A stretch of 64,000 nt of DNA from Yinghuangia seranimata (GTDB lineage: Bacteria > Actinomycetota > Actinomycetes > Streptomycetales > Streptomycetaceae): the NCBI RefSeq assembly GCF_029953285.1, contig NZ_JASAOI010000007.1, forward strand, positions 124,001 to 188,000, written 5' to 3'. Every line of letters begins with the position of its first letter. Within the stretch, counting starts at the first letter, position 1. Below, piece after piece: positions 1 through 64,000 of this stretch. The translations under genes and the position numbers were made by a program. Below the pieces are notes generated by a model. That model had not been told where the DNA came from and made no database searches. It was given only the letters and a program-made list of their open reading frames with translations.

Positions 1-260
1 TCGGTGATCCGCAGAAGGAGTGCCCCCGTGGTCTCGGGCATCGACGCGGCGATGCTGCCCGCGCCCCCGGAGACCGCCCCGACGCTCTGCATCAGCCGGT
101 CGCCCAACTCGGCCCCGCGCCGCCCGCGTCCGTCGGGATTGAAGTGGTTCAGACGGACGCCTTTGGCGCTCTTCGCCGGTACGGCGATCCCGTACGCCAC
201 CAGCACCTCGGCCGGTTCCAGCCCTGCCGACGCCGCCTGCTCCCGCACGGATTCCGCCAC
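1..260 (-). CDS. Hypothetical protein, N-terminal part (runs off the window)
   Basis: This reading frame starts at a GTG (258-260) 6-8 bases after a GGGGAGGGGC ribosome binding site and stays open to the window edge, giving the first 86 residues. The sequence begins VAESVREQAAS and contains an alanine-rich helix, then LNHFNPDGRGRRGAELG and a glycine/alanine-rich stretch. I do not recognise a family. It lies upstream of, and in the same direction as, nothing visible; the next gene downstream on this strand is outside the window. The coding call rests on the good start site and codon pattern only. Confidence 0.55.
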   Translation of the reverse strand, partial: MAESVREQAASAGLEPAEVLVAYGIAVPAKSAKGVRLNHFNPDGRGRRGAELGDRLMQSVGAVSGGAGSIAASMPETTGALLLRIT

Positions 261-295
261 GTTCGCCCCTCCCCCGTCCAATAAAGGGGACGAGC

Positions 296-958
296 CTATC
301 CACCGGGCCGGACGAGCCCCGACTCGTAGGCGAACACGACCGCGTGGATGCGGTCACGGAGGTCGAGCTTGGCCAGCACCCGGCCCACGTGGGTCTTCAC
401 CGTCGTGTGCCCGATGTGCAGCCGCTCCCCGATCTCGGCGTTGGTGAGGCCCGCCGCGACCAGGGCGAGCACCTCGCGCTCACGGTCGGTGAGCATCCTC
501 AGGCGCGCCTGGTCGCGCGGGTCCGCGAGGCCGGTGAGGTGCTGTTCGAGCAGCCGGCCGATCACGGACGGCGCGACCATCGCGTCGCCGCGCAGCACGC
601 CCCGTACCGCGACCAGGAGTTCGGGTGCCGGGGCGTCCTTGACGACGAACCCGCCGGCTCCGGCGCGCAGCGCGGCGTACGCGTAGGAGTCCAGGTCGAA
701 GGTCGTGACGATCAGCACGCGCGGCGCGTCGTCCCGCGCGCAGATCCGTTCGGTCGCGGCGATGCCGTCCAGACCGGGCATGCGGACGTCGAGCACCACC
801 AGGTCGGGGGCCAGCTCGCGCGCCAGTTCGACGGCTTCGGCGCCGTCCGCGGCCTCGCCGACCACCTCGAGGTCGGGCTGCGACCCGATGATCATGCGCA
901 GCCCGACGCGGACCAACTCCTGGTCGTCGCACAACAGGACACGGGCCACGTCGGTCAT
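296..958 (-). CDS. NarL/LuxR-family two-component response regulator
   Basis: The 220-residue protein has a receiver domain (about residues 5-120) with the acidic pair D11/D12, the likely phospho-acceptor D57 in LVVLDVRMPG and the conserved lysine in FVVKDAP. A C-terminal LuxR-type helix-turn-helix follows (about 150-215: LTDREREVLALVAAG, then TVKTHVGRVLAKL). It should bind DNA when phosphorylated by the sensor kinase encoded immediately upstream. Its ATG overlaps the kinase stop codon in an ATGA, so the two are translationally coupled. Target genes cannot be read from the sequence. Confidence 0.95.
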   Translation of the reverse strand: MTDVARVLLCDDQELVRVGLRMIIGSQPDLEVVGEAADGAEAVELARELAPDLVVLDVRMPGLDGIAATERICARDDAPRVLIVTTFDLDSYAYAALRAGAGGFVVKDAPAPELLVAVRGVLRGDAMVAPSVIGRLLEQHLTGLADPRDQARLRMLTDREREVLALVAAGLTNAEIGERLHIGHTTVKTHVGRVLAKLDLRDRIHAVVFAYESGLVRPGG

Positions 959-2160
959 GCGGCCACCGGCCTGTTCCCAGCGCCTGCGCGGTCGACCGGC
1001 AGGTCCGCACGCAGGGCGAACCCGCCGTCGGACGTCGCCCCCGCATGGACCCGCCCGCCGAACATCGCCACCCGCTCCTCCAGCCCCCGCAGCCCCTGCC
1101 CCGCCGACGGCAGCCCGGCCGGCGCCGCGGTCCCCGCCGCGTTGCGCACCTCGATCCGCACGCGCCGCCCGGCGGTGTGCGCGGCGCCGAAGTCGACGTG
1201 CACGGTGCCCGCCGCGTCCGGGGCGGCGTGCTTGACCAGGTTGGTCAGCCCCTCCTGGACGACGCGGTAGACCTGGAGCGTGAACGACGCGGGCAGGCCG
1301 TCCGACTCACCGGTGGTGGTGTAGTCGATCGGCGCGCGACCCAGCGAGCACCGGGCGACCAGTTCGCCTATGTCGCGCGATCCGGGCTGCGGACCGAGGG
1401 CGGCCTCGGGCGCCCGCAGGACCTCCAGCAGCACACGCAGGTCGTGCAGCGCTGCCCGGCCGGTTTCGGAGACGATGTCCAACGTACGGTCGACCGCGGC
1501 CGGATCCGCGTGCCGGACGAGCTTCGCCCCTTCCGCGTTGAGCACCATGACCGAGACGCTGTGCGCCAGCACGTCGTGGATCTCCCGTGCCACGCGGGCG
1601 CGTTCCTCCGCGACCGCGGCCCGGGCCAGCGCCTCGCGCTCGGACTCGGCGAGCCGGGCCCGGCGTTCCACCTCGGCCAGGTACTCGCGACGAGAGCGGT
1701 TGAACGCGCCGAGCAGCGCCGCCGACGCGAACAGCAGCGCGGTCGCGCCGGGCGTCATCACGCGCACGTCGGCGTCCACCTGCGGGTACGTGGACACGGC
1801 CCACACCAGCGTCAACCCGGCGGCGAAAGCCGCCAGTCGCGCGGCATCGCGCACCAGTCCACGCACGACGAGGGTGTAGAGCACGGCGGCCAGCGCGACG
1901 TTGCCGCGCTGGATCTCGTCGCCCCACACCTGGCCGGCGAACTGCACGAGACCGGCCGCCGCGACAACGACGGCCACCAGCCTCGGGTGCCGCCGACGCG
2001 CCAGCAGCGGCAGCACCAGGAACGCCATCACCACGATCTGGACCGGCACAGGCCGCCACTCGGGATGGGCGCCCACGCGCGGCGGCACGGCGACCGCGGT
2101 CGCGAGCAGCACGTCCGACACCCACGGATGGGAATGCCACCAGCGCGTACACCTGTCCAC
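955..2160 (-). CDS. Membrane sensor histidine kinase (HisKA_3 type)
   Basis: The 401-residue protein has about four to five hydrophobic segments in residues 15-155 and then a HisKA_3 dimerisation domain with the phospho-accepting His195 in AREIHDVLAHS. A HATPase_c domain follows (N box around GLTNLVKHA, G box around GQGLRGLEERV). It is the partner of the response regulator whose ATG overlaps its stop. The start is a GTG with no convincing ribosome binding site, so an in-frame GTG about 14 codons further in is possible. The short extracytoplasmic loops suggest it senses a membrane-associated signal, which is an inference. Confidence 0.93.
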   Translation of the reverse strand: MDRCTRWWHSHPWVSDVLLATAVAVPPRVGAHPEWRPVPVQIVVMAFLVLPLLARRRHPRLVAVVVAAAGLVQFAGQVWGDEIQRGNVALAAVLYTLVVRGLVRDAARLAAFAAGLTLVWAVSTYPQVDADVRVMTPGATALLFASAALLGAFNRSRREYLAEVERRARLAESEREALARAAVAEERARVAREIHDVLAHSVSVMVLNAEGAKLVRHADPAAVDRTLDIVSETGRAALHDLRVLLEVLRAPEAALGPQPGSRDIGELVARCSLGRAPIDYTTTGESDGLPASFTLQVYRVVQEGLTNLVKHAAPDAAGTVHVDFGAAHTAGRRVRIEVRNAAGTAAPAGLPSAGQGLRGLEERVAMFGGRVHAGATSDGGFALRADLPVDRAGAGNRPVAA

Positions 2161-2292
2161 GAGCGCAACGTAACCGCCGGGCGCGTACGCCCGCGTCCTC
2201 CACGGCGTCGATCATGCGTCCTCCTGGGGAAGGACCAGCCAGGTCAGCCACGCTGACGACCTGTCACGGCGACCCGCCCGAGGCTGCGTCGC

Positions 2293-2871
2293 ATGTCCAT
2301 CCCCCTGCAGTTCCTGCACCACCCGCGCCGCACCGGTGCCATCACCGCCAGTTCGGCCGCACTCGCCCGCCGCCTGACCGAGCCCCTGGCGCTGCACAGC
2401 GCCCGCACCGTCGTCGAACTCGGCCCCGGGACAGGCGCGGTCACCGGCGCCATCCGCGCCCGGATGCACCCGGACGCCCGGCTGATCGCCGTCGAGCTCA
2501 ACCCCGTCCTCGCCCAGGCGGTGCGCGAACGCTTCGCCGGACCCGACGTCGACGTGCACACCGCGTCCGCGGCCGACCTGGTCGACCTCGTCGACGGCCC
2601 GGTCGACGCCGTCGTCTCCGGGCTCCCGTGGGCCGCGATGCGCGCCGACGAACGCACGGCCGCACTCGACGCGGTCACCGCGGTCCTGCGCCCCGACGGA
2701 GCGTTCACGACCTTCGCCTACATCCATGCCGCCTGGTCGCCCCCGGCGCGTCGCCTGGCCGCCGACCTGAGGGCGCGCTTCGCCGAGGTCCACCGCAGCC
2801 CGGTGGTGTGGACGAACACGCCCCCGGCCTTCGTACACCACGCCGTAAACCCGAAGGCCGGACGCCCCTGA
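2293..2871 (+). CDS. Class I SAM-dependent methyltransferase (PmtA/KsgA-like)
   Basis: The 192-residue protein has a Rossmann methyltransferase fold: motif I VVELGPGTGAVTGAI (about residues 40-54), an acidic ribose-binding position in LIAVELNP, and SGLPWAAM at motif IV. This arrangement is typical of phospholipid N-methyltransferases (PmtA type) and distant rRNA adenine dimethyltransferase relatives. The length suits the PmtA type. It stands alone between divergent neighbours. The ATG at 2293 follows GGCTGCGTCGC with no strong ribosome binding site. Whether the substrate is a lipid or something else cannot be decided here. Confidence 0.8.
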   Translation: MSIPLQFLHHPRRTGAITASSAALARRLTEPLALHSARTVVELGPGTGAVTGAIRARMHPDARLIAVELNPVLAQAVRERFAGPDVDVHTASAADLVDLVDGPVDAVVSGLPWAAMRADERTAALDAVTAVLRPDGAFTTFAYIHAAWSPPARRLAADLRARFAEVHRSPVVWTNTPPAFVHHAVNPKAGRP

Positions 2872-2970
2872 GGTTGGCAACCCCCGGTACCTCGACGGGA
2901 CTCCGTGCGGGCGACGCGACGCGCCACGACCCGCCCGCGGTCAACGGGACGGGTCGCGGCGCGCCCGGCT

Positions 2971-3020
2971 TAATGCATCAGTTCCACATCCCCGTTAGTG
3001 CATCAGTTCCACACCCCCGT
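2971..3020. repeat. 25-bp tandem direct repeat at the 3' end of the NmrA gene
   Basis: Two adjacent 25-base units (2971-2995 and 2996-3020) differ at only two positions and share the core TGCATCAGTTCCACA. The second unit contains the stop codon and last codons (GVWN) of the minus-strand reductase gene. The first is a copy placed just beyond the stop, encoding GMWN-stop in the same relative frame. Confidence 0.85.
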
Positions 3021-3839
3021 GGCCGCCGCCGCGGCCACGTAGTCCTCGAACGCGCGGGCCGGCCGCCCCAGAGCCTGGTCCACCCCGTCGGAGACCACGG
3101 CGCCCCGGCCTTCGCGGACGTCGACGAGCAGCCCGGCGAGCAGCCGCGCCACGTCCTCCGGGACGCCGTTCGCGAGCCAGCGCCGGACCAGGACTTCGGC
3201 GTCGACGTCGGTGTACGTGATCGTCCGCCCGGCGGCCTTGCCGATCAGTTCCACCGCTTCCCCGAAGCCGACCGTCCGCGGCCCGGTGAGCTGGTACGTC
3301 CGGCCGTCGTGTTTGTCGTCGGTGAGCGCTGCCGCCGCGACCTCGGCGATGTCCTCGGCGTCGATGAACGGCGTACGCCCGTCGCCGGTCGGCAGCGCCA
3401 CCTCGCCGGCGAGGACCGCCGGCAGCCAGAAGCTCTCGCTGAAGTTCTGCGCGAACCAGTCCGGACGCAGCACGGTCCAGCCCACGCCCGAGTCGCGGAC
3501 CGCCTGTTCGGCCGTCTTCAGCGGATGACCGTCCGCGGCCTCACCGACTCCGTACGCCGACAGCAGCACCAGCCGCCACACCCCCGCCGCCACCGCGTCG
3601 GCCACGAACGCCGGTATCCGCGCCCGGTGGTCGACGCCCGCGCGCAGCTCGGGCTCCAGGAGGTACGCCGCGGTCACTCCGTCCAACGCGGGCGCCCAGC
3701 CCGCCGGGTCGCCGAGGTCGAAGGGGACGTCGCCGCGGGTACGCGACGCGGTACGGACCGACAGCCCCGCTGCCCTGAGCCGACGCGTGATGCGCCGCCC
3801 GGTCGTGCCACTGCCGCCGATAACAAGGAAGTTCGCCAT
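3003..3839 (-). CDS. NmrA-like NAD(P)-binding reductase (NAD(P)H azoreductase type)
   Basis: The ATG at 3837-3839 sits seven bases from a GGAGGC ribosome binding site and gives 278 residues. The N-terminus MANFLVIGGSGTTGRRITRRL is a glycine-rich dinucleotide-binding motif, and the rest follows the NmrA/quinone-reductase pattern (LLSAYGVGEA, TVLRPDWFAQNF, FIDAEDIAEVAAAAL). Such proteins bind NADPH and act as redox sensors or reductases. The longer upstream frame has no start with a ribosome binding site. The gene is transcribed away from an AraC regulator starting 82 bp upstream, which probably controls it. Confidence 0.9.
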   Translation of the reverse strand: MANFLVIGGSGTTGRRITRRLRAAGLSVRTASRTRGDVPFDLGDPAGWAPALDGVTAAYLLEPELRAGVDHRARIPAFVADAVAAGVWRLVLLSAYGVGEAADGHPLKTAEQAVRDSGVGWTVLRPDWFAQNFSESFWLPAVLAGEVALPTGDGRTPFIDAEDIAEVAAAALTDDKHDGRTYQLTGPRTVGFGEAVELIGKAAGRTITYTDVDAEVLVRRWLANGVPEDVARLLAGLLVDVREGRGAVVSDGVDQALGRPARAFEDYVAAAAATGVWN

Positions 3840-3921
3840 GCCTCCAGCGAACTGCACCGCCCGCGGACGATCCATGGGTGAACGTCGCCGGAACCTTGGT
3901 GATCGTCTAGCCTCGTCGGGC

Positions 3922-4914
3922 ATGGACGTCCTCAGCGACCTGTTGCACCGGGCCCGTGCCACCAATCCGCTGATCCGTCAGCTCGTCCAACGGCCGCCCT
4001 GGTCGATGACGTTCGCCGACCCGCCGCCGCTGACCGCCGTGACCGCGCTCGGCGGCCCCGCGTGCGTCCGGCTCGGCGGGTCTCCCGACCCCGGCCCCAA
4101 CCCGGACTCAGACTCCGCCGTCGACCCCGTGCACGTCGCCCTCGCCCCCGGCGACATCGTCCTCATCACCGGCCCGGGCCCGCACACGGTCTCCGACGCC
4201 CCTTCCACCCCAACGCAGTTCGTCATCCGAGGCGGACGCAAGTACCTCGCCGACGCGAACTCCGAGGCGGTGTACGGCCAGGAGGCACTGGCACCGCGCA
4301 CCTACGGCGACGGCCTGCCCGGCGCCACGACCGTGCTCCGGGCGGCGTACGAGCTCCGCGGCGGCGCGGGCGACCGCCTGCTGGACCTGCTGCCGCCGCT
4401 CGCGGTCGTGCCCGCCGGACCTCGGACCCGGGCGGCGCTCGACCTGCTCGCCGCCGAGGTCGCCCGTGAGGAGCCCGGCCAGGACGCCGTCCTGCACCAG
4501 ATGCTCGACCTCCTGCTCGTCCTGGCGCTGCGCGCCTGGTGCGCCAGGCCAGGGGCCGACCCGTCCTGGTACCGGGCGCTCGCCGCCCCGGCCGTCGGCG
4601 ACGCGCTGCGCCTGCTGCACGAAGAGCCCGCCCGCGCCTGGACGGTCGCCGGCCTCGCCGCCGAGACCGGCCTGTCCCGCGCCGCGTTCGCCGCCCGCTT
4701 CACCCGCCTCGTCGGCGAACCCCCGCTCGCCTATCTCACCGCCCACCGCATGACCCTCGCGGCCGACCTGCTCCGCGACACCGACACGACCGTCGCCGCC
4801 GTCGCCCGCGCGGTCGGCTACCACGACGCCTTCGCCTTCAGCACCGCCTTCAAGCGGGCCCGCGGAGCCACCCCGTCCGAGTGGCGCCGTCAGGCTCGCC
4901 GCGTCCAGCCGTGA
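3922..4914 (+). CDS. AraC-family transcriptional regulator (cupin sensor)
   Basis: The 330-residue protein has an N-terminal AraC_binding/cupin_6-type domain (about residues 10-190) and a C-terminal double helix-turn-helix (about 225-325). The latter includes WTVAGLAAETGLSRAAFAARF and the second helix signature VARAVGYHDAFAFSTAFKRARGATPSEWR. The ATG at 3922 was chosen because the domain begins directly after it; the frame upstream overlaps the divergent gene. Its position back-to-back with an NmrA-type reductase is the common arrangement in which the regulator controls that reductase. Confidence 0.92.
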   Translation: MDVLSDLLHRARATNPLIRQLVQRPPWSMTFADPPPLTAVTALGGPACVRLGGSPDPGPNPDSDSAVDPVHVALAPGDIVLITGPGPHTVSDAPSTPTQFVIRGGRKYLADANSEAVYGQEALAPRTYGDGLPGATTVLRAAYELRGGAGDRLLDLLPPLAVVPAGPRTRAALDLLAAEVAREEPGQDAVLHQMLDLLLVLALRAWCARPGADPSWYRALAAPAVGDALRLLHEEPARAWTVAGLAAETGLSRAAFAARFTRLVGEPPLAYLTAHRMTLAADLLRDTDTTVAAVARAVGYHDAFAFSTAFKRARGATPSEWRRQARRVQP

Positions 4915-5070
4915 GCCGGATCCCGCCGTCACCGATACGGGTGAGGAGTTCCCGGAAGCGGGCGCGCCCCGCGGCGCCGGTGGGATAATGCTGCTGTGGC
5001 CTCGCCGTGCCCGGCACGACGGCCGGCGGGGCTCGGCTGCGCGACGTACCGTCATCCTCGAGGCCGGCCC

Positions 5071-6540
5071 ATGAGCACTCTCAGCGCCACCGACGTCGAC
5101 ACCGTCACCGCGCTCGACGCCACCGCCCAAGCCGCGCTCGTACGCGACCGCCACGTGACCGTGGAAGAGCTGGTCACCGCGGCGATCGCCCGGATCGAGC
5201 GCCTCAACCCGGCCCTCAACGCGGTGATCACGCCGACGTTCGAGCAGGCGCTCGCGCAGGCACGCGCGGGCCTGCCCGACGGTCCCTTCACGGGCGTCCC
5301 GTACCTGATCAAGGACCTCGCCACCGAGCAGGAGGGGGTGCGCTTCACCGAGGGGTCGGCGTACCTGCGCGGCAACGTCTCCCGGCACGACCAGGAGCTC
5401 GTCCGGCGGCTGCGCGCCGCCGGGCTGGTGCTGCTCGGCAAGACCAACACGCCCGAGTTCGGCATGGCGCCGACGTGCGAGCCCGTCCTGTACGGGCCCA
5501 CCCGCAACCCGTGGGACCCGGCCCGCACCACAGGCGGGTCCTCGGGCGGTTCGGCGGCCGCCGTCGCCGCGCGGATGGTTCCGGCCGCGCACGGCAACGA
5601 CGCGGGCGGTTCGATCCGCTTCCCGGCGTCCTGCTGCGGCCTGTTCGGGCTCAAGCCCAATCGCGCCCGGGTGCCGCTCGGGCCGGCCTACGGCGACGCG
5701 TTCGGGGGCTGGGCGGCGGAACACGCGCTCACCCGTTCGGTCCGCGACTCCGCCGCGCTGCTGGACGCCGTCGCGGGACCCGCGCCCGGCGACCCGTACA
5801 CCGCGCCGCCCGCGCCCGGCCCGTTCGCCGCGGAGGTGGACCGCGAGCCGGGCCTGCTGCGCATCGCGTACAGCCTGACCGCGTCCGGCGGCCACCCCGT
5901 CCACCCCGACTGCGCCGCCGCCCTGGAGGACGCCGTCGGGCTGTGCGCGGACCTCGGCCACGACCTGGTCGAGCAGGACCTGCCCGGGCTCGGCGACGAG
6001 GTCGGTGAGGCGATCGGCACCGTCTACTACGCGGCGATGGACTGGATCGTCGCGTACTGGACCCGGGAGCTGGGCCGCCCTCCGGCGCCGGGGGAACTGG
6101 AGCCGTACACCCGGGCCTACTGGGAGCACAGCCGTCGCGTCACCGGCGGCGACTACCTGCTCGCGGTCACCACGCTCCAGGCGTTCGCGCGCACCGTCGC
6201 CGACTTCCTGACCGGCTACGACGCCTGGTTGACCCCGACACTCGCCCAACCTCCGCTCCTTCTCGGCGAGATGACGTCGTCCGAGGACGACCCGTGGCGT
6301 ACGGCCCGCAACAGCTCGCCGTTCGTCGCGTTCCCCGCGATCGCCGCGAACATCACCGGCGGACCGGCCATGTCCGTGCCGCTGTACTGGTCGCGGGAGG
6401 GCCTGCCGATCGGCGTCCACTTCCTGGGCCGGGTCGGCGACGAAGCCACCCTGTTCCGCCTCGCGGGGCAGCTCGAACGGGCCCGCCCCTGGGCCGGCCG
6501 TGTGCCGCCGGCGGCAAGGACGTGGCCCGCCCGTGTGTGA
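5071..6540 (+). CDS. Amidase-signature hydrolase (6-aminohexanoate cyclic dimer hydrolase type)
   Basis: The 489-residue protein belongs to the amidase signature family. The catalytic Ser-cisSer-Lys set is visible as K81 (PYLIKDLAT), the cis-serine in [16 protein letters not shown] and the nucleophile S181 in [31 protein letters not shown] after the nucleophile is typical of the NylA-like branch, which hydrolyses linear or cyclic amides. The ATG at 5071 was preferred over upstream in-frame codons because [12 protein letters not shown] starts the conserved region. It is a single gene convergent with a response regulator 15 bp downstream. Confidence 0.92.
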
Positions 6541-6555
6541 GCGCCGAGGACGCGG

Positions 6556-7209
6556 TCAGCCCGCGGGCCGGGCGAGCAGCAGGTAGGTGACCGCGGCCAG
6601 CACTCGGCGGTGGTGGTCGGCGGTCTCCGGGATGTCGAGCTTCTGGAGGATGGCGCGCATGTGGGTCTCCACGGTGCGCTCCCCGAGGTGGAGCCGGGTC
6701 GCGACGCCCGCGTTGGAGTGGCCTTCGGCGACGAGGGCGAGGACGTCGCGTTCGCGGTCGGTCAGGCGGGACAGCGCGGTGTCGCGGCGGGCGGGGGCGA
6801 GGAGCGCGCCGACGACCTGGGGGTCGAGGGCCGAGCCTCCAGCGGCGACCCGCGTGAGGGCGTCGAGGAAGTCGTCGACGCGCAGGACGCGGTCCTTGAG
6901 CAGGTAGCCGAAGCCGCCCTCGGCGACGAGCGCGACCGAGTGCCGGGTCTCGACGTGCTGGGAGAGCAGCAGCATCGGGAGGCCCGGGTGGGCGCGGCGG
7001 AGTTCGCCCGCCGCCTTCGCGCCGTCGTCGGTCATGGTCGGCGGCATGCGGACGTCGATGACCACGAGGTCGGGCGCGGATTCGGCGACCGCGGCGGGGA
7101 GTTGGTCGGCGTCGCCGACGGCGGCGACGACGGTGTGGCCGACCTCGGTCAGCAGCCGGACCAGCCCTTCGCGAAAGAGCACCGAGTCATCGGCCACCAC
7201 GATCCGCAT
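6556..7209 (-). CDS. NarL/LuxR-family two-component response regulator
   Basis: The 217-residue protein has a receiver domain (acidic D7/D8, likely phospho-acceptor D52 in LVVIDVRMPP, lysine in YLLKDRVLR) and a C-terminal LuxR helix-turn-helix (about 145-200: LSRLTDRERDVLALVAEGHSN, then ERTVETHMRAILQKLDI). The MPPTMTDDGAKAA loop is characteristic of the LiaR/DegU-like actinobacterial group. It overlaps the end of the upstream histidine kinase by 23 bases, so it is the cognate regulator of that frameshifted kinase. Confidence 0.94.
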   Translation of the reverse strand: MRIVVADDSVLFREGLVRLLTEVGHTVVAAVGDADQLPAAVAESAPDLVVIDVRMPPTMTDDGAKAAGELRRAHPGLPMLLLSQHVETRHSVALVAEGGFGYLLKDRVLRVDDFLDALTRVAAGGSALDPQVVGALLAPARRDTALSRLTDRERDVLALVAEGHSNAGVATRLHLGERTVETHMRAILQKLDIPETADHHRRVLAAVTYLLLARPAG

Positions 7210-9159
7210 GGGGGATCACCGCCTTCACGGTCGTTCCGACACCGTCGGGGCTTTCTATCGCGAACTCGCCGCCGACGGAGGTGACCCGGTCGCGCACCGA
7301 GGTCATCGGGCCGTGCGCGCCGCCCACGCCGTCGTCGGCGACGAGGACGGTCAGCGCGTCGCCGGTGTGCGCGACCTCGACGGTCAGCTCGCCCGCCGCG
7401 GCGTGCTTGAGGGCGTTGGCGTACGCCTCGGCGACCACGAAGTACAGCGTCGTGGCCAGCACTTCGGGTAGCGGAACGTCGGCCACCGAGAGCCGGACGG
7501 GTACCGGGCTGTCCGCGACCAGGGACGCCAGCGCGGCGGGCAGGCCGTCGTCGAGGCGGCTGGGCCGCAGGCCGTGGGCCAGGCTGCGGAGTTCGGCGAT
7601 CGAGGCCTCCAACGCCTCGACGGCGGCGTCGAGTTCGCGATGCTCTGGGCTTCCGGACTCAAGCCGCCGCTGCACCGAGCGCAGCCGCATCCCCGCCGCG
7701 ACGATCTGCTGCTGAGCCCCGTCGTGGAGGTCGCGTTCGAGGCGCCGGCGTTCCTCGGTGGCCGCCTGGACGAGACGGGCCCGGCTGGTGCGCGCGTCCT
7801 CCAACGCGGCGCGCAGTTCGAGCCGGAGCCTGCTCACCTCGATCGGCAGTGCGGCGAGAGCTACGAGTTCTCTCGCTCGGCGCTGCCTGCGGGCCGACGT
7901 CCGGCCGAGCACGACCAGGCCCACCTCGGCGGGTCCGCTGCGCAGCGGGATGCGCCCGCCGTCCGGCGGCGCCGCGACGGCGGTACCGGACGGGTCGACG
8001 TAGCCGTCGGCAGTGCTGCCCGGCAGCTTGAGCCACAGCGTCAGACCGGGGTCGTCCAGGGTGTCGCGCAGGACGGTCTCGACGTCCTCCGGCGCGGCCG
8101 TCCCGTCGCGCACGTCGCGCACGAACTGCTGGATGCGCGCGGCGTGGACGTACCTCTCCCGGTCGACCACGCGGCCCACCGCCGCCTGGACGCGCCGGTG
8201 CAACGGCAGGACGAGCAGCGCCACCGCGAACGCGGCACCACCGCCGCCGACGGCGCCCGATGCACCGACCGCCGCGCCGAGTCCGAACACGACCGCGGCG
8301 AACACGCCCGCGGAGACCAGGGTGGTCAGCAGCCAGGCGAGCGTCTCCCCCATGAGCCGGTCGACGTCGAAGAGGTCGTGGCGCAGCACGCGGTCGCGAC
8401 CGACGCCGGGACGGCGACCAGCATCGCGACGAGGAACCCGGTGTAGGCGACGCTCGGCGGGGCGTCCCACCACGCCTGCATCGCCCAGCCGGCGGCCAGC
8501 AGCACCGGCACGGTGGACGCGCCCGCGACCAGCCAGCGCAGTTGCAGGCGGGTCGTCGCGTCGCCGCTGCGATAGCGCCCCACGAGCGTGCGTACGGCCG
8601 CGGCCGGCACCGCGAGGATGCCCGCGAACACGCAAACGGCCAAGGTGACTTCGACCGGCGTCGGCAAGGGGGAGGACTCGCTCGAGTACGCGAGCCACGA
8701 CGCCAGCGCGTGCGCCGCCACCCCGGTGCCAAGCGCCCACCACAGCATCACCCGCCCGCGACGCCCGGGGATCGGGCCGTTCGGGAACACCAGGCACAGC
8801 GCGGTGAATCCGGCCAGGTTCCACACCCACGCCCCGAGTTTGACCACGTAGAGGATGTGGGCGCCGACCCACGGGTGCGCCGTGTGCGAGGTCTCGCCCC
8901 ACAGCTCAACGGCGAACACGGCGGCCGGCGCCGCCCCCACCCAGACCAGGGCCGCGCCCACCCAGGCGTCCGGCACGCGCAGCCCGACCAGGACCCCGAT
9001 CACGACGGGGACCGTCAACACCGCGACGGTGACCGCGACGACGGCCGCCGGGTCCTCCCCCGCGGGGCCCGCCGACAACGCGGCGAACAGCCCGACGGCC
9101 GAAGCGAACACGGCGACGGGCAGCACGATGCGGCCGCGCCACCGGGTCCGTGCGTCCAC
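7187..9159 (-). pseudogene. Sensor histidine kinase interrupted by an apparent -1 frameshift near 8390
   Basis: The N-terminal half (from GTG 9159) is in one frame. It has about seven hydrophobic segments and ends with FLVAMLVAVPASVA. The C-terminal half is in another frame: RHDLFDVDRLMGETLAW, a GAF-like stretch, HisKA_3 with the phospho-accepting histidine in LERDLHDGAQQQIV, and HATPase_c with NALKHAAAGELTV and DDGVGG. The homologous junction should read VA-x-V-L-RHDLFDVDRL; the minus strand has ACCGCGTGCTGCGC, and one extra G after ACCGC restores it. This is either a true mutation or a single-base sequencing error in a GC run. The 3' half retains all catalytic motifs and overlaps the response regulator. 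Confidence 0.8.
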
Positions 9160-9329
9160 AGCGCCATGATGCCCGCCGGGCGGAACGGCGGCATCCGTAC
9201 AGGCACTTAGGCGTCGGCCCGTGTCAGGGTTCGGGGCCGGCCCCGATGTGCGGCGCACCCCCGCGAGGCGACGCTGGCAGCGCGGTCACATCGACCCGAA
9301 CTCCGACCCCGGACCCGGGAGGGCCTCTC

Positions 9330-9647
9330 ATGGAACTGGCGATCCTGCTCGTACTGCCGCTGCCGTTGGGCTACTTCGTCCGCGATCGACTGGCGGCCTA
9401 CCTCGCCTACGTCGCGGTGCACTCGTACGTCTTCACGTTTCAGACCATGACGCTCACCAAGGCCTGGGTGGGCGGCGACCATTCCGCATTCGCGAAGGAC
9501 CCGGACGCCGTGGAGTGGGCGTACGGCGCGGTCAACCTCGCCTTCTACGCCGTCGGCCTGACCCTGGTCGCCGCCGGCCGCCGACTGCGCGCACGCCGCA
9601 CGGGACGCGCCGCGGGCGTCGACCTCGCGGCGGGCGACCGGGCGTAG
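9330..9647 (+). CDS. Small hypothetical membrane protein
   Basis: The 105-residue protein starts at an ATG 8 bases after GGGAGGG. It has three hydrophobic segments: residues 1-17 (MELAILLVLPLPLGYFV), about 22-45 (YLAYVAVHSYVFTFQTM) and about 70-90 (AVNLAFYAVGLTLVAAG). It ends with an arginine-rich cytoplasmic tail. No catalytic motif is visible. It begins shortly after the divergently transcribed kinase gene and is convergent with the DJ-1/PfpI gene. Confidence 0.75.
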   Translation: MELAILLVLPLPLGYFVRDRLAAYLAYVAVHSYVFTFQTMTLTKAWVGGDHSAFAKDPDAVEWAYGAVNLAFYAVGLTLVAAGRRLRARRTGRAAGVDLAAGDRA

Positions 9648-9667
9648 GAACCGCCGAACAGCGCGGC

Positions 9668-10231
9668 TCAGCGGACGCGCACGCGGTTTGCGAACACGTT
9701 CAGGAAGGCCTCGTCGAACGCCTTGAGGTCGTCGGGCTTCCGGCTGGTGACCAGCATGCTGCGGCCGTTTTCGCAGACCGCGACGGGCTCGTCCACCCAC
9801 ATCGCGCCGGCGTTGCGCAGGTCGGTCCGCAGACTGGGCCACGATGTGACGGTGCGGCCCAGCAGGACCCCGGCCTCGATGAGCGTCCACGGGGCGTGGC
9901 AGATCGCCGCGACGGGCTTGCCGCTGTCGAAGAACGACTTGACGAAGGCCACCGCCGCGGTGTTCGTCCGCAGCTGGTCGGGGTTGGCGACGCCGCCCGG
10001 GAGGACGAGGCCGACGAAGTCCTGGTGGCCGAGCGGGAGGACGTCGTCGACGACGAAGGTGTCCGCCTTGTCGAGGTGGTGGAAGGCCTGGATCTCACCC
10101 GGCTTGGTCGACACCAGGCGCGGCGTCCCGCCGGCGTCCTGTACCGCCTGCCACGGGTCGGTGAGTTCGACCTGTTCGACGCCCTCGGGGGCGACGAGGA
10201 ACGCGACCTGCTGTCCTTCCAAATCGACCAT
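9668..10231 (-). CDS. DJ-1/PfpI family protein (class I glutamine amidotransferase-like)
   Basis: The 187-residue protein matches the PfpI/DJ-1 family in length and motifs. The nucleophile elbow AAICHAPWTLIEAG carries Cys111 next to His112, an upstream glutamate lies in the APEGVEQVEL segment, and GLVLPGGVANPDQLR is the typical central strand-loop. Members act as proteases, deglycases or glyoxalase-like stress proteins. The ATG at 10231 follows GGGAGG by eight bases. It sits just downstream of a DUF2231 membrane protein gene in the same direction, within a block of stress-type genes. Confidence 0.92.
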   Translation of the reverse strand: MVDLEGQQVAFLVAPEGVEQVELTDPWQAVQDAGGTPRLVSTKPGEIQAFHHLDKADTFVVDDVLPLGHQDFVGLVLPGGVANPDQLRTNTAAVAFVKSFFDSGKPVAAICHAPWTLIEAGVLLGRTVTSWPSLRTDLRNAGAMWVDEPVAVCENGRSMLVTSRKPDDLKAFDEAFLNVFANRVRVR

Positions 10232-10278
10232 GGCGATGACCTCCCTGTGCTGTGCTGTCGTGTCGTGCTGTTTCGGTG

Positions 10279-10851
10279 TCAGCGCGCGTCCACGCGGGTG
10301 AAGAGGTCCCCCGTCGGCTGCCCGTCCGGGCTCGGCCCCGGCACGTCGACGCCGACACCCAGCCGGTACGCCAGGTGCCCGCCCAGGTAGCCGCCCGCAC
10401 CGACGGCGGTCAGCCCGCCGAGCGCCCACAACCTGCCGCGCAGCGGCCGGTGCCGCATGCGTGCGGTCAGCGACGCGCAGTAGCAGGCGATGCCGATCCA
10501 GTTGCAGGCCGCGTGGGCGACACCGACGCGGCGTTGCGCGGGGCGTTCGGCAGCGGCGAGGTCGACCGCGCCCGCGGCGGCGGCCGGCACCGCGGCGGCG
10601 AGGCCGACCGCGATCAGTTCGGCGGATGCCCGTCCGGTGCCCGGCACACAGTCCAGGACGGCGGACGACAGCCAGGCCCCGATCGGAACCTGGACGAGGA
10701 TGGGGTGCGCGGGGTGCCCGAGGGGTGTGCCGCGCAGGGCGTCGCGCACCGTGCCGTCGGGGGCGCGTGCCGCGAGGGCGCGCAGCCACGCCGCTGGGCG
10801 GTCCAGCACGCCGGCCCGTTCGAGGCGCGTGGTGATGGTCGTGGTCCGCAT
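10279..10851 (-). CDS. DUF2231-type membrane protein
   Basis: The 190-residue protein carries the DUF2231 hallmark GTPLGHPAHPILVQVPIGAWLSSAVLD (only described, about residues 40-66). Four hydrophobic helices follow, one containing HAACNWIGIACYCA and another GAGGYLGGHLAYRLG. In other actinobacteria such proteins are sometimes fused to or encoded beside Rieske proteins, and the paired histidines suggest metal or haem binding; this is inference. The ATG at 10851 was chosen because MRTTTITTRLERAGVLDRP leads straight into the domain. Its stop is 47 bp upstream of the DJ-1 gene, so the two are likely co-transcribed. Confidence 0.85.
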   Translation of the reverse strand: MRTTTITTRLERAGVLDRPAAWLRALAARAPDGTVRDALRGTPLGHPAHPILVQVPIGAWLSSAVLDCVPGTGRASAELIAVGLAAAVPAAAAGAVDLAAAERPAQRRVGVAHAACNWIGIACYCASLTARMRHRPLRGRLWALGGLTAVGAGGYLGGHLAYRLGVGVDVPGPSPDGQPTGDLFTRVDAR

Positions 10852-10955
10852 GTCTGGCGGCTGCCCAGGCTCGCGCAGGGTATGCGCCCGGGTCGCCGCC
10901 GACCGTCTTTCGGCCCAGCCGCGGCAGGTCGCACCGGGCGGCCCGCGTGGTCGGC

Positions 10956-10980
10956 GGGTCAACCCGCACGGCACGGGTAG
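10956..10980 (+). promoter_or_regulatory. SigB-like promoter, GGGT-N15-GGGTAG
   Basis: A GGGT at 10956-10959 is separated by 15 bases from GGGTAG at 10975-10980. This fits the Streptomyces SigB-type pattern GNNT-N14-16-GGGTA, except that the last base is G rather than C or T. The ATG of the downstream small gene is only nine bases beyond the -10 element, so the transcript would be almost leaderless. Confidence 0.55.
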
Positions 10981-10989
10981 CCGCCGAGC

Positions 10990-11307
10990 ATGAACCTCAC
11001 CCTCGCGGACTCCGCGGGGCCGGGCGCCGGCACGGTCGCCCTGACGGTCGTGGCCGTCCTGGTCCTGGCCGCGATGATGTTCGTCCCGCTCGTCCACCGC
11101 CTGCGCCGGGAACGCCGCCGGGCGACCGTCGGCCGAACGCCGCCTACCGACTCCACGCACCCCGGCGGGAACCCGCACGCCGCACCGGGCACGGACCACC
11201 GTCCGCGCCTCGAACCCGACGAGGGCCGCCCCGCCACCACCGGGCCCGGCGCCGGCACCGACACCGGCGACGAAGCGGACGCGGGCCGCCGCCGAGAAGC
11301 CCGATGA
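10990..11307 (+). CDS. Small single-pass membrane protein (DUF6479-like)
   Basis: The 105-residue protein has a short outside segment, one transmembrane helix (about residues 14-34, GTVALTVVAVLVLAAMMFVP), a basic cluster RLRRERRRA and a long hydrophilic Pro/Gly/Thr/Asp-rich tail. The layout resembles the DUF6479 group of small streptomycete membrane proteins, though I cannot confirm membership. There is no clear ribosome binding site; a SigB-like promoter ends nine bases before the ATG, which fits near-leaderless expression. Confidence 0.6.
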   Translation: MNLTLADSAGPGAGTVALTVVAVLVLAAMMFVPLVHRLRRERRRATVGRTPPTDSTHPGGNPHAAPGTDHRPRLEPDEGRPATTGPGAGTDTGDEADAGRRREAR

Positions 11308-11435
11308 CGTCCGCCGCACCGCCCCGCGGGACCCGGGCTGCGGCGCCGCCGGCTCCCGCCCGCGCGGACGGCGCCGCCGCTCGCCGTAAGGGCGTCCCCG
11401 GGCCCGTCCCCCCTGCCCCGGCGGCCACGTCCTGG

Positions 11436-11460
11436 GCATGCTCCGCCGCGGACCGGGTAG
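11436..11460 (+). promoter_or_regulatory. SigB-like promoter, GCAT-N15-GGGTAG, upstream of transketolase
   Basis: GCAT at 11436-11439 and GGGTAG at 11455-11460 are spaced by 15 bases. The transketolase ATG is 40 bases downstream of the -10 element, leaving a normal leader. The same GGGTAGC word recurs at five other gene starts between 10.9 and 19.4 kb. Confidence 0.55.
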
Positions 11461-11500
11461 CCGACCGCCTGGCCAGGATCGTCGTCCTTGAGGACCCCCG

Positions 11501-13345
11501 ATGGATCATCCGCAACTGACCGAACTCGCCCGCACGCTGCGCGTGGACTCCGTGCGCGCGTCCAGCGCCGCCGGATCGGGCCATCCGACGTCGTCGCTGT
11601 CGGCGGCCGACCTGATGGCGGTGCTGCTCGGCCGTCGGCTGCGCTACGACTTCGCCGACCCCGGGCATCCCGGCAACGACCGGCTGGTGTTCTCCAAGGG
11701 GCACGCGACGCCCCTCCTCTACGCCATGTACCGCGCGGTCGGCGCGGTCTCCGACGACGAGCTGCTGACGTTCCGCACGCGGGGCAGCCGCCTGGAGGGC
11801 CATCCGACGCCCCGGCTGCCGTGGGTCGACTTCGCGACCGGGTCGCTCGGCCAGGGCCTGCCGATGGGTGCCGCGCTCGCATGGGGGATCCTGCGCCTGG
11901 AGGCCGGCCCCGCGCGGGTGTGGGTGCTGTCCGGCGACGGCGAGACGGCCGAGGGGTCGGTGTGGGAGGCCGCCGAGTTCGCGGGGGCGCACGGGCTCGG
12001 CAACCTCACGCTCGTGCTGGACGTGAACCGGCTCGGGCAGCGCGGGCCGACCCGGCACGGGTGGGACCTGGACGCCTACGCGACGCGCTTCGCCGCGTTC
12101 GGCTGGCACACCGTCACCGTCGACGGGCACGACATAGCGGCGATCGACGCCGCGTACGGCGAGGCCCTCGACACCACCGACCGGCCCACCGCCGTCATCG
12201 CCCGCACGATGAAGGGCCGGGGCGTGCCCGACGTCGAGAACCGCGAGGGCGCGCACGGCAAACCGGTGCCGGACGAGGCGCGGGCGATCGCGGCGCTGGG
12301 CGGCGAGCCGTCCAGGCAGGTCGTGGTTCCGGTGCGTCCGCCGCTCCCCACCCACCTCGCCGACCGGGAGACGCTGGACAAGGACGCGGACCTGCCCGTG
12401 TACGAGGTCGGCGACGAGGTGCCGACGCGCAAGGCGTTCGGCGAGGCCCTGGCGGCGCTCGGCGACGTGCGCGGCGACGTCGTGGCGGTCGACGGCGAGG
12501 TGGGCGACTCGACGGGCCTGAACTCGTTCGCCGAGCGGCACCCCTCGCGGTTCCTGGAGTGCTACATCGCCGAGCAGCAGCTGGCCGCGTCGGCGGTCGC
12601 GCTGCAGACCCGCGGCTGGCTGCCGTTCGCGTCGACGTTCGCGGCGTTCCTGACCCGCGCCCACGACTTCCTGCGCATGGCCGCGATCGGGCACGCGAAC
12701 GTCTGTATGGTCGGCTCGCACGCCGGCACCTCGATCGGGCAGGACGGGCCGTCCCAGATGGGTCTCGAGGACCTGGCGATGTTCCGTGCCCTGCACGGTT
12801 CGACGGTGCTGTACCCGTGCGACGCCAACCAGACCGCGCGGCTCGTCGCCGCGATGGCCGAAGCGACCGGCATCCGCTACCTGCGGACCACGCGCGGCGC
12901 GACCCCGGTCGTCTACGGCGCCGACGCCGTCTTCCCCGTCGGCGGCAGCCGCCTGCTCCGGCCCGGCGACGGGGCGCAGGTGACGGTGGCCGCCGCGGGG
13001 ATCACCGTGCACGCCGCGCTCGCCGCGGCCGACCGCCTGGCCGAGCGCGGCGTTCCGGTACGGGTACTCGACCTGTACTCGGTCAAGCCGGTCGACACCG
13101 AGGCGCTGTACGCCGCGGCGGCCGCCACCGCGTGCCTGATCACCGTCGAGGACCACCGCCCCGAGGGCGGCCTCGGCGACGCTGTCGCGGAGACGTTCGC
13201 CCGCACCGACGCCCCGCCCGCGCCGCGCCTGGTCCGTCTGGCGGTGCGTCACATGCCGGGCTCGGCCACGCCGGGCGAGCAGTTGGCCGAGTCGGGCATC
13301 GACGCCGACGCGGTCGAGACCGCGGTGCTGGCGTGCCTGGCCTGA
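11501..13345 (+). CDS. Transketolase (single-chain, about 614 residues)
   Basis: The protein contains the N-terminal thiamine-diphosphate domain (GSGHPTSSLSAADL, GHATPLLYAM, the GDGE diphosphate/Mg motif in VLSGDGETAEGSVWEA), the pyrimidine-binding domain (ECYIAEQQLAASAVALQ with its activating glutamate) and the C-terminal domain (DLYSVKPVDTEAL). It is shorter than the classical 660-700-residue bacterial enzyme and close to the animal-type/actinobacterial 615-residue form. It would transfer two-carbon ketol units in the pentose phosphate pathway and may be a stress-induced paralogue given its SigB-like promoter. It stands alone; the following oxidoreductase is convergent. Confidence 0.93.
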   Translation: MDHPQLTELARTLRVDSVRASSAAGSGHPTSSLSAADLMAVLLGRRLRYDFADPGHPGNDRLVFSKGHATPLLYAMYRAVGAVSDDELLTFRTRGSRLEGHPTPRLPWVDFATGSLGQGLPMGAALAWGILRLEAGPARVWVLSGDGETAEGSVWEAAEFAGAHGLGNLTLVLDVNRLGQRGPTRHGWDLDAYATRFAAFGWHTVTVDGHDIAAIDAAYGEALDTTDRPTAVIARTMKGRGVPDVENREGAHGKPVPDEARAIAALGGEPSRQVVVPVRPPLPTHLADRETLDKDADLPVYEVGDEVPTRKAFGEALAALGDVRGDVVAVDGEVGDSTGLNSFAERHPSRFLECYIAEQQLAASAVALQTRGWLPFASTFAAFLTRAHDFLRMAAIGHANVCMVGSHAGTSIGQDGPSQMGLEDLAMFRALHGSTVLYPCDANQTARLVAAMAEATGIRYLRTTRGATPVVYGADAVFPVGGSRLLRPGDGAQVTVAAAGITVHAALAAADRLAERGVPVRVLDLYSVKPVDTEALYAAAAATACLITVEDHRPEGGLGDAVAETFARTDAPPAPRLVRLAVRHMPGSATPGEQLAESGIDADAVETAVLACLA

Positions 13346-13380
13346 CCGCCTGACCACCTGACCATCTGACCACCTGACCG
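13343..13380. repeat. Five-fold 8-bp tandem repeat (TGACCNNC) starting at the transketolase stop
   Basis: The stop codon begins a run of TGACCGCC, TGACCACC, TGACCATC, TGACCACC and TGACCGAT units in perfect 8-base phase. It lies in the short gap between two convergent genes and contains no stem-loop, so it is not an obvious terminator. Confidence 0.85.
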
Positions 13381-13406
13381 ATCACGTCCGGGCCACGGAC
13401 ACCCTG

Positions 13407-16400
13407 TCACCCCTCCGGTACCTCGAACCCGTCGACGTATCGTGTCAGTTCGCGCACGCCACGCCCGGTCCGCCGCCCCGACAGCGCCGCCAGTGCGGCC
13501 GCCACGAGTGCCCCGCCGCCCGCCGCGGTCGCGAGCAGCCTGGCCCGGCGGGCGGGCGGTACGGGTCGCGGCAGCCGTTGTTCGGGCAGGCCGCCGTCGG
13601 CCGGGCCGCCGTCCATGCCGCGTTCCAGCGCTTCCGCGAGGTGCATCGCGGTGCGGCCGGTGTCGGCCTGGGAGATCTGGGTGCGGCAGCTGAAGCCGTC
13701 GGCGATCACGAACGCGTCGGGGTCGGTGCGCCGCACGGCGTCCAGCAGCCCCAGGTCGGCGATCTCCAGGGACAGCGCGTGGTGCCCGCGCTCGAAGCCG
13801 AAGTTGCCGGCGAGGCCGCAGCAGCCGACGTCGAGCACGTCGGCGTCGAGCCCGGCACGGCGCATGAGTTCGCGGTCGGCGTCGAACTTCATGACGGCGT
13901 GCTGGTGGCAGTGCGTCTGGACGGTCGCGGCCCGGCCGATGTGCGGCGGCCGCCACCCGTCGGCCTCGTCGCCCGTCAACACCTCTGCGAGGGTGCGGAC
14001 CTGGTCGGCGAGCCGCCGCACCCGGTCGTCGCCGGGCAGGAGTTCGGGCGCGTCGGCGCGGAACACGGCGGTGCAGGACGGCTCGAGCCCGACCACGGTC
14101 GTCCCGGCGTCGAGCCATGGCGCCAAGGCGTCCGCCGTGCGGCGCAGCACGCGCTTGGCCGTGCGCAGTTGGCCGGTCGAGATCCAGGTGAGCCCGCAGC
14201 ACACCGGCCGGTCGGGCACGGCGACGTGGAAGCCCGCGGACTCCAACACCCGTACCGCGGCCTGCGCGACGTGCGGGTGGAAGTGGTTGGTGAACGTGTC
14301 GGGCCACAGCAGGACGGTGCGCGGGTCGCCGGGATCGGGACGTGTGCGCCCGCTCTCGGCCCACCAGGTGAGGAAGGGCCGCGCCGCGAACACGGGCGCG
14401 TCGCGCTCGGGGGCCACGCCCGCGAGCCGCTTGCCCGCGGCGGCGAGGCCCGGCGCGTACAGGAGGGCGTTGACCACCTCGGGCGCCGCGCTCGCGAGGT
14501 GCGCCCACAGCGGCAGCCAGCCCATCGAGTAGTGCGCGGCGGGCCGCAGCCGGCCGGCGTAGTGGTGGGACAGGAACTCGGCCTTGTAGGTGGCCATGTC
14601 GACGCCGGTGGGGCAGTCGGAGCGGCAGCCCTTGCAGGCGAGGCACAGGTCGAGTGCGTCGCGCACCTCCGGGGAGCGCCAGCCCTGCGTGACGGTGGAG
14701 TCGGCCTGCCCGCCGAGCATTTCGAACAGCAGGCGCGCGCGGCCACGGGTGGAGTGCTCCTCCTCGCCGGTCGCCCGGTAGGAGGGGCACATGACGCCGC
14801 CTTCATGCGAGCGGCAGTTGCCGATGCCGATGCACCGGGTGACCGCGCGGGTGAAGGAGTGGTCGTCGTGCGGGTAGTCGAACGCGGTGGCGGCGGGTTC
14901 GCGCGGGCGCCACCACGGCCCGAGCCGCAGGTCCTCGTCGACGCGGTGCGGGGCGACGACCTTGCCCGGGTTCATGTGGTCGCCGGGGTCGAACAGCGCC
15001 TTGGCCTCGCGGAAGGCTGCGAGCAGGCCGGGGCCGTACATGCGTTCCAGCAGTTCGCCGCGGGCCTGGCCGTCTCCGTGCTCGCCGGACAGCGATCCGC
15101 CGTACGACGTCACCAGGTCCGCGGCGCGGCCGAGGAACGCGCGGAAGGCGACGACGCCTTCGGGCGTGCGGAGTTCGAACGGGATGCGGGTGTGCACGCA
15201 GCCGTGCCCGAAGTGCCCGTACAGCGTGGGATGGTCGAGGCCGAACTCGGCGAACAGCCCCTTCAGGTCCCGCAGATAGTCGCCGAGCCGGTCGGGCGGG
15301 ACGGCCGAGTCCTCCCAGCCCTCCCACGTGTCGCGGCCGTCCGGCGGCCGTGCGGTGACGCCGAGCCCGGCCTCGCGGGCCTTGAGCGCGCGGACCTCGC
15401 GAGCGGGGTTGTCGGAGAAGGCGACGGTCGGGTCGTCGGGTGCGCGCCCGATTGCGTGCAGAAGGTCGTTGGCCTGCCGGTCGACGTCGTCGCGGGTGTC
15501 GCCGGCGAACTGCACGAGCAACCAGCTCTCCCCCTCGGGGAACGTGTCGAGCGATTCGAGGTGGACGCCTTCCTCGCGCATGAGCTGCGCCATGCGGCCG
15601 TCCAGCGCCTCCAGGAGGTGTGGGCTGCTGTGCTCGAGCATTCGGGGTACGGCGTCCGCGGCGGCGCAGATGTCGTCGTAGCCGAGCACGAGCATCGACT
15701 CGGCCGGCGGCACGGGCACGAGGTCGAGCTCGGCGCGCAGGACGGCGACCATCGTGCCCTCGCTGCCGACGAGCGCGCGGGCCAGGTGAAAGCCGCGTTC
15801 GGGGAGCAGGTCGTCGAGGTTGTAGCCGGAGACCCGGCGGGGCAGCTCGGGGTAGCCGGTGCGCAGGTCGGCGAGGTGCCGGTCGACGAGGGCGCGCAGC
15901 TCCGCGTACAGCGTTCCGCGGCGGCCGCCTGCGGCGACCACGGCGTCGAGCTCCTCCGGCGGTGTGGGGCCGACCCAGCAGCGCAGGCCGTCGTACGTCA
16001 CGATCTCCAGGCGCCGCACGTTGTCGGCGGTCTTGCCGTACGCCTGCGCGCTCGCGCCGCACGAGTTGTTGCCGATCATGCCGCCGAGCGTGCACTGGCT
16101 GTGGGTGGCCGGCTTGGGACCGAACATGAGGCCTGCGTCGGCGAGCTGACGGTTGAGCTCGTCGAGGACGATGCCCGGTTCGACGACGCAGACCCGGCGT
16201 TCGGCGTCGAGCGACACGAGGTGGTTGCAGTACTTCGTCCAGTCGATCACCACGGCCGCGTTGGTGCACTGGCCGCCGAGGCTGGTTCCGCCGCCGCGCG
16301 AGAGGACGGGGGCGCCGTGGCGGGCGCACACGGCCACCGCTTCCGCGGCGGCGTCGACGTCGTACGGCACGACGACGCCGACGGGTGGCTGCCGGTAGTT

Positions 16401-16547
16401 GGACGCGTCCGTGGAGTACACCCCCCGGCTGCCCGCGTCGAACCGGACCTCGCCGCGCACACACTGTCGCAGCTCGGCCGCCAGGGCCTTCGCGTCCAGC
16501 GCCGCTCCGTCTCGATGCTCTCCGTCGTGCCGCCGAACGCCGTGCAT
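13407..16547 (-). CDS. FAD-linked oxidase fused to Fe-S/CCG oxidoreductase (D-lactate/glycolate dehydrogenase-like)
   Basis: The 1046-residue protein has a FAD_binding_4 domain (about residues 45-220: RGGGTSLGGQCTN, GGMIGNNSCGASAQAYG), an FAD-oxidase C-terminal domain (GEHGDGQARGELLERMYG, HFGHGCVHTRIPF) and a ferredoxin-like pair of cysteine clusters (CIGIGNCRS...MCPSY and CLACKGCRSDCP). Two CCG motifs follow (PVCCGLTW, CCGLAGNFG) and then a C-terminal membrane anchor. This GlcD-GlpC fusion oxidises a 2-hydroxyacid and passes electrons through Fe-S centres. The ATG at 16547 follows GGGAGA. A SigB-like promoter with a perfect GTTT -35 element lies 78 bp upstream. Confidence 0.9.
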   Translation of the reverse strand: MHGVRRHDGEHRDGAALDAKALAAELRQCVRGEVRFDAGSRGVYSTDASNYRQPPVGVVVPYDVDAAAEAVAVCARHGAPVLSRGGGTSLGGQCTNAAVVIDWTKYCNHLVSLDAERRVCVVEPGIVLDELNRQLADAGLMFGPKPATHSQCTLGGMIGNNSCGASAQAYGKTADNVRRLEIVTYDGLRCWVGPTPPEELDAVVAAGGRRGTLYAELRALVDRHLADLRTGYPELPRRVSGYNLDDLLPERGFHLARALVGSEGTMVAVLRAELDLVPVPPAESMLVLGYDDICAAADAVPRMLEHSSPHLLEALDGRMAQLMREEGVHLESLDTFPEGESWLLVQFAGDTRDDVDRQANDLLHAIGRAPDDPTVAFSDNPAREVRALKAREAGLGVTARPPDGRDTWEGWEDSAVPPDRLGDYLRDLKGLFAEFGLDHPTLYGHFGHGCVHTRIPFELRTPEGVVAFRAFLGRAADLVTSYGGSLSGEHGDGQARGELLERMYGPGLLAAFREAKALFDPGDHMNPGKVVAPHRVDEDLRLGPWWRPREPAATAFDYPHDDHSFTRAVTRCIGIGNCRSHEGGVMCPSYRATGEEEHSTRGRARLLFEMLGGQADSTVTQGWRSPEVRDALDLCLACKGCRSDCPTGVDMATYKAEFLSHHYAGRLRPAAHYSMGWLPLWAHLASAAPEVVNALLYAPGLAAAGKRLAGVAPERDAPVFAARPFLTWWAESGRTRPDPGDPRTVLLWPDTFTNHFHPHVAQAAVRVLESAGFHVAVPDRPVCCGLTWISTGQLRTAKRVLRRTADALAPWLDAGTTVVGLEPSCTAVFRADAPELLPGDDRVRRLADQVRTLAEVLTGDEADGWRPPHIGRAATVQTHCHQHAVMKFDADRELMRRAGLDADVLDVGCCGLAGNFGFERGHHALSLEIADLGLLDAVRRTDPDAFVIADGFSCRTQISQADTGRTAMHLAEALERGMDGGPADGGLPEQRLPRPVPPARRARLLATAAGGGALVAAALAALSGRRTGRGVRELTRYVDGFEVPEG

Positions 16548-16624
16548 GCCGCCGTCTCCCCATTCGTCTCCCGGGCCCGACGCGACCACGCAGCGCCCGG
16601 GCCCGCACATGTCCGCCTGTGCGG

Positions 16625-16648
16625 CTACCCGATGCGCCGGACGGAAAC
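16625..16648 (-). promoter_or_regulatory. SigB-like promoter, GTTT-N14-GGGTAG, for the FAD/Fe-S gene
   Basis: Read on the minus strand, GTTT (16648-16645) is followed after 14 bases by GGGTAG (16630-16625). GTTT is the optimal -35 word of SigB/SigF-type promoters. It points at the oxidoreductase ATG at 16547. It overlaps a plus-strand promoter of the same type, so the intergenic region is divergent under one sigma factor. Confidence 0.6.
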
Positions 16649-16662
16649 CGACACCGGGCACC

Positions 16663-16688
16663 GCGTCGCAGGCGACGCACCCGGGTAG
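16663..16688 (+). promoter_or_regulatory. SigB-like promoter, GCGT-N16-GGGTAG, for the hemerythrin region
   Basis: GCGT (16663-16666) and GGGTAG (16683-16688) are separated by 16 bases. A small ORF starts at 16698 and the hemerythrin gene at 16853. Confidence 0.5.
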
Positions 16689-16697
16689 CGGCCCGCC

Positions 16698-16928
16698 ATG
16701 ACGGATCACCGCGAGGAACTCGCCGCGGTACGGGAGAAGATCGAGGCGGTCTACGCAGCCCGCCACACCGGCCGCGACGCGTCATGGACCGGCCGCCCCG
16801 GGGTGGCCGCCCGAACGCCAGGACACGAAATCCCGCGAAGTGAGGCGCAGCCATGGGCCACGGCGGCGACATCATTCACGAACTCAAGGCCGACCACCGC
16901 GAGGTCGAATCCCTCTTCGAACGCATAA
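16698..16928 (+). CDS. Possible small or degraded ORF upstream of the hemerythrin gene
   Basis: The frame starts at an ATG nine bases after a SigB-like -10 element, the same geometry as the gene at 10990. Its first ~27 residues (MTDHREELAAVREKIEAVYA and following) look like normal protein. The remainder is low-quality, and the last 25 codons overlap the hemerythrin gene in another frame. It may be a short real gene, a frameshifted remnant, or untranslated leader. Confidence 0.3.
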   Translation: MTDHREELAAVREKIEAVYAARHTGRDASWTGRPGVAARTPGHEIPRSEAQPWATAATSFTNSRPTTARSNPSSNA

Positions 16929-17584
16929 GCGCGGCGGCGCACGAGAACCACAAGCGCAAGCGCCTCGCCGAGGAGCTGACCGTCGAGCTCGTCCGGCACT
17001 CGGTCGCCGAGGAGCAGTACCTCTACCCGGCCGTGCGGGCGCGCGTCCGCGACGGCAACGCGCTCGCCGACAAGGAACTCGCCGACCACGCCGAGGCCGA
17101 GGGGCTCCTGAAACGCCTCGAACGCACCGTGCCCTCCGACCCGGCCTTCGGGCGGCTCGTCGCGAAGCTCGAGACCGAGGTCCGCGTGCACATACGCGAC
17201 GAGGAGCGGCGGCTGTTCCCGCGACTGCGCCGGGCGTGCGGCAAGGCCGAACTGGCGGCGCTCGGCGACGACGTCCGCCGCGCCAAGCAGGTCGCACCGA
17301 CCCGCCCGCACCCGACGACGCCCAGTACACCGACGGCGAGCAAGGTGCTCGGGCCCGTGGTCGGCCTGGTCGACCGCGTCCGCGACCTCTTCGCCGCCCG
17401 CGGGCGGGAGGACTGGCCGGACGTCGACGAAGCGGAGGCCGCCGACAGGGCACGGGCCCGCGTCGCCCGGCGCGAGGCCGACACGTGGACGTACGACGAG
17501 CTGTACGCCGAGGCCAGGCGCCGCGGCGTCAGCGGCCGTTCCAAGATGAACAAGCAGGAGCTGACGTCGGCGCTGCGGCGGTAG
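16853..17584 (+). CDS. Hemerythrin HHE-domain protein with C-terminal SAP/Rho_N-like motif
   Basis: The 243-residue protein has a hemerythrin four-helix domain (about residues 8-140) with the expected ligands in DHREVESLFE, RHSVAEEQYLYP, DHAEAEG and HIRDEERRLFPRL. It should bind a di-iron site and O2, NO or reactive oxygen species. A Pro/Thr-rich linker follows and then, at about 205-243, TYDELYAEARRRGVSGRSKM and NKQELTSALRR, which resembles the small helical SAP/Rho_N DNA- or RNA-binding motif. The ATG is seven bases after GAGG. It is the first gene of a plus-strand run of stress-type small genes. Confidence 0.88.
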   Translation: MGHGGDIIHELKADHREVESLFERISAAAHENHKRKRLAEELTVELVRHSVAEEQYLYPAVRARVRDGNALADKELADHAEAEGLLKRLERTVPSDPAFGRLVAKLETEVRVHIRDEERRLFPRLRRACGKAELAALGDDVRRAKQVAPTRPHPTTPSTPTASKVLGPVVGLVDRVRDLFAARGREDWPDVDEAEAADRARARVARREADTWTYDELYAEARRRGVSGRSKMNKQELTSALRR

Positions 17585-17610
17585 CGGCGCACGCGGCCGC
17601 TGGGGCGCAC

Positions 17611-17636
17611 GTGTCGTACGCCCCGATGCCGGGTAG
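17611..17636 (+). promoter_or_regulatory. SigB-like promoter, GTGT-N16-GGGTAG
   Basis: GTGT (17611-17614) is 16 bases from GGGTAG (17631-17636). The next start codon, at 17674 after an AGAGGAG ribosome binding site, is 37 bases downstream. Confidence 0.5.
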
Positions 17637-17673
17637 CGACGCGATGCCCGAGCCACGACGAGAGGAGCACGCC

Positions 17674-17871
17674 ATGCCCCGCCGATTCGAGTCACGTCAC
17701 GGAGCCGCGGCACGCACCATCACCCCGACCCCCGGCGCGGTCAAGGACCAGGCGGACGCGCACGGCGCGACGCGGGGGAACATGGGCAAGCGCGCCGCCT
17801 GCACCGCCGGTGCGGTGGCGGCCGGCACCGGGCTGCTGCTGTGGCGCCGGTCCCGCGCCAAGGCCGGCTGA
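17674..17871 (+). CDS. Small membrane-anchored hypothetical protein (65 residues)
   Basis: The ATG lies after AGAGGAGCACGCC, a good ribosome binding site. The product has a basic hydrophilic N-terminal half (MPRRFESRHGAAARTITP) and a single C-terminal hydrophobic helix (ACTAGAVAAGTGLLLW) followed by RRSRAKAG. The design is that of a tail-anchored small protein. Function is unknown. It has its own SigB-like promoter and is followed after 40 bp by another small membrane protein gene. Confidence 0.65.
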   Translation: MPRRFESRHGAAARTITPTPGAVKDQADAHGATRGNMGKRAACTAGAVAAGTGLLLWRRSRAKAG

Positions 17872-17911
17872 CGGGCGCGCCGCCGCCGCCCGCTCCGACG
17901 AGGAGGACCCC

Positions 17912-18220
17912 GTGCCGACGCACCGACCGGCCAAGCACTACGACAAGGGCAGCAGCCCTGCCGGCTGGACCACCGTCGTGGTGATCCTGGCCGGCGTGCT
18001 CGTGGCCGCGGCGGCGATCGTCCTCGACCACCCCTGGCTGGTCGGCGTCGGCGCGGGCGTGGCCCTCGTCGGCGCACTCGCGGGACACCTCCTGGCCTGG
18101 GCCGGCTGGGGCGACCCCCCGAGCTTCCGCAGCACCGACGACGAAAAGCGCAACGCGGCCTGGAAAGCGGGCCGCCTGAGACTGCACCCACACCGCGGCG
18201 GCCCCGACACGACAGTCTGA
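17912..18220 (+). CDS. HGxxPAAW-type small membrane protein (DUF6704-like)
   Basis: The GTG start at 17912 follows GAGGAGG. The 102-residue product has HYDKGSSPAGWTTVVVILAG, a variant of the HGxxPAAWTxxxI signature seen in a streptomycete small-protein family. Two transmembrane helices follow (about 22-44 and 47-70, the latter in GVGAGVALVGALAGHLL), then a hydrophilic tail. In this copy the first glycine of the motif is replaced by tyrosine (HY for HG). Members usually lie near tryptophan biosynthesis genes; here it sits in a stress-type cluster. Function is unknown. Confidence 0.72.
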   Translation: MPTHRPAKHYDKGSSPAGWTTVVVILAGVLVAAAAIVLDHPWLVGVGAGVALVGALAGHLLAWAGWGDPPSFRSTDDEKRNAAWKAGRLRLHPHRGGPDTTV

Positions 18221-18599
18221 ATCCCGGCCACTCCGCCGTTCGACGAGGAGGCCGCCCGCGCGTGGGTCGAGGCCGAGGTCGCGTGCGTGCAGGAGACACG
18301 ATCATCGAGAAGGCCGCCGCCATCGAGCCCATCGACAACCAGGCCGTCGCCTTCACCCTCACCGACCCAGCGGTCGAGCACCCGAGCAGCGACCGCGGCG
18401 CGAGGACGCAGCCGCGCGCCGCCGCCGAGGTCCGCCTCGGCTCGCCAGGCCGGCGCAGGGGGAGGTCCGCCTCGGCTCGCCAGGCCGCGCAGGGGCCTCG
18501 GCCCGCGCCGCTGCCGGAGTCGGAGCCGGTCGGCACGAGCACGCGGCCGGTTCCTTTCGCGCCGGTCGTCTGTCGCCCGTCGGCGCCCCCGCCCGCTCG
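18221..18599. other. Non-coding gap with a degraded coding-like stretch and direct repeats
   Basis: Between the convergent neighbours one frame reads FDEEAARAWVEAEVACVQE (about 18238-18294). After a shift another reads DTIIEKAAAIEPIDNQAVAF (about 18295-18354). Both look like ordinary protein, but there is no single open frame, so this may be a decayed small gene. The rest is GC-rich and repetitive. Confidence 0.35.
18427..18495. repeat. 26-bp perfect direct repeat, period 35 bp, with internal palindromes
   Basis: The same 26 bases occur at 18427-18452 and 18462-18487 and continue with CGCAGGGG after a one-base difference. The upstream copy contains the inverted pair CCGAGG/CCTCGG with a four-base loop. 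The repeats lie between the ends of convergent genes and might help stop transcription from both sides. Confidence 0.8.
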
Positions 18600-18884
18600 T
18601 CAGCTCGTCTCGGCCGAGCCGTCCTCGTCCTTCCCTGTGGCGGCCTCGCGGGCCCCCTCGATGTCCGCGGCCGATGCTGCGTTCTCATCGGCGCCCTGGC
18701 GTTCGGGGGCTTCGCCTTCGCCCGTCGGCGACTCCGCCGTGCCGTCGTCGCCTGCGGCGCGTTCGGCTTCGCGGCGTTCGCCCAGGGGGACCGGGGACTC
18801 CTTCTCGCGGTAGAGGCGCACCGCCTCCCGGGCCTCTTCGATCTTGCGGGCCACGCGTTCGGGGCCCGTCTCGTGGCCGGTCAC
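18600..18884 (-). CDS. Small acidic hypothetical protein, second gene of a pair
   Basis: The GTG at 18884 overlaps the stop of the preceding gene (GTGA), so translation is coupled. The 94-residue product starts VTGHETGPERVARKIEEA, forms a charged helix to about residue 40 (REAVRLYREKESPVPLGERREAE) and then has a disordered Glu/Gly/Ala/Ser-rich tail. No domain is recognised. The highly charged, low-complexity composition suggests a flexible small stress or adaptor protein, which is inference only. Confidence 0.65.
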   Translation of the reverse strand: MTGHETGPERVARKIEEAREAVRLYREKESPVPLGERREAERAAGDDGTAESPTGEGEAPERQGADENAASAADIEGAREAATGKDEDGSAETS

Positions 18885-19357
18885 AGCGCGTCCTCGACGG
18901 TCACCGGCGCCAGCCCGTGGAGGATCGTCCCGGCCTGCGCGGCGGCCGTGAGCCGGTCGTTGAAGGCTTCCAGGCGCTCGTCGGGCGTGAGGTGGTCGAC
19001 GTCGTCGGGCCAGGTGCCCGGTGGGACGAGCTCGACGACGGCGCAGCCGATCTCGGTCGCGGCGCCCAGCCACCCGGAGGTCAGCGGCGTCGGGGCGCCC
19101 GTGCGCCACGTGTGGCGGCCGCCGAGCATGCTCAGCGCCGCGAAGCAGCCGTCCCATACGTGGATCTCGGCCGAGGTGGCGGCCGCGTCGCCGACGCACA
19201 GCAGGAACCCGGACTCGTACGCCTGGTCCACCAGCCGCAGGTAGCGCGACCGCGTCGGCTCGACCAGCACCTGGGCGAGCAGCCCGTCGTCGAACACCTC
19301 GAGCGCGAAAGCGATCCGCAGCCGCGCGGGCGCCTCCGCGGGAGGAGGCGTGTTCAT
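18881..19357 (-). CDS. Hypothetical protein (158 residues), first gene of a SigB-like unit
   Basis: The ATG at 19357 follows GGGAGCC by six bases. The 158-residue protein is soluble and mixed alpha/beta (LRIAFALEVFDDGLLAQVLVE, EIHVWDGCFAALSMLGGRHTW, IGCAVVELVPPGTWP, HLTPDERLEAFNDRLTAA). I recognise no family. A SigB-like GGGTAG element lies 39 bp upstream on the same strand and the following small gene overlaps it by four bases, so it probably belongs to the same stress-type regulon as its neighbours. Confidence 0.7.
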   Translation of the reverse strand: MNTPPPAEAPARLRIAFALEVFDDGLLAQVLVEPTRSRYLRLVDQAYESGFLLCVGDAAATSAEIHVWDGCFAALSMLGGRHTWRTGAPTPLTSGWLGAATEIGCAVVELVPPGTWPDDVDHLTPDERLEAFNDRLTAAAQAGTILHGLAPVTVEDAL

Positions 19358-19395
19358 AACGGCTCCCTTCGCCGGCCCCGAGTCCTGCCGGGCCG

Positions 19396-19422
19396 CTACC
19401 CGCGGCCGTGTCCGTGGCACCC
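19396..19422 (-). promoter_or_regulatory. SigB-like promoter, GGGT-N17-GGGTAG
   Basis: On the minus strand, GGGT (19422-19419) is followed after 17 bases by GGGTAG (19401-19396), 39 bases before the ATG at 19357. The spacing is at the long end of what SigF/SigB promoters allow. The TAG inside the -10 word also serves as the stop codon of the upstream fragment. Confidence 0.45.
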
Positions 19423-19506
19423 CCACGAGGGCACGGTGCCCGGCGCCCGCACCCGCTCCGGTGTGGCGTCGACGTGCACACTCTCCGTGACCTCGGACGG
19501 AGTCAT
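19396..19506 (-). pseudogene. N-terminal fragment of an SRPBCC/polyketide-cyclase-like protein
   Basis: A 36-codon frame begins at an ATG placed exactly after GGAGGTACGTC, an excellent ribosome binding site. It reads MTPSEVTESVHVDATPERVR and then changes character (APGTVPSWGCHGHGRG) before a TAG. ESVxVDATPERVW is the usual first strand of SRPBCC/START-like proteins of about 150 residues, so this looks like the 5' end of such a gene fused by deletion to unrelated sequence. Confidence 0.5.
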
Positions 19507-19571
19507 GACGTACCTCCGTCCCCCACCTTCGAGCATGCGCACCCCGACGCGGTCAGGGCAAACGGCGGCGC

Positions 19572-21383
19572 TCACACCTCCGGGGCCGCCGCCTCCGTGC
19601 CCAGGTCCGGGGTGTCCGTCAGCGTCACGAGCCCCGGTCCGGGTCCGTGCAGTTCGAGGACGGTGAGCTCGTTCAGGCCGCGTCGCAGGACCGGTGCCGG
19701 GACGTACAGGGTCCGCTGCGGTCCCGCCGACCAGTAGCGGCCCAGGTGGAAGCCGTTCACCCAGCACAGGCCCTTCTCCCAGCCGTCCAGCCGGACGAAG
19801 GTGTCGGCGGGGTCGGCCACCTCGAAGGTGCCGCGGCGCAGGACGGGTGTGCCGGGCAACGCGGCCGCGGCGCCGTCCGGCAGCACCGGGGCGTCGATGA
19901 ACGGCAGCGGGTAGATCTGCCACGAGAACAGGTTCTGCCGTTCGAGCCGGACGCCGCGGGTGATGCCCTTGCGGTCGTGGAGCCCGGGCCCGTAGTTCAC
20001 GCGGCCGCAGTTCTCGACGAGGATGTCCAGCCGCGCGCCCCCGGCCGGTACCGCCGGCAGGTGGGCCGTCGCGTCGGCGCCTCCCGGGCCGGCGGTGCTG
20101 CGGTCGAGCACCGCGACGGGCACGCCGTCCAGGAAGACCTGGGCGCGGTCGGCCAGCCCGTCGAGGTGCAGCGGGCCCGGCTCGCGGGGGCCGCTGACCC
20201 AGGTGCGGTACAGGATCAGCCCGTACGCCTGGTCGACCTCCTCCATGGTGAGCGTGTGCGGCGACAGCACCGGCGTGCTGAGGTCGTCGAGGTGGGCCAG
20301 CAGCGGCGCCGCGTGCGGCAGCCGGACGTCCCCGAGCTTCAGCCGGGGCGGGGCGGGCGGCGGCGGTGCGGCGGGCAGGTCGGCATGCCTGCCGATGACC
20401 TCTCGGAACGCCCAGTACTTGGGCGTGAGTTCGCCGGCCTCGCTGATCGCCGCGTCGTAGTCGTAGCTGGTGACGGTCGGCTGGTAGCCGTGTTCGGCGT
20501 CCTCGTTCGCGCCGTTCATGAAGCCGAAGTTGGTGCCGCCGTGCGCCATGTACAGGTTGACGGACGCGCCCGCGGCGAGCATCTCGTCGAGTACGGCCGC
20601 CGCGTCGGCGGCGTCACGGACGTGGTGCGGCTCGTGCCAGTGGTCGAACCAGCCGTTCCAGAACTCCATGCACACCGGCGGCCCGTCGGGCGACCAGCGG
20701 CGCAGCACCTCGAAGGACTCCCCCGCCCGTGACCCGAAGTTGGCTGTCGGCAGCACACCGGCCAGGGTGCCGCCCTGCATCATCGGCTCGGTGGGCCCGT
20801 CGGAGGTGAACAGCAGTCCGGTGGCGCCGCGGCGGCGCAGTCCGTCGGCGAGGTGGCGCAGGTAGCGGGCGTCGTTGCCGTAGCTGCCGTACTCGTTCTC
20901 GACCTGGAGCGCGATGACGGGGCCGCCGTTCTCGGCGAGCAGCGGCACGAGTTCGGGCATGAGGGCGTCGAAGTAGCGGTCGACGGCGGCGAGGTAGCCC
21001 GGGTGCGCGCAGCGCAGCCGCATGCCGGGGTCCTTGAGGAGCCAGGCGGGCAGGCCGCCGAGCTCCCATTCGGCGCAGATGTAGGGGCCGGGCCGGACGA
21101 TCGCCTTGAGGCCGTGCCGCGCGGCGGCCCGGACGAAGCCGGCCAGGTCGTTGGGACCGGTGAAGTCGAAGCGTCCGGGTTCCGGTTCGTGCCGGTTCCA
21201 GGCGACGTACGTCTCGACGGTGTTGAGCCCCATCGCGCGCAGCCGGGCGAGGCGGTCGTCCCATTGCGCGGGGTGCACGCGGAAGTAGTGCAGTGCCCCG
21301 GAGAGGACGCGGAACGGCCGGCCGTCGAGGGTGAATCCGCGGGGGTGCGGGACGAGGCCGGTGGTCGTCGAGGTGGTCGTCAC
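19572..21383 (-). CDS. Glycoside hydrolase family 35 beta-galactosidase
   Basis: The 603-residue enzyme begins at a GTG after GAGGAGCACC. The GH35 TIM barrel covers about residues 12-330: RPFRVLSGALHYFRVHPAQW, RPGPYICAEWELGGLPAWLL, the acid/base E164 in QVENEYGSYG and the nucleophile E240 in VCMEFWNGWFDHW. Beta-sandwich domains follow to the end. No signal peptide is present, so it acts on imported galactosides. It is divergent from a sugar ABC transporter 292 bp away and near an AraC regulator and an aldose 1-epimerase, forming a galactoside-utilisation locus. Confidence 0.95.
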   Translation of the reverse strand: MTTTSTTTGLVPHPRGFTLDGRPFRVLSGALHYFRVHPAQWDDRLARLRAMGLNTVETYVAWNRHEPEPGRFDFTGPNDLAGFVRAAARHGLKAIVRPGPYICAEWELGGLPAWLLKDPGMRLRCAHPGYLAAVDRYFDALMPELVPLLAENGGPVIALQVENEYGSYGNDARYLRHLADGLRRRGATGLLFTSDGPTEPMMQGGTLAGVLPTANFGSRAGESFEVLRRWSPDGPPVCMEFWNGWFDHWHEPHHVRDAADAAAVLDEMLAAGASVNLYMAHGGTNFGFMNGANEDAEHGYQPTVTSYDYDAAISEAGELTPKYWAFREVIGRHADLPAAPPPPAPPRLKLGDVRLPHAAPLLAHLDDLSTPVLSPHTLTMEEVDQAYGLILYRTWVSGPREPGPLHLDGLADRAQVFLDGVPVAVLDRSTAGPGGADATAHLPAVPAGGARLDILVENCGRVNYGPGLHDRKGITRGVRLERQNLFSWQIYPLPFIDAPVLPDGAAAALPGTPVLRRGTFEVADPADTFVRLDGWEKGLCWVNGFHLGRYWSAGPQRTLYVPAPVLRRGLNELTVLELHGPGPGLVTLTDTPDLGTEAAAPEV

Positions 21384-21675
21384 GGTGCTCCTCGGCGGTG
21401 CAGGGGCGGCGGGTCGCGATCATCCTGCCGTGGCGTCGGGGACACGGATTTGCAGTCTTCTCCGACCGCTCCTGGACTTTTCTTCGGACCCCACAACGGC
21501 CGAATTCAGCGGGACCGGCGATGATGTTGGACTTTCCCGAAGGATCAGTACGACAAAAGCATGATCACCACGGCAACCCGTTGACGCCCCCCGGCGGACG
21601 CAACATGATCGACCGCCACCACCCCCGTTCGGCCCTTCGCCGAACGCTGCCCATCCAGGAAGGGACGGCCACACC
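21384..21675. promoter_or_regulatory. Divergent control region of the galactoside locus
   Basis: This intergenic region separates the beta-galactosidase from the transporter operon. It holds a perfect inverted repeat GTTCGGC-CCTTC-GCCGAAC (21627-21645). It also holds two similar direct words, TGGACTTTTC (about 21472) and TGGACTTTCC (about 21529), in the same orientation and about 57 bp apart. Direct repeats are the usual binding sites of AraC-family proteins, and such a regulator is encoded in this locus. Binding is inferred. Confidence 0.4.
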
Positions 21676-23040
21676 ATGTGGGGTACCACCCGTCGTGGGC
21701 GCGCCGCGCGCCGCGTCGCCGCCGCAATATCGGTCGCCGCGCTGGCCGCGCTCGCCGCGTGCTCCTCCGACGACTCCAACGACGCGAAGTCCGGCTCGGC
21801 CGCCAGCCAGTCGAGCGGCGCGGGCGGCGGCAAGGGCGACACCGCGCAGCTGGAGTTCTGGGGCTGGGCGCCCGGATACGACAAGGTCGTCGAGGCGTTC
21901 AACGCGTCGCACCCGGACGTCCACGTCACCTTCAACAAGATCGACCCGGGCTCCAAGGGCGGCTACGCGAAGATGCTCGCCGCGGTCAAGGCCGGCAACG
22001 CGCCGTGCCTCGGCCAGGTCGGCTACGAGACGCTGCCGAGCTTCCTCGTCGAGGGCGCGCTGGCCGACGTCACGAAGGAGGCCGCCGCCGCGAAGGCCAA
22101 GTACGCGCCGGGCGCGTGGTCGCAGATGGGCGTCGCGGGCCACACGTACGGCATCCCCGTCGACACCGGCCCGGTCGCGCTCTTCTACCGCACCGACGTG
22201 TTCCAGAAGTACAACCTGACCCCGCCGAAGACGTGGGACGAGTTCGCCCAGCAGGCCGACAAGGTCAAGGCCGGCGACCCGGCCGTCGCGTACTCGGCGG
22301 TCGGCGGCAACGACCCGTGGTGGCTGGCCGGCATGGCCTGGCAGAACGGCGGTTCGTGGTTCGGGACGTCGGGTGACACGTGGAAGGTGTCGATGACGGA
22401 GCCGGGCACGCAGAAGGCGATGCAGTACTGGCAGGGGCTGCTGGACAAGAAGGTCGTCGCGGCCGACCCGACGTCCACGCCGGACTGGTACAAGCGCATG
22501 CAGGACGGCACCTTCGCCACCTACGTGGGCCCCGTGTGGTTCAGCGCGCTCCTCGAGGAGAACGCGAAGGGCGCCGCGGGCAAGTGGGCGGTCGCGCCGA
22601 TGCCGACGTGGGACGCGTCGTCGAAGGCGACCAGCAACATCGGCGGTTCGGGCACCGCGGTGCTCAAGGGCTGCAAGAACACGCAGGCGGCCGTGACGTT
22701 CGCCGACTGGATGTCGAGCGACCCCGCGTCGCTGGCCACCCTGGTCAAGGAGACCGGCATCTACCCGGCCGCGGCGGCGGGCGCCGACCTGGACGCGCTC
22801 AAGCAGCCGTCGGCGTACTTCAACAACCAGAAGATCTACGACGTGTTCAAGGAGTCGGCGGCGAACATCCCCGACAAGTGGCAGTGGGGCCCGACGATGA
22901 CGCAGGTCTCCTCGGACCTGACCGACCTCGCGGGCAAGGCCGCGTCGGGCGGCGGGCCGCTCACGGGGGCGCTGAGCGAGACGCAGGCCAAGACGCTGAA
23001 GGCCATCCAGGACAAGGGGCTGAAGGCGGCCGCCGGCTGA
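21676..23040 (+). CDS. Extracellular sugar-binding lipoprotein of an ABC transporter
   Basis: The 454-residue protein has a basic N-terminus, a hydrophobic signal segment and the lipobox LAAC at about residues 26-29. After a Ser/Gly-rich linker comes a family-1 solute-binding fold (FWGWAPGYDKVVEAFNASHP, YGIPVDTGPVALFYRTDVF, TWDEFAQQADKV). It should capture a sugar, probably a galactoside given the neighbours, and deliver it to the two permeases encoded next. The ATG at 21676 follows AGGAAGGGAC. A strong stem-loop lies between its stop and the first permease gene. Confidence 0.93.
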   Translation: MWGTTRRGRAARRVAAAISVAALAALAACSSDDSNDAKSGSAASQSSGAGGGKGDTAQLEFWGWAPGYDKVVEAFNASHPDVHVTFNKIDPGSKGGYAKMLAAVKAGNAPCLGQVGYETLPSFLVEGALADVTKEAAAAKAKYAPGAWSQMGVAGHTYGIPVDTGPVALFYRTDVFQKYNLTPPKTWDEFAQQADKVKAGDPAVAYSAVGGNDPWWLAGMAWQNGGSWFGTSGDTWKVSMTEPGTQKAMQYWQGLLDKKVVAADPTSTPDWYKRMQDGTFATYVGPVWFSALLEENAKGAAGKWAVAPMPTWDASSKATSNIGGSGTAVLKGCKNTQAAVTFADWMSSDPASLATLVKETGIYPAAAAGADLDALKQPSAYFNNQKIYDVFKESAANIPDKWQWGPTMTQVSSDLTDLAGKAASGGGPLTGALSETQAKTLKAIQDKGLKAAAG

Positions 23041-23095
23041 GCCTCGGCGCCGGGCGGCGCTGACCGCTCCGACCTCCCCGACCAGCACCAGCGAT

Positions 23096-23131
23096 GGGAC
23101 CCGGCCCCGCCCCCGCGGCGGGCCGGGTCCC
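23096..23131 (+). terminator. Intercistronic stem-loop after the binding-protein gene
   Basis: A perfect 12-bp stem (GGGACCCGGCCC at 23096-23107 and GGGCCGGGTCCC at 23120-23131) encloses a 12-base loop. There is no T-run. Its place after the binding-protein gene suggests partial termination or mRNA 3'-end protection, giving more binding protein than permease. Confidence 0.7.
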
Positions 23132-23168
23132 GCACCCGTACGCAACACTCCCCGGCAGGAGCCCGCCC

Positions 23169-24140
23169 TTGACCACCGCGTCGCCACCCCGGACCCGGCC
23201 GTCCCGGCCCTCACCGCCCCCGGACACACCGCGCCGCCGCCCGCGGCGCTGGCGGCGCAAGGCCGCGCCGCTGATGTTCCTCGCCCCGTTCGGCGCGCTG
23301 TTCGTGGCGATGTACGCGGTCCCGGTCGGGTACGCGGTCGTCGAGAGCCTGCACAAGATGAAGCGCTCGGGCCTCGGCCTGACCCCGCCCGAACGGGTCT
23401 GGGCCGGCTTCGACAACTACCGGCGCGCGCTGGACGACGACGCCCTGTGGTCCGGCGTGGGGCGCGTCCTGCTCTTCGGGATCGTCCAGGTGCCGGTGAT
23501 GCTCGGACTGGCCCTGGTCCTCGCGCTCGTGCTGGACAGCCAGTCGGCGCGGCTGAAGGGGCTGTTCCGGGCGGCGTACTTCCTGCCGTACGCGATCCCG
23601 GGTGTGGTCGCCACCATCCTGTGGGCGTTCCTCTACATGCCGCGGTCCAGCCCGGTCGTGTCGATGCTCGACGGCCTGGGGCTGCCGTCCGACTTCCTCG
23701 GCGAGGACGCCGTCCTGTGGTCCATCGCGAACGTCGTGACGTGGGCCTGGACCGGCTACAACACGCTCGTCATCTACTCCGCGCTGCAGGCCGTGCCGCG
23801 CGAACTGTTCGAGGCGGCCGCGCTCGACGGCTGCGGACCCTGGCGCATCGCGTGGCGCATCAAGGTGCCGCTGGTCGCCCCCGCGATCGCGCTGACCACC
23901 GTGTTCTCGGTGATCGGCACACTCCAGCTGTACACCGAGCCGCGCGTGCTGCGCCCGCTCACCTCCACCATCAGCGCGGACTACACGCCGATCATGTCCG
24001 CCTACCACCAGGCCGTCGAGAACAACGACTACGGGCAGGGCGCCGCGGTGTCCGTGCTGCTCGCGCTCGGCACCTGCGTGCTGTCGTTCGCGGTGCTCAA
24101 GATCTCGGCCCGACTCACGAAGGGCAGGGCCAGCCTGTGA
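23169..24140 (+). CDS. Sugar ABC transporter permease (MalF/UgpA type)
   Basis: The 323-residue protein has a proline/arginine-rich cytoplasmic lead and six hydrophobic helices. The coupling-helix EAA motif appears as ELFEAAALDGCGPWRIAWRIKVPLVAP. I chose the TTG at 23169 because CAGGAG lies eight to nine bases upstream. The ATG at 23094 lies at the foot of the preceding stem-loop and would add an atypical segment. It forms the membrane pore with the next permease, whose GTG overlaps its stop by four bases. Confidence 0.9.
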   Translation: MTTASPPRTRPSRPSPPPDTPRRRPRRWRRKAAPLMFLAPFGALFVAMYAVPVGYAVVESLHKMKRSGLGLTPPERVWAGFDNYRRALDDDALWSGVGRVLLFGIVQVPVMLGLALVLALVLDSQSARLKGLFRAAYFLPYAIPGVVATILWAFLYMPRSSPVVSMLDGLGLPSDFLGEDAVLWSIANVVTWAWTGYNTLVIYSALQAVPRELFEAAALDGCGPWRIAWRIKVPLVAPAIALTTVFSVIGTLQLYTEPRVLRPLTSTISADYTPIMSAYHQAVENNDYGQGAAVSVLLALGTCVLSFAVLKISARLTKGRASL

Positions 24141-24973
24141 AGCCGTCCGTCCGCAGCCAAGTCCTCACGACCGCCTTCCTGTTCCTGATGGCGACGTACT
24201 TCCTGATGCCCGCGTGGTGGCTGCTCGTCGCGTCGACCAAGTCCTCGAGCGACCTGTTCGGTTCGCACGGGTTCTGGTTCGCCGACATGAACCTCGGGTC
24301 GAACCTGCACCAGCTGTTCACCACCGACGACGGGGTGTTCGGCCGGTGGATGGCGAACTCCGTGCTGTACGCGGTGGGAGGCGGCGCGGTCGCGACCCTC
24401 CTCGCCGCGATGGCCGGCTACGCGCTCGCCAAATACCCCTTCCGCGGCCGGGGGTTCGTGTTCTCCATCATCCTCGGTGCGGTGCTCATCCCCGCCCCGA
24501 TGCTCGCCCTGCCGATCTACCTGATGCTGTCGAAGGCGCACCTGATCGACACCGTGTGGGCGGTGCTCCTGCCCTCCGCCGTCAGCCCGTTCGGCGTCTT
24601 CCTCGCCAAGACCTACGCCGAGGCCGCCGTTCCGGACGAACTCCTCGAGGCGGCACGGCTGGACGGCGCGAGCGAGTTCCGGATCTTCCGGACGATCGGG
24701 CTGCGCATCATGTCGCCCGCGCTCGTGACCGTGTTCCTGTTCCAACTCGTCGCCGTGTGGAACAACTTCTTCCTGCCGCTGATCACCCTGAACGACCAGG
24801 ACCTGTGGCCGGTCACGCTCGGCCTCAACGCCTGGAACAGCGACCCGAACCAGCCCCGCGCCAACCTCGTCGTGGCCGGCGCGCTGGTGTCCGTCCTGCC
24901 GCTGGTGCTGGCGTTCCTGTCCCTCCAGCGGTTCTGGCGCTCGGACCTGATCGCGGGCGGGGTGAAGGCGTGA
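24137..24973 (+). CDS. Sugar ABC transporter permease (MalG/UgpE type)
   Basis: The 278-residue protein has six transmembrane helices and the EAA coupling motif ELLEAARLDGASEFRIFRTIGL, followed by SPALVTVFLFQLVAVWNNFF. Start GTG overlaps the previous stop (GTGA). No ATPase gene follows. In streptomycetes such sugar importers commonly share one chromosomal ATPase (MsiK), so that is the likely energiser here. Confidence 0.93.
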   Translation: MKPSVRSQVLTTAFLFLMATYFLMPAWWLLVASTKSSSDLFGSHGFWFADMNLGSNLHQLFTTDDGVFGRWMANSVLYAVGGGAVATLLAAMAGYALAKYPFRGRGFVFSIILGAVLIPAPMLALPIYLMLSKAHLIDTVWAVLLPSAVSPFGVFLAKTYAEAAVPDELLEAARLDGASEFRIFRTIGLRIMSPALVTVFLFQLVAVWNNFFLPLITLNDQDLWPVTLGLNAWNSDPNQPRANLVVAGALVSVLPLVLAFLSLQRFWRSDLIAGGVKA

Positions 24974-25013
24974 CCTGGTCCGTACACCCGCCCGCGCCTA
25001 CCATCGACGCGCC

Positions 25014-25820
25014 ATGATTTTCGCGCGCTACCTCACCCCAGGGCAGGAGCACCGGCGGCTCGGGCTGGTGTGCCTCGGGGTCGGCTGGCAGCAGGTGCAC
25101 GCCATGCAGTTCCAGGGCCGGGTGCTCGGCTGCTACCAGCTCACCCTGATCACCGCCGGGACGGGCTGGTTCCGCTCGGGCAGCGCCCAGGCGCCGCGGA
25201 TCCCGGTGCAGGCGCCCGCGGCGTTCCTGCTGTTCCCCGGGCTGTACCACGCGTACAGCCCGGACCCGACGGGCTGGCGCGAGCACTGGGTGCTGTTCGA
25301 GGGCCCGACCGCGGCGGCGTACGAGGAGCTCGGGTTCCTCGACCGCAACGACCCGATCACCTCGCTCAGCGCCGTCAAACCGCTGCGCGCCGGCTTCGAC
25401 CGCCTCCTCACCGCCGTCGAACCGGGCGCGCCGAACCGCGAGGTCGTCACGTCGGCGGTGGTGCACCAGCTGATCACCGACCTCAAGGCCGTGCGGGTCC
25501 ACGAGGACGGGTCCCGCGTCGTCCGCTACTTCGACGAGCACGCCACCGAGCCCCTGACGGTCGGCGAACACGCCCGCCGGCTCGGCCTCGACGAGGCGTC
25601 GCTGCGCGGCGAGATGCAGCGCGCGACCGGCACGACGCCGAAGGAGTACATCGTCCGCACCCGGCTGTCCCGTGCGAAGCGCCTGCTGCTGGCCACCGAC
25701 CAGCCGGTCCGCGAGGTCGCGCGGAACGTCGGCTACGACGACGCGGCCTACTTCACCCGGCTGTTCACCCGGCGCGTGAACCAGTCCCCGACGGAGTTCC
25801 GGAAGTCGGGGCAGGCCTGA
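25014..25820 (+). CDS. AraC-family regulator of the galactoside locus
   Basis: The 268-residue protein has an N-terminal AraC-type cupin arm (about residues 10-165; GTGWFRSG, AFLLFPGLYHAYSPD) and a C-terminal AraC helix-turn-helix pair (about 175-265). The latter contains TVGEHARRLGLDEASLRGEM and VARNVGYDDAAYFTRLFTRR. Forty bases separate it from the permease gene, so it may be in the same transcript. By position it should respond to a sugar and control the transporter and the divergent beta-galactosidase. Confidence 0.92.
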   Translation: MIFARYLTPGQEHRRLGLVCLGVGWQQVHAMQFQGRVLGCYQLTLITAGTGWFRSGSAQAPRIPVQAPAAFLLFPGLYHAYSPDPTGWREHWVLFEGPTAAAYEELGFLDRNDPITSLSAVKPLRAGFDRLLTAVEPGAPNREVVTSAVVHQLITDLKAVRVHEDGSRVVRYFDEHATEPLTVGEHARRLGLDEASLRGEMQRATGTTPKEYIVRTRLSRAKRLLLATDQPVREVARNVGYDDAAYFTRLFTRRVNQSPTEFRKSGQA

Positions 25821-25862
25821 CCCTCGGGCGGTGTCAGGCCTGCCCGCGTCGGGCGGCCGCTG

Positions 25863-26774
25863 TCAGGAGGACGCGCTCCACGACGTCAGGCCCCAGCGCA
25901 GCACGTGCCGGGCGTCCGGCGCCAACGTCACCAGGCCGACTCCGGTGCGGAAGGCGTCCGCCGGGCACGACATCGGCTCGACGGCGATGCTCCGGCGCCG
26001 GGCGGACGAAGCGAGCGTGTCGCCCGTGAAGACCTGGAGGAACTCGGCGCCCTCGCCGAGCCACAGGTCGGTGCCGTGGCCGCCGGACGGGTGCGCGAGC
26101 GTGACCACCGCCCGCCCGTCGGCGCCGCGGGTGAGTTCCGTGAATGCGGTGTCCAGGCGTCCCGGGCCGACCGGGCGCGGCGTGCGGAAGTCGTACTCCG
26201 TTCCGGCGACCGCGGCGGCGGTCCCGTCGCCCGGCAGGCGCTGTGCCACGGGGAGGGTCAGGAGCGCGTCGTCGACCAGGTCGGTGCCGACGGTCAGGTA
26301 CGGGTGCTGGCCGATCCCGTACGGCGCGGCGGCGTCGCCGATGTTGCGGGCCGTGATGGTGACCGCGAGCCCGCCCGGCCCGAGCGCGTACTCGATGTGC
26401 ACCGCGACGGCGAACGGGTACCCGGGCTGCGGCCACACGGTCGCGGTGAGCTCGGCGCGCTCCGGGTCGCGCGCCGCGACCTGCCAGGACGTCCAGCGCA
26501 GCAGCCCGTGGATGGCGTTGCCGTGCGCCGGCTCGGTCAGCGGCAGCTGCTGCTCCTCGCCGTCCCACGTGTAGCGGCCGCCGCTGATCCGGTTCGGCCA
26601 CGGCGCGAGCACCTGGCCGCGCCCGCCGACGATGCGCTCGGCGGCGGAGAACCCGGCCAGCACGGGGCGCCCCGCGACGGAGTAGTGGCGCAGCGCGGCG
26701 CCCAGCTCGACCACGACCGCGGTCTGGTCGCCGTGGCGCAGCTCGATCTGGTGCCCTGACGGACTCGTCGGCAT
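25863..26774 (-). CDS. Aldose 1-epimerase (mutarotase) family protein
   Basis: The 303-residue protein matches the GalM family. The catalytic histidines lie in GNAIHGLLRW and GIGQHPYL and the catalytic glutamate in SIAVEPMSC; the substrate-binding segment APWPNRISGGRYTWDG is also present. It interconverts alpha and beta anomers of aldoses such as galactose, which fits with the beta-galactosidase and transporter. The ATG at 26774 follows GGAGGCGGGAC. It is transcribed towards the AraC gene and ends 42 bp from it. Confidence 0.93.
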   Translation of the reverse strand: MPTSPSGHQIELRHGDQTAVVVELGAALRHYSVAGRPVLAGFSAAERIVGGRGQVLAPWPNRISGGRYTWDGEEQQLPLTEPAHGNAIHGLLRWTSWQVAARDPERAELTATVWPQPGYPFAVAVHIEYALGPGGLAVTITARNIGDAAAPYGIGQHPYLTVGTDLVDDALLTLPVAQRLPGDGTAAAVAGTEYDFRTPRPVGPGRLDTAFTELTRGADGRAVVTLAHPSGGHGTDLWLGEGAEFLQVFTGDTLASSARRRSIAVEPMSCPADAFRTGVGLVTLAPDARHVLRWGLTSWSASS

Positions 26775-27070
26775 GTCCCGCCTCCTCCCGTGCGCGGACG
26801 CGCCCGCCGTCGCGGTGCGTCGATCATCAGGGGTACCACGACGGAGGCCCCGTTACGCACGTGCGGTCCGCCGTTACGGCGTGTCCGTCCGTTCGAGGAG
26901 GTGCTTGAGCGTCGCCTCGGCCGGCGCCTCGTCGGCCGGCGTGGCCGCCGGGTCGAGGGAAGTTTCCGGCGCGGAGCGGCGCTTCGCTCGCCTACCGTGG
27001 TGAAAGGCGGACGCTCTGGGGGGAACCGGGCGTGGACCGCCGGGTGTGCCGTGACATCGGGGGGTGGGGC

Positions 27071-28015
27071 ATGCGTCGGTTGTGGTCGGGGATCCGGTGG
27101 GTCCTCGTGGCGGTGATGCTGCTGCCCGCGCTCGTCGGCTGCGAGTTCGGGTCGACGTCGCCGGACGGCCCGCACGTGGGCTACGCGGTGGGGCCGGTCA
27201 GGCTGTCCGTCGGGCTGGACGGGGTGTCCGTCACGCTCGGCCGTTCGTGGGTCACCCCGCTGGGGACGTTCTCCGTCGAGGGCGGTGTGAAAGTCGCCCG
27301 CGAGCACGAGAACACCGATTCCATGACCGTGGTCATCCGGCACACGGTCGGCGGGCGGCCCACCGAGAGCGTGTTCACCGTCGGCGGCGACCGGCTGCGG
27401 GTGGTCGCGCAGGGCACGACCGTGCAGGAGTTCTCGCCGAACCTCGTCGTCATCAACGCCACGCCGGGGACCACGATCGACATCAACCCGGACGGCCCGG
27501 TCCCCACCGTCCCCGCGACCACGCGGCCGGGCACGGCGAACGGCGGCAATCCGGGCGGCGTTCCCGTCGGAACGCGCACCCCGTCGTCGACGCGGTCCTC
27601 CGCGGGCACCAAGCCCACGCGCACGCTCCCCGCCTCCGGCACGGCGCTGCCGTCCGCCTTCGTCGGCTCCTGGTACGGCCCGGTCCGGCTGGCCGGCGTG
27701 AACCAGTACGGCTCGACGATGTCCGTCGACCTGACCGGCGGCGGCGTAGACCAGACGGTGGGCCAGGCCATGACCCCCGCCGCGGCCGGCCTGTGCCCGG
27801 CCTCGCTGGTCCTGGCCAGCACCCGCGGCCACCCGGTGACGGCCACGCGCGTCCTCGTGCGCGTCCTGCCGATAAACGGATGCGACATGCCGGTATGGGC
27901 CGAACTGACCGTGCGCGGCAACGCGCTGGCCCTGGTCACCTACGCCGGCGCCGACGCCGCCGACCAGCACACCGCCGCCCTCGTCGCCGCGGACCTGCAA
28001 CTGCAGTCCCGCTGA
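27071..28015 (+). CDS. Secreted lipoprotein of unknown function
   Basis: The ATG at 27071 gives a signal peptide (RRLWSGIRWVLVAVMLLPAL) with lipobox LVGC, so the mature 290-odd residue protein is a membrane-anchored lipoprotein. Two beta-rich halves (about 40-150 and about 200-314) are joined by a Thr/Pro/Gly/Ser linker (about 155-195). The second half starts AFVGSWYGPVRLAGVNQYGS, like short beta-barrel lipoprotein domains. No catalytic motif is visible. The longer in-frame start at 27032 is rejected because it would hide the signal peptide. A strong stem-loop follows. Confidence 0.78.
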   Translation: MRRLWSGIRWVLVAVMLLPALVGCEFGSTSPDGPHVGYAVGPVRLSVGLDGVSVTLGRSWVTPLGTFSVEGGVKVAREHENTDSMTVVIRHTVGGRPTESVFTVGGDRLRVVAQGTTVQEFSPNLVVINATPGTTIDINPDGPVPTVPATTRPGTANGGNPGGVPVGTRTPSSTRSSAGTKPTRTLPASGTALPSAFVGSWYGPVRLAGVNQYGSTMSVDLTGGGVDQTVGQAMTPAAAGLCPASLVLASTRGHPVTATRVLVRVLPINGCDMPVWAELTVRGNALALVTYAGADAADQHTAALVAADLQLQSR

Positions 28016-28044
28016 CCGACCGACGTTCCACCCGCATGCCGGAA

Positions 28045-28072
28045 GGCCCGGTCCACCATGGTGGGCCGGGCC
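28045..28072. terminator. Stem-loop terminator after the lipoprotein gene
   Basis: GGCCCGG-T-CCACC (28045-28057) pairs with GGTGG-G-CCGGGCC (28060-28072) with a single T-G wobble and a two-base loop. This nearly perfect palindrome lies 30 bp beyond the lipoprotein stop and upstream of the ABC operon. Confidence 0.7.
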
Positions 28073-28228
28073 GTCCGGCGTGCGGGTGTGGTCCGCCCCC
28101 ATGACTTCGCCGAGAGGTGCGGTTCCCGGTCACATGTCGCGCCGGTCACAGCGCGCCTAGGGTTCCCGGCACCAGGTGCCAGTCGAGGCATCGAGCGTTC
28201 CCCCCTCAGCCCTCAGGAGTCAGCCGGC

Positions 28229-29491
28229 ATGCGTAGTCCGAACACCCTCGACAGGGACAAAGCACTGCAGACCCGGCACACCCGTCTGGCCCGGAAGGCC
28301 GTCGCGCTCGCGGTGTGCGGCCTGCTCGCGGCGGGCTGCGCGAAGGCCGGGACCGCCGGGTCGGCGTCGGGCGGCGGGACCGGGGCCGCGGACCCGGTGA
28401 AGGTCGGGCTGGTGTACTCCAAGACCGGCCCGCTCGCCGCGTACGGCAAGCAGTACGTCGAAGGCTTCAAGGCCGGCCTCGACTACGCGACGCACGGCAC
28501 CGGCGCGGTCGCGGGCCACAAGGTCGAGGTCGAGGAGCGGGACGACGCGGGCGACCCGGCGAAGGCGGTGTCCGCCGCGAAGGACCTGATCGGCAAGGGC
28601 GTCAAGGTCCTGGCCGGCTCGACCGCCTCGGGCGTCGCGCTGCAGGTGGCGCCGCTGGCGGCGCAGAACAAGGTGCTGTTCATCAGCGGCCCGGCCGCCG
28701 CCGACGCGATCACCGGGGTGAACAAGTACACGTTCCGCTCGGGCCGCCAGTCGTACCAGGACATCCAGGCCGGCGCGTCCTACCTGAGCGCGCCCGCCGG
28801 CAAGAAGGTGACGGTGCTGGCGCAGGACAACGCGTTCGGCCAAGCGAACGTCGCCGCGGTCAAGGCGATCCTGGGCGCGAAGGGCGCGACCGTCGACACG
28901 GTGCTCGCGCCGCCGAGCGCGACCGACCTGACGCCGTTCGCCGCGCAGGCGAAGGCCGCGAAGCCGGACCTGCTGTTCGTGGCGTGGGCGGGCGACACCG
29001 CCGCCGCGCTGTGGACGTCGCTCACGCAGCAGGAGGTGCTGGCCACCACGAACGTCGTCACCGGGCTCGACCTGGCGGCCTCGTACCCGCTCTACGGCAC
29101 GGGCGCGGACCGGATCTCGTTCCTCAACCACTACTTCGCCGGGGCGGCCGGCACCGAGGTCGAGAAGGCGATGACCGACGCGGTCGCGAAGGCGGGCGCC
29201 AAGCCGGACATCTTCACGCCGGACGGCTTCACCGCCGCGCAGATGATCGTGCACGCGGCCGAGGCCGCCAAGGGCTCGACCGCCGACACCGACGCCCTGG
29301 TCAAGGCGCTGGAGGGCTGGAGCTTCGACGGCGTGAAGGGCACGTTGACCGTGCGGGCCGCCGACCACGCGCTGCTGCAGCCGATGTTCCAGGTGAAGCT
29401 GACCGGCGCCGGCGCCACCGCAGCCCCGTCCGTGACCGCGACGCTCGCGCCCGAGAACGTGGCCCCGCCGGTGGCCGCGATGGCGGGCTGA
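28229..29491 (+). CDS. Branched-chain amino-acid-type ABC transporter substrate-binding lipoprotein
   Basis: The ATG at 28229 lies nine bases after AGGAG. The 420-residue product has a signal peptide ending in lipobox LAAGC (cysteine near residue 38). A periplasmic-binding-protein type 1 (LivJ) fold follows: VKVGLVYSKTGPLAAYGKQY, GVKVLAGSTASGVALQVAPL, NKVLFISGPAAADAITG, ILGAKGATVDTVLAPPSATD. It binds the imported ligand outside the cell. It is the first gene of a five-gene operon with two ATPases and two permeases. The ligand may be a branched-chain amino acid, urea or another small molecule. Confidence 0.92.
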   Translation: MRSPNTLDRDKALQTRHTRLARKAVALAVCGLLAAGCAKAGTAGSASGGGTGAADPVKVGLVYSKTGPLAAYGKQYVEGFKAGLDYATHGTGAVAGHKVEVEERDDAGDPAKAVSAAKDLIGKGVKVLAGSTASGVALQVAPLAAQNKVLFISGPAAADAITGVNKYTFRSGRQSYQDIQAGASYLSAPAGKKVTVLAQDNAFGQANVAAVKAILGAKGATVDTVLAPPSATDLTPFAAQAKAAKPDLLFVAWAGDTAAALWTSLTQQEVLATTNVVTGLDLAASYPLYGTGADRISFLNHYFAGAAGTEVEKAMTDAVAKAGAKPDIFTPDGFTAAQMIVHAAEAAKGSTADTDALVKALEGWSFDGVKGTLTVRAADHALLQPMFQVKLTGAGATAAPSVTATLAPENVAPPVAAMAG

Positions 29492-29496
29492 TCCAC

Positions 29497-30255
29497 ATGC
29501 CGAACCCCGCCCCGGTCCTGCGGCTGCGCGGCCTCGGCTGGTCGGTCCGCGGCGTCCCGATCGTCGAGGACGTGTCGTTCGACGTGCACGAGGGCGAGTT
29601 CGTCGCCTTCATCGGCCCGAACGGCGCCGGCAAGACCTCGCTGTTCAACCTCGTCTCAGGCATATACCCGGCGAGCGGCGGGACGTTGGAGCTGGACGGC
29701 GCCGACATCACCAGCGCCCCGGTGCACGTCCGGGCCCGGCGCGGCATCGGCCGTACGTTCCAGACGTCGTCGCTGTGGCCCGGCCTGTCGGTGGCGGAAC
29801 ACGTGCGGCTCGCCGCACAGGCCGCCGCCGGGCCGCGCGCCTCGTTCCGCATGTGGCGGCGCGCCGACCGCTTCGCGGCACAGGTCGCCGAGACCCTGGA
29901 TCGCACCGAACTCGCGCACCGCGCCGACACGTTGGCGTCGGCGCTGTCGCACGGCGAGAAGCGCAAGCTCGAACTGGCCGTGCTGCTCGTCGGCGAGCCG
30001 CGCGTCATCCTGCTCGACGAGCCGATGGCCGGCGTCAGCGCCGAGGAAGTCCCGGCGCTCACCGACCTGGTCCGCTCGGTGCACCGCGACCTGGGGCGCA
30101 CCGTGCTCATGGTCGAGCACCACATGGACGTGCTGCTCGGCCTCGCCGACCGGGTCGCCGTCATGCACCACGGCACGCTGCTCGCACTGGACACGCCGGA
30201 CGCGGTCATGGCGGACGCGACCGTGCAACAGGCCTACCTCGGGGAGGCGTTGTGA
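29497..30255 (+). CDS. ABC transporter ATP-binding protein (LivG type)
   Basis: The 252-residue ATPase has Walker A IGPNGAGKTSLFN, the LivG-type signature ALSHGEKRKLELAVLL in place of LSGGQ, Walker B VILLDEPMAGVS and the switch histidine in VEHHMDVL. It starts five bases after the binding-protein stop and overlaps the next ATPase gene by four bases. It pairs with the LivF-type ATPase to drive the two LivH/LivM-like permeases. Confidence 0.95.
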   Translation: MPNPAPVLRLRGLGWSVRGVPIVEDVSFDVHEGEFVAFIGPNGAGKTSLFNLVSGIYPASGGTLELDGADITSAPVHVRARRGIGRTFQTSSLWPGLSVAEHVRLAAQAAAGPRASFRMWRRADRFAAQVAETLDRTELAHRADTLASALSHGEKRKLELAVLLVGEPRVILLDEPMAGVSAEEVPALTDLVRSVHRDLGRTVLMVEHHMDVLLGLADRVAVMHHGTLLALDTPDAVMADATVQQAYLGEAL

Positions 30256-31052
30256 CGTCCGAGGCACTGCTATCCGCGCGCGGCCTGCGCGTTGTGATCG
30301 ACGGGCTGCACATCCTGCACGGCGTCGACCTGGACGTCGCCCCGACCGGGGTGACCGCGCTGCTCGGCCGCAACGGCGCCGGGAAGACCACCACGGTCAA
30401 GGCGGTCATGGGCCTGGTCCCGCGCACCGGCGACATCCGCTTCGCGGGACGCGACGTCGGCCGCCTGCCCACGCACGCGGTCGTGCGCCAAGGCATCGGC
30501 TACGCGCCGGAGGACCGCGGCGTGTTCGCCGGGCTCACGGTGGCCGAGAACCTCCGGCTCGCCGAGCGGGACGCGGATCCGGCGTACCCGTTCGTGTACG
30601 AGCTGTTCCCCGAACTGCGCTCCCGTGGGCGCCAGTTGGCGGGCACGCTGTCCGGTGGCCAGCAGCAGATGCTGGCCATCGGCCGCACGTTGCTCAACGC
30701 GAACCGGCTGATCGTCGCGGACGAGCCCACCAAGGGGCTGGCGCCGAAGATCGTGGCCGAGGTCGCGGACGTGCTGGCGCGGGTGGCCGAACGCGTCCCC
30801 GTGCTGCTCGTCGAACAGAACCTCGCGCTGGTGCGGCGGGTCGCCGGGACGTGCACGGTCCTCGCCGACGGGCGTACCGCGCACCAGGGGGACGCCGCCG
30901 AACTTCTCGCGGACGAGGAGGCGGCGCGGCGGCTGCTGGGGGTGGGCGGTGGCCATCCGGTTGCCGCCTCGTCGATCGCGACTGCCGCTCCTGCTGTTGC
31001 CGCTGCCTCTGCCGCCACCGCCACCGCCACCGCCACCAAGGAGGCTCCCTGA
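30252..31052 (+). CDS. ABC transporter ATP-binding protein (LivF type) with low-complexity tail
   Basis: The 266-residue ATPase has Walker A LGRNGAGKTTTVK, signature TLSGGQQQMLAIGR, Walker B LIVADEPTKGLAP and VEQNLALV. It starts at a GTG overlapping the previous stop. The last ~27 residues are an Ala/Thr-rich tail (PAVAAASAATATATATK), encoded by a run of GCCACC hexamers at about 31014-31037 and unlike other LivF proteins. The tail DNA also carries AAGGAGG, the ribosome binding site of the next gene. Confidence 0.94.
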   Translation: MTSEALLSARGLRVVIDGLHILHGVDLDVAPTGVTALLGRNGAGKTTTVKAVMGLVPRTGDIRFAGRDVGRLPTHAVVRQGIGYAPEDRGVFAGLTVAENLRLAERDADPAYPFVYELFPELRSRGRQLAGTLSGGQQQMLAIGRTLLNANRLIVADEPTKGLAPKIVAEVADVLARVAERVPVLLVEQNLALVRRVAGTCTVLADGRTAHQGDAAELLADEEAARRLLGVGGGHPVAASSIATAAPAVAAASAATATATATKEAP

Positions 31053-31918
31053 TGGCCACCGTCGTCCTGCTGGCCTGCACCGGGCTGGGGCTGGGCGCGC
31101 TGTACTTCCTCATCGCGTCGGGTCTGTCGCTGATCTTCGGGCTGATGGACGTGCTGAACCTGGCGCACGGCGCGCTGCTGTCGGTCGGGGCGTACGCGAC
31201 GTGGTGGGGTGCCGCGCAGGCCGGACTGAACTACTGGCTCGCACTGGCGTTCGGCACGGCGTTCGGAACGGTCGCCGCGGTCGTCCTCGAACTGGTGCTC
31301 ATCCGGCCGCTCTACACCCGGCCGAGGGACCAGATCCTCGCCACCGTGGGTGTGGGCCTGGCCGTCCCGGCCCTGCTCATGGGCATCTGGGGCGGCGACG
31401 CACGGCCGTTCCCGCAGCCCGAATCGCTCGCCGGAACCGTGCACATTGCGGGTGCGGCGGTCCCGGTCAACCGCTTCGTGCTGATCGGCGCCGCCGCCCT
31501 CGTGCTGGTCGCGCTGCGGCTGTTCCTGGCGCGGACCCGCTACGGGCTGATCGTGCGCGCGGGTGTCGAGGACCGGGCGATGGTGACCGCGCTGGGCGTC
31601 GACGTCCGCAAGGCGTTCACCCTCGTCTTCGCGATCGGCGGCGCGGCCGCCGCGCTCGGCGGCGGGCTGGCGGCCCTCTACTTCGGGTCGGTGAACCCCG
31701 GGCAGGGCGCCAACCTGCTGATCTTCGCCTTCGTCGTCGTGGTGATGGGCGGCATGGGCTCGGTGGCGGGCGCCGCCGCGGCGGCCGTCGCGGTCGGGCT
31801 CGTCCAGCAGTTCGCCAACTACTACACCGCCGACGGGCTCGGCGACCTGGCCGTCGTCGCCCTCCTCGCCGTCCTCGTCCTGGCACGGCCCCGCGAACTG
31901 ACCGGGAGACTGGCTTGA
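31052..31918 (+). CDS. Branched-chain amino-acid-type ABC permease (LivH)
   Basis: The 288-residue protein has about eight hydrophobic helices and the LivH landmarks: GLMDVLNLAHGALLSVGAYA near the N-terminus, VRAGVEDRAMVTALGVDVRK as the cytoplasmic coupling region, and VVVVMGGMGSVAGA. Its ATG shares a base with the previous stop (TGATG) and has the ribosome binding site AAGGAGG. It forms the channel with the LivM-type protein encoded next. Confidence 0.94.
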   Translation: MATVVLLACTGLGLGALYFLIASGLSLIFGLMDVLNLAHGALLSVGAYATWWGAAQAGLNYWLALAFGTAFGTVAAVVLELVLIRPLYTRPRDQILATVGVGLAVPALLMGIWGGDARPFPQPESLAGTVHIAGAAVPVNRFVLIGAAALVLVALRLFLARTRYGLIVRAGVEDRAMVTALGVDVRKAFTLVFAIGGAAAALGGGLAALYFGSVNPGQGANLLIFAFVVVVMGGMGSVAGAAAAAVAVGLVQQFANYYTADGLGDLAVVALLAVLVLARPRELTGRLA

Positions 31919-33042
31919 GCACCGTGACCTCGTCGACGCCGCCGACCCCGGCGGTCCCGTCGCCCTCGCCGCCCTCGTCCGCGACCGGGGCGCCCGCGCG
32001 CACCGCCCGCATTGCGCTGCTGCGCTGGTGGCCGCTGGCCCTGTTCGGCGTGCTGGCCGTGCTGCCGTACGGCACGGTGCGGGTGCCGGGCCTCCTCGAC
32101 GGGCCCGTCGGTAGCCCCGGCAGCCTGCAACTGCTCGCCCTGTGCCTGGTGTTCGGCGGTCTGGCGACGAGCTACGACCTGCTGCTCGGCCGCACCGGGC
32201 TGCTCTCCTTCGGGCACGCGCTGTACTTCGCGGCCGGGCTGTACTTCACCGACCTGGCGATGCTGGAGTGGCGGCTGCCGCTGGCGTCCGCCGCCCTGGT
32301 CGGCATCGGCGGCGCGGCGGTGCTGTCGGTGCTGCTCGGCGCGGTGAGCCTGCGCGTGACCGGGATCGGCTTCGCGATGGTCACGCTGGCCTTCGCGCAG
32401 GCCGGGGCCATCCTCGTGCAGCGCAACCCGGGCGGCGTGACCGGCGGCGAGGAGGGCCGCGCGGCGCCGTCCGACCTGCTGCCGGGGAGCCTGATCGGCA
32501 TCGAGAACACGCCCAACCTGTACTGGATCGCGCTGGCGTACCTCGCGCTCACGCTGGCGGTGGTGCACTGGACGTCGTCCTCCCCCACCGGCCGGGTGTG
32601 GGCGGGCATCCGCGAGAACGAGCGCCGTGTCGAGGTGCTGGGGCTGCGGCCGTACGGCTTCAAGCTGGTCGCGCTGGCGGTGGCCGGCACGCTCGCGGGC
32701 GTCGGCGGCGTCGTCTACCTCCTCCTCACCGGCGGGGCGACGCCCCAGGCGGCGGGCTCGGACACGACGCTGTCGCTGCTGGTCATGGTGGTGCTGGGCG
32801 GGTCGGGGACGCGCTGGGGGCCGGTGCTGGGCGGCGTCCTGTACACGTGGGCGGCGCACCGGCTCGGCGACCTGGCCAACTCGTCCGCGATCGCCGACCT
32901 GCCGGGGGTGTTGCGGGTGCCGTTGTCCCAACCTCTGTTCCTGCTGGGCTCGTTGTTCGTCGGCGTCGTGTACCTGCTGCCGGGCGGGCTGGCGAAGCTG
33001 TCGAGCCGGTGGCGGCCGATCAGGGGTGGGTTGACGGCGTGA
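31915..33042 (+). CDS. Branched-chain amino-acid-type ABC permease (LivM)
   Basis: The 375-residue protein has a Pro/Ser/Thr-rich N-terminus, about nine hydrophobic helices and LivM motifs (DLLLGRTGLLSFGHALYFA, GRVWAGIRENERRVEVLGL, VMVVLGGSGTRWGPVLGG). I chose the TTG at 31915, which overlaps the previous stop by four bases and lies six bases after GGGAG; a GTG at 31924 is the alternative. It is the last gene of the operon and is followed by an unusual G/C homopolymer region. Confidence 0.92.
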   Translation: MSTVTSSTPPTPAVPSPSPPSSATGAPARTARIALLRWWPLALFGVLAVLPYGTVRVPGLLDGPVGSPGSLQLLALCLVFGGLATSYDLLLGRTGLLSFGHALYFAAGLYFTDLAMLEWRLPLASAALVGIGGAAVLSVLLGAVSLRVTGIGFAMVTLAFAQAGAILVQRNPGGVTGGEEGRAAPSDLLPGSLIGIENTPNLYWIALAYLALTLAVVHWTSSSPTGRVWAGIRENERRVEVLGLRPYGFKLVALAVAGTLAGVGGVVYLLLTGGATPQAAGSDTTLSLLVMVVLGGSGTRWGPVLGGVLYTWAAHRLGDLANSSAIADLPGVLRVPLSQPLFLLGSLFVGVVYLLPGGLAKLSSRWRPIRGGLTA

Positions 33043-33085
33043 CGGGTGGCGCCGGGCCGGGTCGGGCCCGGCGCCCCCCCCCTGG

Positions 33086-33188
33086 CGGGACGGCTAGCGT
33101 CCGGACGGCGGGGGGGGGGGGGGGGCGCGGGGGGGGGCGCCCCCCCCCCCACCGCCTTGTCGGGACGTCTAGCGTCCGGACGGCGGGG
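33086..33188. repeat. 28-bp duplicated gene end flanking G16, G9 and C11 homopolymers
   Basis: The 28 bases at 33161-33188 contain the stop and last codons of the minus-strand HbhA-like gene. They are repeated at 33086-33113 with one mismatch. Between them run sixteen G (33110-33125), nine G (33129-33137) and eleven C (33140-33150). The G9 and C11 blocks can pair as a hairpin. The region separates two convergent genes. Confidence 0.85.
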
Positions 33189-33795
33189 TCGGCTTGGAGC
33201 CACGCGCCGTCCGGGGCTTGGCAGTTGCCGTCCCGGACGCGGGCTTCGCCCTCGAACCGGCGCCCCGCGCACCGTCCTTCGCGCGGCCCGCGACCTCCTT
33301 GGCCTTGCCCTCGGTGGCGTCGGCGACTTCCTCGGCCTTGTCCCGGGCGTCGTCGACGCGCCGCTTGGCCTCGTCCTTGATCTCGTCGGCGATCCGCGTG
33401 GCGTCGTCCCAGGTCCGGTCCTTGACCCGCTTGGCCTCCTCCTCCGCGTCCTCGAGTTTGCCGCGGGCCCTCTCCACGACCCTGTAGCCGCGTACGGCCA
33501 GGTCGTCGTAGGCGTCGACGGCCTTGCCGTACTGGCCGCGCACGAAGGCACCGGGGTTGTCGGCCAGCGCGCCGACGGTGTCGCCGACCGCGGACTGCAC
33601 GTCCGCGACCGTGGACGAGACGCGGTGGCGGAGCTCCTTCACGTTCGGGGGAAGGCTGATCCTTCCCTCGCTCATCATCGCGGTGGCGTCGCGGATCTTC
33701 TCCAGCGCGAGGTCGCCCGCGCCGACGAAGGCGTAGATCGGCTTCGCGTTCGTCGAGCTCTTCCGGCGTTCGATGACAGTCGCCGTGGTGTTCAC
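33169..33795 (-). CDS. Heparin-binding hemagglutinin (HbhA)-like coiled-coil protein
   Basis: The 208-residue protein begins at a GTG after GGGGGTAGCGA. It has KPIYAFVGAGDLALEKIRDA, which matches the opening of mycobacterial HbhA-like proteins. Long charged coiled-coil helices follow (about 50-165; RARGKLEDAEEEAKRVKDR, ADEIKDEAKRRVDDARDKAEE), then a Lys/Ala/Pro-rich basic tail. Such proteins are surface or polar-growth associated, and the basic tail binds polyanions. Alternating A-K-D repeats also resemble LEA/stress proteins. The last codons are duplicated just beyond the stop. Confidence 0.75.
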   Translation of the reverse strand: MNTTATVIERRKSSTNAKPIYAFVGAGDLALEKIRDATAMMSEGRISLPPNVKELRHRVSSTVADVQSAVGDTVGALADNPGAFVRGQYGKAVDAYDDLAVRGYRVVERARGKLEDAEEEAKRVKDRTWDDATRIADEIKDEAKRRVDDARDKAEEVADATEGKAKEVAGRAKDGARGAGSRAKPASGTATAKPRTARGSKPTPPSGR

Positions 33796-34118
33796 TCGCT
33801 ACCCCCGGAGCTGGGTGGTGGTCGGGAGGGACCGCGCGGTCCGCGGGCCCCTCGGCCCGGCCCCGCAGGCGGCAACCGGGCCGTCGGTCGCGTCGTACAG
33901 GCCTCTGCTGCCCGGGTTCGCCGCGTGCATGCACGCCGCTCCAGCCGGGCGCGCCCGCACCCCGACACCCTGATTTCGACCCATTTCCCCCTCCCCCTTC
34001 ACCCGAACGCCTGAAATCCGGCCGGCCCTGCACCCACCCGGGTGGCAGGCCGCGTACCGGATTTCGACCCGGTGGTAGCAAGGGCCCCGACACCGCCGCC
34101 GAAGGAGCCCGCACCGCG
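33796..34118. other. 323-bp intergenic region between divergent genes
   Basis: No gene is visible. The region contains the word GATTTCGACCC twice in the same orientation (33972-33982 and 34060-34070) and a 12-bp perfect palindrome CCACCCGGGTGG (34034-34045), both in the promoter area of the methyltransferase gene. Their role is unknown. Confidence 0.5.
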
Positions 34119-34847
34119 ATGCCGACCCACCAGTACGACCGCATCGGAAGCCGTTTCGAGGAGTCGAAGTCCACCGCGGCCTTCTCGGCCGCCGACACCC
34201 ACAGCCTGCTCCTCACCATCGGCGACGTCACCGGCACCGCCGCCCTCGACGTCGCGTGCGGCGCCGGCTACAACACCCGGCTGCTCGCGGAACGCGGCGC
34301 CACGCCCGTCGTCGGCGTGGACATCTCCCCCGAGATGATCCGCCTGGCCCAGGGCCACGAGACCGAACGCCCGCTCGGCATCGAGTACGCGGTCCACGAC
34401 GTGGCCGCGATGCCCGAGCTCGGCTCATTCGAACTGGCCACCGCCGTCTACCTGTTCAACTACGCCCCGTCGCGCGCCGCGCTGCGCGCCATGTTCCGCG
34501 CGATCCACGCCAACCTCACGCCCACCGGCCGGCTCGTGGCGATCGTCCCCAACCAGGCGCCGTTCCCGGACAGCAACTGGGACGCGGTCGGCGTCACCAT
34601 CCGCGAACGCGTGCCCGGCCCTGAAGCCCCTTTGCTGCGCGCGGCGTTCCTGACCGAGCCGCCCATCCCGTACGAGTTCGTCGAATGGCCGCGGCGCGAC
34701 CTCGAAGAGGCGGCCCGCTCAGGCGGATTCGACGCGGTCGACTGGCTGCCGACCACCACCCCGCCCCCGGACGAAACCCACGGCACCGACGTCTGGAACG
34801 CCTACCGCGCGGCCCCGGTCTCGTCGTTGATGATCTGCCACCGCTGA
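34119..34847 (+). CDS. Class I SAM-dependent methyltransferase
   Basis: The 242-residue protein has the methyltransferase_25/11 fold: motif I ALDVACGAGYNTRLLAE (about residues 42-58), the acidic ribose binder in VVGVDISPEMIRLAQ, motif II around ELATAVYLFNYA and motif III PTGRLVAIVPNQ. It resembles small-molecule or ubiquinone/menaquinone-type methyltransferases. The ATG follows AAGGAGCCCGCACCGCG. No biosynthetic neighbours indicate its substrate. Confidence 0.88.
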   Translation: MPTHQYDRIGSRFEESKSTAAFSAADTHSLLLTIGDVTGTAALDVACGAGYNTRLLAERGATPVVGVDISPEMIRLAQGHETERPLGIEYAVHDVAAMPELGSFELATAVYLFNYAPSRAALRAMFRAIHANLTPTGRLVAIVPNQAPFPDSNWDAVGVTIRERVPGPEAPLLRAAFLTEPPIPYEFVEWPRRDLEEAARSGGFDAVDWLPTTTPPPDETHGTDVWNAYRAAPVSSLMICHR

Positions 34848-34901
34848 TATGGCCGCCCACATACAGTGGGTTGCCACAGCAGTGACCATTGGGGGGACCG
34901 C

Positions 34902-35765
34902 ATGCTGGAACTCAAAGGCGCCTTCGCTAAACCGGGGAGCGCCTACGCCGAGGCCTTCGGGCTCGTACAACAGGTGGGCGTCTTCGACGACATCATCGCC
35001 GCCACGAACACCACGCTCCTCGTGCGCGACGGCGACCTCGAACGCACAGCCGAGACCCGCATGTTCGTCGGCGGGGTCGACACCGAGGCCACCACCCACG
35101 CTGCTTGGCTGACGGAAGGCGTGCAGTCGCGCCCGACGACGATTCAGATCCACATGGTCGGCGAACCGCCGATCACCGCGACCCGGGACGCCCAGACGCG
35201 GCTCGCCGACGCCGTCGAGGTCCTCGTCCACGAGTGGTGCCTGCACGGCGACAAGTTCTGGACGTTCATCAAGGGCATGCACGGCGAGGCGTACCGGGGC
35301 ACGAGCAAGCTGTCGAAGCTCGCGGACCTGTACCACGACGCCTTCCCTGCGGCGGCGACGGCCTTCGACCTGCCCGAACACCGGGCGCTCGCCGAGAACA
35401 CCCACGCGTACTTCCACATGACGCTCCACACCCTCAAGGACAGCCACCCCACCCTTGCCGGCCGCCTCCTCGCCGCCTGGCAACGCGACGTCGACGGCTA
35501 CGCCCCAGCGGCCCGCCCCGGCCACAAGGCAACGGTCGCCTGGGGCACGGGAGGCGTGCCTCCTGTACGCACCGAACCGAGGAAGCCGCGACAGACCGCC
35601 TCCCCGTTCGACCGCGAGGTCAGCAAGGAAGAACAGGACGCCTTCGCCGACTTCTTCAGCGACAACGAAAGCAACGACGAACACGAGAGCAAGGACTCTC
35701 ACAAGTCGTCGTCCTCGTCCTCGTCCTCGTCGGAGGAGAAGCCCGTCAAGAAGGAACGGAAGTAG
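34902..35765 (+). CDS. Hypothetical protein with C-terminal polyserine tract
   Basis: The ATG at 34902 follows GGGGGGACC. The 287-residue protein has a folded part (about 1-215; EVLVHEWCLHGDKFWTFIKG, HAYFHMTLHTLKDSHPTLAG) and a disordered tail with EVSKEEQDAFADFFSDNES, nine consecutive serines and a final EEKPVKKERK. The family is not recognised. The polyserine run is encoded by TCG/TCC repeats. The upstream bases 34852-34895 are slightly lower in GC than the surroundings. Confidence 0.7.
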   Translation: MLELKGAFAKPGSAYAEAFGLVQQVGVFDDIIAATNTTLLVRDGDLERTAETRMFVGGVDTEATTHAAWLTEGVQSRPTTIQIHMVGEPPITATRDAQTRLADAVEVLVHEWCLHGDKFWTFIKGMHGEAYRGTSKLSKLADLYHDAFPAAATAFDLPEHRALAENTHAYFHMTLHTLKDSHPTLAGRLLAAWQRDVDGYAPAARPGHKATVAWGTGGVPPVRTEPRKPRQTASPFDREVSKEEQDAFADFFSDNESNDEHESKDSHKSSSSSSSSSEEKPVKKERK

Positions 35766-35906
35766 CCGACACCCGTGCCCCGGGTCACCCAGGCCCGGGG
35801 CCGACCGATCCGACCGGAGGAGCCCCCGCGAACCAGAACGACCATGCGCCCCGTGTAGCGCCCGGTCGCCCTTGAGCCGCGTGGCCCGTCCTGGTTGCGT
35901 GTGCGG

Positions 35907-36896
35907 GTGAACGAGCACTCGTCCCTGCTGGGCACCGCATCCGCCGCGACCCAGGTCGCCGTCCTGCGCCGTGTGGACGCCGGGCTCCGGGCCACGTTGC
36001 TCAGCCGGAACGTACCGTCGGCGGCGTTGACCGCCTTCGTGCTCGAACACGGGACGCTCGACGAACGGGTCGCACTGGCGCACAACTGGTTCGTGGCACC
36101 AGAGGTGCTCGTCGCCTTGGCCGCCGACCGGCACCCGGCTGTGGCCGCCGCGCTGCACGAGAACTGGGCGGCCCCGCGCGAGGCGTTGCTGCCCGGGCTC
36201 CGGCTCGTTCCGCCTCGGGAACTCGTCAATCCCGGCTGGATGGACCGCGAGCTCGGGGCCCGCTACCGGTCCGCGCGGCTCGGGCTCGCGGTGGAACTCG
36301 ACGACCCCGACGTGACCGTCGAGGCGCTCACCGTCTTCCAGCCCGAGTACAACAGGTCGGGGGCCGCAGCCATCGTCGTCAGGGGGCTTTCCGGGTTGCT
36401 GCGCGCCGCGGGCGCGGACGCCGTCCGTGCCGTCAGCGCGAAAGTGCATCCGGTCCCCGCTCCGCAGCCCACCGTCGTGAGTGACGCCCTCGACCACCCG
36501 ACCGATACCGCGCGCCTGGCTGCCGCACTCGACCATCTCTGCGGCCCTGCCGGGCTCCTCGACCGCGTGCGGGCCGGCACATCGTCGTGGGGCGCGGCGT
36601 TCCTGGCACCCCGCGGCCCTTTCGACTGGCCTGCCGTCGAGGCCGCCCACCGGGCGGACCCGTTGCCGAACAGGACGCTCGCCGGCCTGACCCTGCAGGT
36701 CGGGTGCCCGCCGACTCTGCGCCCGGCGCGGGACCGCCGTCCGGGCGCCCCAGCGCCCTCCCCCGAGGTGGCGGCCCTTACGGCCAGTGCCCTCGGCACC
36801 GACCCCGAACGCTGGCTCGTCGCCCTCCGCCTCCTCGCCGACTTCCCCGGTACCGTCCCCGAACTCCTCGACACCGCTGCCAAAGCGTCAACATGA
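35907..36896 (+). CDS. Hypothetical protein, possibly helical-repeat (HEAT/variant LRR-like)
   Basis: The frame from GTG 35907 gives 329 residues and starts VNEHSSLLGTASAATQ. Repeating helical units such as DERVALAHNWFVAPEVLVALAAD and HPAVAAALHENWAAP, and later DPERWLVALRLLADFPGTVPELL, resemble the short alpha-helical repeats of variant leucine-rich or HEAT-like proteins. No catalytic motif is seen. The start is uncertain (TTG 35895 and GTG 35901 are in frame) because no ribosome binding site is obvious. Confidence 0.6.
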   Translation: MNEHSSLLGTASAATQVAVLRRVDAGLRATLLSRNVPSAALTAFVLEHGTLDERVALAHNWFVAPEVLVALAADRHPAVAAALHENWAAPREALLPGLRLVPPRELVNPGWMDRELGARYRSARLGLAVELDDPDVTVEALTVFQPEYNRSGAAAIVVRGLSGLLRAAGADAVRAVSAKVHPVPAPQPTVVSDALDHPTDTARLAAALDHLCGPAGLLDRVRAGTSSWGAAFLAPRGPFDWPAVEAAHRADPLPNRTLAGLTLQVGCPPTLRPARDRRPGAPAPSPEVAALTASALGTDPERWLVALRLLADFPGTVPELLDTAAKAST

Positions 36897-36983
36897 GCTG
36901 TTCAGGACCTCGGCCGCGCCGCGGCTTGATCGGGCGCGAAAATCCACTGTCCGCTCAGCGGTGCACGGTGATACAAAGCCGCC

Positions 36984-37751
36984 ATGGCCAACACCCTGGG
37001 ATTCCCCGACCTGCTGCGGCTTATCGACGAGCGGTCGTCCGCCTTCTGCGCCGCGGTCGCCGCCGCGCCCGGTCTCGACGTGCAGGTGCCGACATGCCCG
37101 GAGTGGACACTGTTCGATCTCGTCCGGCATCTGGGCGAGGGGCGCCGCGCGTGGGCCGCCACGGTCGCGGCGGGGCCTGACGCCACCGGCAAGTCCGCCC
37201 CGGGTGGCGATCCCGCGCCGCAGGAGCGTGAGGCTCTGCTGGCCTGGATGGCCGAGTCGACGCAGCAGCTCCTGGACGCCCTGCGGGAGGCCGGTCCGGA
37301 CCGCGGCTGTTGGACCTGGTGGGGCGCGTCGCAGTCCCCGCGGACCTGCGGTGCCGTCGCCCGCCACCAGCTGCAGGAGATCGCCGTACACACGTACGAC
37401 GCCCAGGTCACCGCGGGCGCCCCGCAGCCGCTGCCGGACGAGGTGGCGGTCGACGGCGTCGACGAGTTCCTGAGCACCTGCTGCGCGACGACCGAGGCCT
37501 GGCCGCACGAGCCCGCGACCATCGAGTACCACGCCACCGAGGGCCCCTCCTGGCGCGTGTGGCTCTCCGCCGACGGCGCGCGGATCACCGACCTGACCGA
37601 GCCCGCCGGGGACGCGGCCAATGTCTCCGCCAGCGGCACGGCCAGCGAGCTGGTGCTCTTCATGTACGGCCGCAACCCGATGGAGTCCGTCAAGATCGAC
37701 GGCGACCGGGTCGTGTTCGACCGGATCATCGCCTGGGAGCCGGAGGTCTAG
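36984..37751 (+). CDS. Maleylpyruvate isomerase family protein (mycothiol-dependent DinB-like)
   Basis: The 255-residue protein has the MDMPI N-terminal four-helix metal-binding fold. VPTCPEWTLFDLVRHLGEGRR supplies the first histidine and ARHQLQEIAVHTYDAQ the HxxxxxxxH-type pair, followed by the C-terminal MDMPI domain (VSASGTASELVLFMYGR). Such proteins use mycothiol, the actinobacterial thiol, as cofactor for isomerase or transferase reactions. No aromatic degradation genes are nearby, so the true substrate is unknown. It is followed after 89 bp by the ATP-grasp gene. Confidence 0.88.
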   Translation: MANTLGFPDLLRLIDERSSAFCAAVAAAPGLDVQVPTCPEWTLFDLVRHLGEGRRAWAATVAAGPDATGKSAPGGDPAPQEREALLAWMAESTQQLLDALREAGPDRGCWTWWGASQSPRTCGAVARHQLQEIAVHTYDAQVTAGAPQPLPDEVAVDGVDEFLSTCCATTEAWPHEPATIEYHATEGPSWRVWLSADGARITDLTEPAGDAANVSASGTASELVLFMYGRNPMESVKIDGDRVVFDRIIAWEPEV

Positions 37752-37840
37752 GACCAGGCGCGTCCGGACCGGACACCGGTGAGTCCGGTCCGGACACGGC
37801 ACCTGCACCCGCAGACACCGACAACATCTATCGTGTGCCG

Positions 37841-39067
37841 ATGCCCAACGCTCTGCTCTTCCCCTGTGACCCGCTGAACCCCCGTCGCCCGGATCCGCAT
37901 TTCGCGCGCGAGGCCGCCGCGGCGCGCGAACTCGGGTTCGCGGTGGCGTACGTCGACCACGACGCCGCCCTGCGAGGCGACGCCGCCGAGGCGGTCGCGC
38001 GCGTCCCGGAGGGTTTCGGCGCGCTGTTCTACCGGGGCTGGATGCTGCCGGTCGCGGCGTACGAGGCGATGGACGCGGCGTTGCGGCGGCGCGGGGCGTT
38101 TCCGGTGTCGAGCCCGCGCGCGTACCGCGTGGGCCACGAACTGCCCAGCTGGTACCCGTACTTCCGACAGCACTCGCCCGCGAGCCGGACGATCCCGCTC
38201 GCGGACGGCGAACGCCCCACGGCCACACGCCTCGCCGATGAGGCCGTCGAACTTCCGCCGGGGCCGGGCGTGGTGAAGGACTGGGTCAAGTCCCGCAAGC
38301 ACGAGTGGGACACCGCGTGCTTCGTCCCCGACCTCGCCGATACTGTGCGCCTCGAGTCCGTCGTCGCGGCGTTCCTCGACGGGCAGGCGGAGTTCCTGAC
38401 GGGCGGCGTGGTGATCAGGGCGTACGAGAACCTCACCGGGCCCGAGGTGCGTGTGTGGTGGCTGGACGGCGAGCCGGTGCTGGCCACCCCGCACCCCGAC
38501 GCGCGGGAGGACGCCGACGCGGTCGCCCCCCAGGACGTCCCGCTGTCGAACGAACTGCGGGCCTCCGTACGCGATCTCGACGCGCCGTTCGTGACCACCG
38601 ACCTCGCCCTGCGCGCCGACGGCGTGTGGCGCGTGGTGGAGGTCGGCGACGGCCAGGTGTCGGATCTGCCGGCCTCCGTCGATGCGGCGGACCTGCTGCG
38701 CCCGCTCCTCGGCGACCGACCCGCGGTACGAGTCCGGGAGTTCGACGGCCGCCTGCACGACGACCCGTCCGACGTCGTGCTGTTCGACCTCCTCGCGGAC
38801 GTGACGACCTACCACAATTTCCTCGTCGTCGAACGCGTCGACACCGACCCTCCGGAGCAGTTCTACATCCAGGTCTACCTGAACGAGGACCTGACCCTGA
38901 GCGTCGAATACCGCGACGGCGGCGCGGACCGGCACTTCGAGGCGACGCTCGAACGCTGGGGCGACTTCGCCGTCCACGACCTCGCCGCAAAGGTGCTCGC
39001 GGACTGGACGGCCGACCGCCCCGGCTGGCGCGACGCGCTGCCGTGGCAGCCGTTGTCCGACTACTGA
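37841..39067 (+). CDS. R2K-type ATP-grasp protein with C-terminal immunity-like domain
   Basis: The 408-residue protein has an ATP-grasp fold of the R2K/DUF4343 type in about residues 1-295: FYRGWMLPVAAYEAMDAAL, PGVVKDWVKSRKHEWDTACF with likely ATP-contacting lysines, and EVGDGQVSDLP as the metal-binding end of the fold. A separate acidic alpha/beta domain (about 300-408) contains FYIQVYLNEDLTLSVEYRDG, like Imm1-type immunity proteins. ATP-grasp enzymes of this clade ligate amines or amino acids to carboxylates. The stop codon abuts an IS630 transposase remnant. Confidence 0.78.
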   Translation: MPNALLFPCDPLNPRRPDPHFAREAAAARELGFAVAYVDHDAALRGDAAEAVARVPEGFGALFYRGWMLPVAAYEAMDAALRRRGAFPVSSPRAYRVGHELPSWYPYFRQHSPASRTIPLADGERPTATRLADEAVELPPGPGVVKDWVKSRKHEWDTACFVPDLADTVRLESVVAAFLDGQAEFLTGGVVIRAYENLTGPEVRVWWLDGEPVLATPHPDAREDADAVAPQDVPLSNELRASVRDLDAPFVTTDLALRADGVWRVVEVGDGQVSDLPASVDAADLLRPLLGDRPAVRVREFDGRLHDDPSDVVLFDLLADVTTYHNFLVVERVDTDPPEQFYIQVYLNEDLTLSVEYRDGGADRHFEATLERWGDFAVHDLAAKVLADWTADRPGWRDALPWQPLSDY

Positions 39068-39071
39068 GCAG

Positions 39072-39230
39072 GTTGAGGGTATCTGGTCACTGATCCGCCG
39101 CGCCCTGGCCAACACCACATTCACCGACCCCGAACACCTGATCCAGGCCGTCCGGCGCCAACTACGCAGCGTGCAGCACCGACCGGGGCTCATCGACGGC
39201 GCATTGGCTGGAACCGGGCTCAAACTCACG
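39072..39230 (+). mobile_element. IS630-family transposase remnant (C-terminal 53 codons)
   Basis: One frame reads VEGIWSLIRRALANTTF, then LIQAVRRQLRSVQHRP, then GLIDGALAGTGLKLT. This is the C-terminus of IS630-type DDE transposases, where the catalytic glutamate lies in NPVEGIWS; here the preceding NP is lost. There is no start codon, no upstream catalytic domain and no visible terminal inverted repeat. It begins directly after the ATP-grasp stop and ends just before the DinB gene, so it is the scar of an old insertion. Confidence 0.8.
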
Positions 39231-39294
39231 CCGATACCGCCGAATCAAACCGGGGAGGCTGGCTTTGTCGGTGCTCGGACCTACCATGCGGCGC

Positions 39295-40014
39295 ATGACG
39301 CGATATATCGACGAGGATCTGCACGGTGCGGAGTTCCGTGAGTGCGATCTGACCGGGGCACGCCTGATCGGCGTCGTCATGCAGGATGCCGTGATCGACG
39401 GGCTCGTCACCAACCTCGTAGTGAACGGTGTCGAGGTCACCGAGTACGTCGAGGCAGAGCTCGACCGGCGTCATCCGGTGCGGGTGCTAATCCGCTCCGA
39501 GGACCCGGACGATCTGCGCGAGGCATCGCGTCAGCTCCATGCCGGCTGGGCCGCCACGATCGAGCGAATCCGCCGTACGCCCGGCATCGAGCGCCGCAGC
39601 ATGAACGACGAGTGGTCGGCGTTGCAGACGATGCGCCACCTGGTCTTCGTCCACGACTCGTGGTTCCGCCGCTGCTGCCTGGGCTCGACGGAGCTGTTCA
39701 CACCGATGGGCATCGGGACGACCGTCGAGCCCTACCGTGGAGCGCACGGAATTGACCTCTCGCTCGATCCGGCCCTCGACGAGATCGTGAGCGTGCGTGA
39801 CGCACAGGCCGCCGAGCTTGAGGCCTGGCTCGACGAGGTCACCGCCGTGCAGCTCGCAGCGCGAGCGCCGGTGCCCGACGACGATGTCTGGCCGCCGTAC
39901 GCCCGGGGCCGCTTGGTGCGGCAGTGCCTCGGCACCGTGCTCAACGAGACCTTCGAGCACCACGGCTTCTGCGTTCGCGACCTCGACCTGATCGAGGCAC
40001 AGGACGCCGAGTAG
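39295..40014 (+). CDS. DinB-like protein with N-terminal pentapeptide motif
   Basis: The 239-residue protein begins MTRYIDEDLHGAEFRECDLT, a pentapeptide-repeat-like lead (A-x-F/L units). A DinB_2-type helical bundle follows, with metal-ligand histidines in LQTMRHLVFVHDSWFRR and NETFEHHGFCVRDLD. An ATG at 39286 is also in frame. DinB-fold proteins often bind a metal and a thiol cofactor. It follows the IS630 remnant and has somewhat lower GC than the core of the window. Confidence 0.8.
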   Translation: MTRYIDEDLHGAEFRECDLTGARLIGVVMQDAVIDGLVTNLVVNGVEVTEYVEAELDRRHPVRVLIRSEDPDDLREASRQLHAGWAATIERIRRTPGIERRSMNDEWSALQTMRHLVFVHDSWFRRCCLGSTELFTPMGIGTTVEPYRGAHGIDLSLDPALDEIVSVRDAQAAELEAWLDEVTAVQLAARAPVPDDDVWPPYARGRLVRQCLGTVLNETFEHHGFCVRDLDLIEAQDAE

Positions 40015-40153
40015 GGCCGACTACGCACAACGTGCGCCGGACCGAACAACTGTCAGCCCTCGACGACACCACACCTCAAAGCTCAGCAACAAGGCAAATG
40101 CGCTGTTCGCCGTAATCGGCGCGGCTCGCGGTGCGACACTCCCCGGATACGCC

Positions 40154-41299
40154 TTGGCAGCGAAACAGGGGGCATCCGATGCCGACGCCGATTCCGGCGA
40201 CCGACGCGCAGCTGCGGTCCAGCGGGCGGCGGACCGATGGGCCGACGACACGCGGCGGGTCTTCGAGACCACATGGCGCGCACCCGTGACGGCCGACCGG
40301 CTGCTGGCCGCTGTGCCGTCCGGGCAACGCCGGGATTTGTGGGGCGAGTTGCTGAGGACGTTCGTGGAGGCACGTGTCCACGACCTGGCGGCCGAGGCGG
40401 CGAAGCGCCGCGTCCCCGCCGCCGACCAGGCGTACACCGCGCTGCGGGACGCCACCCCGCGTCCGACCGACCAGGACCTCGCCCAGGGCCCGGCCACCGA
40501 CCGGATGCTCGCCGACACCGTCGCGGCGACGGCCGCGGGCCGTGAACTGTCCGCGTTCGCCGCCGACCTCGCCAAGCACATCGAGGACCTGGCCGGCCGC
40601 GCGATGCCTCTCGAGAGGCTTCGCGTCCACAAGGACTCCGAACTCTCCACCGCTTCAAGCCGGTTGGCGGTCCGCGTCGCGCAAGCCGACCGGATCGCGG
40701 CGCGCATCGACGCCTACCCCGACCGAGCGGCCCTGCTCGCCGCGATCGACCCTGCCTTCCGGGAAACCCTCACCTCCGGCCACGCCCTGCTCGCGGACAC
40801 CGGACGGGCCTGCGCCGACGCCGACCGCGCCCTGCGCGCCGGGCTGGACGGCACCCTGGCCGACCAGGAGGCGGCGATCACGGCCGCCTTCGACGCCGTC
40901 ACGCCGACCGTGACGGCGGTCGCCGACGAACTGACGTTCCAGCTGACGGCCGTCGCGGAGGCCGCCATCGGGTACATCTGCGCGCCGCCCCCGCCGGACC
41001 CCGTTCCCCCGGAGTTCGCGAGGTTCGTGACCACCTACCGCGAGGGCCGGCAGGCGGTCCTCCTCGCGCCGACCGCGGCGGCCAAGATCGCGTCCTGGCG
41101 CCACTTCGACCCAGGGCACGGCGGAGAGCTGCCGCTCTCGGCGTTGGAGAACGCTTTCGGTACGGACATACCGGCTCAGCTGCTCGCCGACGCGCTCACG
41201 CACATCGCCCGCCAAGTCCCGAACGCACCCTTGGATTACGAGGAAGCGGTGAGCTCCATCCGCAAGTGGGCGGAGGAACACAACGCGCCGCGACGGTAG
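40154..41299 (+). CDS. Hypothetical all-helical protein
   Basis: The 381-residue frame starts at a TTG (40154); other starts cannot be excluded because no clear ribosome binding site is present. The protein is almost wholly alpha-helical and Ala/Asp/Arg-rich (RRVFETTWRAPVTADRLL, LLRTFVEARVHDLAAEAAKRR, TAAFDAVTPTVTAVADELTF). It has a proline-rich break around ICAPPPPDPVPPEF and a C-terminal helical part (ALTHIARQVPNAPLDYEEAV). No family or motif is recognised. It lies alone between the DinB gene and a convergent VOC gene. Confidence 0.65.
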   Translation: MAAKQGASDADADSGDRRAAAVQRAADRWADDTRRVFETTWRAPVTADRLLAAVPSGQRRDLWGELLRTFVEARVHDLAAEAAKRRVPAADQAYTALRDATPRPTDQDLAQGPATDRMLADTVAATAAGRELSAFAADLAKHIEDLAGRAMPLERLRVHKDSELSTASSRLAVRVAQADRIAARIDAYPDRAALLAAIDPAFRETLTSGHALLADTGRACADADRALRAGLDGTLADQEAAITAAFDAVTPTVTAVADELTFQLTAVAEAAIGYICAPPPPDPVPPEFARFVTTYREGRQAVLLAPTAAAKIASWRHFDPGHGGELPLSALENAFGTDIPAQLLADALTHIARQVPNAPLDYEEAVSSIRKWAEEHNAPRR

Positions 41300-41391
41300 C
41301 AGCCCGCAAGGCCGCCCGCCGCGGCCCGGAGCGCCAACCCGACGCCTACAGCCGCCAGAACAGCACGCCACACCGGATCCGCGCCCGAGCG

Positions 41392-41775
41392 TCAGGAGTC
41401 CGCGGCCGCCCGGTCGGACTCGCTGCGCAGCACGCAGAATTCGTTGCCCTCCGGATCCGCAAGGACCGCCCAACCGCTCCCGTCGGGATTGCGGTGGTCA
41501 GCGACAAACGTCGCGCCAAGACCCAACAGCCGCTCCACCTCCTCGTCCCGCGAGGTCTCGGGACGCAGGCACAGGTGCACCCGGTTCTTGACCGTCTTCG
41601 GCTCCGGCACCTGATTGAAGTACAGCACCGGGCCCTCGGTCAGCATCACCTGGGTCTCGCGGGACCCCGGCCTGTCCTCCGGATGCAGCGGGCGACCGGT
41701 CACGCCGCTCCAGAACCGGGCCAGCTCATAGGCGTCCGCACAGTCGATCGCCACGTTCTGCAATACCGAGACCAT
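41392..41775 (-). CDS. VOC family (glyoxalase/bleomycin-resistance fold) protein
   Basis: The 127-residue protein has two beta-alpha-beta-beta-beta units typical of the vicinal-oxygen-chelate superfamily: VLQNVAIDCADAYELARFWS in the first and HLCLRPETSRDEEVERLLGL with VLADPEGNEFCVLRS in the second. The terminal PEGNEFC glutamate is the usual metal position. Members are glyoxalases, dioxygenases or antibiotic-binding proteins; nothing indicates the ligand here. Confidence 0.88.
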   Translation of the reverse strand: MVSVLQNVAIDCADAYELARFWSGVTGRPLHPEDRPGSRETQVMLTEGPVLYFNQVPEPKTVKNRVHLCLRPETSRDEEVERLLGLGATFVADHRNPDGSGWAVLADPEGNEFCVLRSESDRAAADS

Positions 41776-41815
41776 GCGCGCGAGCTTTCTCGATCTTCAC
41801 CGGAATCGCCACCGG

Positions 41816-41837
41816 GCCGCACCCGCCCGGGTGCGGC
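41816..41837 (-). terminator. Stem-loop terminator after the secreted repeat protein gene
   Basis: A perfect 9-bp stem (GCCGCACCC and GGGTGCGGC) closes a four-base loop. It lies about 100 bp beyond the stop of the minus-strand gene at 41936 and before the VOC start. Confidence 0.6.
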
Positions 41838-41935
41838 GCATCGCCGCGCTGTGCGGCGGCGGGGTCGCCTGCGGGCGCCCCGCTCCGCGGGTGCCTGCGG
41901 CGTGGTCCGGAACGTGAACGCGATCGCGTCGCAGG

Positions 41936-42433
41936 TCAGTGCGTAACCACCTCACAGTCCGCGGCCACCACGTCGAACGTGTCGGCCTGGACCGTGTCGA
42001 AGCCGGTACCGCAGGTGATCTGGTCGCGCACACCGTTCTTGGCGTGGACGCTGTCGTTGCCCGAGCCCGCGCTCACGTTGGACGGGGTGCCCGGCACCGC
42101 GAGCGTGATGGTGTCGTTCTGGTCCCCGCTGGTGGCGTTGATGCCGGTCAGCGTCGCGGTGCTGCCGCAGTCGGCCGAGGTCGCCGACAGCCTGAGGCAG
42201 CCCGGCCCCGCGAACACACCGGCGGCGTCGCTCACGATGACCCGGCCGTTCGACGTCGAGAACGCGACCGTGTTCGCCGTCGCGTTCGCCGCGGAATAGG
42301 CCACCGTCGGGCCGTTCCGTATGAGCGTGGAAGGCGAGGCGCCCGCCACGCCCGACAACACCATCGGCACCGCGAGACCGATTGCCGCGGCCGGTGCGAA
42401 CAGCGCCAGCCGGCGTCTCTTGGTGGTGTTCAT
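41936..42433 (-). CDS. Secreted protein with RTX-like (hemolysin-type calcium-binding) repeats
   Basis: The ATG at 42433 follows GAGGAGC. A twin-basic signal peptide (TTKRRRLALFAPAAAIGLAV) is cut near VAGA-SPS. The mature ~130 residues contain TSGDQNDTITLAVPG, SAGSGNDSVHAKNG and CGTGFDTVQADTFDVVAADC, which resemble G-x-N/D-D repeat units of hemolysin-type calcium-binding folds. Four cysteines could form two disulphides. It is a small secreted, perhaps calcium-binding protein; no catalytic part is present. Confidence 0.75.
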   Translation of the reverse strand: MNTTKRRRLALFAPAAAIGLAVPMVLSGVAGASPSTLIRNGPTVAYSAANATANTVAFSTSNGRVIVSDAAGVFAGPGCLRLSATSADCGSTATLTGINATSGDQNDTITLAVPGTPSNVSAGSGNDSVHAKNGVRDQITCGTGFDTVQADTFDVVAADCEVVTH

Positions 42434-42769
42434 GCCAATGCTCCTCACGTGCTTCGACAGTCCGGAGACAGCGCACAGAGGCAACGCACGGGGACAAGGG
42501 GCCCATAGGGCGGCGGCACCGACGCACATCGCCGGGCTGCCCGTCCTGCCGGTCGAGATCCTCTCCGACGACCACGGGCCGCCGAAGATCTTCCCCCTGT
42601 TCCCACGGTTCCCGCATGCGGACCGCTTGTCAACGCGTACCCAGCCTGCTCCCCCCACGGTTGCACGACGCATCTCAACGTTTGGCCGGGGCGCGACGAT
42701 CGAGCAGGCGCTTGATCGGCTGTGGAACGATCACAACTGTCCTGCCAGATCCTTCGGAGGAGTCACCAC
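42434..42769. other. 336-bp divergent intergenic region
   Basis: No gene is visible. It must hold the promoters of the secreted protein (minus) and of the hydrolase/Cas3 pair (plus). The part from about 42640 to 42760 is clearly lower in GC than the surrounding genes. A good ribosome binding site (GGAGGAG) ends it. Confidence 0.5.
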
Positions 42770-43516
42770 GTGACCGGCGACCAGTCGATCCGCAGCGCCG
42801 CGGCGTTCGAGGGCTTCACAGTGGAGCACGACGGTGAACGCCTGAGTTGCGCGCGGGCCATCCCGTATGCCGAACACCCGGCGCAGGTCAGGCAATCGGT
42901 CGTTCTGCTGCACGGTGCCGGCACCGGCAGCAAGCAGCGCCTCGTCGGGCTGATGAGCGACAGCGCCGCACGCGGCTACCAGGCTCACTCCTTCGACTTT
43001 TCGGGCCACGGCGACAGTTCCGGACGCCTGGGCGAACTGAGCCTGGAACGCCGGTTCGTGCAGGCCCGCGCGGTCATCGACTCATGCGTCCCCGCCGACC
43101 ACCGGCTCGTTCTCGTCGGGTTCAGCATGAGTGGTCACACGGTGGCGGATCTGGCGACGCACTACGGCGGCCGGGTGCAGGCCATCGGCCTGTGCGCGCC
43201 TGCCGTCTACGCCGCCGAGGCGTGGAGCGTTCCGTTCGCTGCGGGCTTCACCGAGATCATCCGCACGCCCGACAGTTGGCGCCGATCCCCGGCACTCGAA
43301 GTGTTCCGTGCCCTAACTGCGCGCGCCGTACTGGCGACCCCGGCCGTCGACGAGGTCATCCCCGAGGCCGTCACCGAAGCCGTTGCGGAGGCACTCAGCG
43401 CGTCGCCCTCGCTATTCACCCGTCTCGTCTACCCGCGGGCGGACCACAAGCTCGGTCTGTGGTTCCAGGAGAACGCCGCAGAGCGCAAGGAGTTCCTCGA
43501 CGCCGTCCTGGCCTGA
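42770..43516 (+). CDS. Alpha/beta hydrolase
   Basis: The GTG at 42770 lies nine bases after GGAGGAG and gives 248 residues. The oxyanion loop is VVLLHGAGTGSKQR, the nucleophile elbow LVGFSMSGHTVADL, with Ser instead of Gly two residues after the likely nucleophile, and the catalytic histidine lies in RADHKLGLWFQ. DFSGHGDSSGRLGE is typical of small esterase/acyl-hydrolases. The gene ends 56 bp before the Cas3-like gene on the same strand, so the two may form an operon. No link between hydrolase and nuclease functions is known to me. Confidence 0.85.
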   Translation: MTGDQSIRSAAAFEGFTVEHDGERLSCARAIPYAEHPAQVRQSVVLLHGAGTGSKQRLVGLMSDSAARGYQAHSFDFSGHGDSSGRLGELSLERRFVQARAVIDSCVPADHRLVLVGFSMSGHTVADLATHYGGRVQAIGLCAPAVYAAEAWSVPFAAGFTEIIRTPDSWRRSPALEVFRALTARAVLATPAVDEVIPEAVTEAVAEALSASPSLFTRLVYPRADHKLGLWFQENAAERKEFLDAVLA

Positions 43517-43572
43517 CCGTTTTCTCCGTCGGACATCTAGAGTCGGGAGTCCGGCGGGCGAGAGGGCAGTGA

Positions 43573-45807
43573 ATGACGAGCGGATTCGGGGAGTTCTTCC
43601 ACACAGCGACCGGCTATCGCCCGTATGCCTACCAGGCGGGGCTCGCAGAGAGTGGGCTGCCGCGATTCGTGCGGGTTCCGTCCGGCGGCGGGAAGACCGC
43701 GGCCGCCGTGCTGGCGTGGCTGTACCGCCGACTGGTGTCCGCGCCCGAGGAGACGCCGCGGCGATTGGCGTACGTGCTGCCGCAGGGCGGCCTCGCGGAC
43801 CAGACCCACACGCGGATCGCCGAATGGTTGCGCCGGCTCGGGTACGCGGACGAGGTGGATCTGCACCTGCTCGCCGGCCCTGAGTCGCAGAACGGCACAT
43901 GGCGGCGGTATCCCGAGCGCACCGCGATTCTGGTGGGCACGCACGACGTTTTGCTGAGCCGGGCGTTGATGCGTGGGTTCGCCGATTCACGGACGATGGC
44001 GCCGGTGTCGTTCGGGCTGCTCAACACCGACACCCATTGGGTGTTCGACGAAATGCACTTGCTGGGACCTGGTTTGCCGACGAGCACGCAGCTGCAGTCA
44101 CTACGCGAATCGCTCGGCACGACGGCGCCGACCCACAGCACGTGGATGTCGTCGACGCGGGACGGGGACCCGGAGATTGGGGCGGGCGAAGCCCCGACAG
44201 GCGGCCACCTCAGCGCGATTCGACGCATCAGGCGCCTCGCCCCGGACCCGACACGGTACGTACAGGACCTCGTCGACGCGCTGGGCTCCGCACACGTCCC
44301 CGGCACGCAGACCGTCGCCGTACTCGGCTCCGCACAGCGCGCTCGCGAGGTCTACGGCGCGCTACGCAACGCGCATCCGGACCGGGAGATCGTGCTGGCG
44401 CATCCGTACGCGCGTTCCGTCGACCGCCGTGATCGCGCGGCGGCGCTGGAAGACACCGGCCGGGACCGGATCCTGGTCACGACGCGGGCGCTGGACGCCG
44501 GATGCGACGTGTCCAGCCGTACGCTCCTGACCGAACTCGCCCCGTGGAGCGCGCTCGTACAACGCGCCGGCCGCTGCAATCGTCACGGCGAACACCCCGA
44601 CGGCGGCGACCTGTTGTGGTGCGTCCCGCCGGAGGGCCCCGGGGCCGACGTGGGCGTCGCGACCTGGCTGAACGCCCACGAAGGCGAGGCAGTCACGACC
44701 GCCGACCTCTTTCACGCCCGTGTCGACCCAGACACACCACCTTCCCAAACCCTCCACGAGCACGACGTCTTGGCGATGTTCGACAACGCCCGAGGCGCGG
44801 CTCCGACCGACGCGAGTCCGTGGATCCGCGCCGACGAGGATCGAACGGTCTTCGTTGCGTGGCGGACCTGGGAGTCGGGAGAACCGGCGGAAGACGATCC
44901 TGAACCCGCCCGAACCGAGCAGTGCGAGGCGCCGCTCGCCGACGTCCGCGAGCTGTTGGACGGCGGCGTATGGCTGCGCGACCCCGCCGACGGCCGGTGG
45001 CGGCACGCTGTGGCCGACGACCTCCGCTCCGGATCGCTCCTGGTCGTCGACTCGGCGCGCGGCGGCTACCTCCCCGAGCTCGGCTGGGCGCCGGAGAGCG
45101 ACGCCCCGGTGCCGTCGCTGTTCACGGGACGCAGGCCTCCCACGACCGGGTGTGTCGCGTGGGTGAGCCTCGACCAGCACCTGCTGGAGACCGAGGAGGA
45201 GGCCCGCGCGGTTATGGCCGGCCTCCCCGGGCTGACCGAGGCGCAGCGGGAAGCCGTCGCCCACGCCGCCAGATTCCACGACCTGGGCAAGTGCCACGAC
45301 GTCTTCCAGGCCATGCTGCGCGACGGCGGCGGCGATCCGCCCGACGACCTGCTCGCCAAGTCCAAAGCCCCGTGGAACAACGGCGTTTCGGCACGTCCGT
45401 ACTTCCGGCACGAGCTGGTCAGCGCGCTCATCCTGCTGAACGGCGAGTACTGGCACACCCCCAGCGTCGACCCGAGGTTGGTCGCCTACCTGGTCGCGGC
45501 GCATCACGGCCAGGTACGCGTGTCGGTGCGCCCCGAGACCGACGAGGACGAACTGACCCTGCTCGGCGTCCGGAACGGCGACCACACGCCCCCGGTCACC
45601 ATCACCACGGGCGACCACTTCCCCGCGCAGTCACTCGACACCGAGGCCTTCCGCCAAGGCGGTTCGTGGACGCCGCAGACCTTGGCCCTGCGAGACCGCG
45701 ACGACCTGGGCCCGTTCCGCCTCGCCTACCTCGAGTCCTTGGTCCGCGTCGCCGACTGGCGCTCCAGCGCCCGCCACGACGGCCCCACGGTGGGACTCGT
45801 GCCCTGA
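43573..45807 (+). CDS. cas3: Orphan Cas3-like helicase-HD nuclease (type I-G order)
   Basis: The 744-residue protein has an SF2 helicase first: a Q residue in YAYQAG, Walker A PSGGGKT (36-42), motif II DEMH (159-162), motif III WMSST, motif V TTRALDAGCDVS and motif VI QRAGRCNRHGE (330-340). A C-terminal HD nuclease follows: FHDLGK (H569-D570), RHELVSAL, AAHHGQ (about 643-648) and the final aspartate in RVADWRSS. Helicase-then-HD is the order of type I-G (formerly I-U) Cas3, which unwinds and degrades DNA recruited by Cascade. All metal ligands are kept, so it could be active. No other cas gene or array is present. Confidence 0.9.
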   Translation: MTSGFGEFFHTATGYRPYAYQAGLAESGLPRFVRVPSGGGKTAAAVLAWLYRRLVSAPEETPRRLAYVLPQGGLADQTHTRIAEWLRRLGYADEVDLHLLAGPESQNGTWRRYPERTAILVGTHDVLLSRALMRGFADSRTMAPVSFGLLNTDTHWVFDEMHLLGPGLPTSTQLQSLRESLGTTAPTHSTWMSSTRDGDPEIGAGEAPTGGHLSAIRRIRRLAPDPTRYVQDLVDALGSAHVPGTQTVAVLGSAQRAREVYGALRNAHPDREIVLAHPYARSVDRRDRAAALEDTGRDRILVTTRALDAGCDVSSRTLLTELAPWSALVQRAGRCNRHGEHPDGGDLLWCVPPEGPGADVGVATWLNAHEGEAVTTADLFHARVDPDTPPSQTLHEHDVLAMFDNARGAAPTDASPWIRADEDRTVFVAWRTWESGEPAEDDPEPARTEQCEAPLADVRELLDGGVWLRDPADGRWRHAVADDLRSGSLLVVDSARGGYLPELGWAPESDAPVPSLFTGRRPPTTGCVAWVSLDQHLLETEEEARAVMAGLPGLTEAQREAVAHAARFHDLGKCHDVFQAMLRDGGGDPPDDLLAKSKAPWNNGVSARPYFRHELVSALILLNGEYWHTPSVDPRLVAYLVAAHHGQVRVSVRPETDEDELTLLGVRNGDHTPPVTITTGDHFPAQSLDTEAFRQGGSWTPQTLALRDRDDLGPFRLAYLESLVRVADWRSSARHDGPTVGLVP

Positions 45808-45836
45808 GCCACGGGTCCGGACGCCAGGCCGCCCGA

Positions 45837-46091
45837 TCAGAGGTTCGCGATCAGCCCCCAGGTGAAGAGGACGGCTCCGACGTAGAAGAGGACCGACACC
45901 ACCCACATGGTGCCCATCGCCTCGTCTGCGTTCTCTTGCGACATGCGGCCGATCCTGACCTTGAGCGCGAAGTGCGCCTTCGCCAACCGCGGCATGCCGA
46001 TCGCCACGATCCAGCAGACGATGGCGACGAACAACCAGGTGCCGACGCCCCCGTCACTCCCCTTAGCCGCCGCCTCCGCCAAGCCCTGCAT
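45837..46091 (-). CDS. Small two-helix membrane protein
   Basis: The ATG at 46091 follows GGGAGG by eight bases. The 84-residue protein has two transmembrane helices (about 18-35, TWLFVAIVCWIVAIGMP, and about 60-80, WVVSVLFYVGAVLFTWGLI) joined by a charged loop. Function is unknown. It ends 30 bp from the Cas3 stop in the convergent orientation; the next minus-strand gene upstream also encodes a membrane-anchored protein. Confidence 0.7.
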   Translation of the reverse strand: MQGLAEAAAKGSDGGVGTWLFVAIVCWIVAIGMPRLAKAHFALKVRIGRMSQENADEAMGTMWVVSVLFYVGAVLFTWGLIANL

Positions 46092-46158
46092 ATGCTGTGC
46101 CTCCCCCGCGTCACGGCACCTTCACCATGGCATGCGATTCACCCTCGCGTTGCGAAGT

Positions 46159-46704
46159 TCAGCGTTCTCGGTCGCGGTGGATCTCCGCGCGGACCGCATC
46201 CCAAAGCACATCCGCCGCCCGGGTGGCCTGAGCGGCCACTGCGCCCAGGTCGTTCTGCGGGTCTTTCGCTCCGTGCGCGTCTGTCGCATCGTGAGGGGTT
46301 TCGCGCGTGACACCCAACATTTGTGCCTGCCACTTCAGTTCAAGTGCGGTCTCCTTCTCGAGCCACTGCCGGAAGGCCGTCCTGACGGCTTTGGACGCGT
46401 AGGCGTGCCGCCGAGCCTCGAAGAGATAGCGGTTCGGGGCCTCGTACTGTCCGGGCCAGTCCTGCCAATCGCTGTCGACGGCGTCTCCCCGGCTTCTTTC
46501 CATCGCGTTGGTGCGCTCCTCCACGGAGTGGTGAACGTAGGCGAGGATCTCCTCGTACACGGCGCATTCACGCTCCCAAAGGCGCTGGTCGTGAGCGAGA
46601 TCTCGTTGGCGCCGGAGCGAATACCCCGCGAGCCATGCGGAGGTGCCGATGCTGATCGCAGCAATGGTGCCGGTGATGACCGCGGCGATGACAGGTGCGC
46701 TCAT
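46159..46704 (-). CDS. Membrane-anchored coiled-coil hypothetical protein
   Basis: The 181-residue protein has one N-terminal transmembrane helix (about 4-28, PVIAAVITGTIAAISIGTSA) and then a long charged helical domain (QRLWERECAVYEEILAYVHH, FRQWLEKETALELKWQAQML). This is the shape of many streptomycete membrane-tethered proteins of unknown role. It is followed after 67 bp by the two-helix membrane protein gene on the same strand. No catalytic motif is seen. Confidence 0.7.
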   Translation of the reverse strand: MSAPVIAAVITGTIAAISIGTSAWLAGYSLRRQRDLAHDQRLWERECAVYEEILAYVHHSVEERTNAMERSRGDAVDSDWQDWPGQYEAPNRYLFEARRHAYASKAVRTAFRQWLEKETALELKWQAQMLGVTRETPHDATDAHGAKDPQNDLGAVAAQATRAADVLWDAVRAEIHRDRER

Positions 46705-46937
46705 ATTCAGGACCTTTCACGGCACCGATCTGTCCATGACCCGGATCCTGCCGCAAGGGCCGTGGCGCGCCGCGCCGTCATGACCCGTTCAGCCCAACCT
46801 TGTGCCGAGAAACGCTCGATCGGTTCGCTGGATACGACGCGGCCGAGTCCGGCCGGACGACGACGCACAGCTGAACCGACGAGCGACAGCCGTCCCGTCG
46901 GCGATACGGGGTACGGAACGGCCGTCGCGTGTGGTTC

Positions 46938-48413
46938 TCAGGGGCAACCCTGGTCCGCCAGCACGTAGTAGCCCGGCGCGGTCTGCTTGAGGGTGTGGAC
47001 CGTGAAGACGTTCCACAGCCCCATGGCCTGGTTCGAGCCGTTGGCGTAGACGTAGCCGCCGCTCTGGTGGGCGCGGCCAGCGGTGGTGTGGGCGTAGTTG
47101 CTGGCCGTGAAGCAACTCGGGGTGGCGCTGCCGGTTGTGGTGGCGCTGACCGGGGTGGAGGTGGCCCCTGACGTCCCCGATGTGTCCACGGCGGCAACGG
47201 TATAGGAATACGCCGTCCCCGCCGCGAGTCCGCTGTCCGTGTACGAAGTCCCACTAGCGGAACCGACCTTGGCGCCGTTCCGATAGACCGCGTACGACGC
47301 GGCCCCGGCGACCGGGTCCCACCTCAGGCTCGCTGTCGTGTCGGTCGTGCCCGTCACCGTGAGCCCCGTGGGCGCGGGCAACGACGGCGTGCCGCCGCCC
47401 GTCCCGTCCAGGCCCCAGAACTGCGCCGTGTAGTAGCTGGAGCAGACCGTGTCGAGAAAGAACGCCCCCGTTGCGCCGCACTGGTCGACGCCGCTCCCGG
47501 GGTCGACCGCTAGGCCGTGGCCCATGCCGGAGATCGTGTAGAGCGCCACAGCGGGGCGCCCGCCGGTGTCGTTGTACGTGCTGACCGTCGTCCCGCCCGG
47601 CAGGGTCCGGGTGTTGGACGCCGTCTGGCCGACGCCCCACACGTTCGTCCACTGGTCGCGCGACTCGGTGGCGTTGACCGGGTAGACGGTGTTGTCGGAC
47701 GTCCCGTGCCAGATCGCCACGCGCGGCCACGAGGTCGTCCCGGCCGGGGCGGCGGCGCGGACGAGATCGCCCCATTGGGCGGGCGTCTTGCTGACCGGCC
47801 CGTACATGCAACTGTAGGCGGCGGTCTGGTTGTTGGCGCAGTACGCGGGGACGCCCGAGTCAATCGACCCGCCCGCGAACACGTCCGGGTAAGCCGCGAG
47901 CACGTCCGCGGTCATCGCGCCACCCGCCGACAAGCCGGTGATGAACACTCGGCTGACGTCGGTGCCGTAGCGCGCGACGGCGGTGTCGACCATCTGCTTG
48001 ATGGACAGCGCCTCGCCCTGCCCGCGTTTCGTATGTCCGGGCTCGTACCAACGGAAGCACGACTGCGACTGGTTACTCGGGTCAGTCTGCGGAAAGACGA
48101 GCGAAAAGCCGTACAGGTCCGCGTACTTGGTCCAGCCGGAGTTGGCGTAGTAGTCAGCAGCGGTCTGCCCGCAGCCGTGCAGGGCGACGACGAGCGGGGC
48201 GCGGGCTGGGAGGTTCGCCGGGGCGTACGTGTACATCGCCAAATTGCCCGGGTTGGACCCGAACCCGGTGACCTGCGTGAGCCCCGAGGCGGAAGCCTCC
48301 GGCGCCCCAGCGACCAGCAACGCACCCACGACGGCGAACGCCCCGGCCACGGCGGCCACGCGTCGACGAACGGCTTTCAGACGAGCAGCTCTTGCGATGG
48401 GAATCGACGGCAT
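46938..48413 (-). CDS. Secreted polyhydroxybutyrate depolymerase-like esterase with FnIII domain
   Basis: The ATG at 48413 follows AGGAGC and gives 491 residues. A basic signal peptide ends near residue 43 (EASA-SG). An Esterase_PHB domain follows (about 50-350) with oxyanion ALHGCGQT, lipase box GLSAGG (S162) and the catalytic histidine near ISGMGHGLAVD. Then come a fibronectin type III module (about 362-445; APTGLTVTGTTDTTASLRW) and a C-terminal Cys-containing substrate-binding domain (SNYAHTTAGRAHQSGGYVY). This order matches extracellular PHB depolymerases. The product 3-hydroxybutyrate could feed the ketone-body genes at 53.7-58.2 kb. Confidence 0.9.
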   Translation of the reverse strand: MPSIPIARAARLKAVRRRVAAVAGAFAVVGALLVAGAPEASASGLTQVTGFGSNPGNLAMYTYAPANLPARAPLVVALHGCGQTAADYYANSGWTKYADLYGFSLVFPQTDPSNQSQSCFRWYEPGHTKRGQGEALSIKQMVDTAVARYGTDVSRVFITGLSAGGAMTADVLAAYPDVFAGGSIDSGVPAYCANNQTAAYSCMYGPVSKTPAQWGDLVRAAAPAGTTSWPRVAIWHGTSDNTVYPVNATESRDQWTNVWGVGQTASNTRTLPGGTTVSTYNDTGGRPAVALYTISGMGHGLAVDPGSGVDQCGATGAFFLDTVCSSYYTAQFWGLDGTGGGTPSLPAPTGLTVTGTTDTTASLRWDPVAGAASYAVYRNGAKVGSASGTSYTDSGLAAGTAYSYTVAAVDTSGTSGATSTPVSATTTGSATPSCFTASNYAHTTAGRAHQSGGYVYANGSNQAMGLWNVFTVHTLKQTAPGYYVLADQGCP

Positions 48414-48489
48414 GCGGCAGCTCCTGGTCGAGGACGCGATGGACCGGCCCGGCACGCCTGGCCCCAGGCGTACCGGCCCGTGCCTCGAA

Positions 48490-48681
48490 TCATCGGACCG
48501 AGCCGAAGTCGCTGAAATGGCCGGGAAGTCCACTGTTCGCGCGCCCGTCATAGGCCACGAGGCCATGCCGCACCCAACCGACGGGCACGTCCACCAGCAG
48601 ACGAGGCGGAACACCCCCGTCCGGCACCTCGACGACGACGCCGTCGCCGTAGTCCCAGTACCGGAACCGGATCAGGAGCAT
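48490..48681 (-). CDS. Small hypothetical protein, second of a coupled pair
   Basis: The 63-residue product starts MLLIRFRYWDYGDGVVVEVP and has a short beta-rich core with VGWVRHGLVAYDGR. Its ATG overlaps the last codons of the preceding small gene (ATG...TGA within ten bases) and uses GGAG inside that gene. No family is recognised. Confidence 0.55.
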   Translation of the reverse strand: MLLIRFRYWDYGDGVVVEVPDGGVPPRLLVDVPVGWVRHGLVAYDGRANSGLPGHFSDFGSVR

Positions 48682-48833
48682 GGCGGCTCCCCCTCGACAC
48701 CGGACGGTAAGAACGACGCGGCATCGCCACCGACCGGCGTCCAGCTCACCCAGGCCGGCCCAAGGTTCGTCGTCACGGTGTACCGCTCGTGCGTACGCCC
48801 GTCCGGCAGGACGTCGTACACGCGAACAGTCAT
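48672..48833 (-). CDS. Small hypothetical protein, first of a coupled pair
   Basis: From the ATG at 48833 this encodes 53 residues (MTVRVYDVLPDGRTHERYTV, ending EGEPPCS). The frame is open further to an ATG at 48905, but the added residues look like read-through of a regulatory region. It has a small beta-rich pattern and couples to the next gene by overlap. It is divergent from the XRE regulator. Confidence 0.5.
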   Translation of the reverse strand: MTVRVYDVLPDGRTHERYTVTTNLGPAWVSWTPVGGDAASFLPSGVEGEPPCS

Positions 48834-48960
48834 GCGCGGGCCGCGCACGCGCGGCTCCTGGAGTTCAGCCCCGGCGCATTCGGAGGCATTGACGCGATCA
48901 GCCATGCAACTACCGTGTCAGCCATCGGTCATCAGCAATATGCGCGAGCACGCCACAACC

Positions 48961-48979
48961 ATTGGCGCTATGAGCCAAT
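48961..48979. promoter_or_regulatory. Palindromic operator candidate ATTGGC-N7-GCCAAT at the XRE regulator start
   Basis: A perfect six-base inverted repeat (48961-48966 and 48974-48979) overlaps the first possible ATG (48970) of the regulator. A second palindrome, TGGCGCCA (48981-48988), follows immediately. Such placement is typical of an autoregulatory site. Confidence 0.55.
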
Positions 48980-49944
48980 ATGGCGCCATGGCTACGTCAA
49001 AGACCCGGACGGAACGCCGCGCCATGGAACGCACCGCACAGGAGATCCGCCTGCGCGGCCTGCGGAACGCCTCGACCGTCGCCGACGTCGTCGACGGGAT
49101 CCTGGCCGCGCTGCCGGACGCGCATCCCTTGGAGGCGCACCGTTGGGCGCAGGGGTGGGACCGGCGAGAGCTCTCCATACGAATCGACATGGTGTACGAG
49201 CGCGCCGGGCTCGCCCCGCCCGGTGTCGCCGATGCCGAGATTTGCAGGTGGGAGCACGGAGACCGGCGGCCGAACGACGAACGTATCGACGTCCTGTGCC
49301 AGATCTATGGGACCCGGCCGGATCGGCTCGGCTTCGGACACGATTACAGTGGCGCCGTGCTCGGACATCTCGAACAGGCAGGTCTCATCGACCTCTACCC
49401 GCTCACCACGAGCGACTCGAAGGCCGACCTCGTCGGCCGATTGAGCTCGGCTGCGCAGCACATCAACATGTTCGGCCTCACCCGCAACTACTACGCGGGC
49501 GAGGCCATGCTGCCGCTCTTCGAGCACAAAGCCGCCAAGGGCGTGCCCGTACGGCTGTACATCATGGACCCGCACTGCGACTCGCGCCGGGACCGCTATC
49601 GCCTCGAGCCGGCCGAGGCGGCGATGGAGGATCCCGACCGCTACACGCGCGAGATCCTGCGGCCGCTCGCGGAAGCGGCGTCGGCCAGCGAGAACTTCGA
49701 GATCTACCTGTACAACTTCCCCTGCTCGTTCGCGATGGAGGAGGTCGACGACGCCATCCGCGTCATGCTGTACGGCCACGGCAAGCGCGGCACCGACGGC
49801 CCGATCCTGACCTTTCAGGCAGGGACCGAGTTCCACCGGTACTTCTCCGACCAGCTGCGATGGATCGAGCGACTGGCGGCGGCCGATCCGATCCCGGAAC
49901 CGTGGCGTTCCAAGGGCATCGCGGTGTGGCGGTACGAAGGCTGA
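48970..49944 (+). CDS. XRE-type helix-turn-helix regulator with C-terminal effector domain
   Basis: The frame gives 324 residues from ATG 48970 (or 318 from ATG 48988; neither has a ribosome binding site). An HTH region (about 45-120) contains RWAQGWDRRELSIRIDMVYE and EICRWEHGDRRPNDERIDVLCQIYGTRPDRLGF, as in actinobacterial XRE regulators. The C-terminal domain (about 140-320; GRLSSAAQHINMFGLTRNYY, GVPVRLYIMDPHCDSRRDRY, FHRYFSDQLRWIERL) resembles the signal domains of PLD-like or sensory regulators. It is followed after 32 bp by an acidic protein gene. Confidence 0.78.
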   Translation: MSQYGAMATSKTRTERRAMERTAQEIRLRGLRNASTVADVVDGILAALPDAHPLEAHRWAQGWDRRELSIRIDMVYERAGLAPPGVADAEICRWEHGDRRPNDERIDVLCQIYGTRPDRLGFGHDYSGAVLGHLEQAGLIDLYPLTTSDSKADLVGRLSSAAQHINMFGLTRNYYAGEAMLPLFEHKAAKGVPVRLYIMDPHCDSRRDRYRLEPAEAAMEDPDRYTREILRPLAEAASASENFEIYLYNFPCSFAMEEVDDAIRVMLYGHGKRGTDGPILTFQAGTEFHRYFSDQLRWIERLAAADPIPEPWRSKGIAVWRYEG

Positions 49945-49976
49945 ACCACAGCGCGACACAATCTAAAGTTCCGAGC

Positions 49977-50546
49977 ATGGTGCCTAAGAGTTTCTACGAC
50001 TTGAGGTTCGGCGTATCTCCCGGTGGCGCCAGGAAGGACGCGCACCACATCCGCGGCAGCCTTGACGAAGTCGTAGACGCTCTGGAGTCCGAGCTCGACG
50101 AGTCCGTCAACGTATGGATGCTCTTCGACTACGGCGCCGATCTGGCCTTGGACGTGTATCAGCGAGGCGAGCGAGTGCGTTCGATCGATCTTCACCCGTT
50201 CGTCGCGATCCGGGTCGACGGCTACCCGGAGATCACCTTCCTCGGCTCGGGCAAGCCGACCGGCTACGCCGTGGGCGCGGATGACGCAGCGAAGGTGAAG
50301 GCGGAGCTCGCCGACGGGCTCTTCGACGGCAGGTTCGACGGCAGGATCGACGCCACCGTGGACTGGGATCGTGTCCTCGTCCCGCCGCTTGTGGGTGAGA
50401 TCGCGGAGTACGGCGACTATGTCATGCTCGGCGACGGCCCCGTCGATGACCTCTCCGGCCTCGACGACCTCGACGAGGACGAGTTGGCGGACGAGCTGAT
50501 CGAACGGGACTACGTCGAGTACGGGGACCACGACTTCGAAGCGTGA
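49977..50546 (+). CDS. Acidic hypothetical protein downstream of the XRE regulator
   Basis: The 189-residue protein begins MVPKSFYDLRFGVSPGGARK and has an alpha/beta part (SVNVWMLFDYGADLALDVYQ, FVAIRVDGYPEITFLGSGKP). The tail is very acidic (DDLSGLDDLDEDELADELIE). No ribosome binding site is clear. No family is recognised. The composition and neighbourhood (next to an SMI1/KNR4 protein) are like those of small immunity or anti-restriction proteins, but that is only a suggestion. Confidence 0.7.
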   Translation: MVPKSFYDLRFGVSPGGARKDAHHIRGSLDEVVDALESELDESVNVWMLFDYGADLALDVYQRGERVRSIDLHPFVAIRVDGYPEITFLGSGKPTGYAVGADDAAKVKAELADGLFDGRFDGRIDATVDWDRVLVPPLVGEIAEYGDYVMLGDGPVDDLSGLDDLDEDELADELIERDYVEYGDHDFEA

Positions 50547-50652
50547 GCCGGCTCGCGGCACGGTCCTGCAACACCGAGGCACCCAGCGGGCCGGGCCAAG
50601 CCGTTGGGCCCCTGCGCACCAACGCGTCAGAGCCCGCTGCAAGCATGCCGCC

Positions 50653-51801
50653 ATGCACCTCGACGACCTGCTGCGAAACGCCACCCCGGCGCCCGATCGC
50701 GAACCCGCTCTGCCCGTCCCCACGGACTGGCGCGCCGTCGAGCGGTGGCTGGGCACCCAGCTCCCCGTCGCCTATCGGCGTGTCGCGGAGGTGTGGGGGC
50801 CGGTGGAACTGGGTGGCGCCCTCGAAATCGCTGTTCCCTGCCACGGGGAGTACTTCGACTATGGCCAGTGGCTGCGCGAGTGCTCTTCGCCGGAGGCCGG
50901 GCTGCTCTTCTGGCCCGACGAGGGCGGACTACTGGCCTGGGGGCGGCTGCGCGACCACACCCTGTTCTGGGACACATCCGTCTCGGCCGACCCCGACGCG
51001 TGGACCGTCGTCTCCTGGATGCCATCGGACCGGTCCCAGCCGAACGCCGTCCACGACTTCGGCCTGACGACGGCCGAGTTCCTCGATGCCGTTACCAGTC
51101 CGGAGTACGGACACCAGAACAGCCCCCGCCCGGTGTCGGCGACCATCAGGCGTACCCGGTACCGCTCCGACGTGTCCGCATGGCCCGTCCCGGACCTGCC
51201 CGCCCGTGAGCGGCACGCGGACCGTCGTGCCGCGTTCCGCGAAGGGGCGGGGTGGGACACCCTGGTGCGCTTGGTGCCACCGCCGGAGCAGCCGCGGTTG
51301 GACGACGGCGTCACGTGGGACTCGGTCTTCACCCGCCTCGGCACCAGACTGCCGGCCGAGTACGTGACGCTGATCGAACGCTACGGACGCGGTCACTGGC
51401 GCGAGACGCTGAACTTCGTCGACCCGTTCCGCACTGACGCAGGCGGCTTGTTCTGGGAGATCCACCGGCTCACCGAACTGTGCGGGATCCTGCGCGAGGA
51501 CGACCCCGACGCCCAGCTCCCGTCGCTCTGGCCCGCACCCGGCGGCTTCCTGCCGTTCGCCGTGACCGTAGGCGTCGACACGGTCGGCTGGTGGACGGTC
51601 GGCAAGCCTGACGCATGGCCGCTCGGGGTGCTGAACCGGGAACTCGACCACGAATACCCGCCCCTGCATGCCACTCTCGTCGACACCCTCCTCGCCTGGT
51701 GCCGCGGCACCTACGACGACCAAGGCTTCTGGACGCTGCACGACGACGATCCGCCCCCGACCGAGGACGAACTCTTCCACGCCGCCGAGTTCACTCCCTA
51801 A
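50653..51801 (+). CDS. Tandem SMI1/KNR4 (SUKH-superfamily) protein
   Basis: The 382-residue protein has two similar alpha/beta domains. The first (about 22-150) reads DWRAVERWLGTQLPVAYRRV, then GGLLAWGRLRDHTLFWDT. The second (about 215-365) reads DSVFTRLGTRLPAEYVTLIE, then PFAVTVGVDTVGWWTV. The W-x-x-V/I-E-x-x-L-G-x-x-LP-x-Y/A pattern is that of SMI1/KNR4 proteins, which in bacteria often neutralise contact-dependent toxins. No toxin gene is adjacent, so this is an orphan immunity-type gene or a housekeeping member. Confidence 0.82.
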   Translation: MHLDDLLRNATPAPDREPALPVPTDWRAVERWLGTQLPVAYRRVAEVWGPVELGGALEIAVPCHGEYFDYGQWLRECSSPEAGLLFWPDEGGLLAWGRLRDHTLFWDTSVSADPDAWTVVSWMPSDRSQPNAVHDFGLTTAEFLDAVTSPEYGHQNSPRPVSATIRRTRYRSDVSAWPVPDLPARERHADRRAAFREGAGWDTLVRLVPPPEQPRLDDGVTWDSVFTRLGTRLPAEYVTLIERYGRGHWRETLNFVDPFRTDAGGLFWEIHRLTELCGILREDDPDAQLPSLWPAPGGFLPFAVTVGVDTVGWWTVGKPDAWPLGVLNRELDHEYPPLHATLVDTLLAWCRGTYDDQGFWTLHDDDPPPTEDELFHAAEFTP

Positions 51802-51857
51802 GGCGTACGTGGAGCGCCGAGCCGGGCTCGGCGCTCGCTCAACAGCCTCGGGGAGAG

Positions 51858-53144
51858 CTACAGAGCAGCCGCCGGGACGGGGACCGGAGATTCCGCGCGT
51901 TCGGGGGCATCGACCGGGGCAGCCGCGGCCAAGGCGGACTCGATGCGGCGGTTGGTGGTCATCGTGGACGTGACCGCGGTCATCGCCAGGAGGAGGCCCG
52001 CGGCCGTGTACAGCGGGGTGCGCACGTCGTACGTGGTGGCCAGCCAGCCGCCGAGGAAGGCACCGAAGGGGGCGGCGCACATGGAGAGCATGCGGGAGGT
52101 GGAGGCGACCCGGCCCATGAGGTGGGCGGGGACGATCGCCTGGCGAAGGGACGGGCCGATCACCATCGTGGCGCCCATGCCCGCGCCGCAGACGGCGAGC
52201 GCGAGGCCGGCGACGTACGGGTTCGGGGCGGCGGCGAGGCCCAGGATCGCGAGGCCCTCGACAGCGGCCGTGCAGGTCAGCGCGGTGCCGGTGCCGAGTG
52301 CCCGGCCAAGCCGGGAGGCGATGGCGGCACCGATCAGGCCGCCGGTGGCCTCGGCGGTGAGGAGCAGGCCGAAGCCGAAGGTGCCGATGCCGAGCCGGTC
52401 GTGGGCGAAGAGGGCGAGGACGGTCTCGACGGCGAGGAAGGCGATGTTCCCGACCGCCGGGCGCAGCGCGAGCCCGAGCAGCAGCCGGTCCCGGAACACG
52501 TACGAGGCGCCGGCCCGCGCCTGCCGCAGCAGCGACTCATGAGCCTGCGGTACGGGCTTGGACGCGGCGGGCAGCGACCGTACGAGCACCGCGGAGACCG
52601 CGAACGACACCGCGTCGGCGAGCAGCGGAACCGACCGGCCGATCGCGAGCAGGGCGCTGCCCGCGGGCGGTCCCGCGAAGCCGGACGCGGCGGTCTGGGC
52701 GCCGCGCAGGCGGGAGTTGGCGCGTTCCAGGAGCATGGGGTCGCGGCCGAGCAGGTCCGGCAGGTAGGCCGTGGCCGCGGTGTCGAAGAGGAGTGAGCCG
52801 AGGCCGAGCAGGAAGGCGACGGCCGCGAGCAGGGGAATGCCCAGCATGTCGAATGCGGCCGCTGCCGCGGGTATCGCGAGCAGCACCGCGCGCGCCGCGT
52901 CCGTGACCCACATCGTGCGCCGCCGGTCCCAGCGGTCCACCAGCGCACCGCCGAGCACCCCGAAGAGCAGCCACGGCAGGGTGCCGACTGCGGTGACGAC
53001 GGCGAGCGCCATCGGATCCCGCGTCAGCGTCAACGCGAGCAGCGGCAGTGCGGCATGTGACACGCCGTCACCGAGCGAGGAGATCGTCTGGGCGGTCCAG
53101 AGCCGTCCGAACCCGGTCGGCAACGTCTTGACGTCTGACGTCAC
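51858..53144 (-). CDS. Major facilitator superfamily exporter
   Basis: The 428-residue protein has about twelve transmembrane helices, the MFS loop motif DRWDRRRTMWVTDAARAV between helices 2 and 3, and the start LWTAQTISSLGDGVSHAALP typical of the enterobactin/macrolide-efflux MFS_3 branch. Its GTG overlaps the stop of the ArsR regulator gene by four bases (GTGA), so it is co-expressed with and probably repressed by that regulator. The substrate is probably a small toxic or antibiotic compound. Confidence 0.93.
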   Translation of the reverse strand: MTSDVKTLPTGFGRLWTAQTISSLGDGVSHAALPLLALTLTRDPMALAVVTAVGTLPWLLFGVLGGALVDRWDRRRTMWVTDAARAVLLAIPAAAAAFDMLGIPLLAAVAFLLGLGSLLFDTAATAYLPDLLGRDPMLLERANSRLRGAQTAASGFAGPPAGSALLAIGRSVPLLADAVSFAVSAVLVRSLPAASKPVPQAHESLLRQARAGASYVFRDRLLLGLALRPAVGNIAFLAVETVLALFAHDRLGIGTFGFGLLLTAEATGGLIGAAIASRLGRALGTGTALTCTAAVEGLAILGLAAAPNPYVAGLALAVCGAGMGATMVIGPSLRQAIVPAHLMGRVASTSRMLSMCAAPFGAFLGGWLATTYDVRTPLYTAAGLLLAMTAVTSTMTTNRRIESALAAAAPVDAPERAESPVPVPAAAL

Positions 53145-53680
53145 TTGGCATCCCCTCCGGCCTGCTCGCCCTTCGCCGGGTGGAACAGTGCGAACACGAG
53201 CGACGCGTCGGGCAGCGACGGGTCGGACAGCTCCCGGTACTCGTCGGCCAGTGCCTCGAGCCGCGCGCCCAGCTCGGCGAACTGCTCGTCGGTGAGCCGC
53301 AGATGCGCCATCCGTACGTGCCGCTCGCCGTCCGCCGGCGATGCCTCGAGGTCCGCCACCGCGTGCCGCATCAGGACGTCCGGCCCGCCCTCGCCCGGAT
53401 CCGGCATCACGATCGACCGCGCGGCCATGGCGTAGTACCGCTCGACGACCCCCCGGACCTTCCGCGTCCGCACGACCTTCACCAGGCCGGCCCGTTCGAG
53501 CAGCCGTACGTGGTAGCTGGAACTCCCCTTCGCCAGGCCCACCCGCTCGGCGATCTGCGTGATCGTCGCGGGTTCGAAGCGGAGCACGGCCATGATCCGG
53601 TGGCGCGTGAGATTGGAGACGGCGCGTAGCTGCTCGTCGGTGGTGACGTCGAACGTATCGGGAAGATCATCCGTAGGCAT
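53141..53680 (-). CDS. ArsR/HTH_20-type transcriptional repressor
   Basis: The ATG at 53680 gives 179 residues. A winged helix-turn-helix occupies about residues 10-95 (RHRIMAVLRFEPATITQIAE, RVGLAKGSSSYHVRLLERAG, VERYYAMAARS). A helical C-terminal half with DEQFAELGARLEALADEYRE follows. This is the HTH_20 group that controls adjacent MFS genes. A perfect 9-bp inverted repeat starts seven bases upstream of the start codon and is the likely operator. The exporter gene overlaps its stop. Confidence 0.92.
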   Translation of the reverse strand: MPTDDLPDTFDVTTDEQLRAVSNLTRHRIMAVLRFEPATITQIAERVGLAKGSSSYHVRLLERAGLVKVVRTRKVRGVVERYYAMAARSIVMPDPGEGGPDVLMRHAVADLEASPADGERHVRMAHLRLTDEQFAELGARLEALADEYRELSDPSLPDASLVFALFHPAKGEQAGGDAK

Positions 53681-53686
53681 GCGAGT

Positions 53687-53710
53687 AATGGTCAACGTTT
53701 CTTGACCATT
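53687..53710. promoter_or_regulatory. Palindromic operator AATGGTCAA-N6-TTGACCATT upstream of the ArsR gene
   Basis: The two nine-base arms (53687-53695 and 53702-53710) are perfect inverted copies around CGTTTC, and the sequence is AT-rich compared with its surroundings. TTGACCATT on the minus strand would also contain the -35 region of the regulator-exporter operon, so binding should repress it. Confidence 0.75.
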
Positions 53711-53720
53711 GCGCAAGGGG

Positions 53721-54362
53721 TTATCCCTCGGACTTCCGCAGGAGCTCCGCCTCGGTGGCGTTCTGGACGTCGTCGACCGTGACACCGGGAGCGGTCTCGA
53801 CCAGGGCCAAGCCCCTGTCCGTCACGTCCAGCACCGCCATGTCGGTGATGATCCGGTCCACGACGCCGCGGCCGGTGGCGGGCAGCGAGAGCTCCGACAC
53901 GACCTTCGGGCTGCCGTCGCGCGCGACGTGTTCCATCACCACGATCAGCCGTCGCGCCCCGTGCGCGAGGTCCATCGCCCCGCCCATGCCCTTGACCATT
54001 TTGCCCGGGATCATCCAGTTGGCCAGGTCCCCCGTCGCCGAGACCTGCATCGCGCCCAGCACCGAGACGTCGATCCGGCCGCAGCGGATCATGCCGAACG
54101 AGAACGCCGAGTCGAAGTACGCCGCCCCGGGCCTCACCGTCACGGTCTCCTTGCCCGCGTTGATCAGGTCCGGGTGCTCGGCGCCCTCGTGCGGGTAGGG
54201 CCCCACCCCCAGGATCCCGTTCTCCGAGTGGAGCACCACGTGCACGCCGTCCGGCAGGTGATTGGGGATCAGCGTCGGCAGCCCGATGCCCAGGTTGACG
54301 TACTGCCCGTCACGCAGCTCCAACGCGGCGCGGGCGGCGAGTTGTTCGCGGTTCAGCGGCAT
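53721..54362 (-). CDS. scoB: 3-oxoacid CoA-transferase subunit B
   Basis: The 213-residue protein has the family motif [13 protein letters not shown] with the catalytic glutamate E47, and the [10 protein letters not shown] and [13 protein letters not shown] segments. It forms with the A subunit an enzyme that moves CoA from succinyl-CoA to a 3-oxoacid such as acetoacetate. The ATG at 54362 comes one base after the A-subunit stop. The pair is close to a 3-hydroxybutyrate dehydrogenase gene, which supports acetoacetate as substrate; 3-oxoadipate is the alternative, but no aromatic pathway genes are present. Confidence 0.93.
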
Positions 54363-54363
54363 G

Positions 54364-55137
54364 TCAGTCGCTCCTCGCCATGTCAGCGGCAGCCGGCACC
54401 GCGGTGCGGCGTTCGATCCGCTTGTCGGATGGATCCGCCGCGACGATCCGGTCCACGTAGATCCCCGGCAGGTGAACCAACTCCGGGTCGAGATCCCCCG
54501 GTTCGACGATCCGGTCGGCCTCGACCAAGGTGACCCGCGCCGCCATCGCGCACAGCGGGTTGAAGTTGCGGGCGGCCGCCGCGAAGACGCAGTTGCCGTG
54601 CCGGTCGGCTACTTCGGCCCGCACCAGCGCGAAGTCGACCTCGACGGCCTCCTCCAGGACGAACCGCCGTCCCCGGAACTCCCGTACCTCCTTCGCCGGC
54701 GAGGCGACGGCCACCGTGCCGTCCGCCGCGTACCGCCACGGCAGTCCGCCCTCCTCCACCTGCGTCCCGACCCCGGCCGGGGTGTAGAACGCGGGGATGC
54801 CCGCCCCCGCCGCGCGCAGCCGCTCCGCGAGCGTTCCCTGCGGGGTGAGTTCGACCTCCAGCTCGCCGGCCAGGTACTGCCGCGCGAACTCCTTGTTCTC
54901 CCCGACGTACGACGACGTCATCCGCGCGATCCTCCCGGCGCCCAGCAGCAGCCCGAGCCCCCAGTCGTCCAGCCCGCAGTTGTTCGAGACGACCGACAGC
55001 CCGCTCGTCCCCGCGGCCGCCAGGGCGCCGATCAACGTGGACGGGATGCCGCAGACCCCGAAGCCGCCCACGGCCAGCGCCGCTCCGTCGGGGATGTCCG
55101 CGACGGCGTCCGCGGCCGACCCCACCACCTTGTCCAT
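54364..55137 (-). CDS. scoA: 3-oxoacid CoA-transferase subunit A
   Basis: The 257-residue protein shows the subunit A features [50 protein letters not shown] and [20 protein letters not shown]. The ATG at 55137 follows GGAAGGCTGCAC. It is immediately upstream of the B subunit and 180 bp downstream of the PucR-type regulator on the same strand, with a strong stem-loop in between. Confidence 0.93.
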
Positions 55138-55168
55138 GTGCAGCCTTCCGTCCGTCCATACGTGGCAT

Positions 55169-55198
55169 GCCCGGCACCACGTCGGTGTGGTGCCGGGC
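55169..55198 (-). terminator. Strong stem-loop between the regulator and CoA-transferase genes
   Basis: GCCCGGCACCAC (55169-55180) and GTGGTGCCGGGC (55187-55198) form a perfect 12-bp stem with a six-base loop. It lies about 120 bp after the regulator stop and 32 bp before the CoA-transferase A start, so it probably ends the regulator transcript. Confidence 0.7.
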
Positions 55199-55317
55199 GA
55201 TACCACCCTGGCCGGGGCGGACGGACGGGACGATGTGTGCAAGCGCCACATCCGGCGGAACGCTAGGGTGCCGGACGCCACACGCGCCGACGAGGACCCC
55301 CAAGTCCCCCGGCAGGC

Positions 55318-57276
55318 TCAGCCTCCGGCCTCGGCTCCTCGCTCCGAGACCTCCAACAGTCGCAGCGCCACCTGCAGTTCGAGCCCCCGCTGCGGTTCGT
55401 TCCAGCCCGCGCCGAGCAGTGCCTCGATGCGGTCGAGGCGCTGCACGACCGTGTTCACGTGGATGTGCAGCTCGTCCTTGGCGCGGGTCAGGCTGCCGCC
55501 GGAGGCGAAGTACGCCCGGAGTGTGCGCACCAGCTCGGTGCCACGCCGCGCGTCGTACTCCAGGAGCGGCCCGAGCGCGTCGCCGACGAAGTGTCCGACA
55601 TCCTGCCGGTTGCCCAAAACCACACCCAGGAAGCCGAGTTCGGAGGCACACGCCCCGTCCCCGGAACGCCCCAGCACCACCAGGGCCCGCAGGCACCGCG
55701 CCGCCTCGCCGTAGGCCTCGGCGATGCCGCGCGTCCCCGCCGCGGGCCCGGCCGCCGCAACCGTCACGGGCGAGCCGACGCGGTGTTCCAGCTGCACGGC
55801 GGCCCGCCGGGCCGCATCCCCCGGCGGGGTGCCGTCGTCCGGCAGAAGCAGCACCGTCGATCCGGCGTGCTGCGCGGTCACACCACCGCAGGCGAAGAGG
55901 AACTGCCGTGCCCGGGCGCCGAGTCGCTCCTGGCCCGCGCTCTCGGTGCCGGCGACCAGCACCAGGTGCGGCCGGTCGAGGTCGATGCCCGACCGCCGGG
56001 CACGCGCGGAGAGTGCCGCCGGGTCCCGGTCGGGGTCGGTGAGCAGGTCGGTGAGGAGTTCGCCGCGGACCCGGTTCTCGGTCTCGGCGACGGAGCGGCG
56101 CAGCAGCAGGAGCAACGCCGTTACGACGCTGGCCCGTTCGAAGACGCGCCGGTCCGGGTCGTCGAGTTCGGCGCGGTGCAGCACCAGGCTGCCGAGCGCC
56201 TCGGGCCCGGCGAGGATGGCGCAGATCCATGTGCCGTGGCGCGGCACCGCGCGGCCGAGGGCGTGGGACTCCTCGGTGGCCTGGACGAGCGCCGACCGCT
56301 CGGCCGCAGCGGGGTCCATGTCCGGTGCCGTGTCGGTGAGTTCGATGCCGTCGGTGTCGTGGATGGCGACGGGCGCGCTGAGCAGCGCCGCGACGGCGGC
56401 GGCCACCTCGGGCAGGTCGCCGCCGCGCAGTACGAGGTCGGTGAGCTTGTCGTGGGCCTCCTCGGCCCGCTGCACGGCCGCCGCGTGGGCCTGGATGACG
56501 GTGTTGGCCTCGGCGAGTTCGGCGAGGGCCGCGCGCGTGTCGGCCATGGCGCGGGCGGTGTCGATGGCGATGGCGGCGTGGGTGGCGAGCGAGCTCATCA
56601 GCGCGACCTCGTCGCTGCTGAACGCGCGCGGGCTGCGGTCGGCGGCCATCAGCACCCCGACGACCTTGCCGCCGTCGCCGCGCGTCGACCCGAGCAGCAG
56701 CGGTACGCCCAGGATGGCCACGAGCCCCTCGTCGAGCACGCCCGCGTCGATCTCGTCGACGTGCCTGAAGCGGGTGTCGGTGCGGTAGTCGGGCGTCGCG
56801 TACGGGCGGGCGGTCTGCGCGACGAGGCCGCCGAGGCCGACCCCGAGGCCGAGGCGCAGCCCCTGGAAGATCGGCGAGATCGACCCCTCGGTGACCCGCA
56901 TGTAGGTGTCACCGGCCTCTTCGTCCGGGAGGGTGAGGTAGGCGGTGTCGGTGCCGAGCAGCATCCGGGCGCGCCGGACGATCGACCGCAGCACGGAGTC
57001 GAGGTCGCGCAGCGCGGCGAGGTCGCCGGCGGTGTCGAACAGCGCGGTCAGCTCGCGTTCGCGGCGGCGGTGCTGGCGCAGCGTGCCGCGGATGCGCAGC
57101 GCGTCGGCCGTGGCGCTGTCGAGTTCCGCGAGCGCCTCGGGCCCGGCTCCGGCGGCGCGGGCCTGGGCGGCGAGGGCGCGGAAGTCGTCGGCGGGGGCGT
57201 CCTCGGCGAGGAGTTCGAGGAGCCGGTGCATGAACCGCGCGGTGGGCCCGGGCGGCCCGGGGTGCTGCTGCGCCAT
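55318..57276 (-). CDS. GAF-domain PucR-type transcriptional regulator
   Basis: The 652-residue protein has an N-terminal helical region, a GAF domain (about 75-240; ELTALFDTAGDLAALRDLDS, LVAILGVPLLLG), a coiled linker and a GGDEF-like/CdaR spacer domain. A C-terminal PucR helix-turn-helix follows (about 585-645; LRAYFASGGSLTRAKDELHI, HVNTVVQRLDRIEALLG). The ATG at 57276 starts the conserved part. It is flanked by the CoA-transferase genes and the 3-hydroxybutyrate dehydrogenase gene on the same strand. Regulators of this type often control hydroxybutyrate/ketone-body use, so it likely activates these neighbours. Confidence 0.9.
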   Translation of the reverse strand: MAQQHPGPPGPTARFMHRLLELLAEDAPADDFRALAAQARAAGAGPEALAELDSATADALRIRGTLRQHRRRERELTALFDTAGDLAALRDLDSVLRSIVRRARMLLGTDTAYLTLPDEEAGDTYMRVTEGSISPIFQGLRLGLGVGLGGLVAQTARPYATPDYRTDTRFRHVDEIDAGVLDEGLVAILGVPLLLGSTRGDGGKVVGVLMAADRSPRAFSSDEVALMSSLATHAAIAIDTARAMADTRAALAELAEANTVIQAHAAAVQRAEEAHDKLTDLVLRGGDLPEVAAAVAALLSAPVAIHDTDGIELTDTAPDMDPAAAERSALVQATEESHALGRAVPRHGTWICAILAGPEALGSLVLHRAELDDPDRRVFERASVVTALLLLLRRSVAETENRVRGELLTDLLTDPDRDPAALSARARRSGIDLDRPHLVLVAGTESAGQERLGARARQFLFACGGVTAQHAGSTVLLLPDDGTPPGDAARRAAVQLEHRVGSPVTVAAAGPAAGTRGIAEAYGEAARCLRALVVLGRSGDGACASELGFLGVVLGNRQDVGHFVGDALGPLLEYDARRGTELVRTLRAYFASGGSLTRAKDELHIHVNTVVQRLDRIEALLGAGWNEPQRGLELQVALRLLEVSERGAEAGG

Positions 57277-57418
57277 GGTGTCCTGTCCGTCCGCCGGGCC
57301 GACGAGGGCCAAGGAGGGAGATGCGTGCGCGCCACCGTACGGTCCCCCTGCGTGGACGCGACATGGTGCCACGGCACATTCCTTGGCGTCAGCACATGGC
57401 GACGACCCCCACAAGTGG

Positions 57419-58213
57419 TCAGTGCGCCGTCCACCCGCCGTCCAGCGACAGCGAGGTGCCCGTGACGTAGCCCGCCTCCGCCCGGCACAGGTACAGCACC
57501 GCCGCCGCGACCTCCTCGGGCTCGATGAGCCGCTTGATCGCGGGGCGCTCCAGCATGATCTCCCGCACCACCTCGTCGCCGGAGATGCCGTGCGCGGCGG
57601 CCTGGGCGGCGATCTGGTTCTCGACGAGCGGGGTGCGGACGTAGCCGGGGCTCACGCAGTTGCTGGTGACGCCGTACGGCGCGCCTTCGAGCGCGGCGAC
57701 CTTGCTGAGCCCCTCCAGCGCGTGCTTGGCCGCGACGTACGCCGACTTGAACGCGCTCGCGCGCAGCCCGTGCACCGAGGAGATGTTGACGACGCGGCCC
57801 CAACGCTGCACGTACATGTGCGGCAGCACGCGGCGCACGATGCGGAACGGCGCCTCGACCATGACCTTCTGGATGAGCGTGAACCGCTCGGCGGGGAACT
57901 CGTGGATGGGCGCGACGTGTTGCAGCCCGGCGTTGTTGACGACGATGTCGACGCGCTCGGGCAGCGTCTCGACGGCGTCCGGGTCGGCGAGGTCGACGGC
58001 GTGCGCGGTGCCGCCGATCGCGTGGGCGACGGCCTTGGCCTCCTCGGCGGCGATGTCGACGACGTGGACGTGCGCGCCCGCCGCGGCGAGGGCGACGGCG
58101 CACGCCCGCCCGATCCCGCTCGCCGCCCCGGTCACCAGCGCGACGCGTCCGGTGAGGAACCGGTCGGTCGTGTGGGTGGGCGAACCGTCGTCTGTGATCG
58201 CGCTGGATTCCAT
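57419..58213 (-). CDS. bdhA: 3-hydroxybutyrate dehydrogenase (SDR family)
   Basis: The 264-residue short-chain dehydrogenase has the NAD-binding motif VTGAASGIGRACAVAL, NNAGLQHVAPIHEFP, and catalytic Ser/Tyr/Lys in NISSVHGLRASAFKS and AYVAAKHALEGL. The QHVAPIxEFP and HGLxASxFKSAYVAAKH segments are characteristic of 3-hydroxybutyrate dehydrogenase rather than generic SDRs. It oxidises 3-hydroxybutyrate to acetoacetate, the substrate of the nearby CoA-transferase. The ATG at 58213 was preferred over upstream in-frame codons. Confidence 0.92.
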   Translation of the reverse strand: MESSAITDDGSPTHTTDRFLTGRVALVTGAASGIGRACAVALAAAGAHVHVVDIAAEEAKAVAHAIGGTAHAVDLADPDAVETLPERVDIVVNNAGLQHVAPIHEFPAERFTLIQKVMVEAPFRIVRRVLPHMYVQRWGRVVNISSVHGLRASAFKSAYVAAKHALEGLSKVAALEGAPYGVTSNCVSPGYVRTPLVENQIAAQAAAHGISGDEVVREIMLERPAIKRLIEPEEVAAAVLYLCRAEAGYVTGTSLSLDGGWTAH

Positions 58214-58319
58214 GGCCACACCGTAGGAATCGCGCCGCGCCGGGCACACGGGGCGCGGCACCACAGTTGCGCGCCGGACGGTGGTCGGTGGAACCATGCC
58301 CGGACCCGCTCGCGAATCG

Positions 58320-58376
58320 CAAGCGGAGGCGGAAGCGGAGGCGAAGGCGAAGGCAGAGGAAGAGGCGGAAACAACG
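58320..58376. repeat. Purine-rich GGAGGC/GAAGGC hexamer repeat
   Basis: About nine imperfect six-base units (GCGGAG, GCGGAA, GCGAAG and variants) form a nearly pure purine tract on the plus strand. It lies between the divergent dehydrogenase and HelR genes. It could be read as an Ala-Glu-Ala-Lys run, but no convincing gene contains it. Confidence 0.75.
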
Positions 58377-58391
58377 AAGGCAAGGAGCGAC

Positions 58392-58420
58392 TTGCACTCC
58401 TTGCCACTCTCAACTTATAG
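58392..58420 (+). promoter_or_regulatory. HelR promoter: TTGCAC-N17-TTATAG
   Basis: TTGCAC (58392-58397) and TTATAG (58415-58420) are 17 bases apart, a good vegetative-type promoter. The -35 element lies inside a 9-bp inverted repeat, GGCAAGGAG (58379-58387) and CTCCTTGCC (58397-58405). The rifamycin-associated element begins eight bases downstream of the -10. Confidence 0.6.
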
Positions 58421-58427
58421 CGCACAG

Positions 58428-58448
58428 GGGGCCTTGCGGCAAGGCCCC
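58428..58448 (+). promoter_or_regulatory. Rifamycin-associated element (RAE) upstream of helR
   Basis: Perfect nine-base arms GGGGCCTTG and CAAGGCCCC flank CGG. From memory, the published RAE is a 19-base inverted repeat with the same CTTGCGGCAAGG core, found upstream of rifamycin-resistance genes and helR in streptomycetes. The element lies at the expected transcription start, 61 bases before the HelR start codon. Confidence 0.85.
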
Positions 58449-58508
58449 GGTGGTGCCGCACAATCGTCGACCTGAAGCCAAAAGCGACCGAAACAGGGGA
58501 TCTGTACC

Positions 58509-60671
58509 TTGCGAGTGCTTTCGTCCGATGTGTTCGACCTGCCCGCCCGACTCTCCGCCAAGGCCGACCCCGCGCTGACCGCCGGCGACGAGCGGCACTT
58601 CGCGGCCCTCGCGGACGCCGTCGCGCAGCAGGTCGCCGAGCTGTCCGACCGCCTCGACCAGGCGCGTAAGGCTCCCGGCGGCGCGGGCCGGGAGGCGATG
58701 GACCGCGACGCCGAGGTCTACCGGCTCACCAGCCGCCTGCGCGCGCTGCGCCGCTTCGGCCTGGACCTGTGCCTGGGCCACATGGTCGGCGCGGACGGCG
58801 GCGAGCCGGTCTACATCGGACGCCTCGGCATCACCGACAGCGCCGGCCGCCGCCTGCTGCACGACTGGCGCTCCCCCGCCGCCGAGCCGTTCTTCGCCGC
58901 CACCCACGGCGACCCGATGGGCCTGGCCACCCGCCGCCGGTACCGGTGGACGCGCGGCCGCGTCACCGACTACTGGGACGAGGTGTTCACGCCGGACCAG
59001 CTCGACGCGGGCCGCGCCGCGCTCGACGACCAGTCCGCGTTCATCGCGAGCCTCGGCGCCGACCGCTCGCCGCGCATGCGGGACGTCCTCGCCACCATCC
59101 AGGCCGACCAGGACGCGATCATCCGGGCGGGCTCGCGCGGCGCGCTGGTCGTCGACGGCGGCCCCGGCACGGGCAAGACGGTCGTCGCGCTGCACCGCGC
59201 CGCGTACCTGCTCTACTCCGACCCGCGCCTGGGGCAGCACCGCCGCGGCGGCGTGCTGTTCGTCGGCCCGCACCAGCCGTACCTGGCCTATGTATCCGAC
59301 GTACTGCCCAGCCTCGGCGAGGAGGGCGTCCAGACGTGCACCGTCCGGGACCTCGTCCCCGAGGGGGCGGGTGCCGGGGTCGAGGCCGACCCCGAGGCGG
59401 CGCGCCTGAAGGCGTCCGCGGACATGGTGAAGGCCGTCGAGAAGGCCGTGCGCTTCTACGAGGAGCCGCCCACCGAGGGCATGGAGGTCACCACCGACTG
59501 GTGCGACACCTGGCTGAGCGCCGACGACTGGGCCGAAGCGTTCGGCGCCGTTGAGCCGGGCACGCCGCACAACGACGCGCGCGAGCGGATCTGGGAGGAG
59601 CTCGTCACGATCCTCACCGACAAGTACGAGGGCGACGCGTCCCCCGATCTGTTCCGCCGGGCACTCGAGCACAACGACGAGCTGACCGGCGCCCTCAACC
59701 GGGCGTGGCCGCTGCTCGACCCGGCCGACCTCGTCGGCGACCTGTGGACGGTGCCGGCCTACCTGCGCATGTGCGCGCCGTGGCTCACCCCCGACGAGGC
59801 GAAGCGGCTGCGGCGCGTGGACGGCCAGGCCTGGACGCTCTCCGACCTGCCGATCCTGGACGCCGCCCGGCAGCGCCTCGGCGACCCCAAGGCCGTGCTG
59901 CGCAGGCGCCGCCGCGAAGCCGCCGTCGCCGCCGAGCGCGAGCGCATGGCCGGCGTCATCGACAACATCCTCGCCGCCGACCTGGACGGCGAGGGCGCGG
60001 TGAGGATGCTGCACGGGCAGGACCTCAAGGACAGCCTGGTCGACGAGGGAGCGCTGCCCGGCGGCGAAGCGGACCCGCTGGACGGTCCGTTCGTGCACAT
60101 CGTGGTGGACGAGGCGCAGGAACTGACCGACGCGGAATGGCAGATGCTGCTGCTGCGCTGCCCGTCGCGCAGTTTCACCGTCGTGGGCGACCGGGCGCAG
60201 GCCCGGCACGGCTTCGCGGAGTCGTGGCGGGAGCGGCTGGAGCGCATCGGCCTCGACCGGGTCACGCTCGCCTCCCTGTCCGTCAACTACCGGACGCCGG
60301 AAGAGGTCATGGCCGAGGCCGAGCCGGTGATCCGGGCCGCGCTGCCGGACGCGAACGTGCCGACATCCGTGCGGACTTCGGGCATCCCGGTGGTCCACGG
60401 CGCGGCGGCCGACCGGGACGCGGTCCTGGAGGCGTGGCTGGCCGAGCACGCCGAGGGCACGGCCTGCGTGATCGGCGACCCGTCGTTCGAGGAGACCTCC
60501 CGGGTGCGCTCGCTGACGCCTGAGCTGGCGAAGGGGCTGGAGTTCGACCTGGTCGTCCTCGTCGACCCGGACGCGTTCGGCGGCGGGATCGAGGGCGCTG
60601 TCGACCGCTACGTCGCGATGACGCGCGCCACGCGGCAGCTGGTCGTCCTGACCGGACCGGCAGCCGCTTAG
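58509..60671 (+). CDS. helR: RNA polymerase recycling motor ATPase HelR
   Basis: The 720-residue protein is a HelD/UvrD-like SF1 ATPase. It has an N-terminal coiled region (RHFAALADAVAQQVAELSDR), the family motif LLHDWRSPAAEPFF, Walker A GGPGTGKT (about 216-223), a large insertion, Walker B HIVVDEAQELTD, motif IV VVGDRAQARHG and motif VI YVAMTRATRQLVVLTG. HelR displaces rifamycin from RNA polymerase and rescues stalled enzyme. The TTG at 58509 is eight bases after AGGGGA; a GTG at 58515 is the alternative. The RAE upstream supports rifamycin-induced expression. Confidence 0.92.
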   Translation: MRVLSSDVFDLPARLSAKADPALTAGDERHFAALADAVAQQVAELSDRLDQARKAPGGAGREAMDRDAEVYRLTSRLRALRRFGLDLCLGHMVGADGGEPVYIGRLGITDSAGRRLLHDWRSPAAEPFFAATHGDPMGLATRRRYRWTRGRVTDYWDEVFTPDQLDAGRAALDDQSAFIASLGADRSPRMRDVLATIQADQDAIIRAGSRGALVVDGGPGTGKTVVALHRAAYLLYSDPRLGQHRRGGVLFVGPHQPYLAYVSDVLPSLGEEGVQTCTVRDLVPEGAGAGVEADPEAARLKASADMVKAVEKAVRFYEEPPTEGMEVTTDWCDTWLSADDWAEAFGAVEPGTPHNDARERIWEELVTILTDKYEGDASPDLFRRALEHNDELTGALNRAWPLLDPADLVGDLWTVPAYLRMCAPWLTPDEAKRLRRVDGQAWTLSDLPILDAARQRLGDPKAVLRRRRREAAVAAERERMAGVIDNILAADLDGEGAVRMLHGQDLKDSLVDEGALPGGEADPLDGPFVHIVVDEAQELTDAEWQMLLLRCPSRSFTVVGDRAQARHGFAESWRERLERIGLDRVTLASLSVNYRTPEEVMAEAEPVIRAALPDANVPTSVRTSGIPVVHGAAADRDAVLEAWLAEHAEGTACVIGDPSFEETSRVRSLTPELAKGLEFDLVVLVDPDAFGGGIEGAVDRYVAMTRATRQLVVLTGPAAA

Positions 60672-60675
60672 CGGG

Positions 60676-61941
60676 TCACCACGTGCGGATGTCGGAGTCG
60701 TCGACCTCGTCGCCCCAGGCGACGGTGCGGCTGGACGGCGGCTCCGTCCCGCGCTCGACCCAGTCCTCGAGGGCGGCGAACACGGCCTTGTAGGCGGGCA
60801 GGAGCGGGCGCAGCCGGCCGGGGAACAGGTCGCAGAAGCCGTCCACGTGGTTGCCGCCTTCGATGCGGTACTGGCGGTGCAGGTGGCCGCGTCCCGCGGC
60901 GGCGACGAGTTCGGCGTACGCGTCGGAGTGCAGTTGGATCGGCAGCAGCGCGTCGAGGGTGCCGTGAAAGGACAGCAGCGGCTTCCCGATCGCGCCGGTC
61001 AGCTGGACGCGGGCGACGGCGTCGTGGACCGCGGCCGGGCGGCTCGCGTAGTCGTAGGCGGCGTCGCTGCCGGGCTGCCCGGGGCCGGCGAACGGGACAC
61101 CGGTGCTCGGCAGGCCGGGGCCGGGATGGTCCGGGTCGAAGACGGCGCGGTAGGTGCGCTGCGTCAGGTCCCAGTACGCCTGGTGGTGGACCTCCCAGAG
61201 GAACTCCGAGCCGGGCGGGAGGCCCGCCTCGATCAGGCGGGCGTGTGCCTCGGTGTCGCCGCCGTCCCGGTAGCGCGGATAGTCGGCGAGCACCGCCGGC
61301 AGGTAGGAGAACAGGTTGGGGCCCTGGGCGCGCCACAGCGGGCCCTCCCAGTCCACGCCGCCGTCGTACAGCTCGGGGTGGCGTTCGAGCTGGACGCGGG
61401 CCAGGTAGCCGCCGTTCGAGATGCCGACCACGTACGTGCGCTCGGGCGCGCTTCCGTAGTGCCGCTCGACGGCGACCCGTGCTGCGACGGCCAGTTCGCG
61501 CAGCCGCCGGGTCCAGTCGACGAGGGCGTCGCCGGGGTGGTCGCCCGCTGTGTGGAAGTCGAGGCCGGAGTTGCCCTTGTCGGTCGCCGCATAGGCGTAG
61601 CCGGCGGCGAGGGCGTCGTCGGCGATGAGCCGGTCGGTGGCGTACTGCCGCCGGATCCCGGGCGCGGCGGTGACCAGCAGCTTGCCGTTCCACGTGTCGG
61701 GCAGGCGCAGCACGAACTGGGCGTCGTGGTCCCAGCCGTGGTGCGTGTTGAGCTTGCCCGCGGCCGGGAAGTACCCGTCGACCTGGATTCCGGGCACCGG
61801 GCCGCGAGGCGGCGGCGTGTCGGCGGCGTGCAGGTGCTCCCAGTCCTCGCGCACGGTGTGGCCGCTCGCCAGGGTGCCGGCGGTGGTCAGGTCGTCCAGC
61901 CGTACGGCCTGCTGGTGCTCGGCCCCAGGCATGTCGGCCAT
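60676..61941 (-). CDS. Alpha/beta hydrolase of the tannase/3-hydroxybutyrate-oligomer hydrolase type
   Basis: The ATG at 61941 follows AAGGAG. The 421-residue protein has the strand-turn RLPDTWNGKLLVTAAPG, KGNSGLDFHTAGDHPGDAL, nucleophile elbow VVGISNGGYLARVQL, catalytic acid region FHGTLDALLPIQLHSDAYAE and catalytic histidine EGGNHVDGFCDLFPG. The D-A-L-L-P-I-x-x-x-S and late G-N-H-V-D pattern is seen in tannase/feruloyl-esterase-like and 3-hydroxybutyrate oligomer hydrolases. No signal peptide is present. It is convergent with helR, four bases apart. Confidence 0.85.
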   Translation of the reverse strand: MADMPGAEHQQAVRLDDLTTAGTLASGHTVREDWEHLHAADTPPPRGPVPGIQVDGYFPAAGKLNTHHGWDHDAQFVLRLPDTWNGKLLVTAAPGIRRQYATDRLIADDALAAGYAYAATDKGNSGLDFHTAGDHPGDALVDWTRRLRELAVAARVAVERHYGSAPERTYVVGISNGGYLARVQLERHPELYDGGVDWEGPLWRAQGPNLFSYLPAVLADYPRYRDGGDTEAHARLIEAGLPPGSEFLWEVHHQAYWDLTQRTYRAVFDPDHPGPGLPSTGVPFAGPGQPGSDAAYDYASRPAAVHDAVARVQLTGAIGKPLLSFHGTLDALLPIQLHSDAYAELVAAAGRGHLHRQYRIEGGNHVDGFCDLFPGRLRPLLPAYKAVFAALEDWVERGTEPPSSRTVAWGDEVDDSDIRTW

Positions 61942-62182
61942 CGCCGGCTCCTTTCGCGGGAAGGTGGTGCATACAACGACGCGGAGGTATCCGGACGACG
62001 CTACGGCGCCGGCGCGCGCCCGGTCCATGGTGCCGGTCGCCACGCGTCCCGCCCTCGGCATGGCGATCGAGGCCACTGCTCCGAACGGATGTCCGTGGCG
62101 GCGGGTCGCGGCGGGTGGGGTGCCCCGCCCCGCGACGGCCGGGACACTGGACGGACACCGGCCGAGCGTCGCGGGAGGCCCC

Positions 62183-63826
62183 ATGTCCGACACGCACGCG
62201 GGGAACACGAGCCGGCGGACGGGGCGCCAGGCCGTCGTCATCGTGCACGGCATGGGCGAGCAGCGCCCCCTCGACGCGCTGACCGGCTTCATCAACGCGG
62301 GCCTGCCGCCGGACGACGGGAACCACCGGCTGTACTACTCCCGCCCAGACATCGTCGGCGGCGGCTACGACTCACGGCGCTTCCTCGCCCCCGCCACCGC
62401 CGACCGCCCGCAGACGGAGTTCTTCGAGTACCACTGGGCGCACCTCATGCAGGGCAACCGGCTGCGCGACATGCGGTCGATCACGCGCCGCCTCCTGCTG
62501 CGGCCGCCGTGGCGCGTGCCGGCCGGGCTGCGCCTCGCGTGGCTGCTGATCTGGCTGCTGGGTATCGCGCTCGCGTGCATCATCGCGATCGGGCCGATCC
62601 ACGACGAGCTGCTGCAGACGTGGGAGGACGCGTACGCGTGGCTGCTCGGGCTGGCCGGCGGCGCCCTGCTCATCCTCGTGCTGGCGTTCCTGCTTGGCCA
62701 CATCGGCATGTTCATCCCGGGCATCCTCACCAACAGCTTCGCCGACGTCGTGCGCTACCTCGACACCACGCCGCGGTCGTACGAGGTGCGCCGGCAGATC
62801 CGCAAGGGCTTCGTCGACCTGCTGGAGAACCTGCACACGTCGCGGTACGGCGGCAACCCGCGCTACCAGCGGATCGTCATCGTGGCCCACAGCCTCGGCG
62901 CGTACATCGCGTACGACGGCATCAGTTACCTGTGGAGCACCATGAACACCCGTGCCCGCCAAGGGGCTTCGGGGGCGCCGGACGGGCTGCGCGGACTGGA
63001 GGCGGCGGCCAGGTGGCTGGACGAGGACTCGGAGGAGGCCCGGCAGACGTACCGCAGGGCGCAGTACCGGCTGTGGACCGGGCTTCGGGCCCAGGGCAAC
63101 CCGTGGCTGATCACGGACTTCGTGAGCGTCGGAACGCCGATGTACTTCGCGGACGTGCTCGCCGAGCGCACCCCGAAGCGGTTCGCGACCCGGGTCCGCA
63201 GGCGCGAACTGCCCACCTGTCCGCCGCAGAACGAGGAACGGGCCGGCGACACCGCGCCGCCGCACTACTCGTACTCCTGGCGGGGTCGTGAAGTTCTGTA
63301 CGGGGCGGCCCCGTTCGCGGTCGTGCGGTGGTCGAACCTGTGGTTCCCCTCGGCGCCGCGCTGGTTCGGGGCCACCGGCGACTGGTTCGGCGGGCCGCTC
63401 CGGCCGTTGTTCGGCGACGGCGTGCACGACGTGCGGGTGACCGGCAACAGACCGAAGCGCTGGATCCCGGCGTTCGCGCACGGCTGGTACTTCAAGTTCC
63501 CGGACGACCACCACCCCGACTCCATCACCGCACACCTGAAGACGGCACTCGACCTGGGCGACACCCACGCGCACGACCCGTGGCTGCGCCCCACACGGGA
63601 CCAGATCGACACCGCCCGGCACCTGTTGCACGAGGCCGGCTTCTCCTGCCGCCGCATGACGCGCAAGCACGTCGACCTGACGGACCCGAGGGAGCCGGTG
63701 CCGCGCCAGTCGGTCCGGGACTGGCTTTCGTCCATGACGCGCTCTCAACTCGCGTGCCTGATCGAAGACTTGAACTGGCGCGTGAAGCGGAAGAAGGTCG
63801 GGACGCTGCTGGACCCGGAGGAGTAG
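62183..63826 (+). CDS. Membrane-associated alpha/beta hydrolase-fold protein
   Basis: The ATG at 62183 follows GGGAGG. The 547-residue protein starts with a hydrolase strand (QAVVIVHGMGEQRPLDALTG), then has two transmembrane helices (about 118-140 and 152-178; LIWLLGIALACIIAIG, LLILVLAFLLGHIGMFIPG). The nucleophile elbow is RIVIVAHSLGAYIAYDG. The C-terminal half is arginine/tryptophan-rich, with no further known domain. The HGMGEQ opening with internal membrane helices is seen in a widespread bacterial family of unknown substrate. Confidence 0.82.
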   Translation: MSDTHAGNTSRRTGRQAVVIVHGMGEQRPLDALTGFINAGLPPDDGNHRLYYSRPDIVGGGYDSRRFLAPATADRPQTEFFEYHWAHLMQGNRLRDMRSITRRLLLRPPWRVPAGLRLAWLLIWLLGIALACIIAIGPIHDELLQTWEDAYAWLLGLAGGALLILVLAFLLGHIGMFIPGILTNSFADVVRYLDTTPRSYEVRRQIRKGFVDLLENLHTSRYGGNPRYQRIVIVAHSLGAYIAYDGISYLWSTMNTRARQGASGAPDGLRGLEAAARWLDEDSEEARQTYRRAQYRLWTGLRAQGNPWLITDFVSVGTPMYFADVLAERTPKRFATRVRRRELPTCPPQNEERAGDTAPPHYSYSWRGREVLYGAAPFAVVRWSNLWFPSAPRWFGATGDWFGGPLRPLFGDGVHDVRVTGNRPKRWIPAFAHGWYFKFPDDHHPDSITAHLKTALDLGDTHAHDPWLRPTRDQIDTARHLLHEAGFSCRRMTRKHVDLTDPREPVPRQSVRDWLSSMTRSQLACLIEDLNWRVKRKKVGTLLDPEE

Positions 63827-63852
63827 CGCCCTCCACCCGATTCCGCCGAGCG

Positions 63853-64000
63853 TCACGCCCCGGTCCGGCGGCACCATCGCGCGCTGGACCCCAGAGTGGC
63901 CGTCACCGCCGCGCCGGCCGCCAACGTGGCCGTCGGAAGGGCGACCCCCAGGATGAGGAAGCCGGGTGGCGTGTCCAACGTCAGCTTCGCGCCTCCTCCG
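63853..64000 (-). CDS. C-terminal end of a membrane protein (runs off the window)
   Basis: The minus-strand frame is open from the window edge to a TGA at 63853-63855. The 48 residues include a hydrophobic helix (PGFLILGVALPTATLAAGAA) and a short basic tail (SSARWCRRTGA). The codon pattern is coding-like, but most of the gene lies outside, so identity is unknown; the start could also be inside the window close to the edge. Confidence 0.45.
   Translation of the reverse strand, partial: GGGAKLTLDTPPGFLILGVALPTATLAAGAAVTATLGSSARWCRRTGA

Follow-up and report, generated by a model that had tools for sequence, protein, structure and literature searches.

How does a Cas3 nuclease stay harmless, and how is it aimed, without Cascade? 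The question is raised by a single gene in the 64-kb stretch of Yinghuangia seranimata DNA analysed in this study, which we refer to as the window. The encoded protein contains three Pfam domains, DEAD (residues 32-181), Cas3-like C-terminal helicase (246-339) and Cas3 HD (526-733). It was identified as the type I-G Cas3, Cas3g, by NCBIfam model TIGR02621 (600.9 bits against a cut-off of 400) and by the PADLOC Cas3g model PDLC01770, which matches residues 5-736 with 680.9 bits. A first-pass annotation of this DNA had the open reading frame, its coordinates, its length and the order of helicase and HD domains right, and it correctly placed the gene 56 bp behind an α/β hydrolase gene (hydrolase stop ending at 43516, Cas3g start at 43573). 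The features of the locus are given in Table 1.

Table 1. Features of the solo Cas3g locus, in window coordinates.
Feature	Position	Strand	Residues	Remarks
Short leader	43537..43572	+		Similar to the leader of locus L013; TAGAGT at 43538-43543
Solo Cas3g gene	43573..45807	+	744 aa	Helicase followed by HD nuclease
RecA1 helicase half	43573..44157	+	1-195	
Walker A	43684-43698	+		GGGKT, in RecA1
Motif II	44047-44058	+		DEMH, in RecA1
RecA2 helicase half	44158..44607	+	196-345	Motif V TTRALDAG, motif VI QRAGRCNR
Linker/accessory region	44608..45132	+	346-520	
HD nuclease domain	45133..45786	+	521-738	H536, H569-D570, H613, H644-H645, D728
Clade-specific C-terminal signature	45754..45786	+	728-738	DWRSSARHDGP

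By sequence, the solved relatives of the window protein are Cas3 helicases, including 7tr8, 7r2k and 8wtk. When the HD profile alone was compared with solved structures, only weak matches to Cas3-HD chains were obtained (E 0.04-0.05). Structures predicted from 8 sequences were of low confidence for both the whole protein and the HD domain (mean pLDDT 47.9 and 44.2, respectively). A search of Rfam produced no RNA match at 40000-50000 of the window.

Cas3g homologues were found in 5/391 genomes of the order, the window's included. Two of these genomes, G010 and G030, belong to the window's own family; their proteins are 44% identical to the window protein, and Csx17 and two further Cascade-type genes lie behind cas3. 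The proteins of G005 and G007 are 57-60% identical to it. The solo lineage is rare in the order, occurring in 3/391 genomes. A scan of GTDB species genomes identified at least 7 loci with relatives, in Kitasatospora phosalacinea, Streptomyces sp. PH10-H1, a MAG, Catenulispora pinisilvae, Virgisporangium ochraceum and two Catellatospora. The C. pinisilvae locus and G007 were counted once, and G005 is also a Catenulispora. With the window included the solo clade has at least 9 members, and the 8 relatives are 52-68% identical to the window protein. Cut-offs of the Cas3 models were also examined for six of the relatives. TIGR01596 (Cas3-HD) scored above cut-off in the window protein and in 6/6 relatives, and TIGR02621 did so in 5/6 relatives, the exception being the helicase-truncated Catenulispora protein L010 (320 bits). 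In a sample of 394 genomes of the class, 14 had a match above the Cas3g cut-off. Besides the window's, 5/5 short-form Cas3g genes in this sample (G010, G030, the second copy of G415, G417 and G568) directly precede Csx17.

In a maximum-likelihood tree of 20 proteins, from which L062 and L036 were left out, the 9 solo members form one clade (support 100/99) outside the Cascade-linked short Cas3g. Because the long-form outgroup is Cascade-linked, we infer that the solo form is derived from Cascade-linked Cas3g. The Streptomyces PH10-H1 protein branches with the MAG and the Micromonosporaceae (91/88, an unstarred node), apart from Kitasatospora, a placement suggestive of horizontal transfer of the solo gene. 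Phages were considered as a source and rejected. No relative was found in phages, and among viral contigs 25 stretches match two short patterns, a weak test, of which none encodes a relative. A plasmid search returned one near full-length match, the Cas3g of Embleya sp. NBC_00888 (40% identity). This solo protein falls inside the Cascade-linked side of the tree and is therefore regarded as a second, separate orphaning; it was excluded from every 9-member count. Its gene lies at L069:9980-12502 (NZ_CP108785.1, a 5.7-Mb linear 'plasmid' record) and has no cas neighbours. The protein keeps the HD ligand positions, and its motifs II and III read DEPY and TAM.

The window genome (9.8 Mb in 113 contigs, 98% complete) was then examined for CRISPR partners. 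Whole-genome searches produced a single Cas3_HD match and no match to Csx17, Cas7g (TIGR02570), Cas1 or Cas7e. The Csx17 profile TIGR04113 was silent in 8 class-sample genomes with long-form or partial Cas3g and thus overlooks some I-G large subunits; for this reason Cascade proteins were also used as queries. Fourteen Cascade-type proteins from five I-G loci, representing both Cas3g forms, were run with tblastn. As a control they found relatives in 6/6 other Cascade-linked loci; they found nothing in the 64-kb window and no Cascade relative at any of 10 solo loci (the 9 clade members plus Embleya). Repeat-spacer arrays were sought with a script requiring exact 20-mers in at least 3 copies at a spacing of 50-100. 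The script detected an array in 8/12 Cascade-linked stretches and missed it in 4/12; at this sensitivity, arrays were found neither in the whole window nor at any of the 10 solo loci. The same Csx17 profile search was positive in 2/2 Cascade-linked genomes and in 0/9 solo genomes. The description of the gene as a solitary Cas3 without Cascade, Cas1 or array was thus confirmed in the window, and genome-wide there was no match to Csx17, Cas7g, Cas1 or Cas7e. These results carry a warning for annotation. The solo proteins score as type I-G Cas3, yet no I-G system was found alongside them: Csx17, Cas7g, Cas5/6g, Cas1 and an array were all lacking in the searches made (Cas1 in the window genome, the array in the window).

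The first-pass annotation also held that all SF2 helicase motifs are intact, which overstates the case. The window helicase keeps Walker A GKT, motif II DE (thus K, T, D and E) and motif VI QRAGRCNR. Compared with 5 Cascade-linked Cas3g proteins, motif III reads SST in place of SAT and motif V reads TTRALDAG in place of TQVLEAG, so that the motif set differs from the complete one of Cascade-linked Cas3g. Differences of this kind occur throughout the clade. Motif III is SAT in 5/5 Cascade-linked proteins and in 0/9 solo proteins. At the fourth position of motif II, 5/5 Cascade-linked proteins have Q and the 9 solo proteins have H, P, D or R. The Walker A lysine is gone in 2/9 solo proteins, motif II DE is changed in 3/9, motif VI is missing in 2/9, and L010 is without most of RecA2. 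Judged by its motifs, the helicase of the solo clade is eroding while the HD site is kept. The helicase is predicted to be dead in both Catenulispora proteins. That of the window, with its ATPase residues kept, may still work.

The HD site presents the opposite picture in the same set of proteins, in which the nuclease site is kept and the motor lost. Seven positions with the pattern H, HD, H, HH, D are invariant in 9/9 solo and 5/5 Cascade-linked proteins, and we take these to be the ligands in the window protein from what is known of Cas3 HD structures. The intact HD-nuclease ligands reported for the window protein are therefore borne out across the clade. Directly after the last ligand, SARHDGP is present in 9/9 solo proteins and in 0/5 Cascade-linked proteins.

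Rates of change were compared between the domains. Mean pairwise identity within the solo clade is 72.8% for HD, 67.0% for RecA1 and 61.8% for RecA2, while in Cascade-linked Cas3g the values are 53.5%, 65.6% and 56.5%, respectively. Branch lengths were estimated on a fixed tree without Embleya and without L010, which was left out because most of its RecA2 is missing. For HD (without the tail) the ratio of solo to Cascade-linked tree length was 0.60, whereas RecA1 gave 1.10 and RecA2 gave 1.41; the HD ratio was below that of RecA1 and below that of RecA2 in 80/80 column bootstraps each. With Embleya counted as Cascade-linked the ratios became 0.52, 0.80 and 1.11, and HD was lower in 79 and 80 of 80 bootstraps. 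Values of dN/dS were obtained by the Nei-Gojobori method, which is rough on GC-rich DNA, and were <1 throughout. For HD they were 0.15-0.38 in six solo pairs and 0.21 in both Cascade-linked pairs. RecA1 gave 0.20-0.48 in solo pairs versus 0.09 and 0.16 in Cascade-linked pairs, and RecA2 gave 0.29-0.43 in five solo pairs versus 0.09 and 0.48. HD was below RecA1 in 3/6 solo pairs and below RecA2 in 5/5. Whole-gene dN/dS was 0.29-0.44 in solo pairs versus 0.18 and 0.31 in Cascade-linked pairs, which the solo values exceed in part; constraint therefore looks relaxed overall. By this measure constraint seems to have relaxed on the helicase and to have stayed about the same, without tightening, on HD.

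A Cas3 that appears to be free of CRISPR in several soil bacteria, keeps its cutting part and lets its motor decay suggests that a new job has been taken on. On the strength of these sequence comparisons, we somewhat favor the explanation that the clade is a CRISPR-freed lineage of type I-G Cas3g in Actinomycetes, made up of a single gene that encodes a self-contained HD nuclease. Retention of the HD site and of the new tail along with loss of the motor fits an HD nuclease that works without a guide and has a control of its own. Several points weigh against a solo HD nuclease: HD dN/dS is not tightened, constraint looks relaxed, the lineage is rare, the window helicase may still be active, and the loci have neither a conserved partner nor a defense-gene setting.

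Much of this evidence also bears on the possibility that the gene is a decaying relic, cut off from Cascade and spread by chance, in which HD is simply the last part to decay. The stepwise loss of helicase motifs, culminating in the near absence of RecA2 from L010, is what a relic would show. So are the patchy and rare distribution, a whole-gene dN/dS above that of the close Cascade-linked pair, and an HD dN/dS that is not below that of Cascade-linked pairs. The first-pass annotation had itself named a decayed copy without conserved neighbors as the contrary outcome. Half of this was borne out, since the helicase is decaying and its surroundings lack conservation; the HD site, however, is intact. 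All 9 frames are open across three named families and a MAG, and both the seven ligand positions and the clade's own tail are invariant. In addition, the amount of change in HD, measured against that in the helicase, is smaller than for Cascade-linked Cas3g in 80/80 bootstraps, and such selective protection of HD is not expected from neutral decay. We regard a relic as unlikely. A different role for the preserved domain is less probable again. HD domains comprise nucleases as well as nucleotide or phosphate hydrolases, such as dNTP-depleting HD enzymes, and the HD domain of the clade might have become a hydrolase of this kind and ceased to be a DNA nuclease. L010 does match HDIG weakly, below the cut-off of that model. 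However, the H, HD, H, HH, D pattern is identical in Cascade-linked Cas3g and the Cas3-HD model TIGR01596 scores above cut-off in the window protein and all six relatives examined, and we consider a change to hydrolase improbable.

The solo protein could instead serve in trans a Cascade encoded elsewhere, of type I-G or another type. A distant I-G Cascade, which had been proposed in the first-pass annotation, was not supported because Csx17 was found in 0/9 solo genomes and 6/9 have neither Cas7e nor a second Cas3 HD. The exceptions are G005, which has both, G396, which has Cas7e, and G394, which has the second HD; thus Cas7e occurs in 2/9 solo genomes and a second Cas3 HD in 2/9. Action in trans is favored by the presence of Cas7e in both Catenulispora genomes, of which G396 lacks a second match to Cas3 HD. 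Yet 7/9 genomes have no Cas7e match, the window genome has no Cas1 or Cas7g match, and it is in G005 and G396 that Walker A of the solo helicase is gone. Action in trans is accordingly rated very improbable. The Cas7e of G396 (Catenulispora pinisilvae) lies at C351:1845-2867, and its occurrence without a second Cas3_HD match could reflect either a derived I-E system lacking Cas3 or a gap in the draft assembly.

To return to the self-contained HD nuclease, its working part would be the metal-dependent HD domain, which would cut or nick single-stranded DNA without a crRNA guide. Walker mutants of a type I-G Cas3, in the presence of Cascade, continue to nick target DNA without shredding it (PMC9638904). 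The HD domain is therefore not idle when the motor is gone, and motor failure should turn a Cas3g into an enzyme that nicks or that cuts ssDNA. The helicase remnant would act in DNA binding, as a scaffold or as a brake, and not as a processive motor. The SARHDGP tail might share in the control formerly given by Cascade. Likely uses would be innate defense against phage or plasmid DNA or single-strand trimming in repair, two roles that the data do not separate. A more specific proposal can be made, which we offer as tentative and rather doubtful. In it a single gene encodes an HD nuclease that needs no guide, moves alone between genomes and serves innate immunity or DNA repair. The helicase is on its way from a motor to a sensing or autoinhibitory scaffold, and the new SARHDGP tail controls the active site. 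Steps of this transition would be visible within the clade, where the window and Streptomyces proteins still have the ATPase residues and the Catenulispora proteins are motor-dead.

Compared with known systems, the solo form is most like type I-G Cas3 (Cas3g, formerly type I-U; TIGR02621, PDLC01770) in the short form found beside Csx17 in actinomycetes. The two share domain order, all HD ligand positions and homology over the whole length, with 40-45% identity. The solo form differs in that no Csx17, Cas7g, Cas5/6g-type gene or array is adjacent, motifs II, III and V are altered or lost, identity is higher in HD than in the helicase, and the C-terminal tail is its own and invariant. Reuse of CRISPR parts has been described, including Cascade without Cas3 and transposon-borne systems (PMC8730458). 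One case in that paper is the derived I-E with a STAND NTPase in Streptomyces, a CRISPR-derived class 1 module without Cas3. It resembles the solo clade as a type I piece that persists in related bacteria without arrays or adaptation genes. The halves are reversed, since those modules are Cascade without Cas3 and the solo clade is Cas3 without Cascade. Lone genes annotated as 'orphan Cas3' are also mentioned for Mycobacterium in PMC10333696, whose authors dismiss theirs as a false positive. Unlike the genes in that account, the window protein is far above the Cas3g cut-off and has a complete HD site. The open-licence PMC literature yielded no account of a Cas3 that had itself left CRISPR and been maintained.

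Neighboring genes were called with a GC-frame script; on the C. pinisilvae contig, 0.6 kb of sequence precedes the gene. The first-pass annotation had raised the idea of a stand-alone DNA-degrading enzyme for defense or maintenance, perhaps working with the hydrolase. The stand-alone part agrees with a nine-member, Cascade-less Cas3g clade that keeps its HD site, and defense or DNA maintenance may be its use. The hydrolase pairing was refuted for the clade, as no called neighbor at 8/8 other loci matched the hydrolase (blastp 1e-8). DNA similarity between loci is mostly confined to the gene itself. For example, the two Catellatospora loci share 92% DNA identity over 2.2 kb and none over the other 20 kb. 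The only kept neighborhood seen between two of the nine loci is an ABC-transporter operon downstream of the solo Cas3g in L015 (8810-11786) and L019 (13729-16693). Gene order is identical, protein identity is 56% for the permease, 65% for the ATPase and 39% for the third gene, and DNA identity is 68% over 1.8 kb. Two window proteins of generic kind have weak matches at other loci. The ABC ATPase encoded at 30252-31052 matches L015 and L019 at 29-30%, and a dehydrogenase-like protein, encoded at 57419-58264, matches L069 at 32%. The remaining scattered neighbor pairs between loci exclude the window.

The leaders of the window, L013, L014 and L015 are similar and carry TAGAGT or TAGTGT roughly 30 bases ahead of the start; those of the other loci are not. 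No -35 element was found at the usual distance from this motif in these four leaders. The gene may have a promoter or operator of its own in the window leader.

A defense island was considered and taken as no signal. A PADLOC scan of 103 neighbor proteins from the 9 loci matched 15 families with 1-3 members each, including Csa3 and CARF. In the 9 of 15 families that were rescanned, the strongest matches (mad3, mad8 and AriA) are ABC-transporter ATPases, and two TIR-system matches fall on a single L018 protein. An empty-site comparison with two congeners gave matches scattered over contigs, from which no empty site emerged. The IS630 scar noted beside the gene in the first-pass annotation was not confirmed in the frames searched there, ten at 39992-42834, which are without a transposase Pfam match. 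A segment of about 1.1 kb at window 40097-41213 has an 80% identical copy in its own genome, at G000:C41:28494-29629, and overlaps ORFs without a Pfam match.

Some individual neighbors were also recorded, two of them genes of DNA metabolism. RNase H lies directly upstream of the solo Cas3g in Streptomyces PH10-H1 (L014:9166-9870, same strand) and a photolyase directly upstream in Kitasatospora (L013:8433-9833, opposite strand); neither is common to the other loci. The SMI1/KNR4 (SUKH-1) family is often tied to toxin immunity, and a member is encoded at window 50653-51801, about 5 kb downstream of Cas3g.
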